Shown piece by piece: positions 1-64,000 of a stretch of 64,000 bases of DNA. The position numbers were made by a program, and so were the translations under genes. Source of the stretch: Candidatus Binataceae bacterium (GTDB lineage: Bacteria; Desulfobacterota; Binatia; Binatales; Binataceae); contig DATGHL010000004.1 of NCBI GenBank assembly GCA_035308025.1, positions 66,678 to 130,677 of the forward strand, read 5' to 3'. Positions within the stretch are counted from its first letter, which is position 1; each line of letters opens with the position of its first letter. The notes beneath the pieces are model-generated. The model did not search any database, was not told the origin of the DNA, and worked only from the letters and a program-made list of their open reading frames with translations.

Positions 1-1
1 C

Positions 2-592
2 GACGACTTCATCGTGACGCTCAACGAAAGCGCGGTTCCCCGTCTGCGTCTGGCGAATTACTATCAACGCATCCTCAACGACAGCGCGGTCGCGGCGTCA
101 ACCAAGGAATACCTACAGGAGCGCATGCGCTCGGCGCGATGGCTGGTCAAATCAATCTTTCAGCGCCAGCAGACCATTTCAAAGGTCGCGAACTCGATCG
201 TTAAATTTCAGCGCGGCTTTTTCGAGCACGGCATCAGTCAGCTCAGGCCCTTGGTGCTGAAAGATGTCGCGGAAGACATCGAGATGCACGAATCGACCAT
301 CAGCCGCGCGACCGCTAACAAGTACGCGCATACGCCGCAGGGTATTTTTGAACTCAAATTCTTCTTCACCTCCGGCGTGAAGGCCACCGACGGCGACGAC
401 GTCAGCGCCGAAGCCGTGAAGGAAAAGATTCGCGAGCTGGTCGGCGGCGAGGGGCAGGGAAGTCCGCTGTCCGACCAGGCGATCGCGGAGGTGCTGGGCC
501 GCAAAAGCCAGATTAACATCGCGCGCCGCACCGTCGCCAAGTACCGGCAGGCGCTCGGCATCCTGCCCTCGAGCCGTCGCAAACGACTCTGA
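2..592 (+). CDS. rpoN: RNA polymerase sigma-54 factor RpoN, C-terminal part
   Basis: The reading frame is already open at the first base, so this is the 3' end of a longer gene and its N-terminal activator-interaction and core-binding regions lie outside the window. The visible 197 residues cover the end of the core-binding domain, the central HTH region and the C-terminal RpoN box, ARRTVAKYRQ, which contacts the -24 promoter element. Sigma-54 directs transcription that needs AAA+ activators. It is followed after 21 bases by hpf and then by ptsN and rapZ, the classical rpoN cluster, which makes the assignment secure. The stop is followed by a GGGGAGG ribosome site for hpf. Confidence 0.96.
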   Translation, partial: DDFIVTLNESAVPRLRLANYYQRILNDSAVAASTKEYLQERMRSARWLVKSIFQRQQTISKVANSIVKFQRGFFEHGISQLRPLVLKDVAEDIEMHESTISRATANKYAHTPQGIFELKFFFTSGVKATDGDDVSAEAVKEKIRELVGGEGQGSPLSDQAIAEVLGRKSQINIARRTVAKYRQALGILPSSRRKRL

Positions 593-613
593 AATTCTCC
601 GGGGAGGTCAGAG

Positions 614-1051
614 ATGAGAAGCATACCAAGCGAGGGTAAGCGGACACGGGCAGCGACGCGCAAGGCGCGGCGGGTGGAGCGACTGGTCGGCCCGATCATC
701 ACGGTCGAGGTGACGTTCCGTCATATGGAGGCGAGCGCGGCGCTGCGGCTGTATGCCGAGCGCAAGTTTGCGCATGTCGCGAAGCACCTGCAGCGGCCCG
801 CCCATATCCATCTGATTCTCGCGGTGGACAAGTACCGGCAGTTCGGCGAGGCGACGCTGAAATCCGGGCGTCTCGCAGTAACGGCGCAGGAAGAAACCAA
901 GGATCTCTACTCGGTGATCGACCTGCTGACCGCTAAAATTTGCGGCCAACTAGAGAGCCGCGTGGGCCGCAGCAAAAGCCGCAGGACGCGCACGCTCTCG
1001 ACCGGCGAGGTCATGACGCAGGCCGAGGAGCATCGCGCGGCGCGCCGCTGA
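614..1051 (+). CDS. hpf: Ribosome hibernation promoting factor, short type
   Basis: A 145-residue protein of the HPF/RaiA family, which binds the 30S A and P sites and inactivates ribosomes in stationary phase. The conserved fold begins near residue 29 (ITVEVTFRHMEAS) and continues through the helix around LYAERKFAHVAKHL. An extra basic stretch of about 28 residues precedes it; the strong GGGGAGG site six bases before this ATG supports the longer start. The long-type C-terminal dimerisation domain is missing, so this would be a short HPF that probably needs a partner for 100S dimer formation. It sits between rpoN and ptsN, four bases before ptsN. Confidence 0.9.
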   Translation: MRSIPSEGKRTRAATRKARRVERLVGPIITVEVTFRHMEASAALRLYAERKFAHVAKHLQRPAHIHLILAVDKYRQFGEATLKSGRLAVTAQEETKDLYSVIDLLTAKICGQLESRVGRSKSRRTRTLSTGEVMTQAEEHRAARR

Positions 1052-1055
1052 AATT

Positions 1056-1517
1056 ATGAAAATTACCGAAGTCTTGACGCCCGAGATGGTCTTGCCGAGT
1101 CTCAGCGGGCGCGACAAGCCGCATATTCTCAATGAGCTGGCGGCCTGCTTTGTGGCGAAGCGGCGCGAGGTCGACCTGGCGGAGCTCAACGCCGTGTTGA
1201 ACGAGCGCGAGCGACTGGGTTCGACCGCGATCGGCGACGGCATCGCGATCCCCCATGGCAAGGTCCGCGGCGTCAAGCAGATCGTCGGTGTCTTTGGGCG
1301 CGCTGCGGGCGGAGTAGATTTCGACTCGCTCGACGGCAAACCGACGAATCTGTTTTTTCTGCTCGTCGCGCCGGAGGACTCGGCCAGCCTGCACCTCAAA
1401 GCGCTCGCGCGCGTCTCGCGCCTGTTTCGCGACAACGCCTTCCGTGAGCATCTGCTCGGGGCGCGCGACGCTGACGAGATCTACAAGCTGATCGTCGAGG
1501 AAGACGCGAGGTACTAG
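1056..1517 (+). CDS. ptsN: PTS IIA-type nitrogen regulatory protein
   Basis: A 153-residue single-domain EIIA of the mannitol/fructose type. The phosphorylatable histidine is His67 in the motif GIAIPHGKV. EIIA-Ntr proteins accept phosphate from a Npr/HPr-like carrier and act as regulators (potassium transport, nitrogen and phosphate sensing) rather than as sugar transporters. Position inside rpoN-hpf-ptsN-rapZ supports the nitrogen-PTS role. No EI, Npr or HprK gene is in the window. The gap to hpf is only four bases and I see no strong Shine-Dalgarno, so translation is probably coupled. Confidence 0.92.
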   Translation: MKITEVLTPEMVLPSLSGRDKPHILNELAACFVAKRREVDLAELNAVLNERERLGSTAIGDGIAIPHGKVRGVKQIVGVFGRAAGGVDFDSLDGKPTNLFFLLVAPEDSASLHLKALARVSRLFRDNAFREHLLGARDADEIYKLIVEEDARY

Positions 1518-1576
1518 GCGTCGCGTATGACGGATCGGGGGGCTGGGACTGAGAGCGGCGTGAGAGCGCCGGCCTG

Positions 1577-2584
1577 ATGTCGAAGCGCGAGCGCAAGTCC
1601 CGGCACAAGTCCGCGGACAAGGCCCGGGCCAAATCCAAGTCCGCCGCTAAAGTGCGGCCGAAACCCAAGCGCGACGGCGATGCCAGCGGAAAGGCGGCGC
1701 GGGCGGCAGCGAAATCCGCAAAAAAGATCCGCCTGATCATCGTTACCGGCGTGGCCGGCTCGGGCCGCTCGTCGGCGATGCGCGTGCTCGAAGACCTGGG
1801 TTTTTATTGCGTCGACAATCTGCCGGTAGCGCTGGCGCTCAACGTGCTGCGGTTAGCCGCGGCGCACAAGCCGGACACCGATCGGGTGGCGCTAGGGATC
1901 GACCCGCGCGAACGGCTGTTTTTCCCGCAATGGCCCGGGACTTTCGACGAACTCGAGCGCCAGGGCTTCGTCCCGGAGATACTGTTTCTCGACGCCGCCG
2001 ACGAGGTGCTGGCGCGGCGCTATTCCGAGAGCCGCCGGCCGCATCCGCTAGCGGAGAGCGGCCGCAGCATCGGCGACAGCATCGGGCGCGAGCGCCTGGC
2101 GCTGGCCGAGATGCGCGATCGCGCCACCCGCGTAATCGATACAACGGCCACGACCGTGCACGAGCTGCGCGAGATCATCACCGCGTCCGTGATGGGCGAC
2201 CCGCGCGGCGAGCGCATGGCGATAACCCTGATCTCGTTCGGCTACAAGTACGGGAATCCAATGGGACTGGATCTGGTCTTCGACGCGCGCTTCATTCCGA
2301 ACCCGTTTTTCGTTCCTGAGCTACGGGCGCTCGACGGCGCCGACGTGCGCGTGCATGGCCACGTGATGTCTCATCCGGAGGCGCGCCGCTTCCTCACGGA
2401 CGTCGGCAAATTGCTCGAATTTCTGATTCCGCTCTATCGGCGCGAGGGTAAGAGCTATCTTTCGATTGGTATCGGCTGCACGGGCGGGCGTCATCGCTCG
2501 CCGGTAATCGCGCGCGAGCTGCAGACGCGGCTCGCGCACGGCGGGTTCCAAGTTCAGGTCCGCGATCACGACCTCAGCCGCTAG
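1577..2584 (+). CDS. rapZ: RapZ/YvcJ family nucleotide-binding protein
   Basis: A 335-residue protein of the RapZ family, which in enterobacteria is the RNase E adapter for the glmZ small RNA controlling glucosamine-6-phosphate synthesis. The P-loop lies at residues 58-66 (GVAGSGRSS) with Arg in place of the usual Lys, a substitution I recall from actinobacterial members. The next motif, FYCVDNLPV, and the C-terminal SFGYKYG, RFIPNPF and IGCTGGRHRSP motifs are all typical. An unusual Lys/Arg/Ala-rich extension of about 50 residues precedes the core and could bind RNA or may simply be a disordered tail. The stop overlaps the stop region of the convergent GFA gene by 11 bases. Confidence 0.92.
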   Translation: MSKRERKSRHKSADKARAKSKSAAKVRPKPKRDGDASGKAARAAAKSAKKIRLIIVTGVAGSGRSSAMRVLEDLGFYCVDNLPVALALNVLRLAAAHKPDTDRVALGIDPRERLFFPQWPGTFDELERQGFVPEILFLDAADEVLARRYSESRRPHPLAESGRSIGDSIGRERLALAEMRDRATRVIDTTATTVHELREIITASVMGDPRGERMAITLISFGYKYGNPMGLDLVFDARFIPNPFFVPELRALDGADVRVHGHVMSHPEARRFLTDVGKLLEFLIPLYRREGKSYLSIGIGCTGGRHRSPVIARELQTRLAHGGFQVQVRDHDLSR

Positions 2585-3107
2585 GCGCCGTCGCCGCTGC
2601 GCGGACTATTCTGCGCGGTTTTTGACGCAGTCGCGCGAGACTTTCGGCAGACCAGACTTTGGCGATCGGATAAAAAGCGTTAAACGCCGGAGCGTCGGTC
2701 GGCAGCCTGACCCATGGCAGCTTGCTGCGCGTAAAGATGTGGACGTCGGGCGTGACCGCGCGCGGATCGTCCAGGGTGCCGGCGCGGACGAACAGGAAAT
2801 CACCCGGCGCGCCGGAATAGACGCTCCAGAGATAAACCCCGCAATCTCGGCAAAAGAACACCTCATGAGGTTTGCCCGTGCCGCCCGCCAGCTTGAACGA
2901 TTTAAGCTTTGCGTCGGCGCCTTCGACGAACTTTCGCTCCATCCAGAGATTGATCACGAACGCGCTGCCGGTAAGACGTTGGCAATCGCGGCAGTGGCAG
3001 GCATGAACAATTAGTGGCGCGGCGGTCAGCGTGTAGCGAATCGCTTCACAGGCGCAGCCGCCGGTTAATTGTTTGGTTGATTTGCGTGCTTTCGTCGGAC
3101 TGCTCAT
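2574..3107 (-). CDS. GFA/CENP-V family zinc protein
   Basis: A 177-residue protein of the family named after glutathione-dependent formaldehyde-activating enzyme. The zinc-binding cysteines are visible: GCACE near the N-terminus, HACHCRDCQRLTGSAF, and FFCRDCGVYLWS. Members bind zinc in a beta-tent fold; only a few have shown glutathione-formaldehyde adduct chemistry, so a specific reaction cannot be assigned. The start was chosen at the ATG preceded by a GGAG five bases upstream; an ATG 19 codons further upstream has no such site. The gene converges on and slightly overlaps rapZ. Confidence 0.82.
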   Translation of the reverse strand: MSSPTKARKSTKQLTGGCACEAIRYTLTAAPLIVHACHCRDCQRLTGSAFVINLWMERKFVEGADAKLKSFKLAGGTGKPHEVFFCRDCGVYLWSVYSGAPGDFLFVRAGTLDDPRAVTPDVHIFTRSKLPWVRLPTDAPAFNAFYPIAKVWSAESLARLRQKPRRIVRAAATAPSG

Positions 3108-3221
3108 AGGGCTCCGAAAGAGAAGTTGCTCAGCGCCGATGCTCGAATCGACAAAGTTTGCCAAAACTGCTCGGTCTTTTTCAATCAGAATAGTTGAGAC
3201 GCCTTCTTGATTGCGCGCTCG

Positions 3222-4133
3222 TCACGGACGGCGGTAGGGCTCGCCGAGGGCGCCGGGCGCGCGCGCCTGTCCGCCGACCACCGCGAGCACCAGCAGGGTT
3301 AACAGATACGGCGTGGCGAGAAAGCACTGATAGGGAATAGCAGTGCCCGCGGCCTGCAAGGTGAACTGCATCGCGATCGCGGCACCGAACAGGAGGGAAG
3401 CGGCGGCGACCCCCCAGGCGCGCCAGCGGCCGACAATGACCACCGACAGGGCGACGAAACCGCGGCCATTGGAAATCCCCTCGACGAAGGTGTTGGCGTA
3501 GGCGAGCGTCAGATAGGCGCCGCCGAGCCCGGCCAGCGCGCCCGCAATCAGGATCATCGTCCAGCGCAGACGGAAAACCCGCAGCCCCAGAGCATCGGCC
3601 GCTTCGGGCCGCTCACCGACGGCGCGGATACGGAGTCCATAGCGGGTGCGGCGCAGACCGTAACCGAGGATGGGGACGAGCGCGAAGGCCAGATAACCCA
3701 GTGGGTTCTGATCGAACAGCGGCCGGCCGATCAACGGGAGACGAGCGAGCGGTCCGAGCGCGAGCGGCCCCAGCGCGTGGACCGTGACGGCTTGACCGGT
3801 CACGCCGAAGATTCGCCGATAGGCCACGCCGGTCAACCCGAGCGCGAAAATATCCAGCGCGGTGCCTGCGACGACCTGATTGACCGCCAGATTGACGACG
3901 AGGATCGCAAGGATCGCGTTGAGCGCCACGCCAGCCGCGACCGCACCAAGCATCCCGATGATAATGCTCCCGCTGAACCAGGCGGCGGCGAAGCCGAAGA
4001 ACGCCCCGCTCAACATCGCGCCCTCGATCCCGACGTTGAGTACTCCGCTGTTCTCGACCAGCAGCTCGCCGAGCGCGGCGAGCAGAATCGGCGTCGTCAT
4101 CGCGACGGTGGAAGCAAGGAAACTTTCAAACAT
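3222..4133 (-). CDS. ABC transporter permease, nucleoside type (BMP family)
   Basis: A 303-residue polytopic membrane protein of the branched-chain/sugar-type permease superfamily (BPD_transp_2), closest to the NupQ/YufQ half of nucleoside importers. The N-terminal PILLAALGELLVENSGVLNVGIEGAM is the hallmark of this subfamily. Its start overlaps the end of the partner permease gene by eight bases. The system imports nucleosides or related compounds in characterised relatives. The substrate here is unknown because the lipoprotein that determines it is not present nearby. Confidence 0.9.
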   Translation of the reverse strand: MFESFLASTVAMTTPILLAALGELLVENSGVLNVGIEGAMLSGAFFGFAAAWFSGSIIIGMLGAVAAGVALNAILAILVVNLAVNQVVAGTALDIFALGLTGVAYRRIFGVTGQAVTVHALGPLALGPLARLPLIGRPLFDQNPLGYLAFALVPILGYGLRRTRYGLRIRAVGERPEAADALGLRVFRLRWTMILIAGALAGLGGAYLTLAYANTFVEGISNGRGFVALSVVIVGRWRAWGVAAASLLFGAAIAMQFTLQAAGTAIPYQCFLATPYLLTLLVLAVVGGQARAPGALGEPYRRP

Positions 4134-5202
4134 TGAGAATTTCCCCGCAGGATTCGCCTTCCGGCCCTCGGCTCGCCGATCCCGCGTCGTAGTCTTGGCG
4201 GCCCAGCCCGAGACGATCGAAAGCGAGCAACAGGATAATCACCAGCGCCTGAATCACCTGCACCAGCACGGGCGAGACTCCGGCGGTGCGCTGCATCGAT
4301 TGCGCGCCGTTATCGAGCGCGCCGAAAAAGATTGCCGAGGGGATAATCGCGAGCGGATTGAGCTGCGCGACCAGCGCGACCGCGATCGCTTCGTAACCCC
4401 ATCCGGGCGACAACGATTCGTATAGCCGATCGGTGACCGCGGCGACGTGGACTGCGCCACCGAGGCCCGCGAGCGCACCGCTCAAGGTCAGCGTCATGAT
4501 CGTCAGACGCTTCGCGGAAATTCCGAACCAGGCGGCGGCGCGGCGATTGCGGCCCAGCGCACGCAATTCAAAACCCATTGCGGTGTGAAACAAAAAGACG
4601 TAACAGGCGACTGCGAGTAAAACCGCGAGCAGCATCCCGAGATTGAGACGGCTTGGCGGGAGGAAATGATGGAGTTCGGCGCTCGCCGCGATTGGGGCGC
4701 TCTCGGGAAAAGCACCCGACGCTTCCATCAAGGGTCCGTGGACCGCCCAGCTCAGAAGTTGCGCTGCGGTAAAATTCAGCATGATCGTGCTGATCACTTC
4801 GTTGACGTCGCGGCGCGCGCGGAGCCAGCCGGCGAAGGCGCCCCAGAGCGCGCCGCCCAGCGCGCCCGCCAGCAACATCACAAGGATCGCCGCCGGATGC
4901 GGCCATCCGCCGAGTCGTGGTCCGCAGGCGCCGGCGGCTAGGGCGCCAACGATCAACTGGCCGTCGGCACCGATATTCCAGAGTGCGCCCTCGAAGGCGA
5001 TCGCGACGGCGAGCGCGCAGTAGAGCAGTGGAGTCGCTTTGACCAGCGTGTCGACGCAAGCCAGCCTGTTACCGAATGCGCCATCGGCGAGCGCCGCAAG
5101 GACCATCGCGGGCGCAGCGCCGAGCGCGATCAGCACCAGCGTCACCAGGAGTCCGGCGAGGATGATCGCGGCGAGCGGAGCCGCGAGCGCGCCAAGTTTC
5201 AT
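4126..5202 (-). CDS. ABC transporter permease, nucleoside type (BMP family)
   Basis: A 358-residue membrane protein corresponding to the NupP/YufP half of the same importer. It has an N-terminal membrane segment and the subfamily motif FEGALWNIGADGQLIVGALA, plus multiple hydrophobic helices to the C-terminus. Its first codon overlaps the stop codon of the ATPase gene in an ATGA arrangement, so the two are translationally coupled. Together with the neighbouring permease it should form the heterodimeric membrane channel. Confidence 0.9.
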   Translation of the reverse strand: MKLGALAAPLAAIILAGLLVTLVLIALGAAPAMVLAALADGAFGNRLACVDTLVKATPLLYCALAVAIAFEGALWNIGADGQLIVGALAAGACGPRLGGWPHPAAILVMLLAGALGGALWGAFAGWLRARRDVNEVISTIMLNFTAAQLLSWAVHGPLMEASGAFPESAPIAASAELHHFLPPSRLNLGMLLAVLLAVACYVFLFHTAMGFELRALGRNRRAAAWFGISAKRLTIMTLTLSGALAGLGGAVHVAAVTDRLYESLSPGWGYEAIAVALVAQLNPLAIIPSAIFFGALDNGAQSMQRTAGVSPVLVQVIQALVIILLLAFDRLGLGRQDYDAGSASRGPEGESCGEILNV

Positions 5203-6665
5203 GCGGCCGCGCCCGACATCAGCAGGCCGAGCTGTTCGGGATTGCGATCACTTGCGCCAACCTCGACCAGGCGGCCGCGGCTGATCACCCAGAGGCGTCC
5301 GCACAGCGCCAGCAACTCGTCGAGGTCGCTCGAGAGCAGGAGTACCGCGCCGCCCGCCGCCGCGTACTCGCGCAGCCGCCGATGAACTTCGGCAGTGGCG
5401 CGCAAATCGAGTCCGCGCGAGATGTCATGCGCGACGATCACCTGCGAGGCGCAGGCGAGCGCGCGCGCAACCATCAGGCGCTGGCGGTTGCCGCCCGAGA
5501 GCGTGGCGGCGGGCGCCGCTGGGCTCGGCGCGCGGATCGCAAAGCGCTCCAGGAGGGCAGCGCAAAAGCGGATCGCGGCTCGCCGGCGCAGAAGTCCCAT
5601 CGCAAGAGTGAAGCGCCGACGCAACACGCGCGCGAGCAGCAGATTTTCCCACAGCGGCATCTCGAGGATCAGACCGTCGATGTCGCGGTTACGCGGGATC
5701 ACCGCGACCGCACCCTCGCCCGCTTGGCGCAGCTTTCCCGCGCTGGGCGCGATCACGCCGGCGAGCAGCTCGGTGAGATCGTCCTGACCGTTGCCGTCAA
5801 CGCCCGCGATGCCGACGATCTCACCCGCCGCGAGTGAGAGAGAGAGAGCGTCGAGGACGCGGCGGCCGTCGCGCTGGCAGACGATATTTTCGAGCGCCAG
5901 CACAACCGTGTGCGCTTCGGAGCGCACCGGCGCGATAAGGCTCGGCGTCGTGAGTTCGCCGACCATCAGGCGAGCAAGCTCGGTGGCGCTGGTCTCCGTG
6001 GGGGTTCTTTCGGCGACTTTTACGCCGGCGCGAAGCACCGTGAAACGGTCGGAGACAGCGAGCGCCTCGCCGAGCTTGTGGGTCACAATAATCACAGCCC
6101 GGCGGTCGGTGCGCAGCCGGCGCAGCATCGCGAGGAAGGCGACAAGTTCAGCCGGGGCAAGGACGCTGGTCGGCTCGTCGAGAATCAGCACGCGTGGACG
6201 AAAATTAAGCGCGCGGACGATCTCGAGACGAATCCGCGCGGCGATCGAGAGTTCGGCAATCAATGCACCGGCAGCGGGCAGACCGAAGCCGAGTTCGCGC
6301 GCGATCCGGCTCGCGCCCGCGGCGACGTCAATCAGATCGAGTCGCAGGCCCGATCGGCTTGCGCCGCCGAACGCCAGATTCTCCTCCCACGACATGCCCT
6401 CGAAGAGCATCGGCGATTGAAACACCGCGGCGACGCCGGCGCGCAACATCGCCGCCGGCGTACGCTCACGGAGCGCGACGCCATCGAGCTCGATCGCGCC
6501 GCCATCGGCATCAAGGCGTCCGGCGAGGATATTAACGAGAGTGCTCTTGCCGGCGCCGTTCTCGCCGATCAGGGCGTGAATCTCGCCGCCGTGCGCAATA
6601 AAGTCAACCCCGTCGAGAGCGAGCGTGCGCCCGAAACGTTTGCGGATGCCAACGGCGCGAATCAA
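5199..6665 (-). CDS. ABC transporter ATP-binding protein with two ATPase domains
   Basis: A 488-residue double-ABC protein of the NupO/YufO and RbsA type that energises the two adjacent permeases. Domain 1 has an intact P-loop at residues 34-42 (GENGAGKST) and Walker B ILDEPTS near 161-167, but its signature is degenerate (LSIAARIRLEI, about 139-149). Domain 2 has the opposite pattern: a degenerate P-loop near 288-296 (GVDGNGQDD, no Lys) and an intact LSGGN signature. In the closed dimer the intact P-loop and the intact signature would form one active site, as is usual for this class. The start codon overlaps the stop of the tRNA nucleotidyltransferase gene. Confidence 0.93.
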   Translation of the reverse strand: MIRAVGIRKRFGRTLALDGVDFIAHGGEIHALIGENGAGKSTLVNILAGRLDADGGAIELDGVALRERTPAAMLRAGVAAVFQSPMLFEGMSWEENLAFGGASRSGLRLDLIDVAAGASRIARELGFGLPAAGALIAELSIAARIRLEIVRALNFRPRVLILDEPTSVLAPAELVAFLAMLRRLRTDRRAVIIVTHKLGEALAVSDRFTVLRAGVKVAERTPTETSATELARLMVGELTTPSLIAPVRSEAHTVVLALENIVCQRDGRRVLDALSLSLAAGEIVGIAGVDGNGQDDLTELLAGVIAPSAGKLRQAGEGAVAVIPRNRDIDGLILEMPLWENLLLARVLRRRFTLAMGLLRRRAAIRFCAALLERFAIRAPSPAAPAATLSGGNRQRLMVARALACASQVIVAHDISRGLDLRATAEVHRRLREYAAAGGAVLLLSSDLDELLALCGRLWVISRGRLVEVGASDRNPEQLGLLMSGAAA

Positions 6666-7999
6666 CGTTCGGCGTCGCTGCGCGGCGCGTGATGCTCGCG
6701 CACGAAGCGGAGGGCTTCTTCCGGCGTGGTCAGGGCGCCGTCCAGATGGAGGTCCTCGACCTGCCGGAGGATTTGTTTGAAGTCCGGCCCCGGAATCAAA
6801 CCGAGCGCGATTAGATCGTCACCGCCAATCAGCGGGCGCGGACGAATCTCCTCGACGCTCATGCGCGCGCGGGCGTTCCGACAAAAGTGGTAGAAGCCGA
6901 GATTAGAACTCGAGGCGAGGGTGTCGAGGCGCGAGAGTTCGAGCAGCTCGTCGAAGCCGTCTTCGGCAAGCATCCGCTTGAGCGTCGCCGGCCGCATCCG
7001 CGGCGCCATGCACATCCGCAGATGATCGCGCACGAGGTAGGCAACTCGCTCCTGCACCGCGCGCGGACGCTTGAGCCGCCGTAGGATTTCGCGCGCGACC
7101 TCCGCGCCCTGCTCGGTATGGCCGTAGTAGGTCATCTTGCCGTCTGCGGCGACCGCGAGACATTGAGGCTTCGTGATATCGTGGAGCAGCGCGGCGAAGG
7201 AAAGGGTCTCAGCGCAGCCCGCTTCGAGCATCGAGAGCATCAGGCGGGTATGACGGTAAACGTCGCCCTCCGGATGGAAATTCGGCGGTTGCGGGCAGTC
7301 AGCGAGCGGGAGCACCTCGGGCAGCACCACCGCCGCGAGACCGCTTTCAACCAGCAGATCAAGGCCGCGCGCCGCGTCGCCCTCGGTCATGATTCTAACC
7401 AGCTCGTCGCCGATCCGCTCGGCGGCGATGCGCTCAACGGACGGCGCGTGCTGCCGCATCGCGTCCCAGGTTTCTGTTGCTATCGCGAAGTCCAGGCGCG
7501 CAGCGAAGCGCACCGCGCGCAGGATCCGCAAATGGTCCTCCTCGAAGCGTTCGGCAGGATTCCCAATCGCGCGGATCACGCCGCGGCGCAAGTCGCGACG
7601 GCCGCCGACCAGATCGATCACGCGATCGGCGGCGGGATCGTAGTACATCCCGCCGATCGTGAAGTCGCGGCGGCGGGCATCTTCCTCGAGCGTGCCGAAG
7701 CGCACCGCGGAGGGGCGGCGGCCGTCGTGATACTCGGCGTCGGCGCGAAAGGTGGCGACTTCAAAATGATCGTCGCCGATCACAACCACGATAACGCCGA
7801 AGCGCGAGCCCACTGCGACAGTGTTGTCGAACAAACCCTCGACCACCTCGGGACGCGCATCGGTCGCGATGTCGTAATCCTTGGCGGCAACACCGAGTAT
7901 CCGATCGCGCACACAGCCGCCGGCGAAATAGCCGGCAAAGCCTCCGCGGCGCAGGCGATCGATAATCGAGAGCGCCTGCTTTTCCCTCGCGTGGTCCAT
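6662..7999 (-). CDS. CCA tRNA nucleotidyltransferase / poly(A) polymerase family with HD domain
   Basis: A 445-residue class II nucleotidyltransferase. The head domain shows FAGGCVRDRILG and the catalytic DYD (Asp41 and Asp43), followed by the RRDFTIGGMYYDP motif typical of CCA-adding enzymes. The C-terminal half carries an HD-type metal site (LLHDITKP, then GHTEQG). CCA enzymes repair or complete the tRNA 3' end. The tRNA-Val in this window already encodes CCA, so repair is the likely role. The ATG 13 bases after the preceding gene fits the family N-terminus; an earlier in-frame start would overlap that gene by 41 bases. A second family member (pcnB) lies at 52.4 kb. Confidence 0.87.
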   Translation of the reverse strand: MDHAREKQALSIIDRLRRGGFAGYFAGGCVRDRILGVAAKDYDIATDARPEVVEGLFDNTVAVGSRFGVIVVVIGDDHFEVATFRADAEYHDGRRPSAVRFGTLEEDARRRDFTIGGMYYDPAADRVIDLVGGRRDLRRGVIRAIGNPAERFEEDHLRILRAVRFAARLDFAIATETWDAMRQHAPSVERIAAERIGDELVRIMTEGDAARGLDLLVESGLAAVVLPEVLPLADCPQPPNFHPEGDVYRHTRLMLSMLEAGCAETLSFAALLHDITKPQCLAVAADGKMTYYGHTEQGAEVAREILRRLKRPRAVQERVAYLVRDHLRMCMAPRMRPATLKRMLAEDGFDELLELSRLDTLASSSNLGFYHFCRNARARMSVEEIRPRPLIGGDDLIALGLIPGPDFKQILRQVEDLHLDGALTTPEEALRFVREHHAPRSDAER

Positions 8000-8012
8000 C
8001 ACAGGCAGGAAT

Positions 8013-9185
8013 TTAGCCTTTCGGACCCAAGCGCCGCCATCTCGGACCGGCAAGCGCCTCTTTCAATTTGCGCCTACGCTCGCGAAGCGATGAGCCAATT
8101 TCGGGCGGGGGCACAACGATGACGGGTTCCTCGGCTACATACGTGCGACGATAGACTTTTAGCAGGGCGGCAAGCACTGCGATCACTGCCGGGCCGGCAA
8201 AAATCCCCAATGGGCCGTAGGCCTCAATGCCGCCGGCGAGACCAAAAAACAGCGCGATCGTCGGCAGCCCGCTGCCATGACCCATCAAGAGAGGTTTGAT
8301 CACGTTATCGACCACCGCGAGGGTTAGCGCCGCCCACACAGTGAGGATTATGGCCGCGACCCAACCACTCGAATAGAGCAGGTACCCCGCCGCGGGTATC
8401 CAAACCAGCGCCGTCCCGCCCACCGGCAGCAGCCCGGCGACCGCGCTGAGGATCGCGAGCAACGCCCAGTAGGGCACGCCCAGCACGAGATAACTCAGTC
8501 CCAGCGCGATTCCGTCGAGCAGGGAGGAGAACATCAGCCCGCGCATCACCGAGGAGAGCGTGAGCTGGAGTGTCTCGAAGACTGCGGTCTTGTCCTCGTC
8601 GCGCAGCGGTGTAAGGTCGCGCAGAATCTCGTAATAGCTCTCGCCATCACGCAAGAGATAGAAGAAAGTAATCAGCGTCATGGAAAAGTGGAAGAGAAAA
8701 ACCGCGATCCCGCCGGCCACGGCGACGCTGTTTTTAAGCATGAGCTCGCTGATGGCTTTCGCTCCCTGGGTAGCCCCGGAATCGATTTCGTCTTCAAGAC
8801 TCAGGCCGCGCCGCACAAGCATGTCATCGAGCCACATGCCGGCCCGTGTCCCGCGAATCCAATGGCTGCCCTGCGATACCCGCTGTACGGGAGTCAGATG
8901 CGACAGGTCGGCATAGAGGGATTGGGCCTCGACCACAAGATGAGTCGAAAGCCAGACCGTCGGCAGTATCACTCCCAGGACCAAGACGAGCGTAAGGATC
9001 AGTGCGCAGGTAGACCGGCTCTTGATTTTCCGATTGAGCGCGATCATCGCCGGGTGGGCAATGAAAGCCAACAGAATCGCCCAGGTGATCGCGATCAGAA
9101 ACGGCGAGATAACCAGGTAGAATTCGTAGGTTATGAACGCGAGCAGCGCAAAAAAAGAAAATCCTATGATGCGTTCTCGTTCCAT
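8013..9185 (-). CDS. AI-2E family transporter (PerM-like membrane protein)
   Basis: A 390-residue membrane protein with an N-terminal pair of helices (FFALLAFITYEFYLVISPF), a soluble middle segment and a C-terminal block of helices containing the family region PVGGTALVWIPAAGYL and VIKPLLMGHGSGLP. The family exports autoinducer-2 or acts as cation antiporter in the few characterised cases; PerM-type members are otherwise of unknown function. It is the first gene of a minus-strand run followed after 13 bases by the CCA enzyme. I cannot assign a substrate. Confidence 0.85.
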   Translation of the reverse strand: MERERIIGFSFFALLAFITYEFYLVISPFLIAITWAILLAFIAHPAMIALNRKIKSRSTCALILTLVLVLGVILPTVWLSTHLVVEAQSLYADLSHLTPVQRVSQGSHWIRGTRAGMWLDDMLVRRGLSLEDEIDSGATQGAKAISELMLKNSVAVAGGIAVFLFHFSMTLITFFYLLRDGESYYEILRDLTPLRDEDKTAVFETLQLTLSSVMRGLMFSSLLDGIALGLSYLVLGVPYWALLAILSAVAGLLPVGGTALVWIPAAGYLLYSSGWVAAIILTVWAALTLAVVDNVIKPLLMGHGSGLPTIALFFGLAGGIEAYGPLGIFAGPAVIAVLAALLKVYRRTYVAEEPVIVVPPPEIGSSLRERRRKLKEALAGPRWRRLGPKG

Positions 9186-9361
9186 GCGCTATCGCGAAGC
9201 TTAGCAGATGGCGGAGCCGTTCGCCGAATCTGGTAGCCGACGCCATGCGCCCAGCACAATCCTGAACATAACGATTGCAAATCGATTCAGTCCGCCTAAG
9301 ATAACGTCAGCGCCGTTTTGACCGTCGGATTCGGGGCGCAGGCCGACGGTGTTTTGGTTCG

Positions 9362-9700
9362 ATGCCCTGCGCAAGAGGCTTTCAAGTGCGCTGCGCGAAT
9401 TGCCAGTTCGATAACCTCGAAGGCGCACGCTTCTGCAACCAGTGCGCGACGCCGCTTAATCAGCGCTGCCGGCAGTGCGCGTTCGAGAATTCTGCAAGCG
9501 CCAGGTTTTGCTCGCAATGCGCCGCCCTCTCGAGGCTGGCGCGCCCGCGGCGGCCGAGCCTCAAGCACGTGAGGGTGCAGTCGTCGGGGAGCGGCGGCAT
9601 CTGACGATTCTGTTCTGCGATCTGGTGGGCTCGGTGATGCCGGCGGAGCCTCAACCACGTGAGGGCGCGGTGGTTCCCCCCCTAGCACTATTGCGCTAGA
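9362..9700 (+). pseudogene. Remnant of a zinc-ribbon adenylate/guanylate cyclase-type protein
   Basis: The first frame encodes two zinc ribbons (CANCQFDN, CNQC; CRQCAFEN, CSQC), the N-terminus typical of large multidomain class III cyclase/ATPase proteins common in delta-proteobacterial relatives. After CSQCAA the homology continues in another frame, consistent with loss of one base, through a Pro/Ala linker into GERRHLTILFCDLVGS, the start of the cyclase catalytic domain. The domain then stops and a second, diverged copy of the linker follows (AEPQPREGAVV, repeating AEPQAREGAVV), and the frame ends. No ATPase or TPR part remains. Identification of the parent family is from memory of its N-terminus. 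Confidence 0.72.
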
Positions 9701-9735
9701 GCGGGAGAATCATAGAGACGCGCGACGGGGGCTAT

Positions 9736-11805
9736 ATGCGGCTGTGGATCTTGGCGGCAACATCTTTGCTCGGAATGGCGCTGTTGACGATCGTTCTGGC
9801 GCGGGCGCAGGAACCTTCGCCAAGCGGCGCTCCCACCGTCCACGTGCCAATCAAGTGGCCTGCGGCGGCGCCTTCCGGCTGGCCTGCCGAGCTTTGGGAG
9901 AAGTACCACAAACGCTGCCAGGAAGTCGCGGATTTGAGCGCGGCGAACGCACCGATGGACTCAAGCGATTATGGTTTTGCCGGCTGGTGCACTAAGCAGG
10001 GCGTCTATTATTCGCCCGTAAAACAGTTGCCGCGGGCTGTCATCACGCCGACGCCCGTGGTGACTCCGGGTCCGGATGGCCACATACCGATCAGTCTTCC
10101 GGAGAGCCTGCCACCGGAGGTGAACATGCAGCCGGATCAATGGGTTCGCGTACGAGCTGAGTGTCAGAGGATTGCTGATGCGAATTATCAACATGTGCCG
10201 TTGTTAAATAAAGATATGCCGCCAGAGGCGGCGAAGAGCGCGGCGTGGAATTCGTGGCGCGACTGCGCTCAGTTGTATGCGCTCATGCAGGAGATCAGAG
10301 AGTCTCGGGAGCGGCAGATGTCAGGCTCGCCGATGCCGACCGATACGCCGCCGCCGCCCGACGATCCGCGGCGCATGCCGCCGCCCGTCCTGCCCTCAGA
10401 ATCAAACGACTCCAGCGGCCCGCAGTCGTTGAATACAAATTCTTCGATAGGCCCCTTTGGCCCAAACTTCGTCGCCGGCGGGGGCGATGCGTGCAACACG
10501 GGCCAGCCGCCCGATGTCGCCACCGACGTCTCGAGTACGCAGTTTGTCGAGCTTCTGAACGAGGGCATCTGGGTCTTCAACAAGACGGGGACGGTCCAAG
10601 CCGGCTTTCCACAGAGCCTCGCAACGTTCTGGGCAGCGAATTCGCCGCCGGCTCAGAATGAACTGACCGACACTCAGATCGCTTTCGAGCCGCTCTCTCA
10701 GCGTTGGCTGGCAACTACGTTGTCGATCCAGAACCCGTCCGCGCCGACTGACGGCGACCTGTACTTCGCAATCTCCAACACCAGCGACGCAACCCAGGGT
10801 TGGACTGAGTACGTCTTTAATCACTTCTGCAGCGTGCCCAACCCGGCCTTTCCCTTTCCTGACCAGCCGATCCTCGGTTACAACCAGGACTGGGCAGTTA
10901 TCGGCGTCTCGTGCTTCAGCGCAGGTGGAACAACCGCCGATACGAATAATGACGAGCTTCTGCTGATTCCTCATTCCGCCCTGGCGACGCACCCGGCGAA
11001 TCTGCACGCAATTCCAGAACTAGGACCATCCGACAGCAATGGCTGGTTTGGCACGCGGCCCTCGCGCGATGTCAGCGGCACCGCCGGGCAGAATATGCTT
11101 CTGGTCGCGTCGGGACCGTTCGGGGTTTCAGGCGCATTCAAGTTTGTCAAGGTTAAGGCGCTCAACTCGAGCGGCAACATAGTCGGAGTCGGACCCGGCA
11201 ATACGGAGCTCATGAGTCCGACCAACGGGGTGGCCTCCGACTTTTACTTTGCGCAACCTTTTGCAGAACATGACACGTGTACGAGCGGCAGTTGCCGAAT
11301 CAACTTGTTCGATTCTCGGATTTCGAACGCTCCCGTGTTGCAGACCGGCAACGACAGCAAGCACTACCTGCTGACCTCGTTCCATACGAGCGATGATCTG
11401 ACTCCGACCGACCAGAACGACGATCTTTCACAGGCGCTTTGGTTCGTGGCCCAGACCGACAGCTTCGCCACGACGCCCTTGTGGAACGAACGCTTTATGT
11501 ACAATTCCAATACGCAATGGGCGGCCTATCCGACGATAACCATGGACCAAGACCTAGATATTGCGCTGACGAATACCTTCTTCATCCCGGGTACGAATAT
11601 TTTCGAGAACTGGTACGCAGGGAAATGGTACGCGCAGCCCTCGATCGCGAATCCGGCTTACCCGTTATTGGGCTCGGGAGTACTCAACGATGCCAAGAGC
11701 GTGGGTGGCTATACAGGACAGCAAACTTGTTTACCCTCCTTACCCGCTCAGCGCTGGGGCGATTTACATGGCGATGATGTGGGATCCGTCCACTCTCGGC
11801 TCTGA
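9736..11805 (+). CDS. Large secreted protein, N-terminal part (frame broken near its end)
   Basis: I do not recognise a named family. The protein starts with a clear signal peptide (LWILAATSLLGMALLTIVLARA) followed by a Pro-rich linker near residues 195-225 (PPPPDDPRRMPPPVLP). The rest has a beta-propeller or sialidase-like flavour: GGGDACNTGQPPDVATDVSS, repeated W-containing strands such as FEPLSQRWLATTLSI and GYNQDWAVIGVSCF. The last 30 or so residues look out of frame (low-complexity change, abrupt stop), and the natural continuation is in the next frame, described in the following entry. The intact protein would run to 12643, about 970 residues, and would be exported. Confidence 0.7.
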   Translation: MRLWILAATSLLGMALLTIVLARAQEPSPSGAPTVHVPIKWPAAAPSGWPAELWEKYHKRCQEVADLSAANAPMDSSDYGFAGWCTKQGVYYSPVKQLPRAVITPTPVVTPGPDGHIPISLPESLPPEVNMQPDQWVRVRAECQRIADANYQHVPLLNKDMPPEAAKSAAWNSWRDCAQLYALMQEIRESRERQMSGSPMPTDTPPPPDDPRRMPPPVLPSESNDSSGPQSLNTNSSIGPFGPNFVAGGGDACNTGQPPDVATDVSSTQFVELLNEGIWVFNKTGTVQAGFPQSLATFWAANSPPAQNELTDTQIAFEPLSQRWLATTLSIQNPSAPTDGDLYFAISNTSDATQGWTEYVFNHFCSVPNPAFPFPDQPILGYNQDWAVIGVSCFSAGGTTADTNNDELLLIPHSALATHPANLHAIPELGPSDSNGWFGTRPSRDVSGTAGQNMLLVASGPFGVSGAFKFVKVKALNSSGNIVGVGPGNTELMSPTNGVASDFYFAQPFAEHDTCTSGSCRINLFDSRISNAPVLQTGNDSKHYLLTSFHTSDDLTPTDQNDDLSQALWFVAQTDSFATTPLWNERFMYNSNTQWAAYPTITMDQDLDIALTNTFFIPGTNIFENWYAGKWYAQPSIANPAYPLLGSGVLNDAKSVGGYTGQQTCLPSLPAQRWGDLHGDDVGSVHSRL

Positions 11806-12643
11806 TAATGAAAATCTCTTTTGGACCGCGCAGGAGTGGGCGAACGGCGGCCCCGACCAGGAGACGGAATTCGTCGGGCTGCAGGATCCGCTGCCGTTCT
11901 TCGCGGGTTCCAGCATTCCGATCGGGGTCTCTGACGGCGGAATCGGCGAGAGCGATTGCGGTAATACCCCGCTGACCTGCGGCATGACGTTTTCGGCGCC
12001 GGCGGGCGCGCAGTTCGGCGACGTTTTGGTCGCGGTGATGTGGGCCGGAGAATCTGACTCGACCGGCGCCGTCTTCAACTTACCTCCAGGCTGGACCCTG
12101 CTGCCGCTGGCCAACCTTTCCAATCAGGGCTACCTGATTTCGAAGGGCGCCGGCTTCTATTTGACCTCTTTCATCGCCGCCTACGTCTACGGCAGCCAGC
12201 CGAACGACAGCGGGCAATACACCCTCAGTATAACGCGGCATAACAAATACGCGGAGGTCGCTGGAATTCTTGCGGATTATCGAGGCGCGGACACTAACTT
12301 TGCAAGCTACTCGGCCTTGGGCTACGCTGGAACTAAGGAGGGTGATACCACCTCTACTCTTAGTGTGACTCCCAGCGCCGCGGATCAGACTTTGATGACG
12401 CTTTTCTCAGATGCGTGCGCCGACAGCGATAATGAAAACACTGAGTCCATTTGGTCGTTCACGGCGCCCTCCGGCGTACCGTCGGAGACGGCGGAGACGC
12501 TCCTAAGCTCGTCAAGTCCTGCCGGCGGCGTGCCGTTTCTCATCTCGGATACACCGGTCACGACCAGCGGCACGTATGGCCCCTATTCGACCGTGGGCCG
12601 CAAAGGAATTAACTTCGCCTACAACCTGCTGATACCGGAATAG
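11690..12643 (+). CDS. C-terminal part of the large secreted protein (displaced by frameshift)
   Basis: This frame has no signal peptide and no ribosome site and overlaps the end of the preceding frame by 116 bases. Its sequence from about residue 12 (LVYPPYPLSAGAIYMAMMWDPS) reads as a natural continuation of the preceding protein. It then contains a beta-rich domain (TFSAPAGAQFGDVLVAVMWAG, LPPGWTLLPL, YTLSITRHNKYAEVAGILADYRG) resembling the jelly-roll-like modules at the ends of extracellular proteins. A single-base gain between about 11690 and 11740 would explain the break, either as a true mutation or as a sequencing error. Function unknown. Confidence 0.6.
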   Translation: MPRAWVAIQDSKLVYPPYPLSAGAIYMAMMWDPSTLGSDNENLFWTAQEWANGGPDQETEFVGLQDPLPFFAGSSIPIGVSDGGIGESDCGNTPLTCGMTFSAPAGAQFGDVLVAVMWAGESDSTGAVFNLPPGWTLLPLANLSNQGYLISKGAGFYLTSFIAAYVYGSQPNDSGQYTLSITRHNKYAEVAGILADYRGADTNFASYSALGYAGTKEGDTTSTLSVTPSAADQTLMTLFSDACADSDNENTESIWSFTAPSGVPSETAETLLSSSSPAGGVPFLISDTPVTTSGTYGPYSTVGRKGINFAYNLLIPE

Positions 12644-12751
12644 CCGCGATGGAGGCCGCGGTTGAGGCGCCTTCCCGCGCCTAGCTACGAGGGCGAGGCG
12701 GGAGGGTCGCGCGGTCGCTGCGCAGATGCTAAGAATAAAGGTCGGAATTTC

Positions 12752-13201
12752 GTGGTGGAAATCAACGGCGTGGCGCACATCTATCTGACCGTCGATAAAT
12801 TCGACGAGTGCGCGAAGTTCTATCGCCGCCTGTTGCCGTTTCTCGGAATGACCTTCATCGTACGCGACGAGCCTGGCGATCTTTATTGCATCGGCGGCAG
12901 GACCGGCTTCGGCATCGCGCGCAGCGCTCCGGAGCATCGCGGGACAGCGTTCAGTCAGGGACGCCCCGGGCTGCATCACATCTGCTTCCGCGCGCGCTCG
13001 CGCGAAGACGTTGACGCTGCGCATGGCCTGGCCCGCGAGCTGGGTGCGAAGATCGTACGCGCCCCGGAAGTCGGGCGCTGGGCGCCTGGCTATTACTCGG
13101 TGTTGTTCGAGGACCCCGATGGGGTTCGCCTCGAAGTCAATTTCATCCCGGGCAAGGGTTTGCTGGCCGCTGATTCGGAGTCGGCCGGCAGCCGGCCTTG
13201 A
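12752..13201 (+). CDS. VOC (glyoxalase/bleomycin resistance) superfamily protein
   Basis: A 149-residue protein with two beta-alpha-beta-beta-beta modules. The pattern AHIYLTVDKFDECAKFYRRLLPFLG, GLHHICFRARS and the terminal FEDPDGVRLEVNFIPG supplies the His, His and Glu metal ligands typical of the superfamily. Members include glyoxalase I, extradiol dioxygenases and methylmalonyl-CoA epimerase; the sequence alone does not decide between them. The GTG chosen has an AAGG about nine bases upstream; an upstream in-frame TTG would add 30 non-conserved residues. It stands alone between the secreted protein and tRNA-Val. Confidence 0.8.
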   Translation: MVEINGVAHIYLTVDKFDECAKFYRRLLPFLGMTFIVRDEPGDLYCIGGRTGFGIARSAPEHRGTAFSQGRPGLHHICFRARSREDVDAAHGLARELGAKIVRAPEVGRWAPGYYSVLFEDPDGVRLEVNFIPGKGLLAADSESAGSRP

Positions 13202-13261
13202 TTGCCGCGCGAAAGAATATTGTTTAACCTGCCGGTCTGCTTGCATCCTGTCGCCACCCAC

Positions 13262-13336
13262 AGGCACGTAGCTCAGCGGGAGAGCACTTCCCTGACACGG
13301 AAGGGGTCGGCGGTTCAATCCCGCCCGTGCCTACCA
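13262..13336 (+). tRNA. tRNA-Val (GAC)
   Basis: A complete 75-base cloverleaf with encoded CCA. The acceptor stem AGGCACG pairs fully with CGTGCCT. The D arm is GCTC/GAGC, the anticodon stem CTTCC pairs with GGAAG around the loop CTGACAC (anticodon GAC), and the T arm GGCGG/CCGCC encloses TTCAATC. It lies 56 bases before thrS and could be co-transcribed with it. Confidence 0.96.
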
Positions 13337-13392
13337 ATATCGTTCGCCGCGCTCACCCGCGAACGTCGTGAATCCATGATCACTGGAAATCC

Positions 13393-15333
13393 ATGAGCGC
13401 CGAAATCGCTGTCACCGCTGCGGGTCAGGCGCGCATCGTGTCGCCGGGCACGCCGGTGCGCGAGCTGCTCGATCTCAAGGCCAATCGCGACATCATCGCG
13501 GCGCGCGTCGATGGCAAGCTGGTCGATCTGGGCCGCCCGCTCGAGGGTGACGCGGTCGTCGAGCCGATCACTGCGGAGAGTCCCGAAGGCCTCGAAATCA
13601 TCCGGCACTCGACCGCCCATCTGATGGCGCAAGCGGTGCAGAGCCTTTTCCCCGGCACCCAGGTCACGATCGGTCCGGTGATCGAAGACGGCTTCTTCTA
13701 CGATTTCGCGCCGCTGCAACCCTTTACGGTCGAGGACCTGCCGAAGATCGAGAATAAGATGCGCGAGCTGGCCAAGGCCGATCTCAAGGTTCAACGGACC
13801 GAGGTGGCGCGCGCGGAGGCGATCACGACCTTCGAGCAGATGGGCGAGCATTACAAGGTCGAGATTTTGCGCGGCATCCCCGAGGAGCGCGTCTCGATCT
13901 ACCGGCAGGGCGACTGGATCGATCTGTGCCGCGGCCCGCACGTGCCCTCGACCCGCTATATCCGCGCCTTCAAGCTGACGGGGGTTGCGGGCGCGTATTG
14001 GCGCGGCGACGAGCACAATCCGATGCTCTCGCGGATATACGGGACGGCCTTCGCGAGCAAAGAGGCGCTCGAGGAACACCTCAAGCTGGTCGAGTTGGCG
14101 CGGCAGCGCGACCATCGCAAGATCGGGCGCGAGATGGGGCTGTTTCTCTTCGATCCGATCGCGCCCGGCCAGCCGTTCTATCTGCCCAAGGGGATGATCA
14201 TCTTTAATGGCCTGGTCGATTACGTGCGGCGTCTCTATCGCCGCTACGGTTTCGAGGAAGTGATCACGCCGCAAATTTTCCGCAATGAGCTATGGCACAA
14301 GTCCGGGCATTGGGACAATTTTCGCGAGAACATGTTTCTCGCGCCAGACCCGGAAAGCGACAGCCCAACGATCGACACCGGTCCCGAGGGCTGGCGCCAA
14401 GGTTACGGGGTCAAGCCGATGAACTGCCCCGGCCATACGTTTGTGTATCGCGCCGAAAAGCGCTCCTACCGCGATATGCCGCTACGCATCGCCGAGTTTT
14501 CGCGGCTCCATCGCGCCGAGCGCTCGGGCGTGCTGCATGGGTTGACGCGCGTGCGCGTGATGTCCCAGGACGACGCGCACATCTTCTGCACTGAGGCGCA
14601 GATCGAAGACGAAGTCGCGATGAACCTCGCCATGGTTCGCGAGATCTATACGACGCTGGGCTTCGAGCGCAGCGAGTTCAAACTCGCGACGATGCCGGAT
14701 TTGCATCTGGGCAGCGAAGAGCAATGGCGCATGAGCGAGGAGAAGCTCGCCAACGCGCTGCGCCGCAATCAGGTGGAATTCACGATCAATCCAAAGGAAG
14801 GGGCTTTCTACGGCCCCAAGATCGAAATCTACGTCCCCGACGCGCTCAAACGAAAATGGCAGGTCGCGACGATTCAGCTCGACTACAACCTGCCGGAGCG
14901 GTTCGCTTTGACCTACACGTCGAACACGAGCACCGAGGAGCGCCCGGTAATGATTCATCGGGCAATTCTGGGCTCGCTCGAAAGATTCATCGGCGTGCTG
15001 CTGGAGCATACGGGTGGCGTGCTGCCCTTCTGGCTCGCGCCGGAACAGGTGCGCGTGCTCTCACTCAGCGAGAAGGTCGCGAGCTACGCCGCTGAGCTGG
15101 CGCATCGCCTCAAGGCCAGGGGTTTCCGCGCGAGCGCCGACCTGCGCAACGAAAAGCTCGGATTCAAGGTTCGCGAAGCCGAACTGGCCAAGGTTCCTTA
15201 TATGGCGATCGTGGGCGAGCGCGAGGCCGCCGATCGCCGTGTCTCAGTGCGCAAGCTGCGCGGGGCGAAGGACCTGACCTTCGCGGCTGACGAATTTGTC
15301 GCGGTTCTGGATGGCGAACCGCTTCCAGCATAA
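13393..15333 (+). CDS. thrS: Threonine--tRNA ligase
   Basis: A 646-residue class II aminoacyl-tRNA synthetase with all expected parts: N-terminal TGS domain, the editing (SAD) domain with its HSTAHL motif near residue 75 and WIDLCRGPHVPST, the catalytic core with the zinc ligand region MNCPGH, motif 2 (LHRAERSG.LHGLTRVR), motif 3 (VMIHRAILGSLERFIGVLLEH) and the C-terminal anticodon-binding domain. It heads the conserved thrS-infC-rpmI-rplT-pheS-pheT order. It charges tRNA-Thr and removes mischarged serine. No T-box-like leader is apparent between the tRNA and this gene. Confidence 0.97.
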   Translation: MSAEIAVTAAGQARIVSPGTPVRELLDLKANRDIIAARVDGKLVDLGRPLEGDAVVEPITAESPEGLEIIRHSTAHLMAQAVQSLFPGTQVTIGPVIEDGFFYDFAPLQPFTVEDLPKIENKMRELAKADLKVQRTEVARAEAITTFEQMGEHYKVEILRGIPEERVSIYRQGDWIDLCRGPHVPSTRYIRAFKLTGVAGAYWRGDEHNPMLSRIYGTAFASKEALEEHLKLVELARQRDHRKIGREMGLFLFDPIAPGQPFYLPKGMIIFNGLVDYVRRLYRRYGFEEVITPQIFRNELWHKSGHWDNFRENMFLAPDPESDSPTIDTGPEGWRQGYGVKPMNCPGHTFVYRAEKRSYRDMPLRIAEFSRLHRAERSGVLHGLTRVRVMSQDDAHIFCTEAQIEDEVAMNLAMVREIYTTLGFERSEFKLATMPDLHLGSEEQWRMSEEKLANALRRNQVEFTINPKEGAFYGPKIEIYVPDALKRKWQVATIQLDYNLPERFALTYTSNTSTEERPVMIHRAILGSLERFIGVLLEHTGGVLPFWLAPEQVRVLSLSEKVASYAAELAHRLKARGFRASADLRNEKLGFKVREAELAKVPYMAIVGEREAADRRVSVRKLRGAKDLTFAADEFVAVLDGEPLPA

Positions 15334-15394
15334 GGTTTTGAGTTGAATTGCATTAGGCGCGCAACGCCAAACTTAAATCCGGTCGCAGGATCGG

Positions 15395-15405
15395 AGGAGG
15401 TGATT
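15395..15405 (+). promoter_or_regulatory. Very strong Shine-Dalgarno of infC
   Basis: AGGAGGTGAT is a full ten-base complement to the usual 3' end of 16S rRNA. It ends so that the AGGAGG core lies six bases before an ATT codon at 15407. A TGA in the infC frame lies immediately upstream (15401), so no earlier start is possible. The site therefore fixes the start of infC at ATT. Confidence 0.85.
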
Positions 15406-15406
15406 T

Positions 15407-15943
15407 ATTCGTAGAGATTTTCGTACACCGCCGTCGCGGGAACCGGCGATCCGCCACAACAATCTGATTCGCTCGCCCGAGGTGCGGGTCATCGATGCGG
15501 ACGGCAAACAGGCGGGCATCATGAGTGTTCGCGACGCCATGCGTCTCGCCGAAACTCAGGGACTCGACCTGGTCGAAGTCGCGTCGACGACGCAGCCGCC
15601 CGTATGCCGCATCACCGATTTCGACAAATACCGCTACGCGCTTAAGAAAAAAGCCCACGATTCCAAGAAGGGCTCTTCCGCCAGCACCATCAAGGAAGTA
15701 AAGATGGGTGCGCTGACCGACAAGCACGACGTCGAGTTCAAAGTTAAGCACATCAAACGCTTTGTCGGCGAAGGTCAGCGTGTTAAGCTCTCGGTTTCAT
15801 TTCGGGGCAGGCAGATGGCTCATCCCGAACTCGGCCGGGCATTGATCGATGGAATTGTCGAACAGGTGCGCGAAGTGGCGCAGCCGGACGGGTCGGTGCG
15901 GATGGAAGGACGTAACATGTCGGTGCTGCTGACGCCGCGGTAG
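15407..15943 (+). CDS. infC: Translation initiation factor IF-3, AUU start
   Basis: A 178-residue IF-3. The N-domain begins IRHNNLIRSPEVRVIDADGKQAGIMS and the C-domain includes KEVKMG, DVEFKVKHIKRF and VKLSVSFRGRQMAHPELG, all typical. The conserved N-terminal IRHNNLIRS part lies upstream of the first ATG, GTG or TTG in the frame, and the only open codon at the right distance from the ribosome site is ATT. E. coli infC also starts at AUU, and IF-3 represses its own synthesis there by rejecting that codon. The same autogenous control is inferred here. IF-3 prevents premature 50S joining and proofreads the initiator tRNA. rpmI follows after 17 bases. Confidence 0.93.
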   Translation: MRRDFRTPPSREPAIRHNNLIRSPEVRVIDADGKQAGIMSVRDAMRLAETQGLDLVEVASTTQPPVCRITDFDKYRYALKKKAHDSKKGSSASTIKEVKMGALTDKHDVEFKVKHIKRFVGEGQRVKLSVSFRGRQMAHPELGRALIDGIVEQVREVAQPDGSVRMEGRNMSVLLTPR

Positions 15944-15960
15944 AAGAAGAGAAGCAGGTT

Positions 15961-16158
15961 ATGCCGAAGATCAAAACCTCACGCTGCGCCGCCAAGCGCC
16001 TCAAGTTCAGCAAGAACGGCAAAGCCAAATTCAAGCACACGAATCTGCGGCATTTGCTTTCGAGCAAGAGCCGCAGCCGCAAGCGCCATCTGCGCGCGCC
16101 GGGCGTGATGAACAAGACCGACAGCGCGACGATGCGCCGGCTGCTGCCGTATTTGTAA
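15961..16158 (+). CDS. rpmI: 50S ribosomal protein L35
   Basis: A 65-residue highly basic protein with the standard L35 layout: MPKIKTSRCAAKRLKFSKNGK at the N-terminus, LRHLLSSKSRSRKRHLR in the middle and a C-terminal leucine-rich end. Length matches the family. It sits between infC and rplT in the usual order and is probably co-translated with them; in E. coli the pair is repressed by L20. Confidence 0.96.
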   Translation: MPKIKTSRCAAKRLKFSKNGKAKFKHTNLRHLLSSKSRSRKRHLRAPGVMNKTDSATMRRLLPYL

Positions 16159-16180
16159 AACACAGTAAGGAAGGATAGAA

Positions 16181-16546
16181 ATGCCTCGCGCCAAAGGCGG
16201 ACCGAAGACCCGTCGCCGTCATAAACGACAGCTGAAGCTGGCCTCGGGTTTCGTCGGGGGACGCAAGCTTTATCGGCAGGCCCGCAACACTTTCGAGAAG
16301 GGGCTGACCTACGCCTATCGCGACCGCAAACAGAAAAAGCGCAATTTCCGCTCGCTCTGGATCGCGCGGATCAATGCGCTCGTGCGCGAGCAGGGCCTGA
16401 GCTACAGCCTCTTTATCCATGGTCTCAAGCAGGCGGGCATCGAACTCGATCGCAAGCAGTTGGCGGTGCTGGCGCTGAATCGCGATCAATTGTTTAGTGA
16501 CCTGGTGCGCGCCGCCAAAGAGGCGCTGGGCGCGCAAGCCGCCTAA
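16181..16546 (+). CDS. rplT: 50S ribosomal protein L20
   Basis: A 121-residue protein, usual length 115-120. The N-terminal RNA-binding extension ([20 protein letters not shown]) is followed by the helical domain with [36 protein letters not shown]20 binds 23S rRNA early in assembly and in enterobacteria also acts as translational repressor of the rpmI-rplT messenger. A clear AAGGAAGG ribosome site precedes the ATG. Confidence 0.97.
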
Positions 16547-16597
16547 CCGGCCACCAGAGAGTTTGCCGGCGCGTTATCAGTGGCGCCGCACGTCTCC

Positions 16598-16624
16598 AGA
16601 CCATGTGGCATCGCCACATGGTCT
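16598..16624 (+). promoter_or_regulatory. Perfect 11-bp hairpin in the rplT-pheS gap (possible attenuator)
   Basis: AGACCATGTGG and CCACATGGTCT are perfectly complementary around the five-base loop CATCG. Four T residues follow three bases later. A smaller stem, CGGCGC/GCGCCG (about 16567-16588), lies just upstream. This is the only gap over 150 bases in the operon and it sits before pheS, the point where enterobacteria attenuate pheST. No Phe-rich leader peptide is visible, so the role (partial terminator, processing site or attenuator) is open. Confidence 0.55.
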
Positions 16625-16710
16625 GCTGTTTTGAGCTGGGTATGGAGTGCCGGGGACTGATCCCCTGAGACCGCAGGATCGAACGACTGAAACCGTTAAA
16701 TAATAAAAAA

Positions 16711-17757
16711 ATGAAAGAGCAACTCGAGGAAATTCGCGCGCGGGCGCTGAGTGAACTAGCCGACGGCGCCGGAGAGGCCGCGATCGAGGCGGTCCGAGTG
16801 CGTGTGCTCGGACGGGCCGGCGAGTTGACCGAGATCATGCGGCGGATGCGCGAAGTTCCGAACGACCAGAAGCCAATCGTCGGCCGCCTGATCAACGAAA
16901 TCAAGAGCGAACTCGAGGCGCGAATTGCGACGCTGGTCGAGGAGCAGCGGCGCGCCGAGATGACCGCGGCGCTCACGGCCGCGAGTCTCGACGTGACGCT
17001 GCCCGGGATGCGAATTCCGCGCGGCTGGCTCCATCCGGTGACCCAGGTGCGCGAGCGGATGCTCGACATTTTCGTCGCGATGGGCTTCGAGGTGATCGAG
17101 ACCCGCGACGTCGAGGATGACTTCCACAATTTCGGCGCACTGAATTTTCCGCCCGACCATCCGGCGCGCGAGATGCAGGACACTTTTTTTCTGCCTGGCG
17201 GATTGTTGCTGCGCACGCACACCTCAAACGGCCAGATTCGCGTGATGGAGCAGCGGCGCCCTCCCCTTGCGATCGTCTGTCCCGGCAACTGCTACCGCCG
17301 CGACGAACTCAGCGTGCGGGCCGCGCCGATGTTCAGCCAGGTCGAGGGCTTCATGGTCGATCGCGCGGGCATCATCACGATGGCTCATCTGAAGGGGGTA
17401 CTCAGCGCATTCCTGCGCGCCTTGTTCGGCGCGGAGACGCAAGTGCGTTTCCGCTCAAGCTTTTTTCCCTTCACCGAGCCCAGCGCCGAGGTCGATATCT
17501 CCTGCCTGCTGTGCCAGGGCAAAGGCTGCCGGGTCTGCAAGCATAGCGGATGGCTGGAAGTTCTCGGCTCGGGAATGATCCATCCGAACGTGTTGCGCGC
17601 GGTCGGCTACGACCCGGCGGAGTACCAGGGTTTTGCGTTCGGTATGGGCGTTGAGCGCATCTCGCTACTCAAGCTCGGCGTCGATGATCTGCGGCTGTTT
17701 TACGAAAATGATCTGCGCTTTCTGAGCCAGTTCCGGGCGGGTGACCTATCGTCATGA
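16711..17757 (+). CDS. pheS: Phenylalanine--tRNA ligase alpha subunit
   Basis: A 348-residue class II synthetase subunit. It has an N-terminal coiled-coil arm that contacts tRNA, then FNFPPDHPAREMQDTFF-type motif 1 region, YRRDELSVRAAPMFSQVEGFMVD (motif 2), FFPFTEPSAEVDISC and the motif 3 helix GFAFGMGVERISLLKLGVDDLR. The usual DATH of motif 2 reads ELSVRAA here, a local variation. It pairs with PheT as an alpha2-beta2 enzyme. The stop overlaps the pheT start (ATGA). Confidence 0.96.
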   Translation: MKEQLEEIRARALSELADGAGEAAIEAVRVRVLGRAGELTEIMRRMREVPNDQKPIVGRLINEIKSELEARIATLVEEQRRAEMTAALTAASLDVTLPGMRIPRGWLHPVTQVRERMLDIFVAMGFEVIETRDVEDDFHNFGALNFPPDHPAREMQDTFFLPGGLLLRTHTSNGQIRVMEQRRPPLAIVCPGNCYRRDELSVRAAPMFSQVEGFMVDRAGIITMAHLKGVLSAFLRALFGAETQVRFRSSFFPFTEPSAEVDISCLLCQGKGCRVCKHSGWLEVLGSGMIHPNVLRAVGYDPAEYQGFAFGMGVERISLLKLGVDDLRLFYENDLRFLSQFRAGDLSS

Positions 17758-20198
17758 AACTCCCCCTCAGTTGGCTCGCTGAATTCGTTACGGTCGAAGC
17801 ACCGCTCGAGCAGCTATGCGCGCGACTCACCGGCGCCGGACTCGAAGTCGAAAGCATCGATCACATTGCGCAGACTTTTACCGACGTCTTTGTCGCGAAG
17901 GTGCTCGCGGTCGAGCGCCATCCCAATGCCGACCGGCTCAATCTGTGTGACGTCGATGCGGGCGCAGCCGGACGCTTCCGCGTGGTCTGCGGCGCACCCA
18001 ACGCCCGCGCGGGCATGACCGCCGCGCTCGCCAAAGTCGGATCGCGGCTCGCCGCCGGAGCGCATGGCGCGGGTTCGGGCAGTCTCGAGAATGCGACGCC
18101 GTTGCAAGCCGCGGTCATCCGCGGGGTGCCCTCGGAAGGGATGCTCTGCTCGGAGATGGAACTCGGGATGTCGAAGGATCACGAGGGCATCCTTGAGTTA
18201 CCGTCCGACGCGAAGGCGGGCGAGCCGCTGGCGAGCTACCTGCACCTTCCCGACGTCGTCCTCGATATTGCCATCACGCCGAATCGTGGCGATTGCCTGT
18301 CGATCCGCGGGCTGGCGCGCGAGGTGGCCGCGCTGTTCGAGCTCAAGCTCAAAGTCCCGCGCTATCGCAGCGCCAAAGTAGCAGTTGCCGGCGACGCGAC
18401 GCTTACGGTTGACCTGCGCGCGCCTGAACTCTGTCCGCGCTATGCCGCGATCGCGCTCGACGGCATCAAGATCGGCCCCTCGCCAATCTGGCTCAGACGG
18501 CGTCTCGAGCTGTGCGGGATGCGCGCCTTGAACAACGTCGTCGACGTCACCAACTACGTGATGCTCGAACTCGGGCAGCCGTTGCACGCCTTCGACGCCG
18601 CGCGCGTCGCCAACCGCGCGATCATCGTGCGGCGCACCGCCGACGATCGCGAATTCATCACGCTCGACGATGGCAGTCGCGCGCTCGAGCCCGGCGATCT
18701 GCTGATCGCGGACGGCGAAAAGCCGCTCGCGATCGCCGGCGTGATGGGCGGGCAAAACTCCGAGGTCGAGGCCGCCACCACCGCGATCATTCTCGAGAGC
18801 GCCTACTTCGAGCCGTCGGCGATCGCCCGCACCGCCCGCCGTCTCGGCCTGCGGAGCGAGGCCAGCTACCGCTTTGAGCGGGGCGTCGATCGCGACGGCC
18901 AGATCCGCGCAGCGTGTCGCGCCGCCGATCTGATCCGCGAGGTCGCTGGCGGCCGCGAACTCTCTCCGCCGATCGACGTCCAGCCCCATCCGGCGCCGCC
19001 TCGCGAGATCAACTTCAATCTGGCCGCGCTCACCTCACTGCTCGGCGTCGCGATTCCGCCGGCTGTCGTAAAGCATCGGCTCCGCGCCGTCGGCGCTACG
19101 GTCTCATCGGCGGGCCGCGACCGTTGGAAAGTAACCGCGCCGACTTTTCGTCCCGACCTCAACGAGCCTGCGGACCTCGCCGAGGAGGTCGCGCGACTGA
19201 GCGGCCTTGCGGAAATCCCGGCTATTCTGCCGGCGCGGACCGCGGCGGTCGCGATACCCGATGCGTCGCGGACGCTGCGCCGAAAGATCCGCGATGTGTT
19301 GATCGGATGCGGCCTGGTCGAGGCCAAGACCATCGCGTTTGTCGCACCGTCGGACAATGAGCGCTTTCCCGGCTTTCACATGGCCGAAGCAGTGCGGGTG
19401 ACCAATCCGCTCTCCGCGGAGCTTTCCGAGATGCGCACCAGCCTTATTCCCGGCCTGCTCGGCGCGCTGCGCTTCAATCTGAACCGTGAGGCAACGGCAT
19501 TTCATGTCTTCGAGCTGGGCAAAGTTTTTGGCTCGCGGGAAGGCGTCGCGGAGGAGTTCGAGCGGATCGCTGCCGTCAGTTACGGTGACTTCGCGATGGG
19601 CGCGATTGGCCGTCCCGCCGTCGCCGCCAACTTCGGAAGCCTCAAGGGTCTCCTCGAGACGACACTCGCCACGCTGTCAGCCGCCGGCGGAATTGATTTC
19701 GAGCATATCCCGCAAGGGTTTGCGCCGTACTTACATCCCGGACAATCAGCGATGATCAAGCTTGCGGGCAAGCTCTGCGGGGTGGTGGGCGAGCTTCATC
19801 CGGCTGAGTCGCTGAAACTTGATCTGCAGCTTCCGTGCGTACTTTTTGAAGTTGACTTGGCGCAACTCCTCGCTTACGGTTCATCATCGCGCAAGAAAGT
19901 GACGGCGCCCTCCCGATATCCGGCTGTGCGACGCGACGTGGCGCTGGTGGTCGATCGCGATCTTCCTGCGGGTAATGTGACAGCAGTGATAGCGGGTCTC
20001 CATCCGGCGCTGCTCGAAAGCGCCGAGCTGTTCGACGTTTACGAGGGCGGCACATTGCCGGCCGGAAAAAAGAGCGTCGCCGTGGCATGCAAATATCGCG
20101 GGAAGGACGGCACGTTGACCGATGATGAAGTGAACCGTGCGCATGCGGCGCTGGTCGAACAGTTGGCTGCGCAGTTGGGGGCCGGATTGCGCCAATAG
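17754..20198 (+). CDS. pheT: Phenylalanine--tRNA ligase beta subunit
   Basis: An 814-residue protein of normal length. The order is: N-terminal B1 region and EMAP/OB-type tRNA-binding domain (HPNADRLNLCDVD, RVVCGAPNARAG), the B3/B4 editing region (MGGQNSEVEAATTAIILESAYF), B5 (the inactive catalytic-like fold) and a C-terminal FDX-ACB anticodon-binding domain (SRYPAVRRDVALVVDRDLPAG). Together with PheS it charges tRNA-Phe and edits tyrosine. It is coupled to pheS by a four-base overlap. Confidence 0.96.
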   Translation: MKLPLSWLAEFVTVEAPLEQLCARLTGAGLEVESIDHIAQTFTDVFVAKVLAVERHPNADRLNLCDVDAGAAGRFRVVCGAPNARAGMTAALAKVGSRLAAGAHGAGSGSLENATPLQAAVIRGVPSEGMLCSEMELGMSKDHEGILELPSDAKAGEPLASYLHLPDVVLDIAITPNRGDCLSIRGLAREVAALFELKLKVPRYRSAKVAVAGDATLTVDLRAPELCPRYAAIALDGIKIGPSPIWLRRRLELCGMRALNNVVDVTNYVMLELGQPLHAFDAARVANRAIIVRRTADDREFITLDDGSRALEPGDLLIADGEKPLAIAGVMGGQNSEVEAATTAIILESAYFEPSAIARTARRLGLRSEASYRFERGVDRDGQIRAACRAADLIREVAGGRELSPPIDVQPHPAPPREINFNLAALTSLLGVAIPPAVVKHRLRAVGATVSSAGRDRWKVTAPTFRPDLNEPADLAEEVARLSGLAEIPAILPARTAAVAIPDASRTLRRKIRDVLIGCGLVEAKTIAFVAPSDNERFPGFHMAEAVRVTNPLSAELSEMRTSLIPGLLGALRFNLNREATAFHVFELGKVFGSREGVAEEFERIAAVSYGDFAMGAIGRPAVAANFGSLKGLLETTLATLSAAGGIDFEHIPQGFAPYLHPGQSAMIKLAGKLCGVVGELHPAESLKLDLQLPCVLFEVDLAQLLAYGSSSRKKVTAPSRYPAVRRDVALVVDRDLPAGNVTAVIAGLHPALLESAELFDVYEGGTLPAGKKSVAVACKYRGKDGTLTDDEVNRAHAALVEQLAAQLGAGLRQ

Positions 20199-20233
20199 CA
20201 CCGACGCGCAGTTTGGGGCGTCGAGTGAACACC

Positions 20234-20524
20234 ATGACGAAAGCCGATCTGATAGAGTCGGTTTATGAGCGGGTGGGCTCAACGAAAAAGGAGACAGGAG
20301 AAGCGGTGGAAGAGGTCTTCGCGATAGTGCGTGAGACCCTGAGCCGCGGTCAAAAGGTCAAAATCTCCGGCTTCGGAACTTTTGCGGTTAATCATAAAAA
20401 GGCCCGTCGCGGCCGCAATCCGCAAACCGGCTACGCCATAATGATCGCCTCGCGCAAGGTGTTATCGTTCAAACCCAGCGCGACGCTCAGGGCACGGGTC
20501 GTTGGCGGTAATCGAGCAAAATGA
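20234..20524 (+). CDS. HU/IHF-family DNA-binding protein (IHF alpha position)
   Basis: A 96-residue DNA-bending protein. MTKADLIESVYERVGSTKKE, VKISGFGTFAVNHKKAR and the tip GRNPQTGYAIMIASRKVLSFKPS are all typical. Location directly after pheT matches ihfA in enterobacteria and delta-proteobacteria, so IHF alpha is more likely than HU, but no beta subunit is in the window. The ATG was chosen because relatives begin MTKAD; an in-frame GTG three codons upstream is possible. The stop overlaps the MerR start (ATGA), so the two are coupled. Confidence 0.9.
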   Translation: MTKADLIESVYERVGSTKKETGEAVEEVFAIVRETLSRGQKVKISGFGTFAVNHKKARRGRNPQTGYAIMIASRKVLSFKPSATLRARVVGGNRAK

Positions 20525-21021
20525 TGGCGACCGCACGTCCCAAGATCACCCGTCCAAAGGCCGCCAATATTCGGCCGCGACGTCCGGCGCCAGCCGCCGG
20601 CAAGCCGGTCGCAAGTAAGTCCGAAGTCAATCCGCGGCCGCTCAAAATCGGCGCAGCAGCACGCGCGCTCGAGGTTGAGCCCTACGTCCTGCGCTTTTGG
20701 GAAACCCAATTCCCGTTTCTGCGTCCACGCCACACGAACTCGTCACATCGGATGTACGAGCCGGACGATCTGCAGATGCTGCGGCTGGTCAAGCGCCTGC
20801 TGCACGTCGATGGCTACACCATCGCGGGCGCAAAAAAATACATCCGCGAAACCGGGCTCGAGCGCTTATGCGCTGACGCCGGATCGGTGAAGTCGGCGAA
20901 ATCGGAAAGGGTGCCTCCGGACCAGCCGAAGGCTGCCCGTCGGCCAAGTCCGACTGCTCAGAGCGTGATCGCTGAGATTCGCGCTGATCTGAAAGCGCTC
21001 CGCAAACTACTCGACGACTGA
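20521..21021 (+). CDS. MerR family transcriptional regulator
   Basis: A 166-residue regulator. A basic, disordered N-terminus of about 40 residues precedes a winged-helix MerR domain: LKIGAAARALEVEPYVLRFWETQFPFLRP, then RMYEPDDLQMLRLVKRLLHVDGYTIAGAKKYI. The C-terminal part is short, without metal-binding cysteines, and ends in a helical segment (SVIAEIRADLKALRKLLDD). This type regularly follows the IHF alpha gene in delta-proteobacterial relatives; its target is unknown. It ends 25 bases from a convergent gene. Confidence 0.87.
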   Translation: MMATARPKITRPKAANIRPRRPAPAAGKPVASKSEVNPRPLKIGAAARALEVEPYVLRFWETQFPFLRPRHTNSSHRMYEPDDLQMLRLVKRLLHVDGYTIAGAKKYIRETGLERLCADAGSVKSAKSERVPPDQPKAARRPSPTAQSVIAEIRADLKALRKLLDD

Positions 21022-21046
21022 ATCTTCCGGCGAACTGCTGTGTCGC

Positions 21047-22000
21047 TCAGGCCTCGAAGAAGCGCCGCGGATTCTCCACCATCATCGTGTTGATCTTCTG
21101 ATCGGGGACGCCCGCCGCCTTCAGTTTTGGCAGGATGTTCTTGAAGATGTGCGTCGGCTTCCAGTTCTTGATCGATTCCATCACTTCCGGCGGCAGGCCA
21201 AGCCCGCGTCCCATGATGCAGGCGACGGAGTCGTGCGACAGCACGATCTGCTTTTCGAAGCCGATACCGAGCAGCCCGATGAGCGACGCGAGCCGCAGAC
21301 GATCGGGATGCAGGAAGTCCAGCCCGAAGCGATCGAAGCCCAGATAGCAGCCACGATCGAGCATGTCCGTATGGTAGCCCAGGTTCGCCGAGCCGCAGCT
21401 ATGGCCGACGATGACCTTGCTCAGATCGACCCCTTCCGACGCGAAAATGTCGAGTTGCTCACGCCCCATAGTGCCATCGTCGGTATGCGTGGTGATCGGC
21501 GCGCCGGTGCGCTTCGACGCGCGTGCAGCCGCACGCAGGCACTTGTCCTCGTACTCCGTTATGTGGTCCTTGCCGGTCGCGCATTTGATCAACGCGGCCT
21601 TGATTCCCGCCTCACCGATTCCCTCGGTAAGCTCGGCCGTATAGATGTCGGCGATCTCGTCGGCGGAGCGCTGTTTCATGTAGACCGTGTTGCCGAGATC
21701 CTCTTTGTAGAGGCCGGTCGTACAGATGATATTCACGCCGCTTGCGTCGGCGCATTCGGCCATGAAGATGACGTCGCGGCCGATGTCGTTGGGGCAGGGA
21801 TCGAGGAAGGTATTCAGCCCGAGGTCTTTGAGTTCTTTAAGCCGATCAATCGCGCCGCGCAGGGCGGCCTTGCGATCAAAGCGCGGGGCCTTGCAGTCGA
21901 GCTCCCACCCGGCCCATCCGACCAGCAGATGCTCGTGCATCAGAGTCGTTCCCAGCTTGTCGGTACTAACGGTCCCCGTGACGGTATTGATGGTCTTCAT
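21047..22000 (-). CDS. Phosphotriesterase-family metal-dependent hydrolase
   Basis: A 317-residue TIM-barrel amidohydrolase. The metal ligands are visible: His22 and His24 in MHEHL, the Lys of ALIKCATGK that is carboxylated in the family, His in TTHTDDGT and VIVGHS, and the Asp of LSHDSV. This arrangement matches phosphotriesterase-like lactonases and related hydrolases, so a lactone, ester or organophosphate substrate is likely. It stands alone and convergent to the MerR gene. A search against quorum-quenching lactonases and PTE homologues would narrow the substrate. Confidence 0.85.
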   Translation of the reverse strand: MKTINTVTGTVSTDKLGTTLMHEHLLVGWAGWELDCKAPRFDRKAALRGAIDRLKELKDLGLNTFLDPCPNDIGRDVIFMAECADASGVNIICTTGLYKEDLGNTVYMKQRSADEIADIYTAELTEGIGEAGIKAALIKCATGKDHITEYEDKCLRAAARASKRTGAPITTHTDDGTMGREQLDIFASEGVDLSKVIVGHSCGSANLGYHTDMLDRGCYLGFDRFGLDFLHPDRLRLASLIGLLGIGFEKQIVLSHDSVACIMGRGLGLPPEVMESIKNWKPTHIFKNILPKLKAAGVPDQKINTMMVENPRRFFEA

Positions 22001-22089
22001 ACGGCTCTGCTCCTGCGCGCCTTAAGGCTGACGGCTTAAACCTAGACCGCCCCGCCCCAAGCGTCAAACGCGAGCGTCAGACGCGGTCT

Positions 22090-22622
22090 TCAAGTCTGCG
22101 GCGGGCTTGAGCCGAATGCACTGAAGATCAGAATCAGCGCGACGCCGATCGTGATCGCGCTGTCGGCAAAGTTGAAAACCGGATAGCTGAACCAGCCATG
22201 ATGGAAATAGATGAAATCAACGACGCGGCCGCGCATCAGGCGATCGATCAGATTGCCGATCGTGCCGCCCAGGATGAGCGCGAACGCGATCGCGGATGAG
22301 CGCATGCTCGCCTCCCGGGCCAGCAGCACGGTCAGCACCACGATCGCACCGAACGAAAGCACGATGAAGAAGACGTGACGGAAGCCCGCGGGCATCGTCG
22401 CAAACAGGCTGAAGGCAGCGCCGGGATTCAGCGTATAGGCCAAATCGAGCCAGCCCGGCACGATTGGCCGGCTCTGGTACAGCTCGAAGTGCGTGCTCAC
22501 CAGATGCTTGCTCATCTGATCGAGCAGCAGAACTGGAAGCGTCACGAGTCCGAGCATCAGCGCAACGTGATTGCGGGCAGGCCTCGTGGTCGCGCCGGCC
22601 AGGTTCCGGGCGAGCGCGGAAC

Positions 22623-22626
<4 letters not shown>
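22090..22626 (-). CDS. lspA: Lipoprotein signal peptidase (signal peptidase II)
   Basis: A 178-residue inner-membrane aspartyl protease with four predicted helices. The family motifs NPGAAFSL, GGTIGNLIDRLMRGRVVDFI and FNFADSAITIG are present, supplying the catalytic Asp137 and Asp155. It cleaves prolipoproteins before the lipidated cysteine; several lipoproteins in this window would be its substrates. Its start codon overlaps the ileS stop, the usual ileS-lspA coupling. Confidence 0.96.
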
Positions 22627-25517
<2,891 letters not shown>

Positions 25518-25626
25518 AGTCCCGCCGACACGCCTCCAATCGTCTGTCAGCTTCAAGCCTAAGGCGTGAATGCTGCTCGCGGTTCAGGTTAGCATAGATT
25601 AGTGGATGATTCTGAAGGTGAGGAAA

Positions 25627-26112
25627 ATGGTGAATCTGAAATCGAGCATAATCGCCCGCTGGATGGTTGTGATCGTGGCGAGCGCAGGCGGGTTGATCGC
25701 TGCGGCGACTCTGGCCGCAGACGCGGGTTCGAATACCGCGCCAGGCATCCGCGTGGTCGTCAGCGGTCTCCGCAACGATCATGGGCGCGTTGGTTGCGGT
25801 CTTTTCAAAGGCCCTGACGGCTTTCCGCGCGACGCCTCTCGCGAGTTCCGCGGGATGTATGTCCCGATCAGCGGTGGTGTCGCGGTCTTCAATTTTGCGA
25901 ATGTGCCCGCCGGCACCTACGCGGCCACCGTCCTGCACGACGAGAATGAGAACGGCAAGATGGACTTCAACTGGATTGGGATGCCGACCAAAGGGTATGG
26001 CTTTTCCAACAATGCCAAAGCCACTTTCTCACCGCCGTCGTTCGCTGCAGCAAGCTTTAAGTACCCCGGCACCGGCATCGTAACGGCCCCGATTACGATC
26101 GTATATCGATGA
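25627..26112 (+). CDS. Secreted DUF2141-domain protein
   Basis: A 161-residue exported protein. A signal peptide (IIARWMVVIVASAGGLIAAATLAA) is followed by the DUF2141 pattern: VVVSGLRNDHGRVGCGLFKGPDGFP, FANVPAGTYAATVLHDENENGKMDFNWIGMPTKGYGFSNNA. DUF2141 proteins are small beta-rich periplasmic or extracellular proteins without known activity. The second ATG was preferred because GGTGAGG lies a few bases before it. The gene is divergent from ileS, with only about 110 bases between them for both promoters. Confidence 0.83.
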   Translation: MVNLKSSIIARWMVVIVASAGGLIAAATLAADAGSNTAPGIRVVVSGLRNDHGRVGCGLFKGPDGFPRDASREFRGMYVPISGGVAVFNFANVPAGTYAATVLHDENENGKMDFNWIGMPTKGYGFSNNAKATFSPPSFAAASFKYPGTGIVTAPITIVYR

Positions 26113-26170
26113 GTTCCGCGCGCGCCGGAACCATCCGCATGACGCGAAATCCATCACGGGGTGATCGGCC

Positions 26171-27367
26171 ATGAGCGCCTTGCAGGGACTGCGCGTGCTC
26201 GATCTCACCGACTATCGCGCCGGACTCTGCGCGCGCCTGATGGCGGACATGGGCGCCGACGTGATCAAGATCGAACCGCCCGGCGGCGACCCCGGACGGC
26301 GGATCGGCCCCTTTCTTGATGATCAGCCCCATCGCGATCGCAGCCAGTTCTTCTGGTTTTACAACTTGAACAAACGCTCGGTCACGCTCGATCTTCACCA
26401 ACCCGCGGGCGCGGAGATTCTGCTCAAGCTCGCGGGCTCGGCGGACATCATCATCGAGAACTTCGCCCCCGGCGTCCTGCGCGATCTTGGTCTCGGATGG
26501 GACCTGCTGCATCGCCTCAACCCGGCGCTGATCCTGCTCTCGATCGCGCCGTTTGGACAGAGCGGGCCGTTTCGCGATTATCTCGCCGATGACACCGTGT
26601 TGGCGGCGCAGGGCGGAATGCTCTATGTCAACGGCTCGCCCGGACAACAACCCGTGCGCCCGCTAGGTTTGCAGGCCTATCACGCATCAGCCTACTTCGG
26701 CGCGATCGAGACCCTGTGTGTGCTCTTTGCCCGCGATCGCGACGGTACCGGCCAGTGGATCGATCTCAGTATGCAGGAGGCGACCGCAGCCGCGGTCGAG
26801 CATGTCGCCGGCAGCTACTTTGGCGAGGGCCGCGTCGAGCCGCGTCGCGGCACGCTCCATTGGAGCCGTTATTTCCGCGTCGGGCGATGCCGCGATGGCT
26901 ACATCATGCATTGCACGCTGGGCGACTGGACCTCGCTGGTCGAATGGGTAGCGTCCGACGGGATGGCGCAAGATCTCGTCGAGCCGCAATGGATCGATGT
27001 GGTCTATCGCGCCGAGCACGCCGAGCACCTGTTCGACGTGCTCGATGAATGGGTGAAGAATTACACTTGCGACGAGCTGCTTGAACACGCACAGACCCTG
27101 CGTCTGCCCTATGCCAGCGTCCGCCATCCCGAGGCGCTCTTCACGGATGAGCAACTCGCCGCGCGCGGCTACTTTGTCGAGGTCGAGCATCCGGAGCTGG
27201 GCCGCAGCTTCCGCTACCCTGGCGCGCCCTATCTCTTCAGCGGATCGCCCTGGCGGCTCTATCGGCGGCCACCGCCCCTCGGTGAGCATACGAACGAGGT
27301 TCTGCGCGACGAACTCGGTCTCGACGCCGGCGAACTCGCGGCGCTCGCCGCTGAGGGAATCATCTGA
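26171..27367 (+). CDS. CaiB/BaiF family CoA-transferase, apparently without the catalytic Asp
   Basis: A 398-residue class III CoA-transferase homologue: GLRVLDLTDYRAGLCARLMADMGADVIKIEPP at the N-terminus, NKRSVTLDL, ENFAPGVLRDLGLGW and a C-terminal small domain. In this family an Asp about 20 residues before the R..TG.GQ motif forms the acyl anhydride. Aligning GLQAYHASAYFGA with the neighbour's YADMCGGYTGA places Tyr170 where the neighbour has Asp161. The gene is followed after two bases by a second family member that keeps the Asp. The likely reading is a heteromeric enzyme in which this is the non-catalytic subunit. Substrate unknown. Confidence 0.86.
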   Translation: MSALQGLRVLDLTDYRAGLCARLMADMGADVIKIEPPGGDPGRRIGPFLDDQPHRDRSQFFWFYNLNKRSVTLDLHQPAGAEILLKLAGSADIIIENFAPGVLRDLGLGWDLLHRLNPALILLSIAPFGQSGPFRDYLADDTVLAAQGGMLYVNGSPGQQPVRPLGLQAYHASAYFGAIETLCVLFARDRDGTGQWIDLSMQEATAAAVEHVAGSYFGEGRVEPRRGTLHWSRYFRVGRCRDGYIMHCTLGDWTSLVEWVASDGMAQDLVEPQWIDVVYRAEHAEHLFDVLDEWVKNYTCDELLEHAQTLRLPYASVRHPEALFTDEQLAARGYFVEVEHPELGRSFRYPGAPYLFSGSPWRLYRRPPPLGEHTNEVLRDELGLDAGELAALAAEGII

Positions 27368-27369
27368 GA

Positions 27370-28602
27370 ATGGCCCTTCTGCCGCTGGAAGGTATCCGCG
27401 TGCTCGACTTCACCTGGGTGGTGGCCGGTCCGGTCGCCACGCGGATCCTCGCCGACCACGGCGCGGAAGTGATCAAGCTCGAACGGCGGCCCGGCCCGCT
27501 GGGTTCGCGTCAGACTGGCCTGCAAGGCGAGCTCCATCGCAACAAACGCTCGATCGCAGTGAACATGTCGCATCCGCGCGGCATCGAGATCGCGCGCCGC
27601 CTTGCACGGCTCAGCGACCTCGTGATGGACAACTTCTCGGCGCGCGTGATGCGCGGATGGGGCATGGATTACGCCAGCCTGTCGCCGATCAAGCCCGACA
27701 TCATCAGCATCAGTATGTCCGGGCTGGGCCATACCGGCCCGCGCGCCAGCTACGTCAGTTACGGGCCGACGCTCCAGGCACTTGGCGGCTACACGCTCCT
27801 GATGGCGGAGGCGAGCGGCGCGCCCGCCGGTTTCGGCTACTCATACGCTGATATGTGCGGGGGGTATACGGGAGCGCTGGCCGCGCTGATCGCGCTTTGG
27901 CATCGACGGCGCACAGGTCAAGGACAGTTCGTCGATCTCTCGCAGTTCGAGGCGGTTACGAGCGTGATCGGCCCGGCCCTGCTCGATATCGCGGTTAATG
28001 GGCGGGAGCAGTCGCCGCCGCAGTATCGCTCGCAAGAGGCGCCGGCGGCGCCGCATGGGGTCTATCGATGCCTTCCGCTTCGGGAGACGGCCGACTCCGC
28101 GCGGCGCGGCCATAGCGAAGACGACGACCGCTGGATCGCGATCAGCGTCGGCACGCAGGCCGAGTGGGAGCGCTTCGTTGCCGCGATCGGCGCGCCCGCG
28201 TGGACCGGCGCGGCGAAGTTCCGCACACTCTATTTGCGGATACGAAATTCAGCAGAGCTGGACGAAAACGTCACGCGCTGGACGCTCGCGCAGGATGCCG
28301 AAGAGGCGATGGCGCGGCTGCAGTCGGCAGGCGTAGCCGCCGGCGTGGTCTGCAACGGTGCGGATTTGTGCGCCCGCAATCCGCAGCTTCAGGCGCGGAA
28401 TTTCTGGAGCACCGTCACCCTGCCGGACGGCGCAACGACACGCGTAACCGGGATACCTGCCCATTCGTCCCCGCCGCTGGCCTCGATTCGCACGCCCTCG
28501 CCGTTGATCGGTTCCGCGAACGAATACGTACTCGGCGAGTTGCTCGGCCACGACGCTGCCGTGCGCGCGGAGCTAATCGCGTGCGGCGCGGTATGGGAGT
28601 GA
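27370..28602 (+). CDS. CaiB/BaiF family CoA-transferase, catalytic member
   Basis: A 410-residue class III CoA-transferase. The N-terminal Rossmann-like part has RVLDFTWVVAGPVATRILADHGAEVIKLE, and the predicted nucleophile Asp161 lies in GYSYADMCGGYTGALAALIAL, followed by RRRTGQGQFVDLSQFEA. Such enzymes move CoA from a donor such as succinyl-CoA to a carboxylic acid without free intermediates. The two-base spacing to the preceding, Asp-less homologue suggests they are made and act together, as in two-subunit family III transferases like BbsEF of toluene degradation. No benzylsuccinate genes are nearby, so that substrate is not implied. Confidence 0.9.
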   Translation: MALLPLEGIRVLDFTWVVAGPVATRILADHGAEVIKLERRPGPLGSRQTGLQGELHRNKRSIAVNMSHPRGIEIARRLARLSDLVMDNFSARVMRGWGMDYASLSPIKPDIISISMSGLGHTGPRASYVSYGPTLQALGGYTLLMAEASGAPAGFGYSYADMCGGYTGALAALIALWHRRRTGQGQFVDLSQFEAVTSVIGPALLDIAVNGREQSPPQYRSQEAPAAPHGVYRCLPLRETADSARRGHSEDDDRWIAISVGTQAEWERFVAAIGAPAWTGAAKFRTLYLRIRNSAELDENVTRWTLAQDAEEAMARLQSAGVAAGVVCNGADLCARNPQLQARNFWSTVTLPDGATTRVTGIPAHSSPPLASIRTPSPLIGSANEYVLGELLGHDAAVRAELIACGAVWE

Positions 28603-28678
28603 GGCACAAGTTTCCGGTTGACAGCGGATTTATTCAAGCGCATTTCTCACCTGAAAATCTGAAGGGAGAGATACTCAA

Positions 28679-29188
28679 ATGAAGATTCGCAATTCCATTG
28701 GCCTGCTGGCCTTGGCTGGCGTCTGCACGACGGCAACGCCGTTGTTCGCCGCGAGCTTCGACGTCTGCGCAACCGCGGCGACCGACGCGAAGTTCGATTC
28801 GACCGGAACGTTTTTTACCGCCACCGCGCCGGTCTATGCCGGCGGTACGATCGCCCAGAGCAGCACGGCGATCGATTGCAGTACGATCACGACTCCTGTG
28901 ATCGGTACGTTCTTCACCGTGGGCGCGTTTATCGCCGGCCTGCCGGCATCCGGACCGCTCGATACCGCCCTGGTGACCTGGCACTTCCGCATCGGCGGCC
29001 GCGCCTTCGACACGATTGGCCCGGTCCAGGGCAATGGAGCCGGCGGCGCAACGCCGGGGCAGCAATACCCGCAGACGATCGTCGGTTCTACTGGCGGGGG
29101 AACTGGCAACGGGCAGGCGATCGTCACAGTGCTCGATCCATCCGGCTTCGTTTTCGAGATCACGACGCCGCGCTCCAGCGTTCGCTGA
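28679..29188 (+). CDS. Small secreted protein of unknown function
   Basis: A 169-residue protein I do not recognise. A signal peptide (IGLLALAGVCTTATPLFAAS) is followed by a predicted beta-rich domain with a few cysteines (SFDVCATAA, IDCSTITTP) and many Thr/Gly. GGAG ten bases before the ATG is a good ribosome site. It has its own strong terminator downstream and stands alone, so it may be a separately expressed, abundant exported protein. Confidence 0.72.
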   Translation: MKIRNSIGLLALAGVCTTATPLFAASFDVCATAATDAKFDSTGTFFTATAPVYAGGTIAQSSTAIDCSTITTPVIGTFFTVGAFIAGLPASGPLDTALVTWHFRIGGRAFDTIGPVQGNGAGGATPGQQYPQTIVGSTGGGTGNGQAIVTVLDPSGFVFEITTPRSSVR

Positions 29189-29255
29189 CACTCATCGCGA
29201 CGTATCGCGGGCTGTGAGATTTCTGCCCAGCCACCGACGATACGAATCACGAACC

Positions 29256-29284
29256 AAGGGGGGACCGCTGACGCGGCCCCCCTT
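29256..29284 (+). terminator. Rho-independent terminator after the small secreted protein gene
   Basis: AAGGGGGG-(A)-CCGC pairs with GCGG-CCCCCCTT around TGAC, giving 12 base pairs with one bulged A, followed by TTGATTCT. It lies 68 bases beyond the stop codon. The T-run is short, but the stem is very stable. Confidence 0.8.
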
Positions 29285-29445
29285 TGATTCTCCCGCAAGT
29301 TCGCGGACTCGACGGCTCACGGGACTGAGTAGAGACAAAGTTTGCAGCGCGTTTGGGCTGCACTTCGCCTCTGCAAATTCACTATACTGCCTTACGTGCC
29401 AAGGCTTCACGCAAGATTAGCCGGCGTCAGAGAGGCCGACGCGCT

Positions 29446-30978
29446 TTGTTAGCCAGCGTACTCTCCAGCGCGATCGCCGGGGTTGACGCCTTCGCGGTTG
29501 AGGTCGAAGTCGATATCGGCGGCGGCGCGCCCTCCTTCCGCATGGTCGGGCTGGCCGAGGGCGCCGTCCGCGAGGCCTACGACCGGATGCGCTCGGCGAT
29601 TCGCAACTCCGGCTACGAGTTCCCCGGCAGCAAAATCACCATCAACCTCGCGCCCGCGGATACCCGCAAGGAGGGCTCCGCTTTCGACTTGCCGATGGCA
29701 CTGGGCATCCTCGCCGGGGCGGGCATGATCGAAAAGCGCGAACGTCTCGACCGCTATCTGGTGTTGGGCGAACTGGCGCTGGACGGCCGAATCAAGCCGG
29801 TCAAGGGCGCACTACCCAGCGCGCTGCTCGCGCGTGCGCGCAAAATGGACGGGATCGTGCTGCCGCGCGAGAATGCCGCGGAGGCTTCCGTGATCGGTGA
29901 AGGCGTCGCAGTAATCGGCGTCGAGACCCTCCAGGAGTCGATCGAATTCTTCGAGGAGTTGCGCACGCCGCCCCCGGCCAATGCCAATTTAAGCGAACTC
30001 TTCGAGGCCGCCAGCCGCTATGACCTCGATTTCAGTGAAGTCAAGGGTCAGGAGCAGTCCAAACGCGCGCTCGAAGTCGCCGCCGCCGGCGGCCACAACG
30101 TTCTGATGATCGGGCCGCCCGGCTCCGGCAAGACGATGCTCGCGAAGCGGCTCCCGACCATCCTGCCCGCCATGACCTTCGAGGAGGCGATCGAAGCCAC
30201 CAAGGTCCATAGCGTCGCGGGCATCCTCGACGGCCTGGCGCTTATCGCCACGCGGCCGTTTCGCTCACCGCATCATACGATTTCCGACGCCGGACTGATC
30301 GGCGGCGGACCGTTCCCGCGTCCCGGCGAAGTCAGCCTAGCGCACAACGGCGTCTTGTTTCTCGACGAGCTTCCCGAATTTCGTAAGAACGTCCTCGAAG
30401 TCCTGCGCCAGCCGCTCGAAGACAACCGCATCACGATCGCTCGCGTGCTCGGCACCGTGACCTTCCCGGCCAGCGTGATGCTGGTTGCGGCGATGAATCC
30501 CTGTCCGTGCGGTTTCTTCACCGATTCGCAGCACGAATGTAGCTGCTCGCCGATCGTGATCCAGCGCTATCGCTCGCGCATCTCGGGGCCGCTGCTCGAT
30601 CGCATCGATATACATATCGAGGTGCCCGCGGTTAAGTATCGCGAGTTGACCGATCGCACTTCGAGCGAGACTTCGCTGACGATTCGCGAGCGGGTCAATC
30701 GCGCCCGCGCGCTTCAGCTCGAACGCTTTCGCGGCTTGTCGATCTATTGCAATGCCCAGATGGGCGCGCGCCAGTTGCACGCCTGTTGCCAGGTCGAGAG
30801 CGGCGGCGAGCGGCTACTCGAGCTCGCGATCAACCGCCTCGGACTGAGCGCGCGCGCCTACACGCGAATCCTCAAGGTCGCGCGCACCATCGCCGACCTC
30901 GACGACGGCGGTCCGCTCCAAGCCCATCACCTGAGCGAGGCGATTCAGTATCGCTCCCTCGACCGCCTCGCGCTGTAA
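29446..30978 (+). CDS. comM: YifB/ComM family Mg-chelatase-like AAA+ ATPase
   Basis: A 510-residue protein. The N-terminal ChlI-like domain ([33 protein letters not shown]) is followed by the AAA+ domain with P-loop GPPGSGK at 213-219 and Walker [10 protein letters not shown], then a C-terminal Mg_chelatase_C helical domain. ComM is a hexameric helicase that promotes branch migration during natural transformation; YifB homologues are widespread also in non-competent bacteria. The TTG start was chosen because AGAGAGG lies about ten bases upstream and relatives begin at this point; the open frame extends 31 codons further without homology. Confidence 0.9.
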
Positions 30979-31086
30979 CCCAACCATATCGTCCATTCAG
31001 GGAATGTGTAATAACGCGGATGCGAGCGAATGGACGGTAGTCTCCTGAATGAACCGATAAACCTAACCTGAGCCAAGCTCACAAGC

Positions 31087-32769
31087 GTGGACATACTCAA
31101 GTTCCTTATCCAATTTGGTGGCCTCTTCTTTGAGTATCCACGGCGAATAGCAATTGCCGTCGTAGCCCTGACGGCAATCTTCGCGTACTTTCGCTACTGG
31201 TATCTACGCGATTACCGAGGCGAGCAAAGATTCGCCCTCTGGCGTTCGGTAATCGTTTTTTCGTTGGGCGTAGCAATTGTGTCGTCAATAATCGGCTGGC
31301 TGACGTACAGATATTGGGGTTTGCCATGTTCCTTCACGGACGGACAAATCGGCATATTGATTGCCGAAGTGCCTGGGGACCAAAATCGCGAACAGCAGAG
31401 CGCGTACCAAAACAGCATATTTCTTCAGTTCCAAAGCAGCGAGCAGTTGCGGGGGATCGCGCACGTAAAGCAGATCGAGCGGCCTCTTCCTCCTGATGCT
31501 GATGACCAGCAAGCTGAAGCGCTCAAAATCGGCCGTTGGCTCCGAGCTGCTCTTGTCCTGCGGCCTTTCGTGGTGGAAGGCACCCAAGAACCTTGGCTGA
31601 CCGTAGTGAATCCCCAGCGTATCTTCCAACCCCAGTCTAATCTTGAGGAATTTCCGAGCTCACAACTCGCCACGCTCGATAAGTTGCCTCTTCCTCAGGA
31701 GATCGCTCAAATTGCCAAGACCGTTTTGGCGCTCGCGCTAGGCGCCCGCGGGTCCTACAAGGAAGCGGCCCAAATTCTCAGCGACGTATTGAAGTCAGGT
31801 CGCTTGCCTGAGGCCACTGCGAGTCGTGAAGCCCTGGATCATCTGCGCGGCAATTATCTCCTTTTATCTGGGAACACCATTGAAGCGATCGCCGAATACA
31901 AGGAAGCCCTCCGCCTCAACCCGAACGACGCGGAGGTGGACAATGACCTGGCTCTTGCCCTTAATACCAATGGGCAGCACGACGAGGCCATTACTCAGCT
32001 CAAGGAGGCCCTCCGCCTCGAACCCGGCCTTGCCGCGGCCCACAACAACTTGGGGGCTGCGTTTGATGTCGAGGGCCGACACGACGCCGCCATCCCCGAG
32101 TACAGAGAAGCCCTCCGTCTCAATCCCGACCTTGCCACGGCCCACAACAACCTTGGTATTGCGCTTAATTCCGAAGGCCAGCACGACGCCGCCATCGCCG
32201 AATACAAGCAAGCCCTGCGTCTTAATCCCGGCTATGCCGCGGCCCACGACAACTTAGGCGCTGCCCTTGATCACGAGGGCCAGCACGCCGCCGCCATCGC
32301 CGAGTATAGAAAAGCCCTCCGTCTCGATCCCGACTTTGCCCTAGCCCACTACAACCTGGGGGCCGCACTTTATTTCGAAGGCCAACCCGATGCTGCCGTA
32401 GCCGAATTTGAGAAAGCCATCCGCGTCAATCCTAACTATGCGGAGGCCCACAACGCCCTAGGGGGTGCGCTAGAGGCCGAAGGCCAGCACGATGCAGCCA
32501 TCGCCGAGTTCAAGGAGGCCATCCACCTCGATCCCGGCGATGCCAGGCCCCACTATAACTTGGGTTATATGTTCTATGGCGAGGGACTGCCTGACGCTGC
32601 TATCGCTGAGCTCAAGAATGCCATTCGCCTTAATCCCGACTATGCCAAGGCCCACTACGCCCTCGGCATTGCGCTTAATGCCGAGGGCCAGCACGACGCC
32701 GCCGTCGCTGAGCTAAAGGAAGCTTTCCGCCTGAATCCCGACTTGTTCGAGGCAGGCAAAGCACATTAG
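31087..32769 (+). CDS. Membrane-anchored TPR-repeat protein
   Basis: A 560-residue protein starting with GTG. Two hydrophobic helices (about residues 18-36 and 55-75) anchor it in the membrane. A soluble region of about 180 residues follows, which I do not recognise. From about residue 265 to the end there are nine consecutive 34-residue TPR units with consensus A.NNLG.AL..EGQHDAAIAEYKEALRLNP. The units are so alike that the DNA itself is repetitive (gaggccagcacgacgccgcc recurs). TPR arrays bind protein partners, so a scaffold role is likely. Such near-identical repeats change in number easily. Confidence 0.82.
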   Translation: MDILKFLIQFGGLFFEYPRRIAIAVVALTAIFAYFRYWYLRDYRGEQRFALWRSVIVFSLGVAIVSSIIGWLTYRYWGLPCSFTDGQIGILIAEVPGDQNREQQSAYQNSIFLQFQSSEQLRGIAHVKQIERPLPPDADDQQAEALKIGRWLRAALVLRPFVVEGTQEPWLTVVNPQRIFQPQSNLEEFPSSQLATLDKLPLPQEIAQIAKTVLALALGARGSYKEAAQILSDVLKSGRLPEATASREALDHLRGNYLLLSGNTIEAIAEYKEALRLNPNDAEVDNDLALALNTNGQHDEAITQLKEALRLEPGLAAAHNNLGAAFDVEGRHDAAIPEYREALRLNPDLATAHNNLGIALNSEGQHDAAIAEYKQALRLNPGYAAAHDNLGAALDHEGQHAAAIAEYRKALRLDPDFALAHYNLGAALYFEGQPDAAVAEFEKAIRVNPNYAEAHNALGGALEAEGQHDAAIAEFKEAIHLDPGDARPHYNLGYMFYGEGLPDAAIAELKNAIRLNPDYAKAHYALGIALNAEGQHDAAVAELKEAFRLNPDLFEAGKAH

Positions 32770-32847
32770 GAACCGTCGAGACTTAGAGAATCCTGCCCGC
32801 CCGCTCAAGCCCGGAGCCGCTCAGGTGGTGTCAAGGAGTTTTCACGC

Positions 32848-32952
32848 ATGATAAAGGAAATAATGCGGCCATTAATCCGGGATTTCCGCGTGGCAGGCAT
32901 CCGCGGGAACGACAAAACAGAAGTCGGAGAAAGGATCAGCGTGACCTGCTAA
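32848..32952 (+). CDS. Possible 34-residue protein in the gap before ffh
   Basis: The 299-base gap between the TPR gene and ffh has no longer frame. This short frame begins with ATG nine bases after AAGGAG and encodes a basic peptide starting MIKEIMRPLIRDFRVAG and ending in SVTC. It has no signal peptide or recognisable domain. The ribosome site is the only support, so chance is a real alternative. No terminator or RNA gene is evident in the rest of the gap. Confidence 0.3.
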   Translation: MIKEIMRPLIRDFRVAGIRGNDKTEVGERISVTC

Positions 32953-33068
32953 GGCGGGCGTGCATGGTTTGACAGGGCATAAGTCGCCGCCTACCTTTAA
33001 CTCATCGTGCTGGTACGCTTCGAGAGATCGTCCCAGCTCGCCAAATTTATTCGCCACAACGTTGATCC

Positions 33069-34409
33069 ATGTTCGACACTCTAAGTGATCGCCTCGAAGG
33101 CGTTTTCAAGAAACTTCGCGGCCAAGGTCGGATCACCGAGCGCAATATCGAGGAAGCGCTCGGCGAGGTGCGGCGCGCGCTGCTCGAGGCCGACGTCAAT
33201 ATTAAGGTCGTTCGCGATTTCGTCGATCATGTAAAAAAGAAAGCCCTCGGCCAGGAGGTGCTGCGCTCACTCAGCCCCGAGCAGCACCTGATCCGCTTCG
33301 TCGCTAACGAATTGCGCGAGGTGATGGGCGGGCAGGCGCGCGAGCTCGACCTCAAGGTTAAGCCGCCCGTCAAGATCATGCTCGTCGGCCTGCAAGGCTC
33401 CGGCAAGACGACCTCGCTGGCCAAGCTCGCGCTCTTTCTGAAGAACGAACGCAAGCGCCATCCCCTGATGGTCTCGACCGACATCTACCGCCCGGCCGCA
33501 ATGGAGCAGTTGCGCGTGCTCGGCGCTCAGATCGGCGTCCCGGTCGTGGAGAGCCGCGAGGATCAGGACCCGGTCGAGATCGTCAGCCGCGCGCTGGCGA
33601 AAGCTGATTTAGCCGGGCACGACGCGCTCCTCATCGATACTGCCGGTCGCCTGCAGATCGACGAAGAGCTGATGGACGAGCTGGCGCGGCTCAAGGGCAC
33701 CGCGCAGCCGCATCATACGATCCTGGTCGCCGACGCGATGACCGGTCAGGACGCCGTCAACGTCGCCCAAGGCTTTCACGACCGGCTCAAGATTTCCGGC
33801 CTGATCCTGACCAAGCTCGACAGTGACGCGCGCGGCGGCGCGGCGCTCTCGGTGCGCGCGATCACCGGAGCGCCAATCCTCTTCGCCGGCATGGGCGAAA
33901 AGCTCGACGCGCTCGAGGTCTTCCATCCTGACCGCCTCGCCTCGCGCATCCTCGGCATGGGCGACATGCTGAGCCTAATCGAAAAGGCCCAGCAAAATTT
34001 TGATCAAGGCCAGGCCAAGGAGCTCGAGCGCAAGCTCAAGAAAAACGAATTCACGATCGAGGATTTCGGCGAGCAGCTCAAGACCATCAAAAAGATGGGC
34101 TCGATCGGTGATCTGCTCGGCATGATCCCCGGCCTCAAGAAGATTGCCGGCGCCACCGACACCGATGAGGCCCGCCGCGAGATGCTGCGCATTCAGGCCA
34201 TCATCGACTCGATGACGATTCAGGAGCGGCGCAATCATCTGCTGCTCAACGGCCGCCGCCGCGCCCGGATCGCCGGCGGCAGCGGCACCTCGGTGCAGGA
34301 AGTTAATCGCTTTCTCAAGCAATTTGACCAGATGCGCAAGGTCATGAAGAAAGTCACCAAGATGGGCGCCGGCGGCGCGATGATGCGCGGACTTGGGTTT
34401 GGGCGCTAG
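33069..34409 (+). CDS. ffh: Signal recognition particle protein (SRP54)
   Basis: A 446-residue SRP GTPase of normal length. The N domain is followed by the G domain with P-loop GLQGSGKTT at 107-115, DTAGRLQ and TKLDSDARGG, then the Met-rich M domain that binds 4.5S RNA and signal sequences (IPGLKK, RRNHLLLNGRRRARIAGGSGTSVQEVNRFLKQF). It targets membrane proteins to FtsY and the Sec translocon. It heads the ribosomal operon, rpsP following after 29 bases. I saw no 4.5S RNA gene in the window. Confidence 0.97.
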   Translation: MFDTLSDRLEGVFKKLRGQGRITERNIEEALGEVRRALLEADVNIKVVRDFVDHVKKKALGQEVLRSLSPEQHLIRFVANELREVMGGQARELDLKVKPPVKIMLVGLQGSGKTTSLAKLALFLKNERKRHPLMVSTDIYRPAAMEQLRVLGAQIGVPVVESREDQDPVEIVSRALAKADLAGHDALLIDTAGRLQIDEELMDELARLKGTAQPHHTILVADAMTGQDAVNVAQGFHDRLKISGLILTKLDSDARGGAALSVRAITGAPILFAGMGEKLDALEVFHPDRLASRILGMGDMLSLIEKAQQNFDQGQAKELERKLKKNEFTIEDFGEQLKTIKKMGSIGDLLGMIPGLKKIAGATDTDEARREMLRIQAIIDSMTIQERRNHLLLNGRRRARIAGGSGTSVQEVNRFLKQFDQMRKVMKKVTKMGAGGAMMRGLGFGR

Positions 34410-34438
34410 AATCGATAGATATATTACCGAGGTAACGC

Positions 34439-34693
34439 ATGGGACTTGTTATTCGGCTGCGGCGTCACGGCGCGCGCAAAAAACCCTTTTTCCGGATCGT
34501 CGTCGCAGATTCACGCTCGCCGCGTGACGGGCGTTTCGTCGACCATATCGGCACCTACGACCCGTCGACGGCGCCGGCCAAGGTTTCCTTGAAAGCGGGC
34601 GAAGCCGAACGCTGGATCAAAGCGGGAGCGCGCCCATCCGATACCGTGCGCAAGCTGATAAAGCTCGCGGGGGATGCTGTCCAGTCCACCTGA
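34439..34693 (+). CDS. rpsP: 30S ribosomal protein S16
   Basis: An 84-residue S16 with the standard start ([41 protein letters not shown]) and the C-terminal helix [17 protein letters not shown]. Length is normal. It belongs to the ffh-rpsP-khpA-rimM-trmD run. A GAGGTAAC ribosome site lies just before the ATG. Confidence 0.97.
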
Positions 34694-34738
34694 TCCGTGT
34701 CCAGGGAGCCAGTCATGTCCGCCGCCCCGGAGCCAGCC

Positions 34739-34975
34739 ATGAAAGATCTAGTCGAGTTTCTGGCGCAACAACTGGTCAACGATCCGGGCGCGGTGGAAGT
34801 CAGGGAGACTCAGGGCGATACCGCCTCAATTCTCGAATTGCGCGTGGCCAAGGAAGATCTCGGGCGGGTAATCGGCAAACAGGGCCGCACCGCCAAATCG
34901 ATTCGCACGATTCTTAACGCCGTCGCCTCGCGCACAAATCGCAAGGTTGTCCTCGAAATCATCGAAGAGAAATAG
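34739..34975 (+). CDS. khpA: KH-domain RNA-binding protein KhpA (YlqC)
   Basis: A 78-residue protein consisting of one type II KH domain, with the GxxG loop in VIGKQGRTAKSIRTIL. KhpA proteins bind RNA, often with KhpB, and affect cell-wall growth and sRNA regulation in Gram-positives. The start was set at the ATG preceded by GGAG, because relatives begin MKDLVEF; a GTG 14 codons upstream would add non-conserved residues. The position between rpsP and rimM is the standard one. Confidence 0.92.
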   Translation: MKDLVEFLAQQLVNDPGAVEVRETQGDTASILELRVAKEDLGRVIGKQGRTAKSIRTILNAVASRTNRKVVLEIIEEK

Positions 34976-34982
34976 GGCCGCC

Positions 34983-35558
34983 GTGTCGGGGCCCAAGAGA
35001 GCTGCGAGAAATATAGCTGCAGGGAAGACCGCCGCAAGCGGCGCGGATACCGGGGGTTATATTCGTATCGGACAGATCGGCAGGCCGCACGGCCTGAACG
35101 GGAGCGTTGTCATGTCACTCGATCAGCCCGAATCCGCCACACTCACAGCCGGACGACAGATCACGCTCGAGCACGATGACGGCTGCCGCGTCTACACCAT
35201 ACAGACGGTACAGAAGCTCGGTCATCGAGGAGTCAGGCTGACCCTCGCGGGGATCGAGACCTGCACCGCGGCCGAGTCGCTGCGCGGCCGCGCGATTCTC
35301 GTCGCCGAGCGTGACTTGCCGGCGCTGCAACCGAATGAGTTCTACGACTTCCGCGCGATCGGATGCGCCGTCGTTACCACCGACGGCCGCCGCCTGGGTA
35401 CAGTGGCTGAGATCTTCGCCACCGGCGCCAACGACGTCATGATCGTGCGCGAAGGTCCAACCGAAGTACTGGTCCCGGTTATCGCCGACGTCATCAAGCA
35501 GCTCGATTTTGCCGCGCGCCAAATCACGATCACGTCGCTGCCCGGGTTGCTCGATTGA
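34983..35558 (+). CDS. rimM: Ribosome maturation factor RimM
   Basis: A 191-residue protein with the N-terminal RimM domain (IRIGQIGRPHGLNGSVVMSL) and a C-terminal PRC barrel (IGCAVVTTDGRRLGTVAEIFATGANDVMIVREG, LVPVIADVI). It binds S19 and helps 30S head assembly. About 35 basic, low-complexity residues precede the domain; I placed the start at a GTG seven bases after khpA, preceded by GGG. An earlier start would overlap khpA. Confidence 0.92.
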   Translation: MSGPKRAARNIAAGKTAASGADTGGYIRIGQIGRPHGLNGSVVMSLDQPESATLTAGRQITLEHDDGCRVYTIQTVQKLGHRGVRLTLAGIETCTAAESLRGRAILVAERDLPALQPNEFYDFRAIGCAVVTTDGRRLGTVAEIFATGANDVMIVREGPTEVLVPVIADVIKQLDFAARQITITSLPGLLD

Positions 35559-35580
35559 TTCGCGCGTCAAAAAAGCAACT

Positions 35581-36270
35581 ATGCAGTTTCACGTAATCAC
35601 ATTATTCCCCGAGATGTTCTCCGCACTCGACGCGGGCCTGATGGGCCGGGCCCAGCGGCAGGGCTTGGTTTCGATCCACACCCACGACCTGCGCGCGCAC
35701 GGCCTGGGAAACTACCGCCAGGTCGATGACACTCCCTACGGCGGCGGCTGCGGGATGGTGCTGCGGCCCGAGCCGCTCGCCGCCGCGATCGACGCGGTCG
35801 ATTCGACCGCACCGGGCCTCACACGCATCCTGATGACGCCGCAGGGCGAAGTGCTCGACCAGCCGCTGGTGCGCGAGCTTGCGAGCCTCCGCCCCGGTCT
35901 GATGTTGATCGCCGGCCGCTACGAAGGCTTTGATGAACGCGTCCGCACCTTGGTTGACCGTGAGATTTCAATCGGCGACTACGTGCTGAGCGGCGGCGAG
36001 CTCGCAGCGATGACCTTGATCGAAGCAGTCGCGCGGCTGATACCAGGAGTGCTCGGAAATGCCGACTCAGTGCGCGAGGAGTCGTTTGGCGTCACTGTCG
36101 CGCTCGAATATCCGCAATATACTCGTCCGGAAGAGTTCCGCGGGATGCGCGTGCCGGAAATCCTGCTCAGCGGCGATCATGGCAAGATCAGGCAGTGGCG
36201 GGCAGCCGAGTCGCGCAAACGGACAGCGCGCCGCCGCCCGGACCTAATCGGCGGCGAGCGCAAAGCCTGA
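35581..36270 (+). CDS. trmD: tRNA (guanine-N1-)-methyltransferase
   Basis: A 229-residue SPOUT methyltransferase that makes m1G37. The start MQFHVITLFPEMF and the motifs DDTPYGGGCGMVLRPEPL, LIAGRYEGFDERV and the knot region ISIGDYVLSGGELAAMTLIEAVARLIPGVLG are typical. The C-terminal domain is slightly short but complete. It follows rimM and precedes, with one base between, a second SPOUT-like methylase gene. Confidence 0.96.
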   Translation: MQFHVITLFPEMFSALDAGLMGRAQRQGLVSIHTHDLRAHGLGNYRQVDDTPYGGGCGMVLRPEPLAAAIDAVDSTAPGLTRILMTPQGEVLDQPLVRELASLRPGLMLIAGRYEGFDERVRTLVDREISIGDYVLSGGELAAMTLIEAVARLIPGVLGNADSVREESFGVTVALEYPQYTRPEEFRGMRVPEILLSGDHGKIRQWRAAESRKRTARRRPDLIGGERKA

Positions 36271-36271
36271 C

Positions 36272-36829
36272 GTGGCGGAGCTGTTCGTCGCTCTGCTCCA
36301 TCATCCGGTGCTCGACCGCAACGGCCGCGTCGTCACCTCGGCGATCACCAGTCTCGACCTTCACGACATCGCGCGCGCCGCGCGGACCTATGGCGTGCGC
36401 GGCTTTTACGTCGTTCATCCGATCGTCGAACAGCGCGATTTCGCACTGCGCGTGCTCGATCACTGGCGGCTTGACTATGGGCGCCTATACGATTCGCGGC
36501 GGCGGGAAGCGCTCGATTTAGCCGAGATCGTCGAAACCCTCGACGATGCGATTGCCGCAGCCGAACGGATCGCGGGGACGCGGCCGCGGCTGGTTTACAC
36601 CTCGGCGCGAGTGGAAAACGGGATCAGTTTCGCGGAACTCCGCCGCGTCCGCGAAAGCGCCGCCGAGCCGCCCCTGATGCTGATGCTCGGGACCGGCTTC
36701 GGCCTCGCGCCGGCAATTCTCGAGCGCGCCGACCTCGTGCTCGCGCCGATCCATGGCCCGGGCTCGTACAATCATCTTTCGGTGCGCGCCGCCGCCGGCA
36801 TCATTCTCGACCGTCTCTGCGGAAGCTGA
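36272..36829 (+). CDS. Putative SAM-dependent RNA methyltransferase (TrmD-associated)
   Basis: A 185-residue protein of the small family of predicted RNA methylases (PF09936 type, from memory) found next to trmD in Thermotoga, Aquifex and delta-proteobacteria. Visible features are VALLHHPVLDRNGRVVTSAITSLDLHDIARAARTYGV at the N-terminus and a knot-like C-terminus (LMLMLGTGFGLAPAILERADLVLAPIHGPGSYNHLSVRAAAGIILDRL). The fold suggests a SPOUT enzyme; its RNA target is unknown. It starts with GTG. In many relatives rplS follows directly; here rplS is 4.8 kb away. Confidence 0.86.
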   Translation: MAELFVALLHHPVLDRNGRVVTSAITSLDLHDIARAARTYGVRGFYVVHPIVEQRDFALRVLDHWRLDYGRLYDSRRREALDLAEIVETLDDAIAAAERIAGTRPRLVYTSARVENGISFAELRRVRESAAEPPLMLMLGTGFGLAPAILERADLVLAPIHGPGSYNHLSVRAAAGIILDRLCGS

Positions 36830-36865
36830 ACCGCGCTCGAGCAAATTTATTGGCCGACCCTCCCG

Positions 36866-36893
36866 TTGACGCTGTCCTGAAAAAAGGTATAAA
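36866..36893 (+). promoter_or_regulatory. Sigma70-like promoter of the inserted accessory genes
   Basis: TTGACG and TATAAA are separated by 16 bases, one of the best matches to a housekeeping promoter in the window. It lies in the gap after the RNA methylase gene and would start transcription about seven bases downstream, near 36900, giving a leader of roughly 85 bases before the first gene. Confidence 0.6.
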
Positions 36894-36986
36894 GACCCGG
36901 TGTTTGGGCGCACAATCCGGCCTGCGACGATGTTGAAACAAGAATTGACACAAGATCGTAGCGTGCGGAAAGGTCAACCGGCCACG

Positions 36987-37508
36987 ATGCGAAGAGATCG
37001 ATCAGGATTGGGCATAGCCCTCGTTCTGGTAGGCGCTATCATCCTCGCAATGATTACTCCGACAGCCGCTCGCGCAAGCAGTGCCGGCGAAATCAAGGCG
37101 ATCCAGCTCAGCATCGCCGCCGACGCGGAAAAGCGCGATCTCGACGGCATCATGAGCCATTACCTGCCGGGCGATAAACTCTTCGTTTTCGACATGTATC
37201 CGCCCAGGGCCTATATCGGATGGGACGCGTTTCGCGGCGACTGGAAGAATTTCCTCGACGCGCTCAAAGGGCCGATAAGTTACAAGCTCGGCGAGCTGAC
37301 CGCCACCGCGGACGACCAGTTCGGTTATACGCACATGATTCAGTACATCCGCGGCACTACGCAGGAGGGCAAGCCGTTCGTACTGAACCTGCGCGAAACC
37401 GATGTCTATCGCAAAATCAACGGCACATGGATGATCGTTCACGTCCACGCCTCGGTGCCGGTTGATCTGAAGACCGAGCGCGGCGATTTTCTCGCGAAGT
37501 GGCGCTGA
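36987..37508 (+). CDS. Secreted NTF2-like (SnoaL/DUF4440-type) protein, paralogue 1
   Basis: A 173-residue protein with a signal peptide (LGIALVLVGAIILAMITPTAARAS) and one NTF2-like alpha+beta barrel. The family helix and strands are visible as EIKAIQLSIAADAEKRDLDGIMSHY, FVFDMYPPRAYIGWDAFRGDWKNFL and YRKINGTWMIVHVHASVPVD. It is closely similar to the gene at 39716, with shared runs such as LFVFD.YPPRAY.GW.AFR.DW. NTF2-like proteins serve as isomerases, hydratases or binding proteins. The start was set at the signal peptide Met; the open frame extends upstream. Confidence 0.78.
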   Translation: MRRDRSGLGIALVLVGAIILAMITPTAARASSAGEIKAIQLSIAADAEKRDLDGIMSHYLPGDKLFVFDMYPPRAYIGWDAFRGDWKNFLDALKGPISYKLGELTATADDQFGYTHMIQYIRGTTQEGKPFVLNLRETDVYRKINGTWMIVHVHASVPVDLKTERGDFLAKWR

Positions 37509-37566
37509 TGCGGCGCGCGTGTGACGTTCGCTTGCTCGCAGTAATTCCGAGGGTCGAAGAGGTTTG

Positions 37567-38358
37567 ATGGCATCGCAAGAATGGAAGCAGGAACTCGTTC
37601 GTATCGCCGGAATCGAGATGCCGGTGATCAAGGGCGGCAGCGGCGCACCACTTTTAGTGCTGCACGACGAACTTGGCTATGCCGGATGGCTGAACTGGCA
37701 ACGCGCCTTGGCCAAGGAGCGGACGCTGGTGATCCCCTTCGCGCCGGGATTCGGGCAGACTCCGCGGCTTGGATGGATCGAGAATGTACGCGATCTCGCC
37801 TGCTTCTACGCGCGCTTTCTGCGCGAACAGGGCCTCGAGCGCGCCGACGTCATCGGCTTCTCCTTCGGCGGGTGGGTCGCGGCCGAAATGATCGCGAACA
37901 ATCCGGCGCAGTTTCGCCGTTCGGTGTTGGTCGCGCCCGGCGGCATCAAACCCGCCGAAGGCGAAATCATGGATCTGTTCCAGGTGCCGGCCGACAAGTA
38001 CCTCAACGCGACCGTCCATAATCGCGCTGCAACGCCCGAGTTCGGTATCCTCTATGGTGGTGAGAGCACGCCGGAGCAATTCGAGGCCTGGGATGACGCG
38101 CGCGCCGAGTTCTCGCGCATCGCGTGGCAACCCTACTTCCATACGCCGAGCCTGCCTTATCTGCTCGAGAGCGCGGGCAAGGTCGAATCTTTAATCGTCT
38201 GGGGTCGCGACGATCGCGTGATTCCGCACGCCGCCATCGCCGCTTACCATCGCGCCTTGAGCGGGTCGAAACTCGCGATTCTGGATAACTGCGGCCATCG
38301 GCCCGAGATTGAGCAAACCGGCCAATTCGTCAGCACAGTCACAAATTTTCTGCGCTAG
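37567..38358 (+). CDS. Alpha/beta-fold hydrolase
   Basis: A 263-residue hydrolase with a complete predicted triad: Ser99 in the nucleophile elbow GFSFGG, Asp216 in VWGRDDRVIP and His244 in DNCGHRPEIEQ. There is no signal peptide, so it is cytoplasmic. The arrangement fits C-C bond, ester or lactone hydrolases. GAGG lies just before the ATG. It lies between a secreted NTF2-like gene and a flavin oxidoreductase gene on the same strand with short gaps, so the four probably form one operon. Confidence 0.86.
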   Translation: MASQEWKQELVRIAGIEMPVIKGGSGAPLLVLHDELGYAGWLNWQRALAKERTLVIPFAPGFGQTPRLGWIENVRDLACFYARFLREQGLERADVIGFSFGGWVAAEMIANNPAQFRRSVLVAPGGIKPAEGEIMDLFQVPADKYLNATVHNRAATPEFGILYGGESTPEQFEAWDDARAEFSRIAWQPYFHTPSLPYLLESAGKVESLIVWGRDDRVIPHAAIAAYHRALSGSKLAILDNCGHRPEIEQTGQFVSTVTNFLR

Positions 38359-38376
38359 ACAGCAGGAGCGATTCTC

Positions 38377-39711
38377 ATGCATTTCATGTGGTTCACCGAG
38401 CGCGCATATCATTACGATCCCGAAACCGAGCCCGAAAAGTATCGCGAGCTGGAGAATCAGATACTCCGCTTGCGCAGCTTTTACGGTACGCCGAATCGTT
38501 TCTTTGATCCCGAGCACGGGGCGAAGATTATCAATCAGTATCTCGACGAGAAGGTTTACACCGATCAGGAGTTGCTCAACTTCGACGGCGTCATGCTCAA
38601 CGAGCATCACGGCACGCCCTTCTGTCTGGGCGCCGTGATGGACGTCGAGGCGGCAGTGATCGCGGCCAAGACCAAGCGCATCCGGATTACGCTGCTCGGC
38701 AATCCGGTGGCGACAGTCGGGAACCCGCTGCGCCTGGCGGAGGAACTCGCGACCATCGACCTGATCTCCGGCGGCCGGCTGACCACCGGCTGGGTGCGCG
38801 GCGCCGGCAGCGAGCAGTTCGCCAACAACACCAATCCCGCCAAGAATCGCGAGCTGTTCGAGGAAGGCGTCGATTTTATCGAGAAGGCCTGGACGACGCC
38901 CGGGCCGTTCCGTTACGAGGGCAAGAATTTTCACTTCCGCCAGGTCAATCCGTGGGTCCTGCCGCTGCAGAAACCCCATCCGCCATTCTGGATTCCGGGG
39001 CTGATCAGTCCCGACACCGCGGAATGGTGCGCCAAGCGCCGCTATCCCTACGTCGCCCTCGCCACCAAACTCGAACCGACCATCGATCTCTTCGAGCTTT
39101 ACGGTAAGACCGCGGCGCGCGCGGGCTATCAGGCGGGGCCGGAGAATTTCGGTTATTTGCAGCCGGTCATGATCAACGACAGCCAGGAGCGCGCCGAGGA
39201 ACTGGGCAAGCGCTTGCTCTTCGGCGGCGCCTTTGCTCATTTCGCACGTCCGGAGTGGATGTTTCCGCCAGGCTACAACTCCAAGGCGGCGACCCGCCGC
39301 CTCGCGACTCTCGACGGTCCCAACACCTCCGGCAAGCCGATTTTCGCCGCGACCGGCGAGGAGACCGACGAGCAGATCGAAGCGATTAAGCGCAGTATCT
39401 ATGCCGGCTACCCCCAAGTCCTGAAGGATATGCAGATGATCGCCGGGACCCCTGACCACGTGATCCCCAAGCTCAAAAAAGTCATCGATGCGCTCCGGCC
39501 CGGAATCTTTTCGTTCTGGCTTGACGGCCCGGTCTCGGCCAAGGAACGCCGCCGCTGTCTCGAGCTGCTCAATCGCGACGTCATTCCGCCGCTCCGCCAG
39601 TTCGCCAAAGAACGCGGCTTGACCGATCCGTTCGAATGCCGGCCGGGCTCACGACCGCTGGCGGGCGCGGAACAGTATCAGCCGACCACCAACGCCGCGG
39701 CTTTAGCGTGA
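38377..39711 (+). CDS. LLM class flavin-dependent oxidoreductase
   Basis: A 444-residue luciferase-like TIM-barrel protein. LNEHHGTPFCLGAVMDVEAAVIAAKTKRIRITLLGNPVATVGNPLRLAEELATIDLISGGRLTTGWVRG is the typical flavin-barrel region. It has an insertion and longer C-terminus than the 330-residue members. These enzymes use FMNH2 or F420H2; the cofactor cannot be decided here. It lies 18 bases after the hydrolase gene and four bases before the second NTF2-like gene, which points to a shared pathway for oxidation and hydrolysis of a small organic compound. Confidence 0.88.
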   Translation: MHFMWFTERAYHYDPETEPEKYRELENQILRLRSFYGTPNRFFDPEHGAKIINQYLDEKVYTDQELLNFDGVMLNEHHGTPFCLGAVMDVEAAVIAAKTKRIRITLLGNPVATVGNPLRLAEELATIDLISGGRLTTGWVRGAGSEQFANNTNPAKNRELFEEGVDFIEKAWTTPGPFRYEGKNFHFRQVNPWVLPLQKPHPPFWIPGLISPDTAEWCAKRRYPYVALATKLEPTIDLFELYGKTAARAGYQAGPENFGYLQPVMINDSQERAEELGKRLLFGGAFAHFARPEWMFPPGYNSKAATRRLATLDGPNTSGKPIFAATGEETDEQIEAIKRSIYAGYPQVLKDMQMIAGTPDHVIPKLKKVIDALRPGIFSFWLDGPVSAKERRRCLELLNRDVIPPLRQFAKERGLTDPFECRPGSRPLAGAEQYQPTTNAAALA

Positions 39712-39715
39712 CAAA

Positions 39716-40231
39716 ATGACGCGCAGAAAAACTCGCGCGTTCAGCTTGGCGTTGAGTCTCGCGACGCTCCTCGGAATCGCGCGGCCGGCCGCGGCGCGCG
39801 CTGATGCGGCCGCAGAAATCCGCGCCGCCCAACAGAGTATCGCCACCGGCGCCGAGGCCCGCAATCTCGACTTGATCATGAGTAACTATCTGCACAGCAA
39901 CAAGTTGTTCGTCTTCGACGTCTATCCGCCGCGCGCCTATCTGGGCTGGAACGCATTCCGCAAGGACTGGAGCGATTTCCTCAACGGCTTAAAAGGGCCG
40001 ATTACCTACCAGATGGTGGATATGGATGTCGATACGGACGGCAAGCTCGGCTACGTCCACGTGATCGAGCATATCGCGGGCGCCAGCACTGCAGGGAAGC
40101 CGGTCGAGATCAATATGCGGATTACCGAGCTCTACCGCAAAATCAACGGCAAATGGCTAATCGAGCACGAGCACGCCTCGGTGCCGGTCGATATCAAGTC
40201 GGGCCAGGCGGATATTCTATCGAAACAGTAA
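39716..40231 (+). CDS. Secreted NTF2-like protein, paralogue 2
   Basis: A 171-residue protein with a signal peptide (FSLALSLATLLGIARPAAARA) and an NTF2-like domain very similar to the gene at 36987: IMSNYL, LFVFDVYPPRAYLGWNAFRKDW and YRKINGKWLIEHEHASVPVDIKS. The pair probably arose by duplication and now brackets the hydrolase and flavin oxidoreductase. Its start lies four bases after the oxidoreductase stop, so translation is likely coupled. Both proteins are predicted to be exported while the enzymes are cytoplasmic. Confidence 0.8.
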   Translation: MTRRKTRAFSLALSLATLLGIARPAAARADAAAEIRAAQQSIATGAEARNLDLIMSNYLHSNKLFVFDVYPPRAYLGWNAFRKDWSDFLNGLKGPITYQMVDMDVDTDGKLGYVHVIEHIAGASTAGKPVEINMRITELYRKINGKWLIEHEHASVPVDIKSGQADILSKQ

Positions 40232-40527
40232 GTCGTGTGATTACTGGAATAGCGTCGCGGGGCGGCGGAGACTGGGACGCGTGGCCGAGGTCGCCATTGA
40301 GACCGCGCGCTGGTAGTCACCCTGCGATCGAAACCCGAAATCTCTCCGCCCGACGGTCGCGCTTGCGAGGCGTGCATCGCGCGCGACGCGTCGCCCGTAC
40401 GATGGCGCTGAACGCCACCGTCTCTGCGGAGGCTGACGCCGACACCGTGTGAACCGGGTATTCTCGCGCTTCGACGGCTCCGTTAAGCTGGCAGCGCCCG
40501 CTTACACCGTAAACCAGGCGCACAGCT
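40232..40527. other. Intergenic stretch with a diverged copy of the dispersed repeat
   Basis: I see no convincing gene in these 296 bases. Near 40258-40290 the sequence GGGGCGGCGGAGACTGGGAC and what follows match the 38-base repeat described at 53181 with about five differences in 34 bases. The rest is GC-rich, without a terminator or promoter I would defend. Confidence 0.5.
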
Positions 40528-40770
40528 ATGAGACTCTTCTCGGACGTAATTATCTTTTTCGGCGCGATCCTGCTGACCCTCGGCAGCGATCTGGTCGTGG
40601 AAACCGCGGGACAGAACCTTGCGAGTATCGGCGGATTGCTCGGGGTGTTGGTCTCCCTCATCGGGGTGTCGCTGTTGACGGCAGGTCTGCTCAGCCATTC
40701 GCGGCTGACGCGGGAGGGCAGTGACGAGGAGGCCGCGGAGCGCGCGATGAAGGGCAATGGCCGGCGCTGA
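40528..40770 (+). CDS. Small membrane protein
   Basis: An 80-residue protein I do not recognise. It has two hydrophobic helices (VIIFFGAILLTLGSDLVV and ASIGGLLGVLVSLIGVSLLTAGLLS) and a charged C-terminal tail (REGSDEEAAERAMKGNGRR), so both ends are probably cytoplasmic. It precedes another small membrane protein by 24 bases. Confidence 0.6.
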   Translation: MRLFSDVIIFFGAILLTLGSDLVVETAGQNLASIGGLLGVLVSLIGVSLLTAGLLSHSRLTREGSDEEAAERAMKGNGRR

Positions 40771-40794
40771 GCGACAGAGCTGAGGCGCGCAAAG

Positions 40795-41121
40795 TTGCTT
40801 AGCGAAGAGCGCAATGGGCTGCGGAAAATCCGCCGCGCACGGAGCTCGATGCAGTTGCTGTTCGCTGCCTATCTCCCGCTATTATTGATCGCGACACGGC
40901 TGGCGCGGCCGCTATGGATAATTGTGGCTCTGTCGATCGTATGGGCGATTGCGATGCTTCGTTGCGCGACGCGGATCGCCTTCAGCCATTGTCCGCGCTG
41001 CGGCAAATACTTTCATTCGTCGAGCGACGCTCCCTCCTTCCGCAGTCTGCTGGTGCGATCATGCATGCACTGCGGCTTGCCACTGCGCGCCGAGCGGGTG
41101 ATCTACCCGAGCATGGAATGA
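40795..41121 (+). CDS. Membrane protein with a C-terminal zinc ribbon
   Basis: A 108-residue protein beginning at TTG. Two close hydrophobic helices (MQLLFAAYLPLLLIATRL and LWIIVALSIVWAIAMLRC) are followed by a four-Cys ribbon: CPRCGKYFH and CMHCGLPLR. Function unknown. Its stop overlaps the start of the next lipoprotein gene (ATGA), which supports it as a real gene. Confidence 0.62.
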   Translation: MLSEERNGLRKIRRARSSMQLLFAAYLPLLLIATRLARPLWIIVALSIVWAIAMLRCATRIAFSHCPRCGKYFHSSSDAPSFRSLLVRSCMHCGLPLRAERVIYPSME

Positions 41122-41555
41122 GTGCCCACGAGCAACGGCCGCAGGCCAACCTGCGACGAGCACTGACGATCACGCTGTTACTCGGCTTGTACGGCATGGT
41201 CGGATGCTTCGAATGGAGCGAGGACCCGCAGGGCCATTTGCATTCGGTGGGCCTGCCCGGGATTCCGGTGTGGCAGTCGCAGGCAACGCCCGCGCCGCTG
41301 AATCCAACCGACCTCGGTATGTCGGCGGACGAGGCGGCTAAAATGAGCGGTCCGATCCTGGTCGAGCCGCCGGACAGCACCTCGCGCATGTGGCGTTACC
41401 GCTATTACGCGAAGGGACAGAATCGCTGCGAAGTCGATCTGCAAAAGCTGCTTGAAGAGCGGGCTCAGCTAGGGATCGGCGGCGCCGACCCTTATTGCTC
41501 CGAACATCCGCCGGTGCCGAGCGCGAGCGTTAATCCCCTTCCTGCCGGACCCTGA
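41118..41555 (+). CDS. Predicted lipoprotein of unknown function
   Basis: A 145-residue protein. The N-terminus has a basic region, a hydrophobic core (ALTITLLLGLYGM) and a lipobox ending in Cys33 (GMVGC), so it should be lipidated. The mature part has a Pro-rich segment (QATPAPLNPTDLG) and ends in a Pro-rich tail, with two further cysteines. The ATGA overlap with the preceding gene decides the start, although the frame is open further upstream. No family recognised. Confidence 0.68.
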   Translation: MSAHEQRPQANLRRALTITLLLGLYGMVGCFEWSEDPQGHLHSVGLPGIPVWQSQATPAPLNPTDLGMSADEAAKMSGPILVEPPDSTSRMWRYRYYAKGQNRCEVDLQKLLEERAQLGIGGADPYCSEHPPVPSASVNPLPAGP

Positions 41556-41661
41556 AGCATTTCACTTTACTATCTGCTTCGGCGCGGCCGGAAACGCGGG
41601 GATTGAGTCGCCCGTCGGCGTCGGCTAAGTTGGTTAGCTCGATTCTCGGGGACCGGATTCC

Positions 41662-42006
41662 ATGAACAGCATTATTGAAAAGATCGAGGAGCGCGCCCTG
41701 CGCAAGGATCTCCCCGCGTTTCGGGTGGGCGATACCCTACGCTTGCAGGTCAAAGTGGTCGAGGGGGAAAAAGAGCGGCTTCAGCTCTTTGAGGGCATCG
41801 TCATCAAGATGAACCGGGGCGGCAATCGGGCGGCCTTCACGGTGCGCAAGATCTCCTACGGCATCGGGGTTGAGCGCATCTTCCCACTGCACTCGCCGCG
41901 GATCGAGAAGATTCAGGTCCTGAGCCGCGGCAAGGTCCGGCGTGCGCGGTTGTACTATCTGCGTGGACTGTCAGGCAAGGCCGCCCGCGTCGAGACCTTG
42001 AGCTGA
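41662..42006 (+). CDS. rplS: 50S ribosomal protein L19
   Basis: A 114-residue L19 of normal length: [75 protein letters not shown]. It normally follows trmD directly. Here seven accessory genes lie between, so it presumably relies on a promoter in or near the 106-base gap before it or on read-through. Confidence 0.97.
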
Positions 42007-42026
42007 GGGCTCTTTCCTAAGAAGCT

Positions 42027-42064
42027 GGGATTCTTCGCCTCGCAGACTTGGCTCAGAATGACAT
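42027..42064. repeat. REP-like imperfect palindrome after rplS
   Basis: GGGATTCTTCGCCTCGCAGACTTGGCTCAGAATGACAT has ATTCT and AGAAT arms around a GC-rich centre. It resembles intergenic elements (GATTCTTCGC...GCTCAGAATGACA) that I recall from many environmental genomes; only one copy is apparent in this window. It may also serve as the end of the rplS transcript. Confidence 0.45.
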
Positions 42065-42108
42065 CGCGACTTGCTCCGCGGTTACAGCATTCACGAAACA
42101 TGACAGTA

Positions 42109-42588
42109 TTAGCCCGGAGGTTTAGCTCCGCTCGGGACGCCGGTTGCTGAGGCGCCGGTACGGACATCGCCTTCGAGCTGTGCGCCTTCGCAGATCGTTA
42201 GGCTTTCAGTGTCGATATTCCCCTTGACGCGAGCGCGCGGACCAAGCACGACGGATTTCGCGTCGACGACGTCGCCGGTCAGCTCACCCAGGATTAGGAC
42301 GCGCGGGGTCCGCACCTTGCCCTCGACCGAGGCTTGTTCGGAAATGACGACCAACTCGCTGGAACTGACCTCACCGCGAAGGCGACCTTCGATGCGGACC
42401 GGCTCCTGAAAGACCAGGCGCCCCGAGACATTGATGCCGGGACCGACTGCGATCCGCGTGCGCTCTTCGATCCAGGCATCGCCGGGTGTATGCGGCAGCA
42501 TCGGGGCCGGCTGACGAAAACTCTCGGTGGACGACGCCGCTGGAGCAGTGCGGGCACCGAGCGCTTCGTTTCGAGTGGTGAAGGCCAT
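42109..42588 (-). CDS. Bactofilin family protein
   Basis: A 159-residue protein. A disordered Pro/Ala-rich N-terminus of about 45 residues is followed by a bactofilin core of right-handed beta-helix repeats: IAVGPGINVSGRLVFQEPVRIEGRLRGEV, SELVVISEQASVEGKV, VLILGELTGDVVDAKSVVLGPRARVKGNI. It ends in another disordered tail. Bactofilins polymerise without nucleotides and organise cell shape, polarity or envelope enzymes. It lies ten bases after a peptide ABC ATPase gene on the same strand, probably by chance of operon merging. Confidence 0.9.
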   Translation of the reverse strand: MAFTTRNEALGARTAPAASSTESFRQPAPMLPHTPGDAWIEERTRIAVGPGINVSGRLVFQEPVRIEGRLRGEVSSSELVVISEQASVEGKVRTPRVLILGELTGDVVDAKSVVLGPRARVKGNIDTESLTICEGAQLEGDVRTGASATGVPSGAKPPG

Positions 42589-42597
42589 CGATTCTGC

Positions 42598-43647
42598 TCA
42601 GACCGGCGCCGGAAACACATGGCACGCGACCGCGTGACCGCCGCGCCCGGCAACCAGCGGCGGTTCAGTCGTCTTGCAAATATCTTTCGCATAGGCGCAT
42701 CGCGGATGGAAGCTGCAGCCGGAGGGCGGGTTGAGCGCGCTGGGCGGCTCGCCCGCGAGCTTGATACGTTCGACCCGATCGGCGGCGTCGATCACCGGAA
42801 TCGCGGAGAGTAGCGCGCGCGAGTAGGGATGGCGCGGGTTGAGATAGAGCTCGCCGCGCTCGGCGACTTCAACCAGCTTGCCGAGGTACATGATCGCGAC
42901 GCGCCGGCTGATGTGCTCAACTACGCGCAGGTCGTGCGCGATGAAGAGATAGGTCAGCCGCAGCCGCTCCTGCAGGTCCTGGAGGAGGTTGATGATTTGG
43001 GCCTGGATCGAAACGTCGAGCGCCGAGACCGGCTCGTCGAGCACGAGAAAGCGCGGTCCGACGGCCAGCGCGCGCGCGATGCCGATGCGCTGGCGCTGGC
43101 CGCCGGAAAACTCATGCGGATAACGTTCGAGCGCGTCGGCGCCGATCCCTACCATCTCGAGCAGCTCGCGGATGCGATCCTCCTTGGCGCGGCCCTGCGC
43201 GAGCCGATGGATTTCGAGCCCCTCGCCGACGATCGCCCGCACGCGCCTCCGCGGATTCAGCGAGGCGTAGGGGTCCTGAAAGACGATCTGCATCTCGCGC
43301 CGCAAACGGCGCAGTTCCGCGCGCGTCAGCGAGGCGAGGTCACGGCCGTCGAAGATGACGCGGCCCGCGGTCGGCTCAAGCAGGCGCAGAATCAAGCGTC
43401 CCAGCGTCGATTTTCCCGAGCCGGATTCACCGACCAGGCCGAGCGTCTCGCCCGCCGGTATTTCGAGGTCAACACCGCCGACCGCCTTGACGGTTAGCCG
43501 TTTCCCCAGGAGGCCGTCGCTGCCGGCCGGAAACTCCTTGCTCACGCCGACGCATTGCACGAGGTTTTCTGCCGTCGATGACGCCGCCGTGAGCGACGGC
43601 GAGGGCTGCGCGGAGAGGCTCGCGTCAGACTCGGATGCAGGCGGCAT
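42598..43647 (-). CDS. Peptide/nickel-type ABC transporter ATPase (DppF/OppF-like)
   Basis: A 349-residue ATPase with P-loop GESGSGKST, signature FSGGQRQRIGIARAL and Walker B FLVLDEPVSALD, and the C-terminal oligopeptide extension (PRHPYSRALLSAIP, GCSFHPRCAYAKDIC). It partners the following DppD-like gene, whose end it overlaps by 23 bases. I used the Met before a disordered linker as the start; the frame continues upstream inside the neighbour. No permease or binding protein is in the window, so its transporter must be completed from elsewhere. Confidence 0.88.
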   Translation of the reverse strand: MPPASESDASLSAQPSPSLTAASSTAENLVQCVGVSKEFPAGSDGLLGKRLTVKAVGGVDLEIPAGETLGLVGESGSGKSTLGRLILRLLEPTAGRVIFDGRDLASLTRAELRRLRREMQIVFQDPYASLNPRRRVRAIVGEGLEIHRLAQGRAKEDRIRELLEMVGIGADALERYPHEFSGGQRQRIGIARALAVGPRFLVLDEPVSALDVSIQAQIINLLQDLQERLRLTYLFIAHDLRVVEHISRRVAIMYLGKLVEVAERGELYLNPRHPYSRALLSAIPVIDAADRVERIKLAGEPPSALNPPSGCSFHPRCAYAKDICKTTEPPLVAGRGGHAVACHVFPAPV

Positions 43648-44587
43648 AGTGGTCCGGGGCCTTGCGCTCGAGCGGTGGATCGACGGTGGTGCAGTCCGCG
43701 ATCGCGATCGGGCATCGCGGATGAAAGCGGCATCCGCTGGGCGGCGAGGCGGCGTTCGGAATCGAACCTGCGATGGCGGCAAGGCGGTGCGATTGACGCC
43801 CGTCGATCCCCGGAATCGAGGCGAGCAGGCCGCGCGTGTAAGGGTTGAGCGGATTGGCGAAGAGCTCCGCAGTGGCGGCCCGCTCCATCACGCGCGCCGC
43901 ATATAGAATCGTCACCTCGTCGGCGTACTGGGCGACGATTCCGAGATCGTGGGTGACCAGAATCACCGCGAGGCTGAGGCGCTGCTGAAGCTCGCGAAGC
44001 AGATCGAGAATCTGCGCCTGGATCGTTACGTCCAGCGCAGTCGTCGGCTCGTCGGCGATTAAGAGCTGGGGCTGGCACGCCAGCGCCATCGCGATCATCA
44101 CCCGCTGGCGCATCCCGCCCGAAAGCTGATGCGGGTAGTCGTTGACGCGCCGCGCGGGATCGGCAATCCCGACGGTGCGCAGCGCCTCGACGGTGCGCTC
44201 GCGGGTCTCGTGGCGTCCGGTGCGCTGATGGAGCCTGATGGCCTCGCCAATCTGGCTGCCGATAGTGAAGACCGGATTGAGCGAAGTCATCGGCTCCTGA
44301 AAGATCATCGCGATCCGCGCGCCGCGCATCGCGCGCATCGCGGCTTCGTCGAGCTTGAGCAGATCAACGCCCTCGAAGCGAATCGAACCGCCGGTGATGC
44401 GGGCGCCTTCGGGCAGCAGGCGCATGATCGAAAGCACGCTGATGGTCTTGCCGGAACCGGACTCGCCGACGATTCCGGTCAGCCGGCCGGGCGTGGCGGA
44501 GAAGCTGACGCCATCGACGACCCGCACCTCGCCCTTCGGAGTGAAGAAGGAGGTGCGCAGATCTTTCACTTCGAGCAGGGGTTGCAC
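43625..44587 (-). CDS. Peptide/nickel-type ABC transporter ATPase (DppD/OppD-like)
   Basis: A 320-residue ATPase: [28 protein letters not shown]-loop [40 protein letters not shown], and C-terminal [17 protein letters not shown] with a Cys-containing end ([15 protein letters not shown]). Together with the DppF-like protein it forms the heterodimeric motor of a peptide, nickel or similar importer. It is the first gene of the minus-strand bactofilin cluster and is divergent from a flavin monooxygenase gene, with under 100 bases between. Confidence 0.9.
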
Positions 44588-44675
44588 GAAGCCTCAACTT
44601 ACCATTGGCCTTGGCGGCGCCGAAAGATGATTTCGTCGCTTGTGCAGGCAGCACTTTCGGGTTACCCCATTGCGG

Positions 44676-45797
44676 ATGATGGAGAACCGCAACGACCGCG
44701 CGCGCAACCCGGTGATCGCCAGTCCGAACCGCCTGAAACTCGCGGTGTTCGGCCTCAATGTGAGCAGCGGATGCGCGATGACCAGCGCCGCCGGCACGTT
44801 GCGGATCGAGTGGTGTGAATCGATTCGGCTGGCGCAGGCGGCCGAGGCCGCGGGCTTCGAGGCGATCATCCCAGTGGCGCGCTGGCGTGGGTTCGGCGGC
44901 GCGACGAATTTCAATCATCGCAGCTTTGAAACCATGACCTGGGCCGCGGGCCTCGCCGCGGCGACGGAGCGCATCGGAATTTTCGCGACCGTGCATACGC
45001 CGACTGTGCATCCGGTCCGCGCGGCGAAAGAAGCTGCGACGATCGATCACATTTCGGCTGGACGCCTTACGCTGAATCTGGTCGCGGGCTGGAACGCCGA
45101 AGAAATTCGCATGTTCGGCACGCCGCAGATGGAGCACGACGATCGCTACGCTCTGGCTGACGAATGGCTGGCGCTGGCCAAACGTCTGTGGACGGAGGGC
45201 AGCTTCGATTTCAAGGGGCGATTTTTTGACGCGCCGGCGGCATACTCCGAGCCCAAGCCGATCCAATCGCCGTGGCCCGCAATTATGAGCGCCGGCGTCA
45301 GCCCGGCCGGGCGCGATTTCGCCGCGCGTCAGGCGGATCTGAACTTTGCGATCGGACTCGACGTCGCCGCGGTCGGCGCGACCGCAAAAGCGGTCAAGCA
45401 ACTCGCGCGCGAGCGCTATGCTCGCGAGGTCAGTGTCTTCGCGATGGCCTACGTGGTTTGCCGTCCCACTGAAGCCGAGGCGCGCCGCTATTACGATTAC
45501 TACGTCTACGAGAAGGGCGACGTTGCGGCCGCGCGCAACCTGCTCGCGACTTTTATTCCTAACTCGCGCAGCGCACCGGCCGGGCAACTGGACGCGATGA
45601 TCGATCATTTCATCGCGGGCTATGGCGGCCTGCCACTTATCGGCACGCCGGCGCAGGTGGTCGAGGAGATGGGCAAGATCGCGGCGGCGGGCGTTGATGG
45701 CCTGACGCTGTGCTGGGTGGACTACGACGAGGGAATCGCGCAATATCGCGAGGAACTGAGGCCGCGGCTCATCGAGAGCGGCCTGCGCGAAAGCTAA
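44676..45797 (+). CDS. LLM class flavin-dependent monooxygenase (RutA/SsuD-like)
   Basis: A 373-residue luciferase-like enzyme. LKLAVFGLNVSSGCAMTSA, FEAIIPVARWRGFGGATNFNHRSFETMTWAAGLAAATERIGIFATVHTP and NLVAGWNAEEIRMFG resemble pyrimidine (RutA), dimethylsulfone and alkanesulfonate monooxygenases. It uses reduced flavin from a separate reductase; none is nearby. The start was placed at the ATG pair after the non-conserved first residues. It is followed by a small lipoprotein gene after 13 bases. Exact substrate undetermined. Confidence 0.87.
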   Translation: MMENRNDRARNPVIASPNRLKLAVFGLNVSSGCAMTSAAGTLRIEWCESIRLAQAAEAAGFEAIIPVARWRGFGGATNFNHRSFETMTWAAGLAAATERIGIFATVHTPTVHPVRAAKEAATIDHISAGRLTLNLVAGWNAEEIRMFGTPQMEHDDRYALADEWLALAKRLWTEGSFDFKGRFFDAPAAYSEPKPIQSPWPAIMSAGVSPAGRDFAARQADLNFAIGLDVAAVGATAKAVKQLARERYAREVSVFAMAYVVCRPTEAEARRYYDYYVYEKGDVAAARNLLATFIPNSRSAPAGQLDAMIDHFIAGYGGLPLIGTPAQVVEEMGKIAAAGVDGLTLCWVDYDEGIAQYREELRPRLIESGLRES

Positions 45798-45810
45798 AAG
45801 GTGGGGCGTA

Positions 45811-46122
45811 ATGAGATTAGATGCGGGTGGGCGGATCGGCAGACGGGTCAGACAATTCGCGACGATTGCGATTGCGGTGACAGCGAGCGGATGCAGCTAC
45901 TATCACGACTACTTTCCGAATTTCGTTGAAAAGCTGCGCCGACGCCCCGAGTGCGTCGCGAGCGCACAGGTCCCGAAAGGGAAGGTCGATTTCTGCATGA
46001 CTGACAGCAACGGCCATCGCCGCGATTTTAACGCCTGTATCTCGGCCCAGGGCGTTCCCGATTTCAAGATCGAGCGGCTCGACGCCTGCGTCGAGGCGAG
46101 CACGCCGCCCGCGCATTACTGA
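45811..46122 (+). CDS. Small predicted lipoprotein
   Basis: A 103-residue protein with a short hydrophobic signal (FATIAIAVTASGC) ending in a lipobox Cys28. The mature part is Tyr-rich at first (SYYHDYFPNFVEKLRRRPEC) and contains four further cysteines that could form two disulfides. No family recognised. It may be co-transcribed with the monooxygenase gene. A good T-run, ATTTTTTTACC, follows the stop without a stem. Confidence 0.62.
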   Translation: MRLDAGGRIGRRVRQFATIAIAVTASGCSYYHDYFPNFVEKLRRRPECVASAQVPKGKVDFCMTDSNGHRRDFNACISAQGVPDFKIERLDACVEASTPPAHY

Positions 46123-46143
46123 TTTTTTTACCGTCCGGACAGC

Positions 46144-46168
46144 CCGCGCTCCGTTGTCGCGCTCTCGC
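46144..46168. repeat. Left 25-bp inverted repeat around the CoA-transferase gene
   Basis: CCGCGCTCCGTTGTCGCGCT and the next five bases (CTCGC) are the exact reverse complement of 47583-47607. The arm ends 19 bases beyond the CoA-transferase stop codon. Weak similarity continues outward for about 13 more bases. Confidence 0.8.
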
Positions 46169-46186
46169 AGGATCCAGTTTTGCTTT

Positions 46187-47455
46187 TTAGCCTTTGGGCG
46201 CAGCGCTCGCGAGCGTCGCGTCGCGGACGAGTACCCCGTCGGCGTACAGTTTTTTGATCTGATCGTCGGGCAGATTCAGCAGCTCGTGCAGCACCTGCTC
46301 GTTATCCTCGCCGAGGCGGGCCGTGCGCAGTTCTGTGCGATCGGGCCAGGCCGAGAATTTCACCGGCACCCCGGGGAGCGCCAGTTTGCCGAGCAGCGGG
46401 TCGTCGATCCAGCGCACCGTCTTGCGTTCGTTCAGATGCGGATGATGGACCGCTTCGTTCACCGTGAGGACGGGAGCGCACGGCACCCGCTCCTTGTCTA
46501 GCACCGCAAGCACGTCGTCGCGAGTCTCGAAGCCGCGCATCCAGTCCTCGATGATCACCTTCAACTCGCCGTCATTGTCGCGGCGGCCGCGCGCATTCTT
46601 GAAGCGCGGATCGTCGGCGAGCGCAGGCGTGCCCATCGCGCGGCAGAAGGCGCGCCATTGATGCGGCGTCGGAATCGTCAGGAGAATGAACTGATCGCCC
46701 TTGAAGTGGTAAACGCCGGTGGGGCCGCCATCGGGATGCTGCGAGCCGTTGCGCGTCTTGCGAAATTTCGCGCCACGCAGCGCGACCATCGGCGTGCTGG
46801 CCTCATGCATGTGGAAATAGGTATCGGTCAGCGAAGCGTCAAGGTACTGGCCCTCGCCAGTGCGCTCACGATGAACCAGCGCGAAGCCCACCGCCATCGC
46901 GGCCGCGACGCCGGTCGAGACGTCGCCGATCGCCATCGTGACCAGCGCGGGTGCGCGATCGGCCTCGCCGATCCCGTCTGTGACTCCGGCGTAGGCCTGG
47001 CCGATATAATCATAGCCCGCCTTGTAGGCGAGCGGCCCGGTCTGCCCCGCCATCGAGATTGAGCACATGATGATTTTGGGGTTGACCTTCTTGACATCCT
47101 CATAGGCGAAGCCCAGCCGCTTGATCACACCGGGCGCAAAATTCTCAACGATAACGTCGACCTTCGGGACCATCGACATCACCAGCTCGCGTGCGCCGGG
47201 CTGCTTGAGGTCGATCGCGAAGCTGAGCTTACTGTGGTTGTGCTGTAGATAGTAGGTGCTGGTGCTCGAATCCTTGAACTCGGGCTTGAGCGGCTTGAGG
47301 CCGCCGCCGCGCACACGGTCGCCGGCCGGCGCCAGTTCAAGCTTGATTACCTCAGCGCCCATTTCGGCGAGGATTCGCGTGCAGGTCGGTCCCGCCACGA
47401 ACTGTGTGAAATCCAAAACTCGGTAGCCTTCCAGCATCCGCGGCATTGTCGGCAT
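46187..47455 (-). CDS. CaiB/BaiF family CoA-transferase
   Basis: A 422-residue class III CoA-transferase with the full motif set: MLEGYRVLDFTQFVAGPTCTRILAEMGAEVIKLE, VENFAPGVIKRLGF, and the predicted catalytic Asp near residue 178 in MAIGDVSTGVAAAMAVGFALVHRERTGEGQ. GAGG seven bases before the ATG fixes the start. It is monocistronic and convergent with the lipoprotein gene. It is enclosed by perfect 25-base inverted repeats, which is unusual. The acyl substrate is unknown. Confidence 0.91.
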   Translation of the reverse strand: MPTMPRMLEGYRVLDFTQFVAGPTCTRILAEMGAEVIKLELAPAGDRVRGGGLKPLKPEFKDSSTSTYYLQHNHSKLSFAIDLKQPGARELVMSMVPKVDVIVENFAPGVIKRLGFAYEDVKKVNPKIIMCSISMAGQTGPLAYKAGYDYIGQAYAGVTDGIGEADRAPALVTMAIGDVSTGVAAAMAVGFALVHRERTGEGQYLDASLTDTYFHMHEASTPMVALRGAKFRKTRNGSQHPDGGPTGVYHFKGDQFILLTIPTPHQWRAFCRAMGTPALADDPRFKNARGRRDNDGELKVIIEDWMRGFETRDDVLAVLDKERVPCAPVLTVNEAVHHPHLNERKTVRWIDDPLLGKLALPGVPVKFSAWPDRTELRTARLGEDNEQVLHELLNLPDDQIKKLYADGVLVRDATLASAAPKG

Positions 47456-47582
47456 GATCAAACCTCACAAGAGCAAGAAATTGGCGCACTCGAACTTATC
47501 CGCACGGTACAAAATGGCGCGGCAATTGTCCAATCGGGTGTAGCCGCGCGCCACTGGGCCTTCGGCGTGGCGAGGAGGTTGG

Positions 47583-47607
47583 GCGAGAGCGCGACAACGG
47601 AGCGCGG
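47583..47607. repeat. Right 25-bp inverted repeat around the CoA-transferase gene
   Basis: GCGAGAGCGCGACAACGGAG and the next five bases (CGCGG) are the exact reverse complement of 46144-46168. It lies in the 176-base gap between galU and the CoA-transferase start, which also holds a GC-rich stem (GGCGCGGC, 47516-47523, with GCCGCGCGCC, 47543-47552). Confidence 0.8.
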
Positions 47608-47631
47608 ACTCTTCGTGCGTTGAAAAAATCG

Positions 47632-48498
47632 CTAGAGCTTGAGCGTCGAGCGGAGCCAGGTGCGCAGGCCGTCAGCCAATTCAGGTCGTTTCAGACCGAA
47701 GCCAATTTGCGCGGTGAGGAAGCCGACGCGATCGCCGAGGTCGTAGCGGACGCCCGCGAATTCATAGCCGTAGAGCTTCCGTCGTTGCGCAAGCGCCAGC
47801 AAACCATCGGTGAGCTGGATTTCGCCGCCCGCGCCCGGTGTGACGCGCGCCAGCAACTCGAAAATCTCGGGCGTTAGAACGTAGCGGCCCATGATCGCGA
47901 ACTCGCTGGGGGCTTTTTCGATCGGCGGCTTCTCGACCATTCCGGTGAGTTCGTAGAGGCGCGGGCCGGCCGGCCGCACCGCGACGATCCCGTACTTGGG
48001 GATCTCGGTGCGCGGCACGCGCATCAGGGCGACGATCGGCGCGTCAGCCGCTTCGGCGGCGTCGAGTAACTGGCGCAGGCAGGGCCGCTCGCAGTCAAAA
48101 ATATCGTCGGGCAGGATCACCGCGAAGGGTTCATCGCCGACCGCGTCGCGCGCCTGCAAAACCGCGTGCCCCAGACCCAGCGGCTCGTTCTGCCAGGCAG
48201 TAGTGAAATGCGCCAGCCGGTTCATCTGGCGGGCGCTTTCGAGCAGTTCGCGCTTGCCGCGCTGTTCGAGGTAGCGCTCGAGTGCCGGTGCGGGCTGAAA
48301 ATGTTCGAGCAGCGCCTCCTTGCCCGGGCCGAGCAGCAGCACGATCTCCTCGATGCCCGAGGCGACCGCCTCCTCGACGACCATCTGGATCGCCGGCTTA
48401 TCGACGACCGGCAGAATTTCTTTGGGAATCACCTTGGACGCCGGCAGCATCCGCGTGCCCAACCCCGCCGCCACGACTACCGCCTTGCGCACCTTCAT
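47632..48498 (-). CDS. galU: UTP--glucose-1-phosphate uridylyltransferase
   Basis: A 288-residue nucleotidyltransferase. VRKAVVVAAGLGTRMLPASKVIPKEILPVVDKPAIQMVVEEAV gives the nucleotide-binding loop, and QNEPLGLGHAVLQA, VILPDDIF and GMVEKPP are typical of GalU. It produces UDP-glucose for envelope polysaccharides and trehalose or glycogen-related pathways. Transcribed towards the CoA-transferase gene with a repeat-containing gap between them. Confidence 0.94.
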   Translation of the reverse strand: MKVRKAVVVAAGLGTRMLPASKVIPKEILPVVDKPAIQMVVEEAVASGIEEIVLLLGPGKEALLEHFQPAPALERYLEQRGKRELLESARQMNRLAHFTTAWQNEPLGLGHAVLQARDAVGDEPFAVILPDDIFDCERPCLRQLLDAAEAADAPIVALMRVPRTEIPKYGIVAVRPAGPRLYELTGMVEKPPIEKAPSEFAIMGRYVLTPEIFELLARVTPGAGGEIQLTDGLLALAQRRKLYGYEFAGVRYDLGDRVGFLTAQIGFGLKRPELADGLRTWLRSTLKL

Positions 48499-48581
48499 GA
48501 TTTCAGGATGGCGGGACGACAGCCGTCAGGCAAGGTCCGCCGTCAGGCAAGTCGAAACCGCGCGAAGAATTCAGTCAGGCG

Positions 48582-48950
48582 TTAGCGCGGCGAACCGGCG
48601 CGTTCGCGCGCTTCCTGCGCGGACTTGCAACCGATGCAGAGCGTAGTGACCGGACGCGCCTTGAGCCGCGCGAGGCCGATTTCGTTGCCGCACTCCTCGC
48701 AGCGGCCGTAGGCGCCACTGTCGAGCCGCGCGAAAGCTTCATCGATTTTCGAGAGCAATTTGCGCTCGCGATCGCGGAAGCGCAGGCTCAGGTTGCGATC
48801 GGCTTCATGAGTCGCGCGATCGGCCGGATCCGCAAAGACTTCGTCGCTTTTCTGGTTCATCGAGCCGAGCGCGCGTTCGGCCTCGTCGACCAGAACGCGC
48901 TTGCGCTCCTCGAGCAGCCGCCGAAACTGGTTAATCTCCCGCGTCCTCAT
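48582..48950 (-). CDS. TraR/DksA family zinc-finger protein
   Basis: A 122-residue protein: a coiled-coil pair (FRRLLEERKRVLVDEAERALG...RERKLLSKIDEAFARLDSGAYG) and a C4 zinc finger (CEECGNEIGLARLKARPVTTLCIGC). It should insert into the RNA polymerase secondary channel. The coiled-coil tip reads DPADRATHEAD, with acidic residues as in DksA. It is divergent from larC and follows no obvious operon partner. Whether it responds to ppGpp cannot be told. Confidence 0.88.
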   Translation of the reverse strand: MRTREINQFRRLLEERKRVLVDEAERALGSMNQKSDEVFADPADRATHEADRNLSLRFRDRERKLLSKIDEAFARLDSGAYGRCEECGNEIGLARLKARPVTTLCIGCKSAQEARERAGSPR

Positions 48951-49079
48951 TTTTCTCGACAGGGTGTGTGCTTAACCATCTTTTATTCTTTCAGGCTAGC
49001 CTGCCCGTTCCATCGCGCCCCTCGGGCGACTCGAACAATCTTTGATAGTAGAATCGGCTGCCTGCTAAGTAAATCAATA

Positions 49080-50252
49080 ATGAAGACGGTTTATCTCGAC
49101 GCCTTTTCCGGACTGAGCGGCGACATGATCACCGGCGCCCTGCTCGACGCCGGCGCACCTTTCGCCGAGCTCGAGACCGTGATCGCGACGCTCGGTCTGA
49201 GCGGCTATCGGCTCGTTATCCGCTCCAAAACCGCCAGCGGGATCGTCGCGACGAAGTTCGAGGTCGAGGTCTCGACGCCGCAGCCAGAGCGTCACCTCGG
49301 CGAGATCGTTGCGATGATCCGGCGCGGCGCGCTGACACCGGCCGCCGCCAACAACGCGATCGCGATCTTCGAAGCGCTCGCGGCGGCCGAGGCGCGGGTC
49401 CATCGCACGACGCCCGAGCAGGTGCACTTTCACGAGGTCGGCGCGGTCGATTCGATCATCGACGTGGTCGCGGCGGCGTGGGGCTTCGATCAGCTCGGGG
49501 TCGGCACGCTCTTGGTCGGGCCGCTACCGCTGGGTAAGGGTTTCACCCGCTCGCGTCACGGCATCATTCCGGTGCCGCCGCCGGCGACCATGGAATTGCT
49601 GACGGGCTTTCCGGTCCGGCTGGGTGACGGCGAGTCCGAGATGGTCACGCCGACCGGCGCCGCGATCGTGAAGGCGCTCGCACAGCCGGCGCCGGCGTCT
49701 CTCGACTTCGCGATCGGCCGGATTGCCTATGGCGCCGGCACGAAGGATTTCACCGACCGTCCGAATCTGCTGCGTCTCATTCTCGGCGATGAAGTGCAGC
49801 GCTTCGCAACCAACGAGCTAATCGAGATTGCGGCGAATATCGACGACCTTAATCCGCAGATCTACGACCACGTCAGCAGCCGGCTCTTTGCGGCGGGCGC
49901 GCGCGACGTGACAATCACGCCGACAATCATGAAAAAGGGGCGGCCCGGGATAACGCTTATGGTGCTGGCGGAGGCACCGGCGCGCGAGCGGATCGCGGGA
50001 ATCCTGTTCGCCGAAACTTCGACGATCGGCATCCGCTTTCATCCCGTGAGCCGTCTCAAGCTCGCACGGCGGCTAATCGAGGTCGAGACGCGCTTCGGCG
50101 TTATTCACGTGAAGGTCTCGGGAGACGCCGCGCGGCCCGCCAACCTTGCGCCGGAATACGAAGATTGCCGGCAGGCGGCCCTGACGCACGCGGCTCCGCT
50201 CAAGCTGGTGATCGAGGAAGCGGCGGCGGCGGCGCGGCGCATGCTATCCTGA
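49080..50252 (+). CDS. larC: Nickel pincer cofactor biosynthesis protein LarC
   Basis: A 390-residue protein. The start MKTVYLDAFSGLSGDMITGALLDAGA, the HFHEVGAVDSIIDVVAAAWG motif and the C-terminal metal-insertion domain (IAANIDDLNPQIYDHVSSRLFAAGARDVTITP) are characteristic. LarC inserts nickel into the pyridinium dithiocarboxylate made by LarB and LarE, to activate lactate racemase and related LarA-type enzymes. None of larA, larB or larE is in the window. The frame is open for 91 codons upstream without homology. queE follows after four bases. Confidence 0.92.
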   Translation: MKTVYLDAFSGLSGDMITGALLDAGAPFAELETVIATLGLSGYRLVIRSKTASGIVATKFEVEVSTPQPERHLGEIVAMIRRGALTPAAANNAIAIFEALAAAEARVHRTTPEQVHFHEVGAVDSIIDVVAAAWGFDQLGVGTLLVGPLPLGKGFTRSRHGIIPVPPPATMELLTGFPVRLGDGESEMVTPTGAAIVKALAQPAPASLDFAIGRIAYGAGTKDFTDRPNLLRLILGDEVQRFATNELIEIAANIDDLNPQIYDHVSSRLFAAGARDVTITPTIMKKGRPGITLMVLAEAPARERIAGILFAETSTIGIRFHPVSRLKLARRLIEVETRFGVIHVKVSGDAARPANLAPEYEDCRQAALTHAAPLKLVIEEAAAAARRMLS

Positions 50253-50256
50253 CGCG

Positions 50257-50907
50257 GTGTCTGATCGCCTGCGCGTTAACGAGATTTTCTACAGTATCCA
50301 GGGGGAATCCACTCGGGTCGGGCGGCCGTGCGTTTTCGTCCGGCTCACCGGATGCAACCTGCGTTGCGTCTGGTGCGATACCGAATATGCCTTTTACGAT
50401 GGCCGGCAGATGGCGATCGCGGAGATCGTTGATCAGGTCCGCAGCTATGGCTGCGAACTCGTTGAGGTTACCGGCGGTGAGCCGATGCTGCAAAAAGGCA
50501 TCCACGCGCTTTTGCGCGCGCTGCTGGATGATAACCGCACGGTGATGATCGAGACCTCAGGCGAGCGCGATTTGAGCGGCGTCGATCAGCGCATAATCAA
50601 GATCATGGACCTGAAATGTCCGGGCAGCGGCGAACTCGCGCGCAATCGCTGGAGCAATCTCGATTGCCTGACGCCGCGCGACGAAGTGAAATTCGTGCTC
50701 GCCGATCGTCGCGACTACGAATGGGCGCGCGCGGTCATCGCCGAACGCGGGATCGCCGCGCGCGTCAACGCGATCCTCATGAGCCCGGTCTTTGGCCTGT
50801 TAAAGCCTGCGACGCTCGCGTCCTGGATTCTGGAGGATCGCATCCCGGTAACGATGCAGCTCCAGATGCACAAGCAGATCTGGGATCCGTCGGCTCGTGG
50901 CGTTTAG
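50257..50907 (+). CDS. queE: 7-carboxy-7-deazaguanine synthase
   Basis: A 216-residue radical SAM enzyme. The [4Fe-4S] cysteines are Cys33, Cys37 and Cys40 in TGCNLRCVWCDT, and FYSIQGEST at the N-terminus and EVTGGEPMLQ are typical QueE motifs. It converts carboxytetrahydropterin to CDG in queuosine synthesis. The short size fits the family. It starts with GTG just after larC. Other queuosine genes are not in the window. Confidence 0.93.
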   Translation: MSDRLRVNEIFYSIQGESTRVGRPCVFVRLTGCNLRCVWCDTEYAFYDGRQMAIAEIVDQVRSYGCELVEVTGGEPMLQKGIHALLRALLDDNRTVMIETSGERDLSGVDQRIIKIMDLKCPGSGELARNRWSNLDCLTPRDEVKFVLADRRDYEWARAVIAERGIAARVNAILMSPVFGLLKPATLASWILEDRIPVTMQLQMHKQIWDPSARGV

Positions 50908-50955
50908 TTGTTGAGACACTTGATCGAACGGGGTTATCGGCTAGGCTTTCCACGC

Positions 50956-51279
50956 ATGCCCGCACCGTTGATCAGCGACATTCTGAGCGACCTGCTGGAA
51001 GAGATCGTCTATCTGTTGCAGGGCAGCGGGGCCGAGCCGCTCGAGCAGCAGTTGCGCGCACTGCGTATAGAGTCGGTCTGCGATTGCGGCGACGAGAATT
51101 GCGCGAGCTTCGCTACTGCCGCGGAAGTGAAGGTCGCGCGGGTGGTCGAGTTGCAACCAATCGAGGGTCATCTTATCCTCGATCTGAACGACGTCGACGA
51201 AATCTGCTTTATCGAGGTCCTCGGCCGTAACGACGTCAGGTACCTGCTCGAAGAGCATTACGAGCCGCCGACCACCTAA
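50956..51279 (+). CDS. Small acidic protein with a CDCGDENC motif
   Basis: I do not recognise the family. The 107-residue protein has an acidic N-terminal helix (LISDILSDLLEEIVYLLQG), then a Cys-rich turn CDCGDENCASF near residues 49-58 that may bind metal, followed by alternating beta-strand-like segments rich in Asp and Glu. The chosen ATG follows the QueE stop by 48 bases; a TTG immediately after the QueE stop is the alternative. Its stop abuts the stop of the convergent DHH phosphoesterase gene with no base between. Confidence 0.6.
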   Translation: MPAPLISDILSDLLEEIVYLLQGSGAEPLEQQLRALRIESVCDCGDENCASFATAAEVKVARVVELQPIEGHLILDLNDVDEICFIEVLGRNDVRYLLEEHYEPPTT

Positions 51280-52260
51280 CTATTTGTCCGCGCTCCCAAG
51301 CGCCCGGCCGAGCAGCTCAGCCAGACGCTCGGCAGGAGCTAGCTTGACGTCGTTGACCGCGAACCCGGCTGCCGCAGCGTGACCGCCGCCGCCAAAATGA
51401 TGCGCCAGTTCGGACAAATCAACTTCGCAATCGGTGCTGCGCCGCAAACTCACCCCGAGACTGCGCAAGTCGAACAACGCGATGACCGTATGATGCTGTT
51501 CCTCGTATAGTTTTGCCGCGACTTCGCTGCTATAGCCGATGCAACATGCGCTGCGCAGCCTGAGTCCATTGCCGAGCGCCCGCTCGACCATCGTGGTGCG
51601 CGCGATTTCGAGGCTCCGCGCCATAGCGGCGCGTCCGGCTTCGAGCGCGGTCTTTAACCGCCGGCTCATCACCGGTCCGTCGAGTCGGATAATCTCTCGA
51701 TACGACTCGATTCCGCCGAGCGTCTGCACGGCGACCGCCCAGTCTTCCGATCCGGGAATCTGATGGACCCAGCGATCGTGATCGTCGGCCAAGGCCGCAA
51801 AGGGAGCAAAGCTCGACCCGCGCTGCAAGCGCTCAGTATTGGCCGAGTCGACTGCATTCTGCCGGAGATAGTCGAAAGTCAGGCGCGCAGCAGAGTATTG
51901 CTCGGTCAGGACGCGGCCCGCGAACGGCACGTCAAATTCCTGCGCGTCGCCACGAGAAACCGCGGTGCGATGATGGTCGATCCAGAAGATCCGCGTGCCG
52001 TCCTGTGTCAGGCGCCGCAGATGGTCGGCGGTGTCGTGCGAGGTCCACGACAGGTCGGTTATCCACAGCTCGTCGAGCTTGTTCCCGCTCTTGGGCCGCA
52101 CGTTTTGAATCACGCGGTCGCTGTCACCATTGGCAGCTAGTGTCAGATGAACCCGATCAGCAGCATAAAAGCGCTTAATCGCCGCAGCCGCCACGACGCC
52201 ATCGAGGCAGGACGGGCCGTGGCTGATGATCTGGACGTTGAGCGCGTCGGATTTGGGCAT
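51280..52260 (-). CDS. DHH-family phosphoesterase
   Basis: A 326-residue protein of the DHH/DHHA1 type. Visible motifs are ISHGPSCLDGVVAAAAIKRFY (the first motif, with CLDG where many have DPDG), WITDLSW, IDHHRTAV (the DHH box) and HFGGGGHAAAAGF (the DHHA1 GGGH loop). Family members hydrolyse oligoribonucleotides, cyclic di-AMP or linear dinucleotides, or ssDNA. No ligand domain (CBS, PAS) is present, so a nanoRNase or dinucleotide phosphodiesterase is the most economical guess. Confidence 0.83.
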   Translation of the reverse strand: MPKSDALNVQIISHGPSCLDGVVAAAAIKRFYAADRVHLTLAANGDSDRVIQNVRPKSGNKLDELWITDLSWTSHDTADHLRRLTQDGTRIFWIDHHRTAVSRGDAQEFDVPFAGRVLTEQYSAARLTFDYLRQNAVDSANTERLQRGSSFAPFAALADDHDRWVHQIPGSEDWAVAVQTLGGIESYREIIRLDGPVMSRRLKTALEAGRAAMARSLEIARTTMVERALGNGLRLRSACCIGYSSEVAAKLYEEQHHTVIALFDLRSLGVSLRRSTDCEVDLSELAHHFGGGGHAAAAGFAVNDVKLAPAERLAELLGRALGSADK

Positions 52261-52361
52261 AGCCCTTCAGTCTATGGCATCGCGGCCAGCCGCGCGAACT
52301 GCGATGAACATATGCGGGCTGGCGTGCTAGATTCTGACCGCTAACTTGCGGACATAGCCTA

Positions 52362-53756
52362 TTGGAACCAACAATCGTCGAGCGTGCGGATCATCCGATT
52401 TCGCGCCGGGATATCGATCCCAACGTGCTCAAGGTGCTCTATCGCCTGATTGGCGCGGGACATCGCGCCTACCTGGTCGGAGGTGGGGTGCGTGATCTGA
52501 TGGTCGGACGCCAGCCCAAGGACTTCGACGTCGCGACCTCTGCGCATCCTAATCAAGTGCGCGAGCTATTCCGCAACTCGCGCCTGATTGGGCGCCGCTT
52601 TCGTCTGGTGCACGTCTTCTTCGGACCAAACAATCTCGAGGTCGCGACCTTTCGCCGCCGGAGCGACGAACTGGTTGATAGCGGCGACCCGTTGATTCGC
52701 CACGACAACAGCTTTGGCACCGCCGAGGAGGACGCCTTCCGCCGCGATTTCACGATCAACGGCCTCTTCTATGACCCGGGCTCATTTCAGGTAATCGATT
52801 ACGTCGAGGGAGTGGCCGATCTGCGCGCCCGCCTGATTCGCGCGATCGGGGATCCGGAGTTGCGGATGCGCGAGGATCCGGTGCGGATGATTCGGGCAGT
52901 GCGCTTCGCGGTCAAACTGGGCTTTGCGATCGAACCTGCCACGCGCGCTGCGATCGAGCAAAATCGCTGTGATCTCGCCAAGGCCTCGATCCCGCGCCTG
53001 GTCGAGGAGACCTATCGCACGCTGTCGATTCCACAGGCCGACAGCGCTCTCGTTCTGCTGCATCAGCTAGGGTTGCTCGAGCTGCTGCTGCCATTCCTGG
53101 CGCAGGAGCTCTATGGCCAATGGCTGGCCGACGCGCCGGTCGTGCGGAATCTCGCCGCGATGGGTCAGGCGATGGCGGGCCAGGGGGCGGCGGAGTCTGC
53201 GACACGCGGCCAAGGTCAAGAGCCACAAGAGTTTTCGCGGCCGTTCATCCTCGCCCTACTCTTCGCCGATTTTCATCTGACGCGGCCACGCAATCAGACC
53301 CGCGAGGAACTCGCGGCCCTGGTGGCAGCTCTGCGAGCGCGCGGCTACTCGAAGGCGGACACGGAGCAGATGCGCCTACTGCTCGACGCCCTGACGCATA
53401 TCACTACGCGATCGCGGACGCTGCGGCGGATCATGCGACGGCCCTACTTTGCCGATGCGCGCCGGCTCTTCGAGTTGATCGCGCCCGCCGCGGTGAGTGA
53501 TCCGGTCGCGCTCGAGGATTTTCTCGCGGGGCCGCCGCGAGCTGCAACCGCGACAGCGCCGCCTGCGCGCGGGCGTCGACGCCGGCGGCGGCGTGGCGGA
53601 CGCGGGCGGCGTCCCAAACCTATGATCCTGGCAACGTCCACGATCGCGGCTGCGCCCGATGGCGAGAGTCCCGGCGCGATCGCAACGATCGATAACACCG
53701 CAGGCGCTGCGGCCTCAGCGGAAACGATCCCAGTCAAAATCACCGAGGGCGAGTAG
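52362..53756 (+). CDS. pcnB: Poly(A) polymerase PcnB
   Basis: A 464-residue class II nucleotidyltransferase. The catalytic Asp54 and Asp56 are in PKDFDVAT. The LIGRRFRLVHVFFG stretch (75-88) is the PAP I signature that separates it from CCA enzymes. RRDFTINGLFYDP and the RNA-binding helices follow. The last 60 residues are low-complexity with an Arg/Gly cluster (RGRRRRRRRGGRGRRPK) likely to bind RNA. The gene starts at TTG: no ATG or GTG is available upstream of the conserved N-terminus. Residues 274-286 are encoded by a dispersed repeat. PcnB adds 3' tails that mark RNA for decay. Confidence 0.92.
   Translation: MEPTIVERADHPISRRDIDPNVLKVLYRLIGAGHRAYLVGGGVRDLMVGRQPKDFDVATSAHPNQVRELFRNSRLIGRRFRLVHVFFGPNNLEVATFRRRSDELVDSGDPLIRHDNSFGTAEEDAFRRDFTINGLFYDPGSFQVIDYVEGVADLRARLIRAIGDPELRMREDPVRMIRAVRFAVKLGFAIEPATRAAIEQNRCDLAKASIPRLVEETYRTLSIPQADSALVLLHQLGLLELLLPFLAQELYGQWLADAPVVRNLAAMGQAMAGQGAAESATRGQGQEPQEFSRPFILALLFADFHLTRPRNQTREELAALVAALRARGYSKADTEQMRLLLDALTHITTRSRTLRRIMRRPYFADARRLFELIAPAAVSDPVALEDFLAGPPRAATATAPPARGRRRRRRRGGRGRRPKPMILATSTIAAAPDGESPGAIATIDNTAGAAASAETIPVKITEGE
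53181..53218. repeat. Dispersed 38-bp repeat, copy A, in frame within pcnB
   Basis: The sequence beginning CAGGGGGCGGCGGAGTCTGC is matched in reverse orientation at 61112-61149 with a single A/G difference over 38 bases. It encodes QGAAESATRGQGQ-like residues of PcnB and keeps the frame. The chance of such a match between unrelated positions is negligible. Confidence 0.85.
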
Positions 53757-53902
53757 GCGTCCCCGCTCGCGAACGCGTGTGTCGCGCGGCTTGTCGCCCC
53801 TTTTGCCTTCCATTAACTTGATGTTCTCACAACTCTGCGGCGCAACGGGAACGAGACTCCCGGCGCCCGACGCGCATTATCGCAGGAAAACGAGGTTGTA
53901 TT

Positions 53903-54829
53903 GTGGCTGCCAACGGCCTTCGCACTGACAAAATCTGGATGGACGGCGCAATGGTTCCTTTCGAGGAAGCCAACATCCATGTTCTCAGCCACAGCCTGCA
54001 CTATGGGCTTGCCGCCTTCGAGGGGATGCGCTGCTACCGCTGTGACGACGGCCGCTCGGCGATTTTCCGCGCGCGCGAGCATATCCGCCGCCTCTTCGAT
54101 TCGGCGCACATCGTCGAAATGAAGCTGCCCTTCTCGCCCGAAGAGGTGCTCAAGGCCTGCGCCGATACCGTGCGCGTGAATCAGCTCGAGGAGTGCTACG
54201 TCCGTCCTATCGCGTTTTACGGCGAAGGGGAGATGGGCTTGTCGGCGCGGGGGAACCAGGTTCGGCTCGCGATCGCGGCGTGGCCGTGGGGCGCCTATCT
54301 CGGCGCCGACGGCGCAAGCAAGGGCGTGCGGCTCAAGACTTCATCCTTCACGCGCTATCATCATAATTCGCTGCCGCCCAACGCTAAGCTTTCCGGGCCG
54401 TACGTGAATTCGATTCTGGCGGGCTACGAGGCGCGTCGCCACGGTTATGACGAGGCCCTGCTGCTCGACGTGACCGGCTTCGTCGCCGAAGGCAGCGGCG
54501 AGAATTTCTTCATCGTGCGCGACGGCGTGGTAAAAACGCCGCCGGTGACGTCGAGCCTACCGGGTATCACGCGCGACTCCGTGATCCGCATCCTGGCCGA
54601 CGCGAATATCCCGGTAACCGAGCAGCTCTTTCCGCGTGACGCGGTCTATATCGCCGACGAAGCCTTCATGACCGGCACCGCGGCAGAGGTCACGCCGGTG
54701 CGCGAGCTCGATGATCGGCAAATCGGCGAGGGTAAGCCCGGCCCGGTCACGCGCAAGGTGATGGAGATCTTCGGGGCCGCGCTCCATGGCCGCGACGCGC
54801 GCTACAGCTCCTGGCTCTATCACGTTTGA
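53903..54829 (+). CDS. ilvE: Branched-chain amino acid aminotransferase
   Basis: A 308-residue class IV PLP enzyme. The Schiff-base lysine is predicted to be Lys162 in NSLPPNAKLSGPYVNSILAGYEA, followed by GYDEALLLDVTGFVAEGSGENFFIV and the phosphate-binding TSSLPGITRDSVI. HSLHYGLAAFEGMRCY is the N-terminal signature. It transaminates Ile, Leu and Val. Start is GTG 146 bases after pcnB; that gap shows no gene. The gene is monocistronic and faces a Nudix gene. Confidence 0.93.
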   Translation: MAANGLRTDKIWMDGAMVPFEEANIHVLSHSLHYGLAAFEGMRCYRCDDGRSAIFRAREHIRRLFDSAHIVEMKLPFSPEEVLKACADTVRVNQLEECYVRPIAFYGEGEMGLSARGNQVRLAIAAWPWGAYLGADGASKGVRLKTSSFTRYHHNSLPPNAKLSGPYVNSILAGYEARRHGYDEALLLDVTGFVAEGSGENFFIVRDGVVKTPPVTSSLPGITRDSVIRILADANIPVTEQLFPRDAVYIADEAFMTGTAAEVTPVRELDDRQIGEGKPGPVTRKVMEIFGAALHGRDARYSSWLYHV

Positions 54830-54867
54830 ATGGCGTCGATAGCGATTGGCGCCGCGAGCGGTCGCAA

Positions 54868-55296
54868 TCACCTGCGCCAAGGCTCCGGGAGCTTACCGGT
54901 TCTGATGAAGCGCAGATAGTCGGCAAGGATTTCCGCGTGATCGAAGGCCAACGGCGCGGGCGGCGCCGCAGGTGAAAACAGCCGCGCCGACTTCGCGTCG
55001 TCGGCGCCGCGAGGCTCGCCCTTACCCCGCCCGATATAGACGACGGTAATCGTCTGGCCGCGCGGATCACGATCGGGCCGCGAATAGACTCCGAGCAGCG
55101 CCCGCAATTCCACTTCGAGTGAAATCTCCTCGCGCGCTTCGCGGATCGCGGCGGCCTCGACGGTCTCGCCGAATTCGACAAAACCGCCGGGGAAGGCCCA
55201 GCCGTGCGGGATATTCTTGCGCTCGATAAACACGATCGTGTCGCCGACTTCGGCGATCACGTCGGCGGCAATCGGGGGACAAACCGGCTTGGGCAT
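54868..55296 (-). CDS. Nudix hydrolase
   Basis: A 142-residue protein with the Nudix box GGFVEFGETVEAAAIREAREEISLEV; the last Gly of the consensus (EExGU) is Ser, which is tolerated in the family. It hydrolyses a nucleoside diphosphate linked to another group; HGWAFPGGFVEFGE and TITVVYIGRG resemble ADP-ribose or NADH-type members. The start was chosen at the ATG with TTGGAG upstream. Confidence 0.86.
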   Translation of the reverse strand: MPKPVCPPIAADVIAEVGDTIVFIERKNIPHGWAFPGGFVEFGETVEAAAIREAREEISLEVELRALLGVYSRPDRDPRGQTITVVYIGRGKGEPRGADDAKSARLFSPAAPPAPLAFDHAEILADYLRFIRTGKLPEPWRR

Positions 55297-55395
55297 GGCT
55301 CCAACGTAACACGCCGCGTTGAACCGACGCAGCAATCAGTTGAGAATTACCGGTACTTGGCGGTTAATCACACCAAGGAACAGAGGCGATAGGCG

Positions 55396-56400
55396 ATGAT
55401 CAAATTCGGCTATGTCATGGGCTTTCGCAATCCGCGCGGGCTCTCGAAGCTCAGCGACGCCGATTTCTACTCGGCCATGTTCGAGCAGATTGAATACCTC
55501 GATCGCGCCGGCTTCGAGACCATCTGGACCACCGAGCATCACTTTGTCGAGGACGGCTACCTCTCGTCGGTGATGCCGATGATGGCCGCGATGGCGGCGC
55601 GCACCAAACGGGTCAAGGTCGGCAGCTTCGTTCTGCTCGGACCATTTTATCATCCGCTGCGGCTGGCCGAGGACGCCGCGCTGATCGACGTCATCTCGAA
55701 CGGCCGCCTGCGGTTGGGAATCGGCGTCGGCTATCGTCTTGAAGAGTTCGAAATTCTGCAGGTGCCGATCAAAGAGCGGCTCGGCCGGACGCTCGAAGGA
55801 ATCGAGATCATGAAGCGGGCCTGGACCGGCGAGCGCTTCAGCTTTGCCGGCAAGTACTTCAATTTCAAAAATGCGCTGGTCCGTCCGAAACCGGTGAGCC
55901 TGAAGGGTCCCGAACTCTTGTGGGGCGGGATGGCGCCAAAATCGATCAAACGCAGCGCACAGATGGACTTGGGCTTCGCCTGCAATCTCGGCGCCGCGGA
56001 AATCAACCAATATCACGATGCCCTGCGCGAGCTCGGCAAGGATCCGCGCGGCTACAGTGTGATCAACACCCGCCAGGTCTATGTTGCGGACAGCGAGGAT
56101 CAAGCCTGGGCGGAGATCGAGCCCGGCCTGATGTACCAGATGAAGCTCTACGGGGAGTGGCTGAGCGCCGGCGGGATCGCGGGTTCGAGCGTCTATCGCC
56201 CGGACGCCGAGGCGCTGCGGAAGAGCTCGATTCTTGGCCCGCCACATCGAGTTATCGGCCAGCTAAAAGAACTGGTCGCGCACGTACCCATGACTGAACT
56301 CGCGATCATGATCCAGCAACCGGGACTCGACCCGAAACTGGCGATGCGCTCGCTCCAGCGCTTCAGCACCGAGGTCCTGCCGGTCCTGAACCAGCAATGA
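55396..56400 (+). CDS. LLM class flavin-dependent oxidoreductase
   Basis: A 334-residue luciferase-like enzyme: FGYVMGFRNPRG, DRAGFETIWTTEHHFVEDGYLSSVMPMMAAMAARTKRVKVGSFVLLGPFYHPLRLAEDAALIDVISNGRLRLGIGVGYR. It is the third family member in the window and is not close to the other two. A zinc-dependent alcohol dehydrogenase gene follows after 58 bases on the same strand, so both may act on the same substrate. GAGGCGATAGGCG precedes the ATG. Confidence 0.88.
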   Translation: MIKFGYVMGFRNPRGLSKLSDADFYSAMFEQIEYLDRAGFETIWTTEHHFVEDGYLSSVMPMMAAMAARTKRVKVGSFVLLGPFYHPLRLAEDAALIDVISNGRLRLGIGVGYRLEEFEILQVPIKERLGRTLEGIEIMKRAWTGERFSFAGKYFNFKNALVRPKPVSLKGPELLWGGMAPKSIKRSAQMDLGFACNLGAAEINQYHDALRELGKDPRGYSVINTRQVYVADSEDQAWAEIEPGLMYQMKLYGEWLSAGGIAGSSVYRPDAEALRKSSILGPPHRVIGQLKELVAHVPMTELAIMIQQPGLDPKLAMRSLQRFSTEVLPVLNQQ

Positions 56401-56458
56401 AATCCCGGCCCGCGAGCCGCCCTCAAAGCAAATCGTTATTCAAAGGTTACCTGTAGTT

Positions 56459-57478
56459 ATGAAAGTTGCGCGATTGTATGATTTTGGCGATATCCGGGTT
56501 GAAGAGAGCGCGCGGCCCGAGGTTGGCAGCGACGACCTTCTCGTGCGTGCGCGCGCCTGCGGCATCTGCTCTGGCGACATCATGCCCTGGTACATCCGGC
56601 GCAAAGCGCCGCTGGTGCTGGGCCACGAACCGGTCGGCGTGGTCGAGGAGACGGGCGCGGCGGTGCGCGGTTTCAGCCGCGGGGATCGCGTTTTCGTGCA
56701 TCATCATGCGCCCTGCTTCAACTGCACATCATGCCGACGCGGCGAATATGTGCAATGCCCCACCTGGCGCGCGACCAAGCTGACGCCGGGCGGGATGGCC
56801 GAATATTTCATCGTCGCCACGGCCAATCAGCGCGACACTTTCAAGCTCCCCGATGCGATCGATGATCTGAACGGCGTTCTGATCGAGCCGGCCGCGTGCG
56901 TGGTCAAGTCGCTGCGGCGCTCGGGGCTGCGCGCGGGCGAATCGATCCTGGTGATCGGGTTAGGGATCATGGGCATGATGCACGTGCGGATCGCACGCCA
57001 TCTGGGCGCGGGTCTGATTATCGGGGCCGATCTTTTCGAGACGCGGGCGCGGCGCGCCCAGGAACTCGGCGCCGACCGCGGAATCGTCGTCAGCGGCAAC
57101 AACCTGGCCGAGCAGGTCAGCGAGATCACCAGCGGCGCGATGGCCGATGTCGTCATCGTGGGTCCGGGAACGTCTGCGGCAATCGCCTCAGCGATCGCCG
57201 TGGCGGGTAAAGGGGCAACGGTCGTGCAGTTCACCGCGACGCCGCCGGAAGACGAATTAACCGTACGTCCGCACGATCTCTACTTCAACGAGACCCGGCT
57301 GGTTCCGAGCTATTCGTGCGGTCCCGACGATACCCGCGAAGCTCTGGCCCTGATCGAGCGCGGGGTGATCAGCGCGCGGGAATTGGTCACTCATCAGTTC
57401 CCGCTGCAGGCCGCGCCGGAGGCCTTCGCGCAGGCGCAGAAGCCCGAATCACTCAAGGTCGTGGTGACCTTTCCGTGA
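56459..57478 (+). CDS. Zinc-dependent alcohol dehydrogenase family protein
   Basis: A 339-residue medium-chain dehydrogenase. The catalytic zinc site is Cys38 with the GHEPVG His-Glu pair (CGICSGDIMPW ... LGHEPVGVVEE), and the structural zinc cysteines are CFNCTSCRRGEYVQC. The Rossmann fold follows with VIGLGIMGMMHVRIARHLGAG and an acidic residue (GADLFETRAR) suggesting NAD preference. Such enzymes oxidise secondary or polyol alcohols or threonine. It lies after the flavin oxidoreductase gene and before a strong hairpin. Confidence 0.88.
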   Translation: MKVARLYDFGDIRVEESARPEVGSDDLLVRARACGICSGDIMPWYIRRKAPLVLGHEPVGVVEETGAAVRGFSRGDRVFVHHHAPCFNCTSCRRGEYVQCPTWRATKLTPGGMAEYFIVATANQRDTFKLPDAIDDLNGVLIEPAACVVKSLRRSGLRAGESILVIGLGIMGMMHVRIARHLGAGLIIGADLFETRARRAQELGADRGIVVSGNNLAEQVSEITSGAMADVVIVGPGTSAAIASAIAVAGKGATVVQFTATPPEDELTVRPHDLYFNETRLVPSYSCGPDDTREALALIERGVISARELVTHQFPLQAAPEAFAQAQKPESLKVVVTFP

Positions 57479-57537
57479 CCGCGCAGCTCAGACGACGCAG
57501 TGCATCCGGCCAGCCGCGCCGAATGGCCGCATGATTG

Positions 57538-57574
57538 ATGAGAGGACGTTCACACGAGGCGAACGCCCTCTCAT
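57538..57574. terminator. Hairpin between convergent genes (likely bidirectional terminator)
   Basis: ATGAGAGG-A-CGTTC pairs with GAACG-C-CCTCTCAT around a nine-base loop, 13 pairs with one mismatch. It lies between the stop of the alcohol dehydrogenase gene and the stop of the His-rich lipoprotein gene. A weak TTTC tail follows on the plus strand. Confidence 0.65.
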
Positions 57575-57607
57575 TTCAAAACGGAACTAGCTGTTAGAAA
57601 AGCCCGA

Positions 57608-58045
57608 TCAGGACGCTGATGGAGCCGGAGCCGGCGCGCTGCTATCGGCCGGGGCCGGAGCTGCTGCTGCACCACTATCGGCCGGGCTCGAGCTTGCTGC
57701 CGGAGCGGCCATGTGATGCATGTGATGGTGCATATGGTGCACCCAATGATGGTGATGCGTGCCGCCCATCGAAGTCTTCTCCGCGATGGCCTCAGCGCGA
57801 TCCGCCGCCGCCTTCGCATCCGCCGCCGCCGAATCAGTCTTGGCTGCAGCCGCCTGCGCTGAATCCGCCGCCTGCTTGGCGTCGGCCGCGGCCTTGTCTG
57901 CGCGCGAAGCCGATTGATCGGCCTGAGTGGCCGCGTTGGTCGCCTTCGTGACGGCGTCGCTTGTGCAACCGGCCGTCAGCGACAGCGCGAGCACCGCGCC
58001 CGCGAGCCCAAGCAGTTTAGAGAATTTCACGACTGATCCTTCCAT
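57608..58045 (-). CDS. Alanine-zipper lipoprotein with a histidine-rich segment
   Basis: A 145-residue protein. A signal peptide ending in a lipobox (LSLTAGC) is followed by about 65 residues of Ala-rich heptads (AADAKQAADSAQAAAAKTDSA), as in Lpp-like alanine zippers that trimerise in the periplasm. Then comes an unusual stretch with ten His in nineteen residues (THHHHWVHHMHHHMHHM) and a Pro/Ala/Ser tail. AGGAGG six bases before the ATG is a very strong ribosome site, suggesting high expression. The His cluster could bind metal. A shorter, plainer relative lies at 60627. Confidence 0.8.
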   Translation of the reverse strand: MEGSVVKFSKLLGLAGAVLALSLTAGCTSDAVTKATNAATQADQSASRADKAAADAKQAADSAQAAAAKTDSAAADAKAAADRAEAIAEKTSMGGTHHHHWVHHMHHHMHHMAAPAASSSPADSGAAAAPAPADSSAPAPAPSAS

Positions 58046-58223
58046 CCTTTTCCTCCTTAAATCCGTTCAGCGACAGGCTACACAACAGCGCCGCGCTTCT
58101 CTTCAATTGTTCCGCACCCATACTCGCCGTAGCGAAAGGCAGCATACAGTATCAGATGCACCTATCGCAATCCGATTCACCTATACCTACATGACCGCTT
58201 TGTGGTTCCGGATCTTTTCGGGA

Positions 58224-59957
58224 CTAAAAATCGTCGCCGCCCATTCCCATATCGTCCATGCCACCCATGCCTCCCATGCCTCCCATACCACCCATGCCTC
58301 CCATACCGCCCATGCCACCCATACCGCCCATACCACCCATACCGCCCATGCCTCCGGGTGGCATCGCCGGCGGACCGGCTTTCCTCGGCTTCTCGATGAT
58401 CGCCGCTTCGGTGGTGAGCAGTAGCGAAGCGACGCTCGCGGCATTTTCCAATGCCGAGCGCACGACCTTCGCCGGATCGATTACTCCGGCCTTGACCAGG
58501 TCCTCGTATTCTTCGGTGCCGGCATTGAAGCCGAAATCGCCCTTGCCCTCTTCGACCTTGTTGAAGACCACGGCAGGTTCATGGCCGGCGTTGAAAGCGA
58601 TCTGGCGCAGCGGCTCGCCCATCGCGCGCACGACGATGCCGGCGCCGGCCTTACGCTCTTCGCTTAGCTGCAGACGCTCGACTGCCTTGATTGCGCGCAC
58701 TAGCGCGACGCCGCCGCCCGCGACGACGCCTTCGTCAATCGCGGCCTTGAGCGCGTGCACGGCGTCGTCCACGCGGGCTTTCTTTTCCTTGAGCTCGACC
58801 TCGCTGGCGGCGCCGACTTTAATCACGGCGACGCCGCTGGTGAGTTTCGCCAGCCGCTCTTCGAGTTTCTCGCGATCGTAGTCCGAGGTGGTTTGCGCAA
58901 TCTGGCCGCGGATCAGATCCACGCGTCCCTGGAGGTCGGCTTTCTTGCCTTGGCCGCCAACGATGGTGGTGTTGTCCTTGTCGATAATCACGCGACGGCA
59001 CTTGCCCAACTGATTGATCTGGACGTTTTCGAGCTTGCCGCCAAGTTCTTCGGCAATGACCTGGCCGCCGGTCAGGGTCGCCATGTCCTGGAGAGTTTCC
59101 TTGCGCCGATCGCCGAAACCCGGGGCCTTGACCGCGGCAATCTTGAGCGCGCCACGCAGCTTGTTGACGACCAGCGTCGCCAGCGCTTCACCCTCGACCT
59201 CCTCAGAGATGATCAGGAAAGGCCGGCCGTTCTGCAGCACCTTCTCCAACAGCGGCACAAGATCGCGCAAATTGGCGATTTTCTTTTCGTGAAAGAGAAT
59301 CAACGGCTCTTCGAGCTCGACCGTCATGCGCGCCGGATTGGTCACGAAATAAGGCGACAGGTAGCCGCGGTCAAAGCGCATTCCTTCGACCAGTTCGAGC
59401 GTGGTCTCAAGGCCGCGCGCCTCCTCGACCGTGACGACGCCCTCCTTGCCGACCTTGTCCATCGATTCGGCGAGGATTTTGCCGATCGTCGCGTCGCCGT
59501 TAGCCGCGATCGTCGCGACCTGTTCCATGCGCGTGCGATCCTTGACCGGCCGCGCCATCTCCTTGATCTCGCTGACCGCAGCGGTGACGGCGGCGTCGAT
59601 CCCGCGCTTGAGTTCCATCGCCGGGATCCCCGCCGCCAGCAATTTGATGCCTTCGTTGATGATGGCGCGCGCCAGCACCGTCGCGGTAGTGGTGCCGTCC
59701 CCGGCGACATCGTTGGTCTTTTGCGCGACCTCGCGGATGAGCTTGGCGCCGAGGTTCTCGAACTTGTTATCCAGCTCGATCTCCTTGACGACCGTGACCC
59801 CATCCTTGGTGATAACCGGCGCGCCAAAGCTCTTCTCGAGCAGGACGTGACGGCCCTTGGGTCCGAGGGTTACGCGCGCGGCCTCGGCCACCAGCGTTGC
59901 GCCCTTGATAATTCCAGCCCGGGCGCGTTCATGCAGTTCGATGATTTTCGCTGACAT
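58224..59957 (-). CDS. groEL: Chaperonin GroEL with an extended GGM tail
   Basis: A 577-residue chaperonin; usual length is 540-550. The ATPase motifs are intact: [50 protein letters not shown]. The N-terminus ([35 protein letters not shown]) is a little longer than usual. The C-terminal tail contains about eleven consecutive GGM units before [10 protein letters not shown], several times the E. coli number. groES is absent on both sides, so the gene may be a second groEL copy. GGAGAAAGG precedes the ATG; no CIRCE element is visible. Confidence 0.96.
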
Positions 59958-60109
59958 TTTGTCCTTTCTCCGACTTAATTGCTGTTTATTGGTAAAACGA
60001 TTGGCAGATCGGCCCTGATTCTTGGTGCGTGAAGATTAAGCACTGAAGCCCAATGCGCAACCTATTTCGCGCCGCTTTCTCTTGAGTTCGAGAGGTGTAG
60101 CATGGGGTC

Positions 60110-60556
60110 ATGAGCACGAGATTGCGGCGTTTTGATTTCAATCATTGGATTATTACGCGGGCGTCGTCGGCCGATTTGCGCGTCGGCGTATTGTTGATGG
60201 CGCTGATTTCGCTCTCCCTCGCCGCCCGACCGCTCCATGCCGCGTCCGCTCTCTTTATCACCGGCTCCTTGTCCATTAGCACTCTGACACAAGCGAGTGC
60301 CAATAGCGAAGAAGAAGCCGAAGTTCCCCCCGAGCAGGTGGAAAAATATATCGCGGTCTATCGGGCGATGCAGCATGACCGCACCCTGCCGATCGAACAG
60401 GCCGCGTCTCAGCAGGGGATGACCCTCGAAGCTTTTCGCCAGCTCGAGAACCGCGTGCAACGTGACGACGGCGCGATGGAGCATGTCCGCGACGCGCTTA
60501 AGGAGTCGGCCGAGGGCCCAGCCCCTTCAGCAACGCCAACGGAACGTAAGCAGTAA
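60110..60556 (+). CDS. Secreted protein of unknown function
   Basis: A 148-residue protein. A positively charged N-terminus of about 25 residues precedes a hydrophobic stretch (VGVLLMALISLSLAARPLHAAS), a long but plausible signal peptide. The mature part is an acidic helical domain (EEEAEVPPEQVEKYIAVYRAMQHDRTLPIEQAASQQGMTLEAFRQLENRVQRDDG), similar in layout to DUF4168-type proteins, though I cannot confirm that family. It is divergent from groEL, from which it is separated by about 150 bases. Confidence 0.65.
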   Translation: MSTRLRRFDFNHWIITRASSADLRVGVLLMALISLSLAARPLHAASALFITGSLSISTLTQASANSEEEAEVPPEQVEKYIAVYRAMQHDRTLPIEQAASQQGMTLEAFRQLENRVQRDDGAMEHVRDALKESAEGPAPSATPTERKQ

Positions 60557-60626
60557 TCTGTGCCGGTAACGGCAGGAACGCGCGGCGGGCGCTCTCGTGA
60601 GCGCCCGCCCCCAAATTTGGATCCGA

Positions 60627-60902
60627 CTACTTCACGACTGAGGAATTAAACGCGGCTTCGACACGCGCCGCCGCGTCGCTCGCCCGACGGCTCGAATCTT
60701 CGGCCGCCGCCGCATTCTGATCAGCCTTTTGGCTGGCCGCCTGCGCCAGTTGCGCCGAGCCTTCGGCGTTGGACGCATCCGAACTCGCCTGGGCAGCAGA
60801 ATGCGCCGCCTTATCGGCCTGAAGGTTGACGTCGGCGGTGCAGGCCGCGGCAAACGCCGCCAGGGACAATGCTCCAACAAGAACCGAGAATTTCCTTATC
60901 AT
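60627..60902 (-). CDS. Alanine-zipper lipoprotein
   Basis: A 91-residue protein with signal and lipobox (LSLAAFAAAC) and an Ala-rich heptad helix (AHSAAQASSDASNAEGSAQLAQAASQKADQNAAAAEDSSRRAS). It resembles small outer-membrane alanine-zipper lipoproteins such as OprI and Lpp and lacks the C-terminal Lys context for peptidoglycan linkage only in part (it does end in Lys). GGAGG lies just before the ATG. The two lipoproteins of this type bracket groEL. Confidence 0.78.
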   Translation of the reverse strand: MIRKFSVLVGALSLAAFAAACTADVNLQADKAAHSAAQASSDASNAEGSAQLAQAASQKADQNAAAAEDSSRRASDAAARVEAAFNSSVVK

Positions 60903-61111
60903 CCGAGCCTCCTCAAGTTTCGCCAGAATCCTGATCTTGATTTAGAATCTGCGGGTTTCAAGTTAGCGAGAATGAAGGGTAATGGAAACCCTGCCAAACT
61001 CACGAATTGGATGCGATGGTTACAAATCGACCTGATTGAGGCAAGGCGCTTCGGACCCGGGTGCTGCTTCAATGCAGCCTTGATTTTCCTTGAACGCAGC
61101 TCGCACACTTC

Positions 61112-61149
61112 TGACCTTGGCCGCGCGTCGCAGACTCCGCCGCCCCCTG
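61112..61149. repeat. Dispersed 38-bp repeat, copy B, downstream of hemW
   Basis: Reverse complement of the repeat in pcnB with one difference. It lies 35 bases beyond the hemW stop, in a 281-base gap that has no gene I can support. The gap also holds a small stem (CGCTCC/GGAGCG, 61154-61170) that might end hemW transcription. Confidence 0.85.
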
Positions 61150-61183
61150 TGCTCGCTCCGCGCTGGAGCGCTTCGCTAGCGCC

Positions 61184-62332
61184 TCAAACGAACTCCGCAA
61201 AGACCGAATCACCCAGTTCGACGCCACGATCGCTCAGGAAAACGCGGCCGCCGCGGCTTATCAGTAAGCCGTCCTCGACCAGACGACGGCTGACGCCCGC
61301 GAAGGAATCATCGAGGGGCTGCCCGAAGCGACGCTCGAACTCAGCAATCGCAAAACCGTCACGCAAGCGCAGATTGAGGAAGACAAATTCGCTCATCGCA
61401 GCCGGCCGATCGATAGTTTCGCCGCCGACCTCAGCTATTTTGTTCGCACGTACGAGCTCGATATAACGAGACGGCGCCTTTTCATTCCACCAGCGGCGAC
61501 CGCCGATCGCACTCTGCGCGAAGCTGTGGGCGCCTGCGCCGAGACCGAGATAACTCTCTGCATGCCAGTAAGTTAGATTGTGCCGCGCCTCGTGCCCCGG
61601 GGCGGCATAGTTGGAGATCTCGTACATCGGATAGCCGCGACGCGGGATTTCGTGGCGCACCGTCGAGAAGATCGCGGCCTGAGCGTCGTTGCTCAACTCG
61701 CGGATGCGTCCGCGCTTGCGCTCAGCGAAAAAGACCGTGCCCTCTTCGAAGGTCAGGTTGTAGGCCGAGACGTGATCGGGCTCGAGCGCAACCACCTCCG
61801 CGATATCGTTCAGGACGTCCGCGGCAGTCTGGCCCGGGACGGCGAAGATGAGATCGAGATTGAGCCGCGCAAAACCCGCACGGCGGACGGCGCGCGCTGC
61901 TGCGCGAGTCTCCTCGGCGCTGTGGAGGCGTCCTAGGAACTTCAGAATCGCCGGGTTGAACGATTGCGCGCCAAAGCTGATCCGATTGACGCCGGCGATG
62001 CGAAAGCCCGCGAGCTTGGCGCTATCGACGGTGCCGGGGTTGGCCTCGAGCGTGATCTCCGCGTCGGCTTCGACGCCGAAAATTGCCGCCGCCGCGTCGA
62101 TCAGCGCGCCAATCGAGCGCGGGGCAAAAAGCGACGGCGTCCCGCCCCCGAAAAAGATCGTTTTGACTCGCCCGCCGCTCCAGTTCGGCTCGGCAGCTCG
62201 CGCCCGCATCTCGGCGATCAGCGCGTCCGTGTAGGCCTGTTCGGGCCAGCTCGACGCCGCGTGCGAGTTGAAATCGCAATACGGACATTTCGAGTGGCAG
62301 TAGGGGATATGAATGTAAAGTGAGAAGGGCAT
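61184..62332 (-). CDS. hemW: Radical SAM family heme chaperone HemW
   Basis: A 382-residue protein with the iron-sulfur cysteines Cys12, Cys16 and Cys19 (YCHSKCPYCDF), the GGGTPSLF motif, and the HemW-specific HNLTYW box followed by YLGLGAGAHSF. The C-terminal HemW domain (FVFLNLRLRDGFAIAEFERRFG) is complete. HemW binds heme and delivers it to respiratory proteins; it does not act as the coproporphyrinogen oxidase HemN. It is divergent from murJ. Confidence 0.93.
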   Translation of the reverse strand: MPFSLYIHIPYCHSKCPYCDFNSHAASSWPEQAYTDALIAEMRARAAEPNWSGGRVKTIFFGGGTPSLFAPRSIGALIDAAAAIFGVEADAEITLEANPGTVDSAKLAGFRIAGVNRISFGAQSFNPAILKFLGRLHSAEETRAAARAVRRAGFARLNLDLIFAVPGQTAADVLNDIAEVVALEPDHVSAYNLTFEEGTVFFAERKRGRIRELSNDAQAAIFSTVRHEIPRRGYPMYEISNYAAPGHEARHNLTYWHAESYLGLGAGAHSFAQSAIGGRRWWNEKAPSRYIELVRANKIAEVGGETIDRPAAMSEFVFLNLRLRDGFAIAEFERRFGQPLDDSFAGVSRRLVEDGLLISRGGRVFLSDRGVELGDSVFAEFV

Positions 62333-62464
62333 TTTCGTAGCTCATTCATCATATGCGGCGCGGCTGACCCTCGCTACGTTTTGAACCGTTTCGATTAATC
62401 CTGCCTCGATGTCCTGCGCGGAAATTCCGCGTCGGCTACACGCGGCGCGGGCGCGCCGCTATAC

Positions 62465-64000
62465 TTGAGCGCGATTCCTCCAAGGAGCTCGCCGGTCGCA
62501 ACTCGAAGCCATCACGAAGCGCCAGCGGAAACCGGTCCGGCCGCAAGCGGCGACAAGGTTCGCGGCGGCACTAGCCTCGCGTTGCTGGTGGGCGCGGGAA
62601 TCCTGCTGAGCCGGATCGCCGGACTCATCCGCGAGAGTATTTTCGCACACTATCTGGGCAACTCAGCGGCCGCCGACGCCTTCAAGGCCGGCTTCAGAAT
62701 TCCGAATATCCTGCAGAATCTCTTCGGCGAGGGCGTGCTCTCGGCCTCGTTCATTCCGGTTTACAGCCGGCTGCTCAGCGAGGGCGAGGAAGAGGCGGCT
62801 GACCTGCTGGCGTGGTCCGTCGGTGCGATCCTTGGGCTGGCGATCGCGATCCTGGTGGTCGCGGGCGTGCTCTTCACCCCCTATCTGATCGACGCGATCG
62901 CGCCGGGCTTTCACGGCGCGCGCCGCGACCTGACCATCCGCATCGTGCGCATCCTGTTTCCCGGCGCTGGGCTGCTCGTGATGTCGGCCTGGTGCCTCGG
63001 CGTCCTCAACAGCCACCATCGGTTCTTCGCCTCCTACACGGCGCCGGTGGCGTGGAACGCCGCGATTATCGCCGCGCTGATCTTTTACGGCCCGCGCAGC
63101 ACTCAGGACGGGCTTGCGCTCAAGGCGGCGTGGGGCTCGGTCGCCGGGGCGGCACTCCAGATTATCGTCCAACTACCGCAGACGCTCCCATTGCTAGGCC
63201 CACTGCGTATCCATTTCGCGCGAGTGCGGACGGAGCTGCGCAACGTCTTCAACAACCTGATGCCGGTGATCGCCAGTCGCGGCGTCGCGCAGGTCAGCGG
63301 CTATATCGATAATCTGCTCGCGAGCCTGCTCCCGGTCGGCGCAGTGGCCGGGCTCAACTACGCGCAGATTCTCTACCTCCTGCCGGTGAGCCTGTTCGGG
63401 ATGTCGGTGGCGGCGGCGGAGCTGCCCGCGATGTCGCGCGTGACGGTCGCGACCAACACCGCGTCCGCCGAGGCGCTGCGCGCGCGGCTCAATGCCGGAC
63501 TGCGGCAGATCTCGTTCATGGTGGTGCCATCGGCCGCGGCCTTTCTGATCATCGGCGACGTCATCGTGGCACTGCTGTTCCAGTCGGGCGCCTTCAAGCA
63601 TCGCGACGCACTCTACGTCTGGGCGATCCTCGCCGGCTCGGCGGTCGGCTTGCTGGCCGCCACGATGAGCCGGCTCTACAACTCGACCTACTACGCGATG
63701 TGGGACACGCGCACACCTTTACGTTATGCGCTGATCCGGGTCGGCCTGACACTTGTGTTGGGCTACCTCTGCGCGATTATTCTGCCGCCGCTCTTCGGCA
63801 TCCCGATGCGCTGGGGCGTCGCCGGATTGTCGGCGTCGGCCGGCGTCGCGGCGTGGGTCGAGTTCACGTTGCTGCGGCGCAGCCTGAACCGGCGCCTCGG
63901 ATGGACCGGGCTGGAGCGGCGCTATCTCATCCAGCTGTGGGCGATGGCGCTCGCCGCGGGAGCGATCGCGTTTGCAGTCAAACACGAAGTCCACCGCGGC
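62465..64000 (+). CDS. murJ: Lipid II flippase MurJ, partial
   Basis: The open frame runs off the end of the window after 512 codons. It encodes an MVF/MATE-like polytopic membrane protein: ILLSRIAGLIRESIFAHYLGNSAAADAFKAGFRIPNILQNLFGEGVLSASFIPVYSRLLSEGE is the MurJ signature, and further helices follow, including LPVSLFGMSVAAAELPAMSR. MurJ flips lipid II across the inner membrane for peptidoglycan synthesis. The only initiation codon between the upstream stop and the first helix is a TTG, giving a disordered N-terminal extension of about 38 residues and no clear ribosome site, so the exact start is uncertain. Confidence 0.93.
   Translation, partial: MSAIPPRSSPVATRSHHEAPAETGPAASGDKVRGGTSLALLVGAGILLSRIAGLIRESIFAHYLGNSAAADAFKAGFRIPNILQNLFGEGVLSASFIPVYSRLLSEGEEEAADLLAWSVGAILGLAIAILVVAGVLFTPYLIDAIAPGFHGARRDLTIRIVRILFPGAGLLVMSAWCLGVLNSHHRFFASYTAPVAWNAAIIAALIFYGPRSTQDGLALKAAWGSVAGAALQIIVQLPQTLPLLGPLRIHFARVRTELRNVFNNLMPVIASRGVAQVSGYIDNLLASLLPVGAVAGLNYAQILYLLPVSLFGMSVAAAELPAMSRVTVATNTASAEALRARLNAGLRQISFMVVPSAAAFLIIGDVIVALLFQSGAFKHRDALYVWAILAGSAVGLLAATMSRLYNSTYYAMWDTRTPLRYALIRVGLTLVLGYLCAIILPPLFGIPMRWGVAGLSASAGVAAWVEFTLLRRSLNRRLGWTGLERRYLIQLWAMALAAGAIAFAVKHEVHRG

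Follow-up and report, generated by a model that had tools for sequence, protein, structure and literature searches.

The described systems that come closest to the locus reported here lie in SAR202, where, in the available parts of two reports (PMC5395668, PMC6946804), large expansions of FMNO (COG2141) paralogs go together with many CaiB/BaiF CoA-transferases and a predicted oxygenation of rings or chains. A type II Baeyer-Villiger monooxygenase (BVMO) followed by a lactonase or esterase, with CaiB paralogs, has been proposed there (PMC5395668). In the same parts of these reports, no passage pairs an alpha/beta hydrolase (ABH) with a luciferase-like flavin/F420 oxidoreductase (LLM), and the word hydrolase is absent from both main texts. 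The main text of the Binatota genome paper mentions neither luciferase, LLM, flavin nor F420.

We analyzed a 64,000-nucleotide stretch of DNA (the window) on contig C4 of a MAG (G000; 3.63 Mb, 57 contigs, 97% complete) that we take to belong to the family Binataceae of the uncultured phylum Binatota. Like the SAR202 system, its host has a large expansion of LLM paralogs, with 78 Bac_luciferase genes above the cut-off, and the window holds an ABH-LLM gene pair, which SAR202/Chloroflexota MAGs also carry. It differs in having a Binatota host and, as far as the available text goes, in a pair of SnoaL genes present only on the window side. A first look at relatives gave as many as 188 luciferase-like candidates, in G033.

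Two known structures resemble individual products of the locus. The type II BVMO 3,6-diketocamphane 1,6-monooxygenase (4uwm/5aec) shares the LLM fold and ranks high in fold searches with the window LLM, whereas sequence search does not link the two and the activity of the window LLM is predicted. The Pseudomonas putida NTF2-like protein PP_4556 (3f7s), which has no function assigned, gives the best match to the window's SnoaL_3 (PF13474) family by fold as well as by sequence, whereas the SnoaL proteins of the window bear predicted signal peptides.

The four-gene block between the methylase gene and rplS

Upstream of the block lies the cluster ffh-rpsP-khpA-rimM-trmD with a PF09936 methylase gene; rplS follows at 41662, leaving a gap of 4,832 bp between methylase and rplS. 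As the initial annotation had stated, the trmD-rplS order is interrupted by four codirectional genes, a description on which ORFs, Pfam domains, and gene order (SnoaL_3, ABH, LLM, and SnoaL_3, all on the plus strand) agree.

36810 to 36829, plus strand: direct repeat, left copy (20 nt), made up of the final 20 nt of the methylase gene with its stop codon
36830 to 40436, plus strand: putative inserted segment, 3,607 bp including one repeat copy, placed by the direct repeat and by the restored spacing of relatives
36866 to 36893, plus strand: predicted sigma70-like promoter, TTGACG-16-TATAAA, a consensus match only
36987 to 37508, plus strand: SnoaA, SnoaL_3/NTF2-like protein with a predicted signal peptide (PF13474; AlphaFold2 pLDDT 86, best PDB match 3f7s)
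37564 to 38358, plus strand: ABH, alpha/beta hydrolase (Abhydrolase_6; Ser100-Asp217-His245 invariant)
38377 to 39711, plus strand: LLM, luciferase-like flavin/F420 oxidoreductase (PF00296; fold match to RslO1 and 3,6-diketocamphane monooxygenase)
39716 to 40231, plus strand: SnoaD, second SnoaL_3 protein, predicted signal peptide (PF13474; hydrophobic N terminus with AxA)
40417 to 40436, plus strand: direct repeat, right copy (20 nt, 1 mismatch), from the repeat comparison

The block is a putative metabolic operon with operon-like spacing (55, 18, and 4 nt by ORF coordinates). That it has its own sigma70-like promoter, as had been claimed, is likely: the candidate site at 36866 matches the consensus at 10 of 12 positions, and under a Markov model chance would place 0.19 such sites in 5.9 kb and ~0.001 in any one stretch of 130 bp. 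A stock promoter scan had no match at 36866 because the scanner requires T as the last −10 base. The start codon of SnoaA is most likely the ATG at 36987 rather than the GTG at 36900.

Pfam searches assigned the LLM to Bac_luciferase (PF00296, 5e-30), the ABH to Abhydrolase_6 (9e-16), and both SnoaA and SnoaD to SnoaL_3 (6e-14 and 1e-13, corresponding to 52.8 and 52.0 bits against a gathering cut-off of 22), and an NCBIfam profile search gave no subfamily above the cut-off for any of the genes. SnoaA and SnoaD are 53% identical, and each has an N-terminal hydrophobic stretch that closes with an AxA motif (read by eye), which bears out the description of two related exported-type proteins on the flanks. 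The AlphaFold2 model of SnoaA predicts a confident NTF2 fold with a low-confidence N-terminal region, and its closest fold match, 3f7s, agrees with the NTF2-like fold of SnoaL_3.

Distribution of the ABH-LLM pair and of the SnoaL genes

Of 79 LLM loci that were fetched independently, 54 have a codirectional ABH gene immediately upstream of the LLM gene, with a spacing of mostly 17 to 36 nt; 3 further loci of the 79 are cut at contig edges. Going by MAG labels, the pair occurs in Binatota, Chloroflexota including SAR202, Entotheonella, Myxococcota, and Gammaproteobacteria. The pair is the functional core of the block and is conserved across phyla, and since its surroundings vary between loci, it behaves as a portable module. 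Genes that read as family III CoA-transferases and belong to one gene cluster lie near 24 loci. The explanation that we prefer, and to which we give about an even chance, is that this portable pair performs an oxygenation followed by ester opening, that its operon was inserted where we find it, and that the exported SnoaL proteins were added to it.

In the LLM tree, the window gene is nested among ABH-carrying Binataceae LLMs (a set of 21 rows, support 98), and its clade contains f5 genes without an ABH together with L079, from a MAG labelled Gammaproteobacteria, with one. The closest LLM relatives, 74 to 78% identical and belonging to family f5, have no ABH within 10 kb or up to the ends of short contigs, which counts against the preferred explanation. 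Downstream of the ABH-less LLM genes of one f5 locus, a TGA-interrupted ORF (L023:11443-12255) reads UPVCHQT if the TGA is taken as Sec, and its sequence makes a GrdB/PrdB-like selenoprotein possible.

The initial annotation had treated the four genes as one system, to be given up if their homologues never occurred together elsewhere. Among the remaining 98 LLM loci, as among the remaining SnoaL loci, not one holds both a SnoaL and an ABH gene, and a conserved system is not supported for the quartet, although for the ABH-LLM pair such joint occurrence is what we found. Because SnoaL genes stand beside the ABH-LLM pair nowhere else, the four-gene layout is unique to G000 among the genomes searched.

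We see the flanking exported SnoaL genes as a local, lineage-specific addition whose products, speculatively, would most likely bind or isomerize the hydrophobic substrate outside the cytoplasm. It is quite plausible, if a little short of an even bet, that they are instead passengers with an unrelated envelope role and that ABH-LLM alone is the functional unit, which would be compatible with the core of the preferred explanation. SnoaL homologues, which 26 of 41 Binataceae genomes carry, are mostly solo genes there, which, like the lack of SnoaL genes near the pair elsewhere, suits passengers; so does the finding that an LLM adjoins only 6 of 33 SnoaL loci, a rate near background, where LLMs make up 12 of 209 genes. 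The gap of just 4 nt between LLM and SnoaD argues the other way, as does a conserved, convergent LLM/LLM/SnoaL block, with a different LLM subfamily, that is kept in four genomes of three Binataceae genera (L164, L179, L215, and L217). With the LLM-SnoaL enrichment unclear, only this block counts. Beyond Binataceae, the SnoaL profile has strong matches only here and there, in G075 and G126.

Predicted reaction of the pair

Under the preferred explanation, the LLM would use reduced FMN or F420, the cofactor being supplied by a separate enzyme, to oxygenate a carbonyl substrate, probably alicyclic or long-chain, to an ester or lactone in a type II Baeyer-Villiger-like reaction, and the adjoining serine hydrolase ABH would then open that ester or lactone. 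This reaction, the hydrolysis of its product, and the substrate class are the assignments that we hold most likely. The fold matches include a type II BVMO, and the SAR202 proposal has a BVMO followed by an esterase or lactonase. The theme of small-molecule oxidation in the initial annotation gains support from the conserved pair, while the reaction itself is one that we infer. The LLM has the luciferase-like TIM-barrel fold of type II BVMOs (PF00296 and fold matches), and a fold search with its model placed RslO1 at the top, followed by the type II BVMO 3,6-diketocamphane monooxygenase in second place; since all LLM enzymes share one fold, this ranking does not discriminate, and the PDB sequence matches of the LLM do not include the diketocamphane monooxygenase, so that no close sequence relation to a characterized type II BVMO of known structure was found. 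In the ABH, the triad S100, D217, and H245 is invariant in 16 homologues, and the nucleophile elbow reads GxSxGG.

The main rival chemistry arises because the genome encodes the F420 ligase cofE, which would allow the LLM to act as an F420 reductase or dehydrogenase. The pair would then combine an F420H2-dependent reductase/dehydrogenase with a C-C bond hydrolase or a thioesterase that works on intermediates of the acyl-CoA or ring-cleavage type, a scheme that we consider rather unlikely. The resemblance of the ABH to HsaD/BphD C-C hydrolases and the CoA-transferase-like genes near the pair in relatives fit this scheme, and the best NCBIfam match of the LLM is an F420-dependent subfamily, but all its NCBIfam matches fall far below the cut-off and monooxygenases are its top fold matches.

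We think it improbable that the locus performs a two-compartment oxidation, in which the exported NTF2-like proteins would capture or preprocess a hydrophobic substrate for the cytoplasmic LLM and hydrolase, the pair having been placed recently inside a SnoaL tandem in Binataceae. The closest relative of SnoaD (78% identical, in G044) has no signal peptide, which weakens the idea of a periplasmic pair for binding or processing that the initial annotation had put forward.

Probable insertion at the methylase gene and the interval in relatives

In most relatives with both genes together, the methylase-rplS distance is ~30 to 950 bp. Comparison of the trmD-rplS interval across relatives delimits the extra DNA in the window to 3,607 bp (36830 to 40436), within which only the four genes are called. 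It is flanked by a direct repeat, ACCGTCTCTGCGGA[A/G]GCTGA, one copy forming the methylase 3′ end (36810 to 36829) and the other lying at 40417 to 40436; excising 36830 to 40436 leaves 91 bp between the methylase gene and an 80-amino-acid ORF, compared with 92 bp in L188. A search of the 3.63-Mb genome allowing up to 2 mismatches gave no third copy, so that the repeats flank this site only. No integrase or transposase gene is among the genes called in the segment, which thus lacks this mark of a self-mobile element such as a transposon or integrative element. These data suggest that the trmD-rplS cluster acquired 3.6 kb of DNA bearing a metabolic operon, with the methylase 3′ end as the insertion point. 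An assembly error caused by the 20-nt repeat is unlikely, because its two copies share no exact run longer than 14 nt.

The initial annotation had the cluster broken by about 4.8 kb; a repeat-bounded insertion is upheld, but only 3.6 kb is extra. Positions 40528 to 41555 of the window hold two membrane ORFs, one of 80 amino acids and one of 108 amino acids with a zinc ribbon, and a lipoprotein-like ORF that starts at 41118 and overlaps, none of them with a Pfam match. Orthologues of the first two (at 40528 and 40795) occupy the interval in genus g7, and this small-membrane-protein pair (40528 to 41121) is native to the cluster and common to relatives. No counterpart of the lipoprotein-like ORF was called in L186 to L188.

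The methylase-rplS junction is generally unstable across Binataceae: in genus g13 the interval spans 2.6 to 4.3 kb with beta-helix-like genes inside. The two genes are split between contigs in G001, G002, G005, and G019. On the rimM side, an opposite-strand ORF of one cluster adjoins trmD in genera g9 and g10 (L193:4808-5365, L194:1307-2023, and L198:1092-1694), a second interruption of the same gene cluster. Such instability, together with a control in which 6 of 2,861 random stretch pairs from the window equalled the repeat's score, would suit an ancestral operon lost or moved in relatives and a coincidental repeat, but we hold this very improbable given repeats exactly at both ends with no third genomic copy and the absence of the four genes there in every examined relative with contiguous methylase and rplS.

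The ABH-LLM pair probably serves the breakdown of stubborn organic molecules. The conserved pairing backs, at the genomic level, the idea put forward for deep-ocean SAR202 that large flavin-monooxygenase expansions act together with ester-opening enzymes; it extends that idea to Binatota and makes a defined two-enzyme assay possible.
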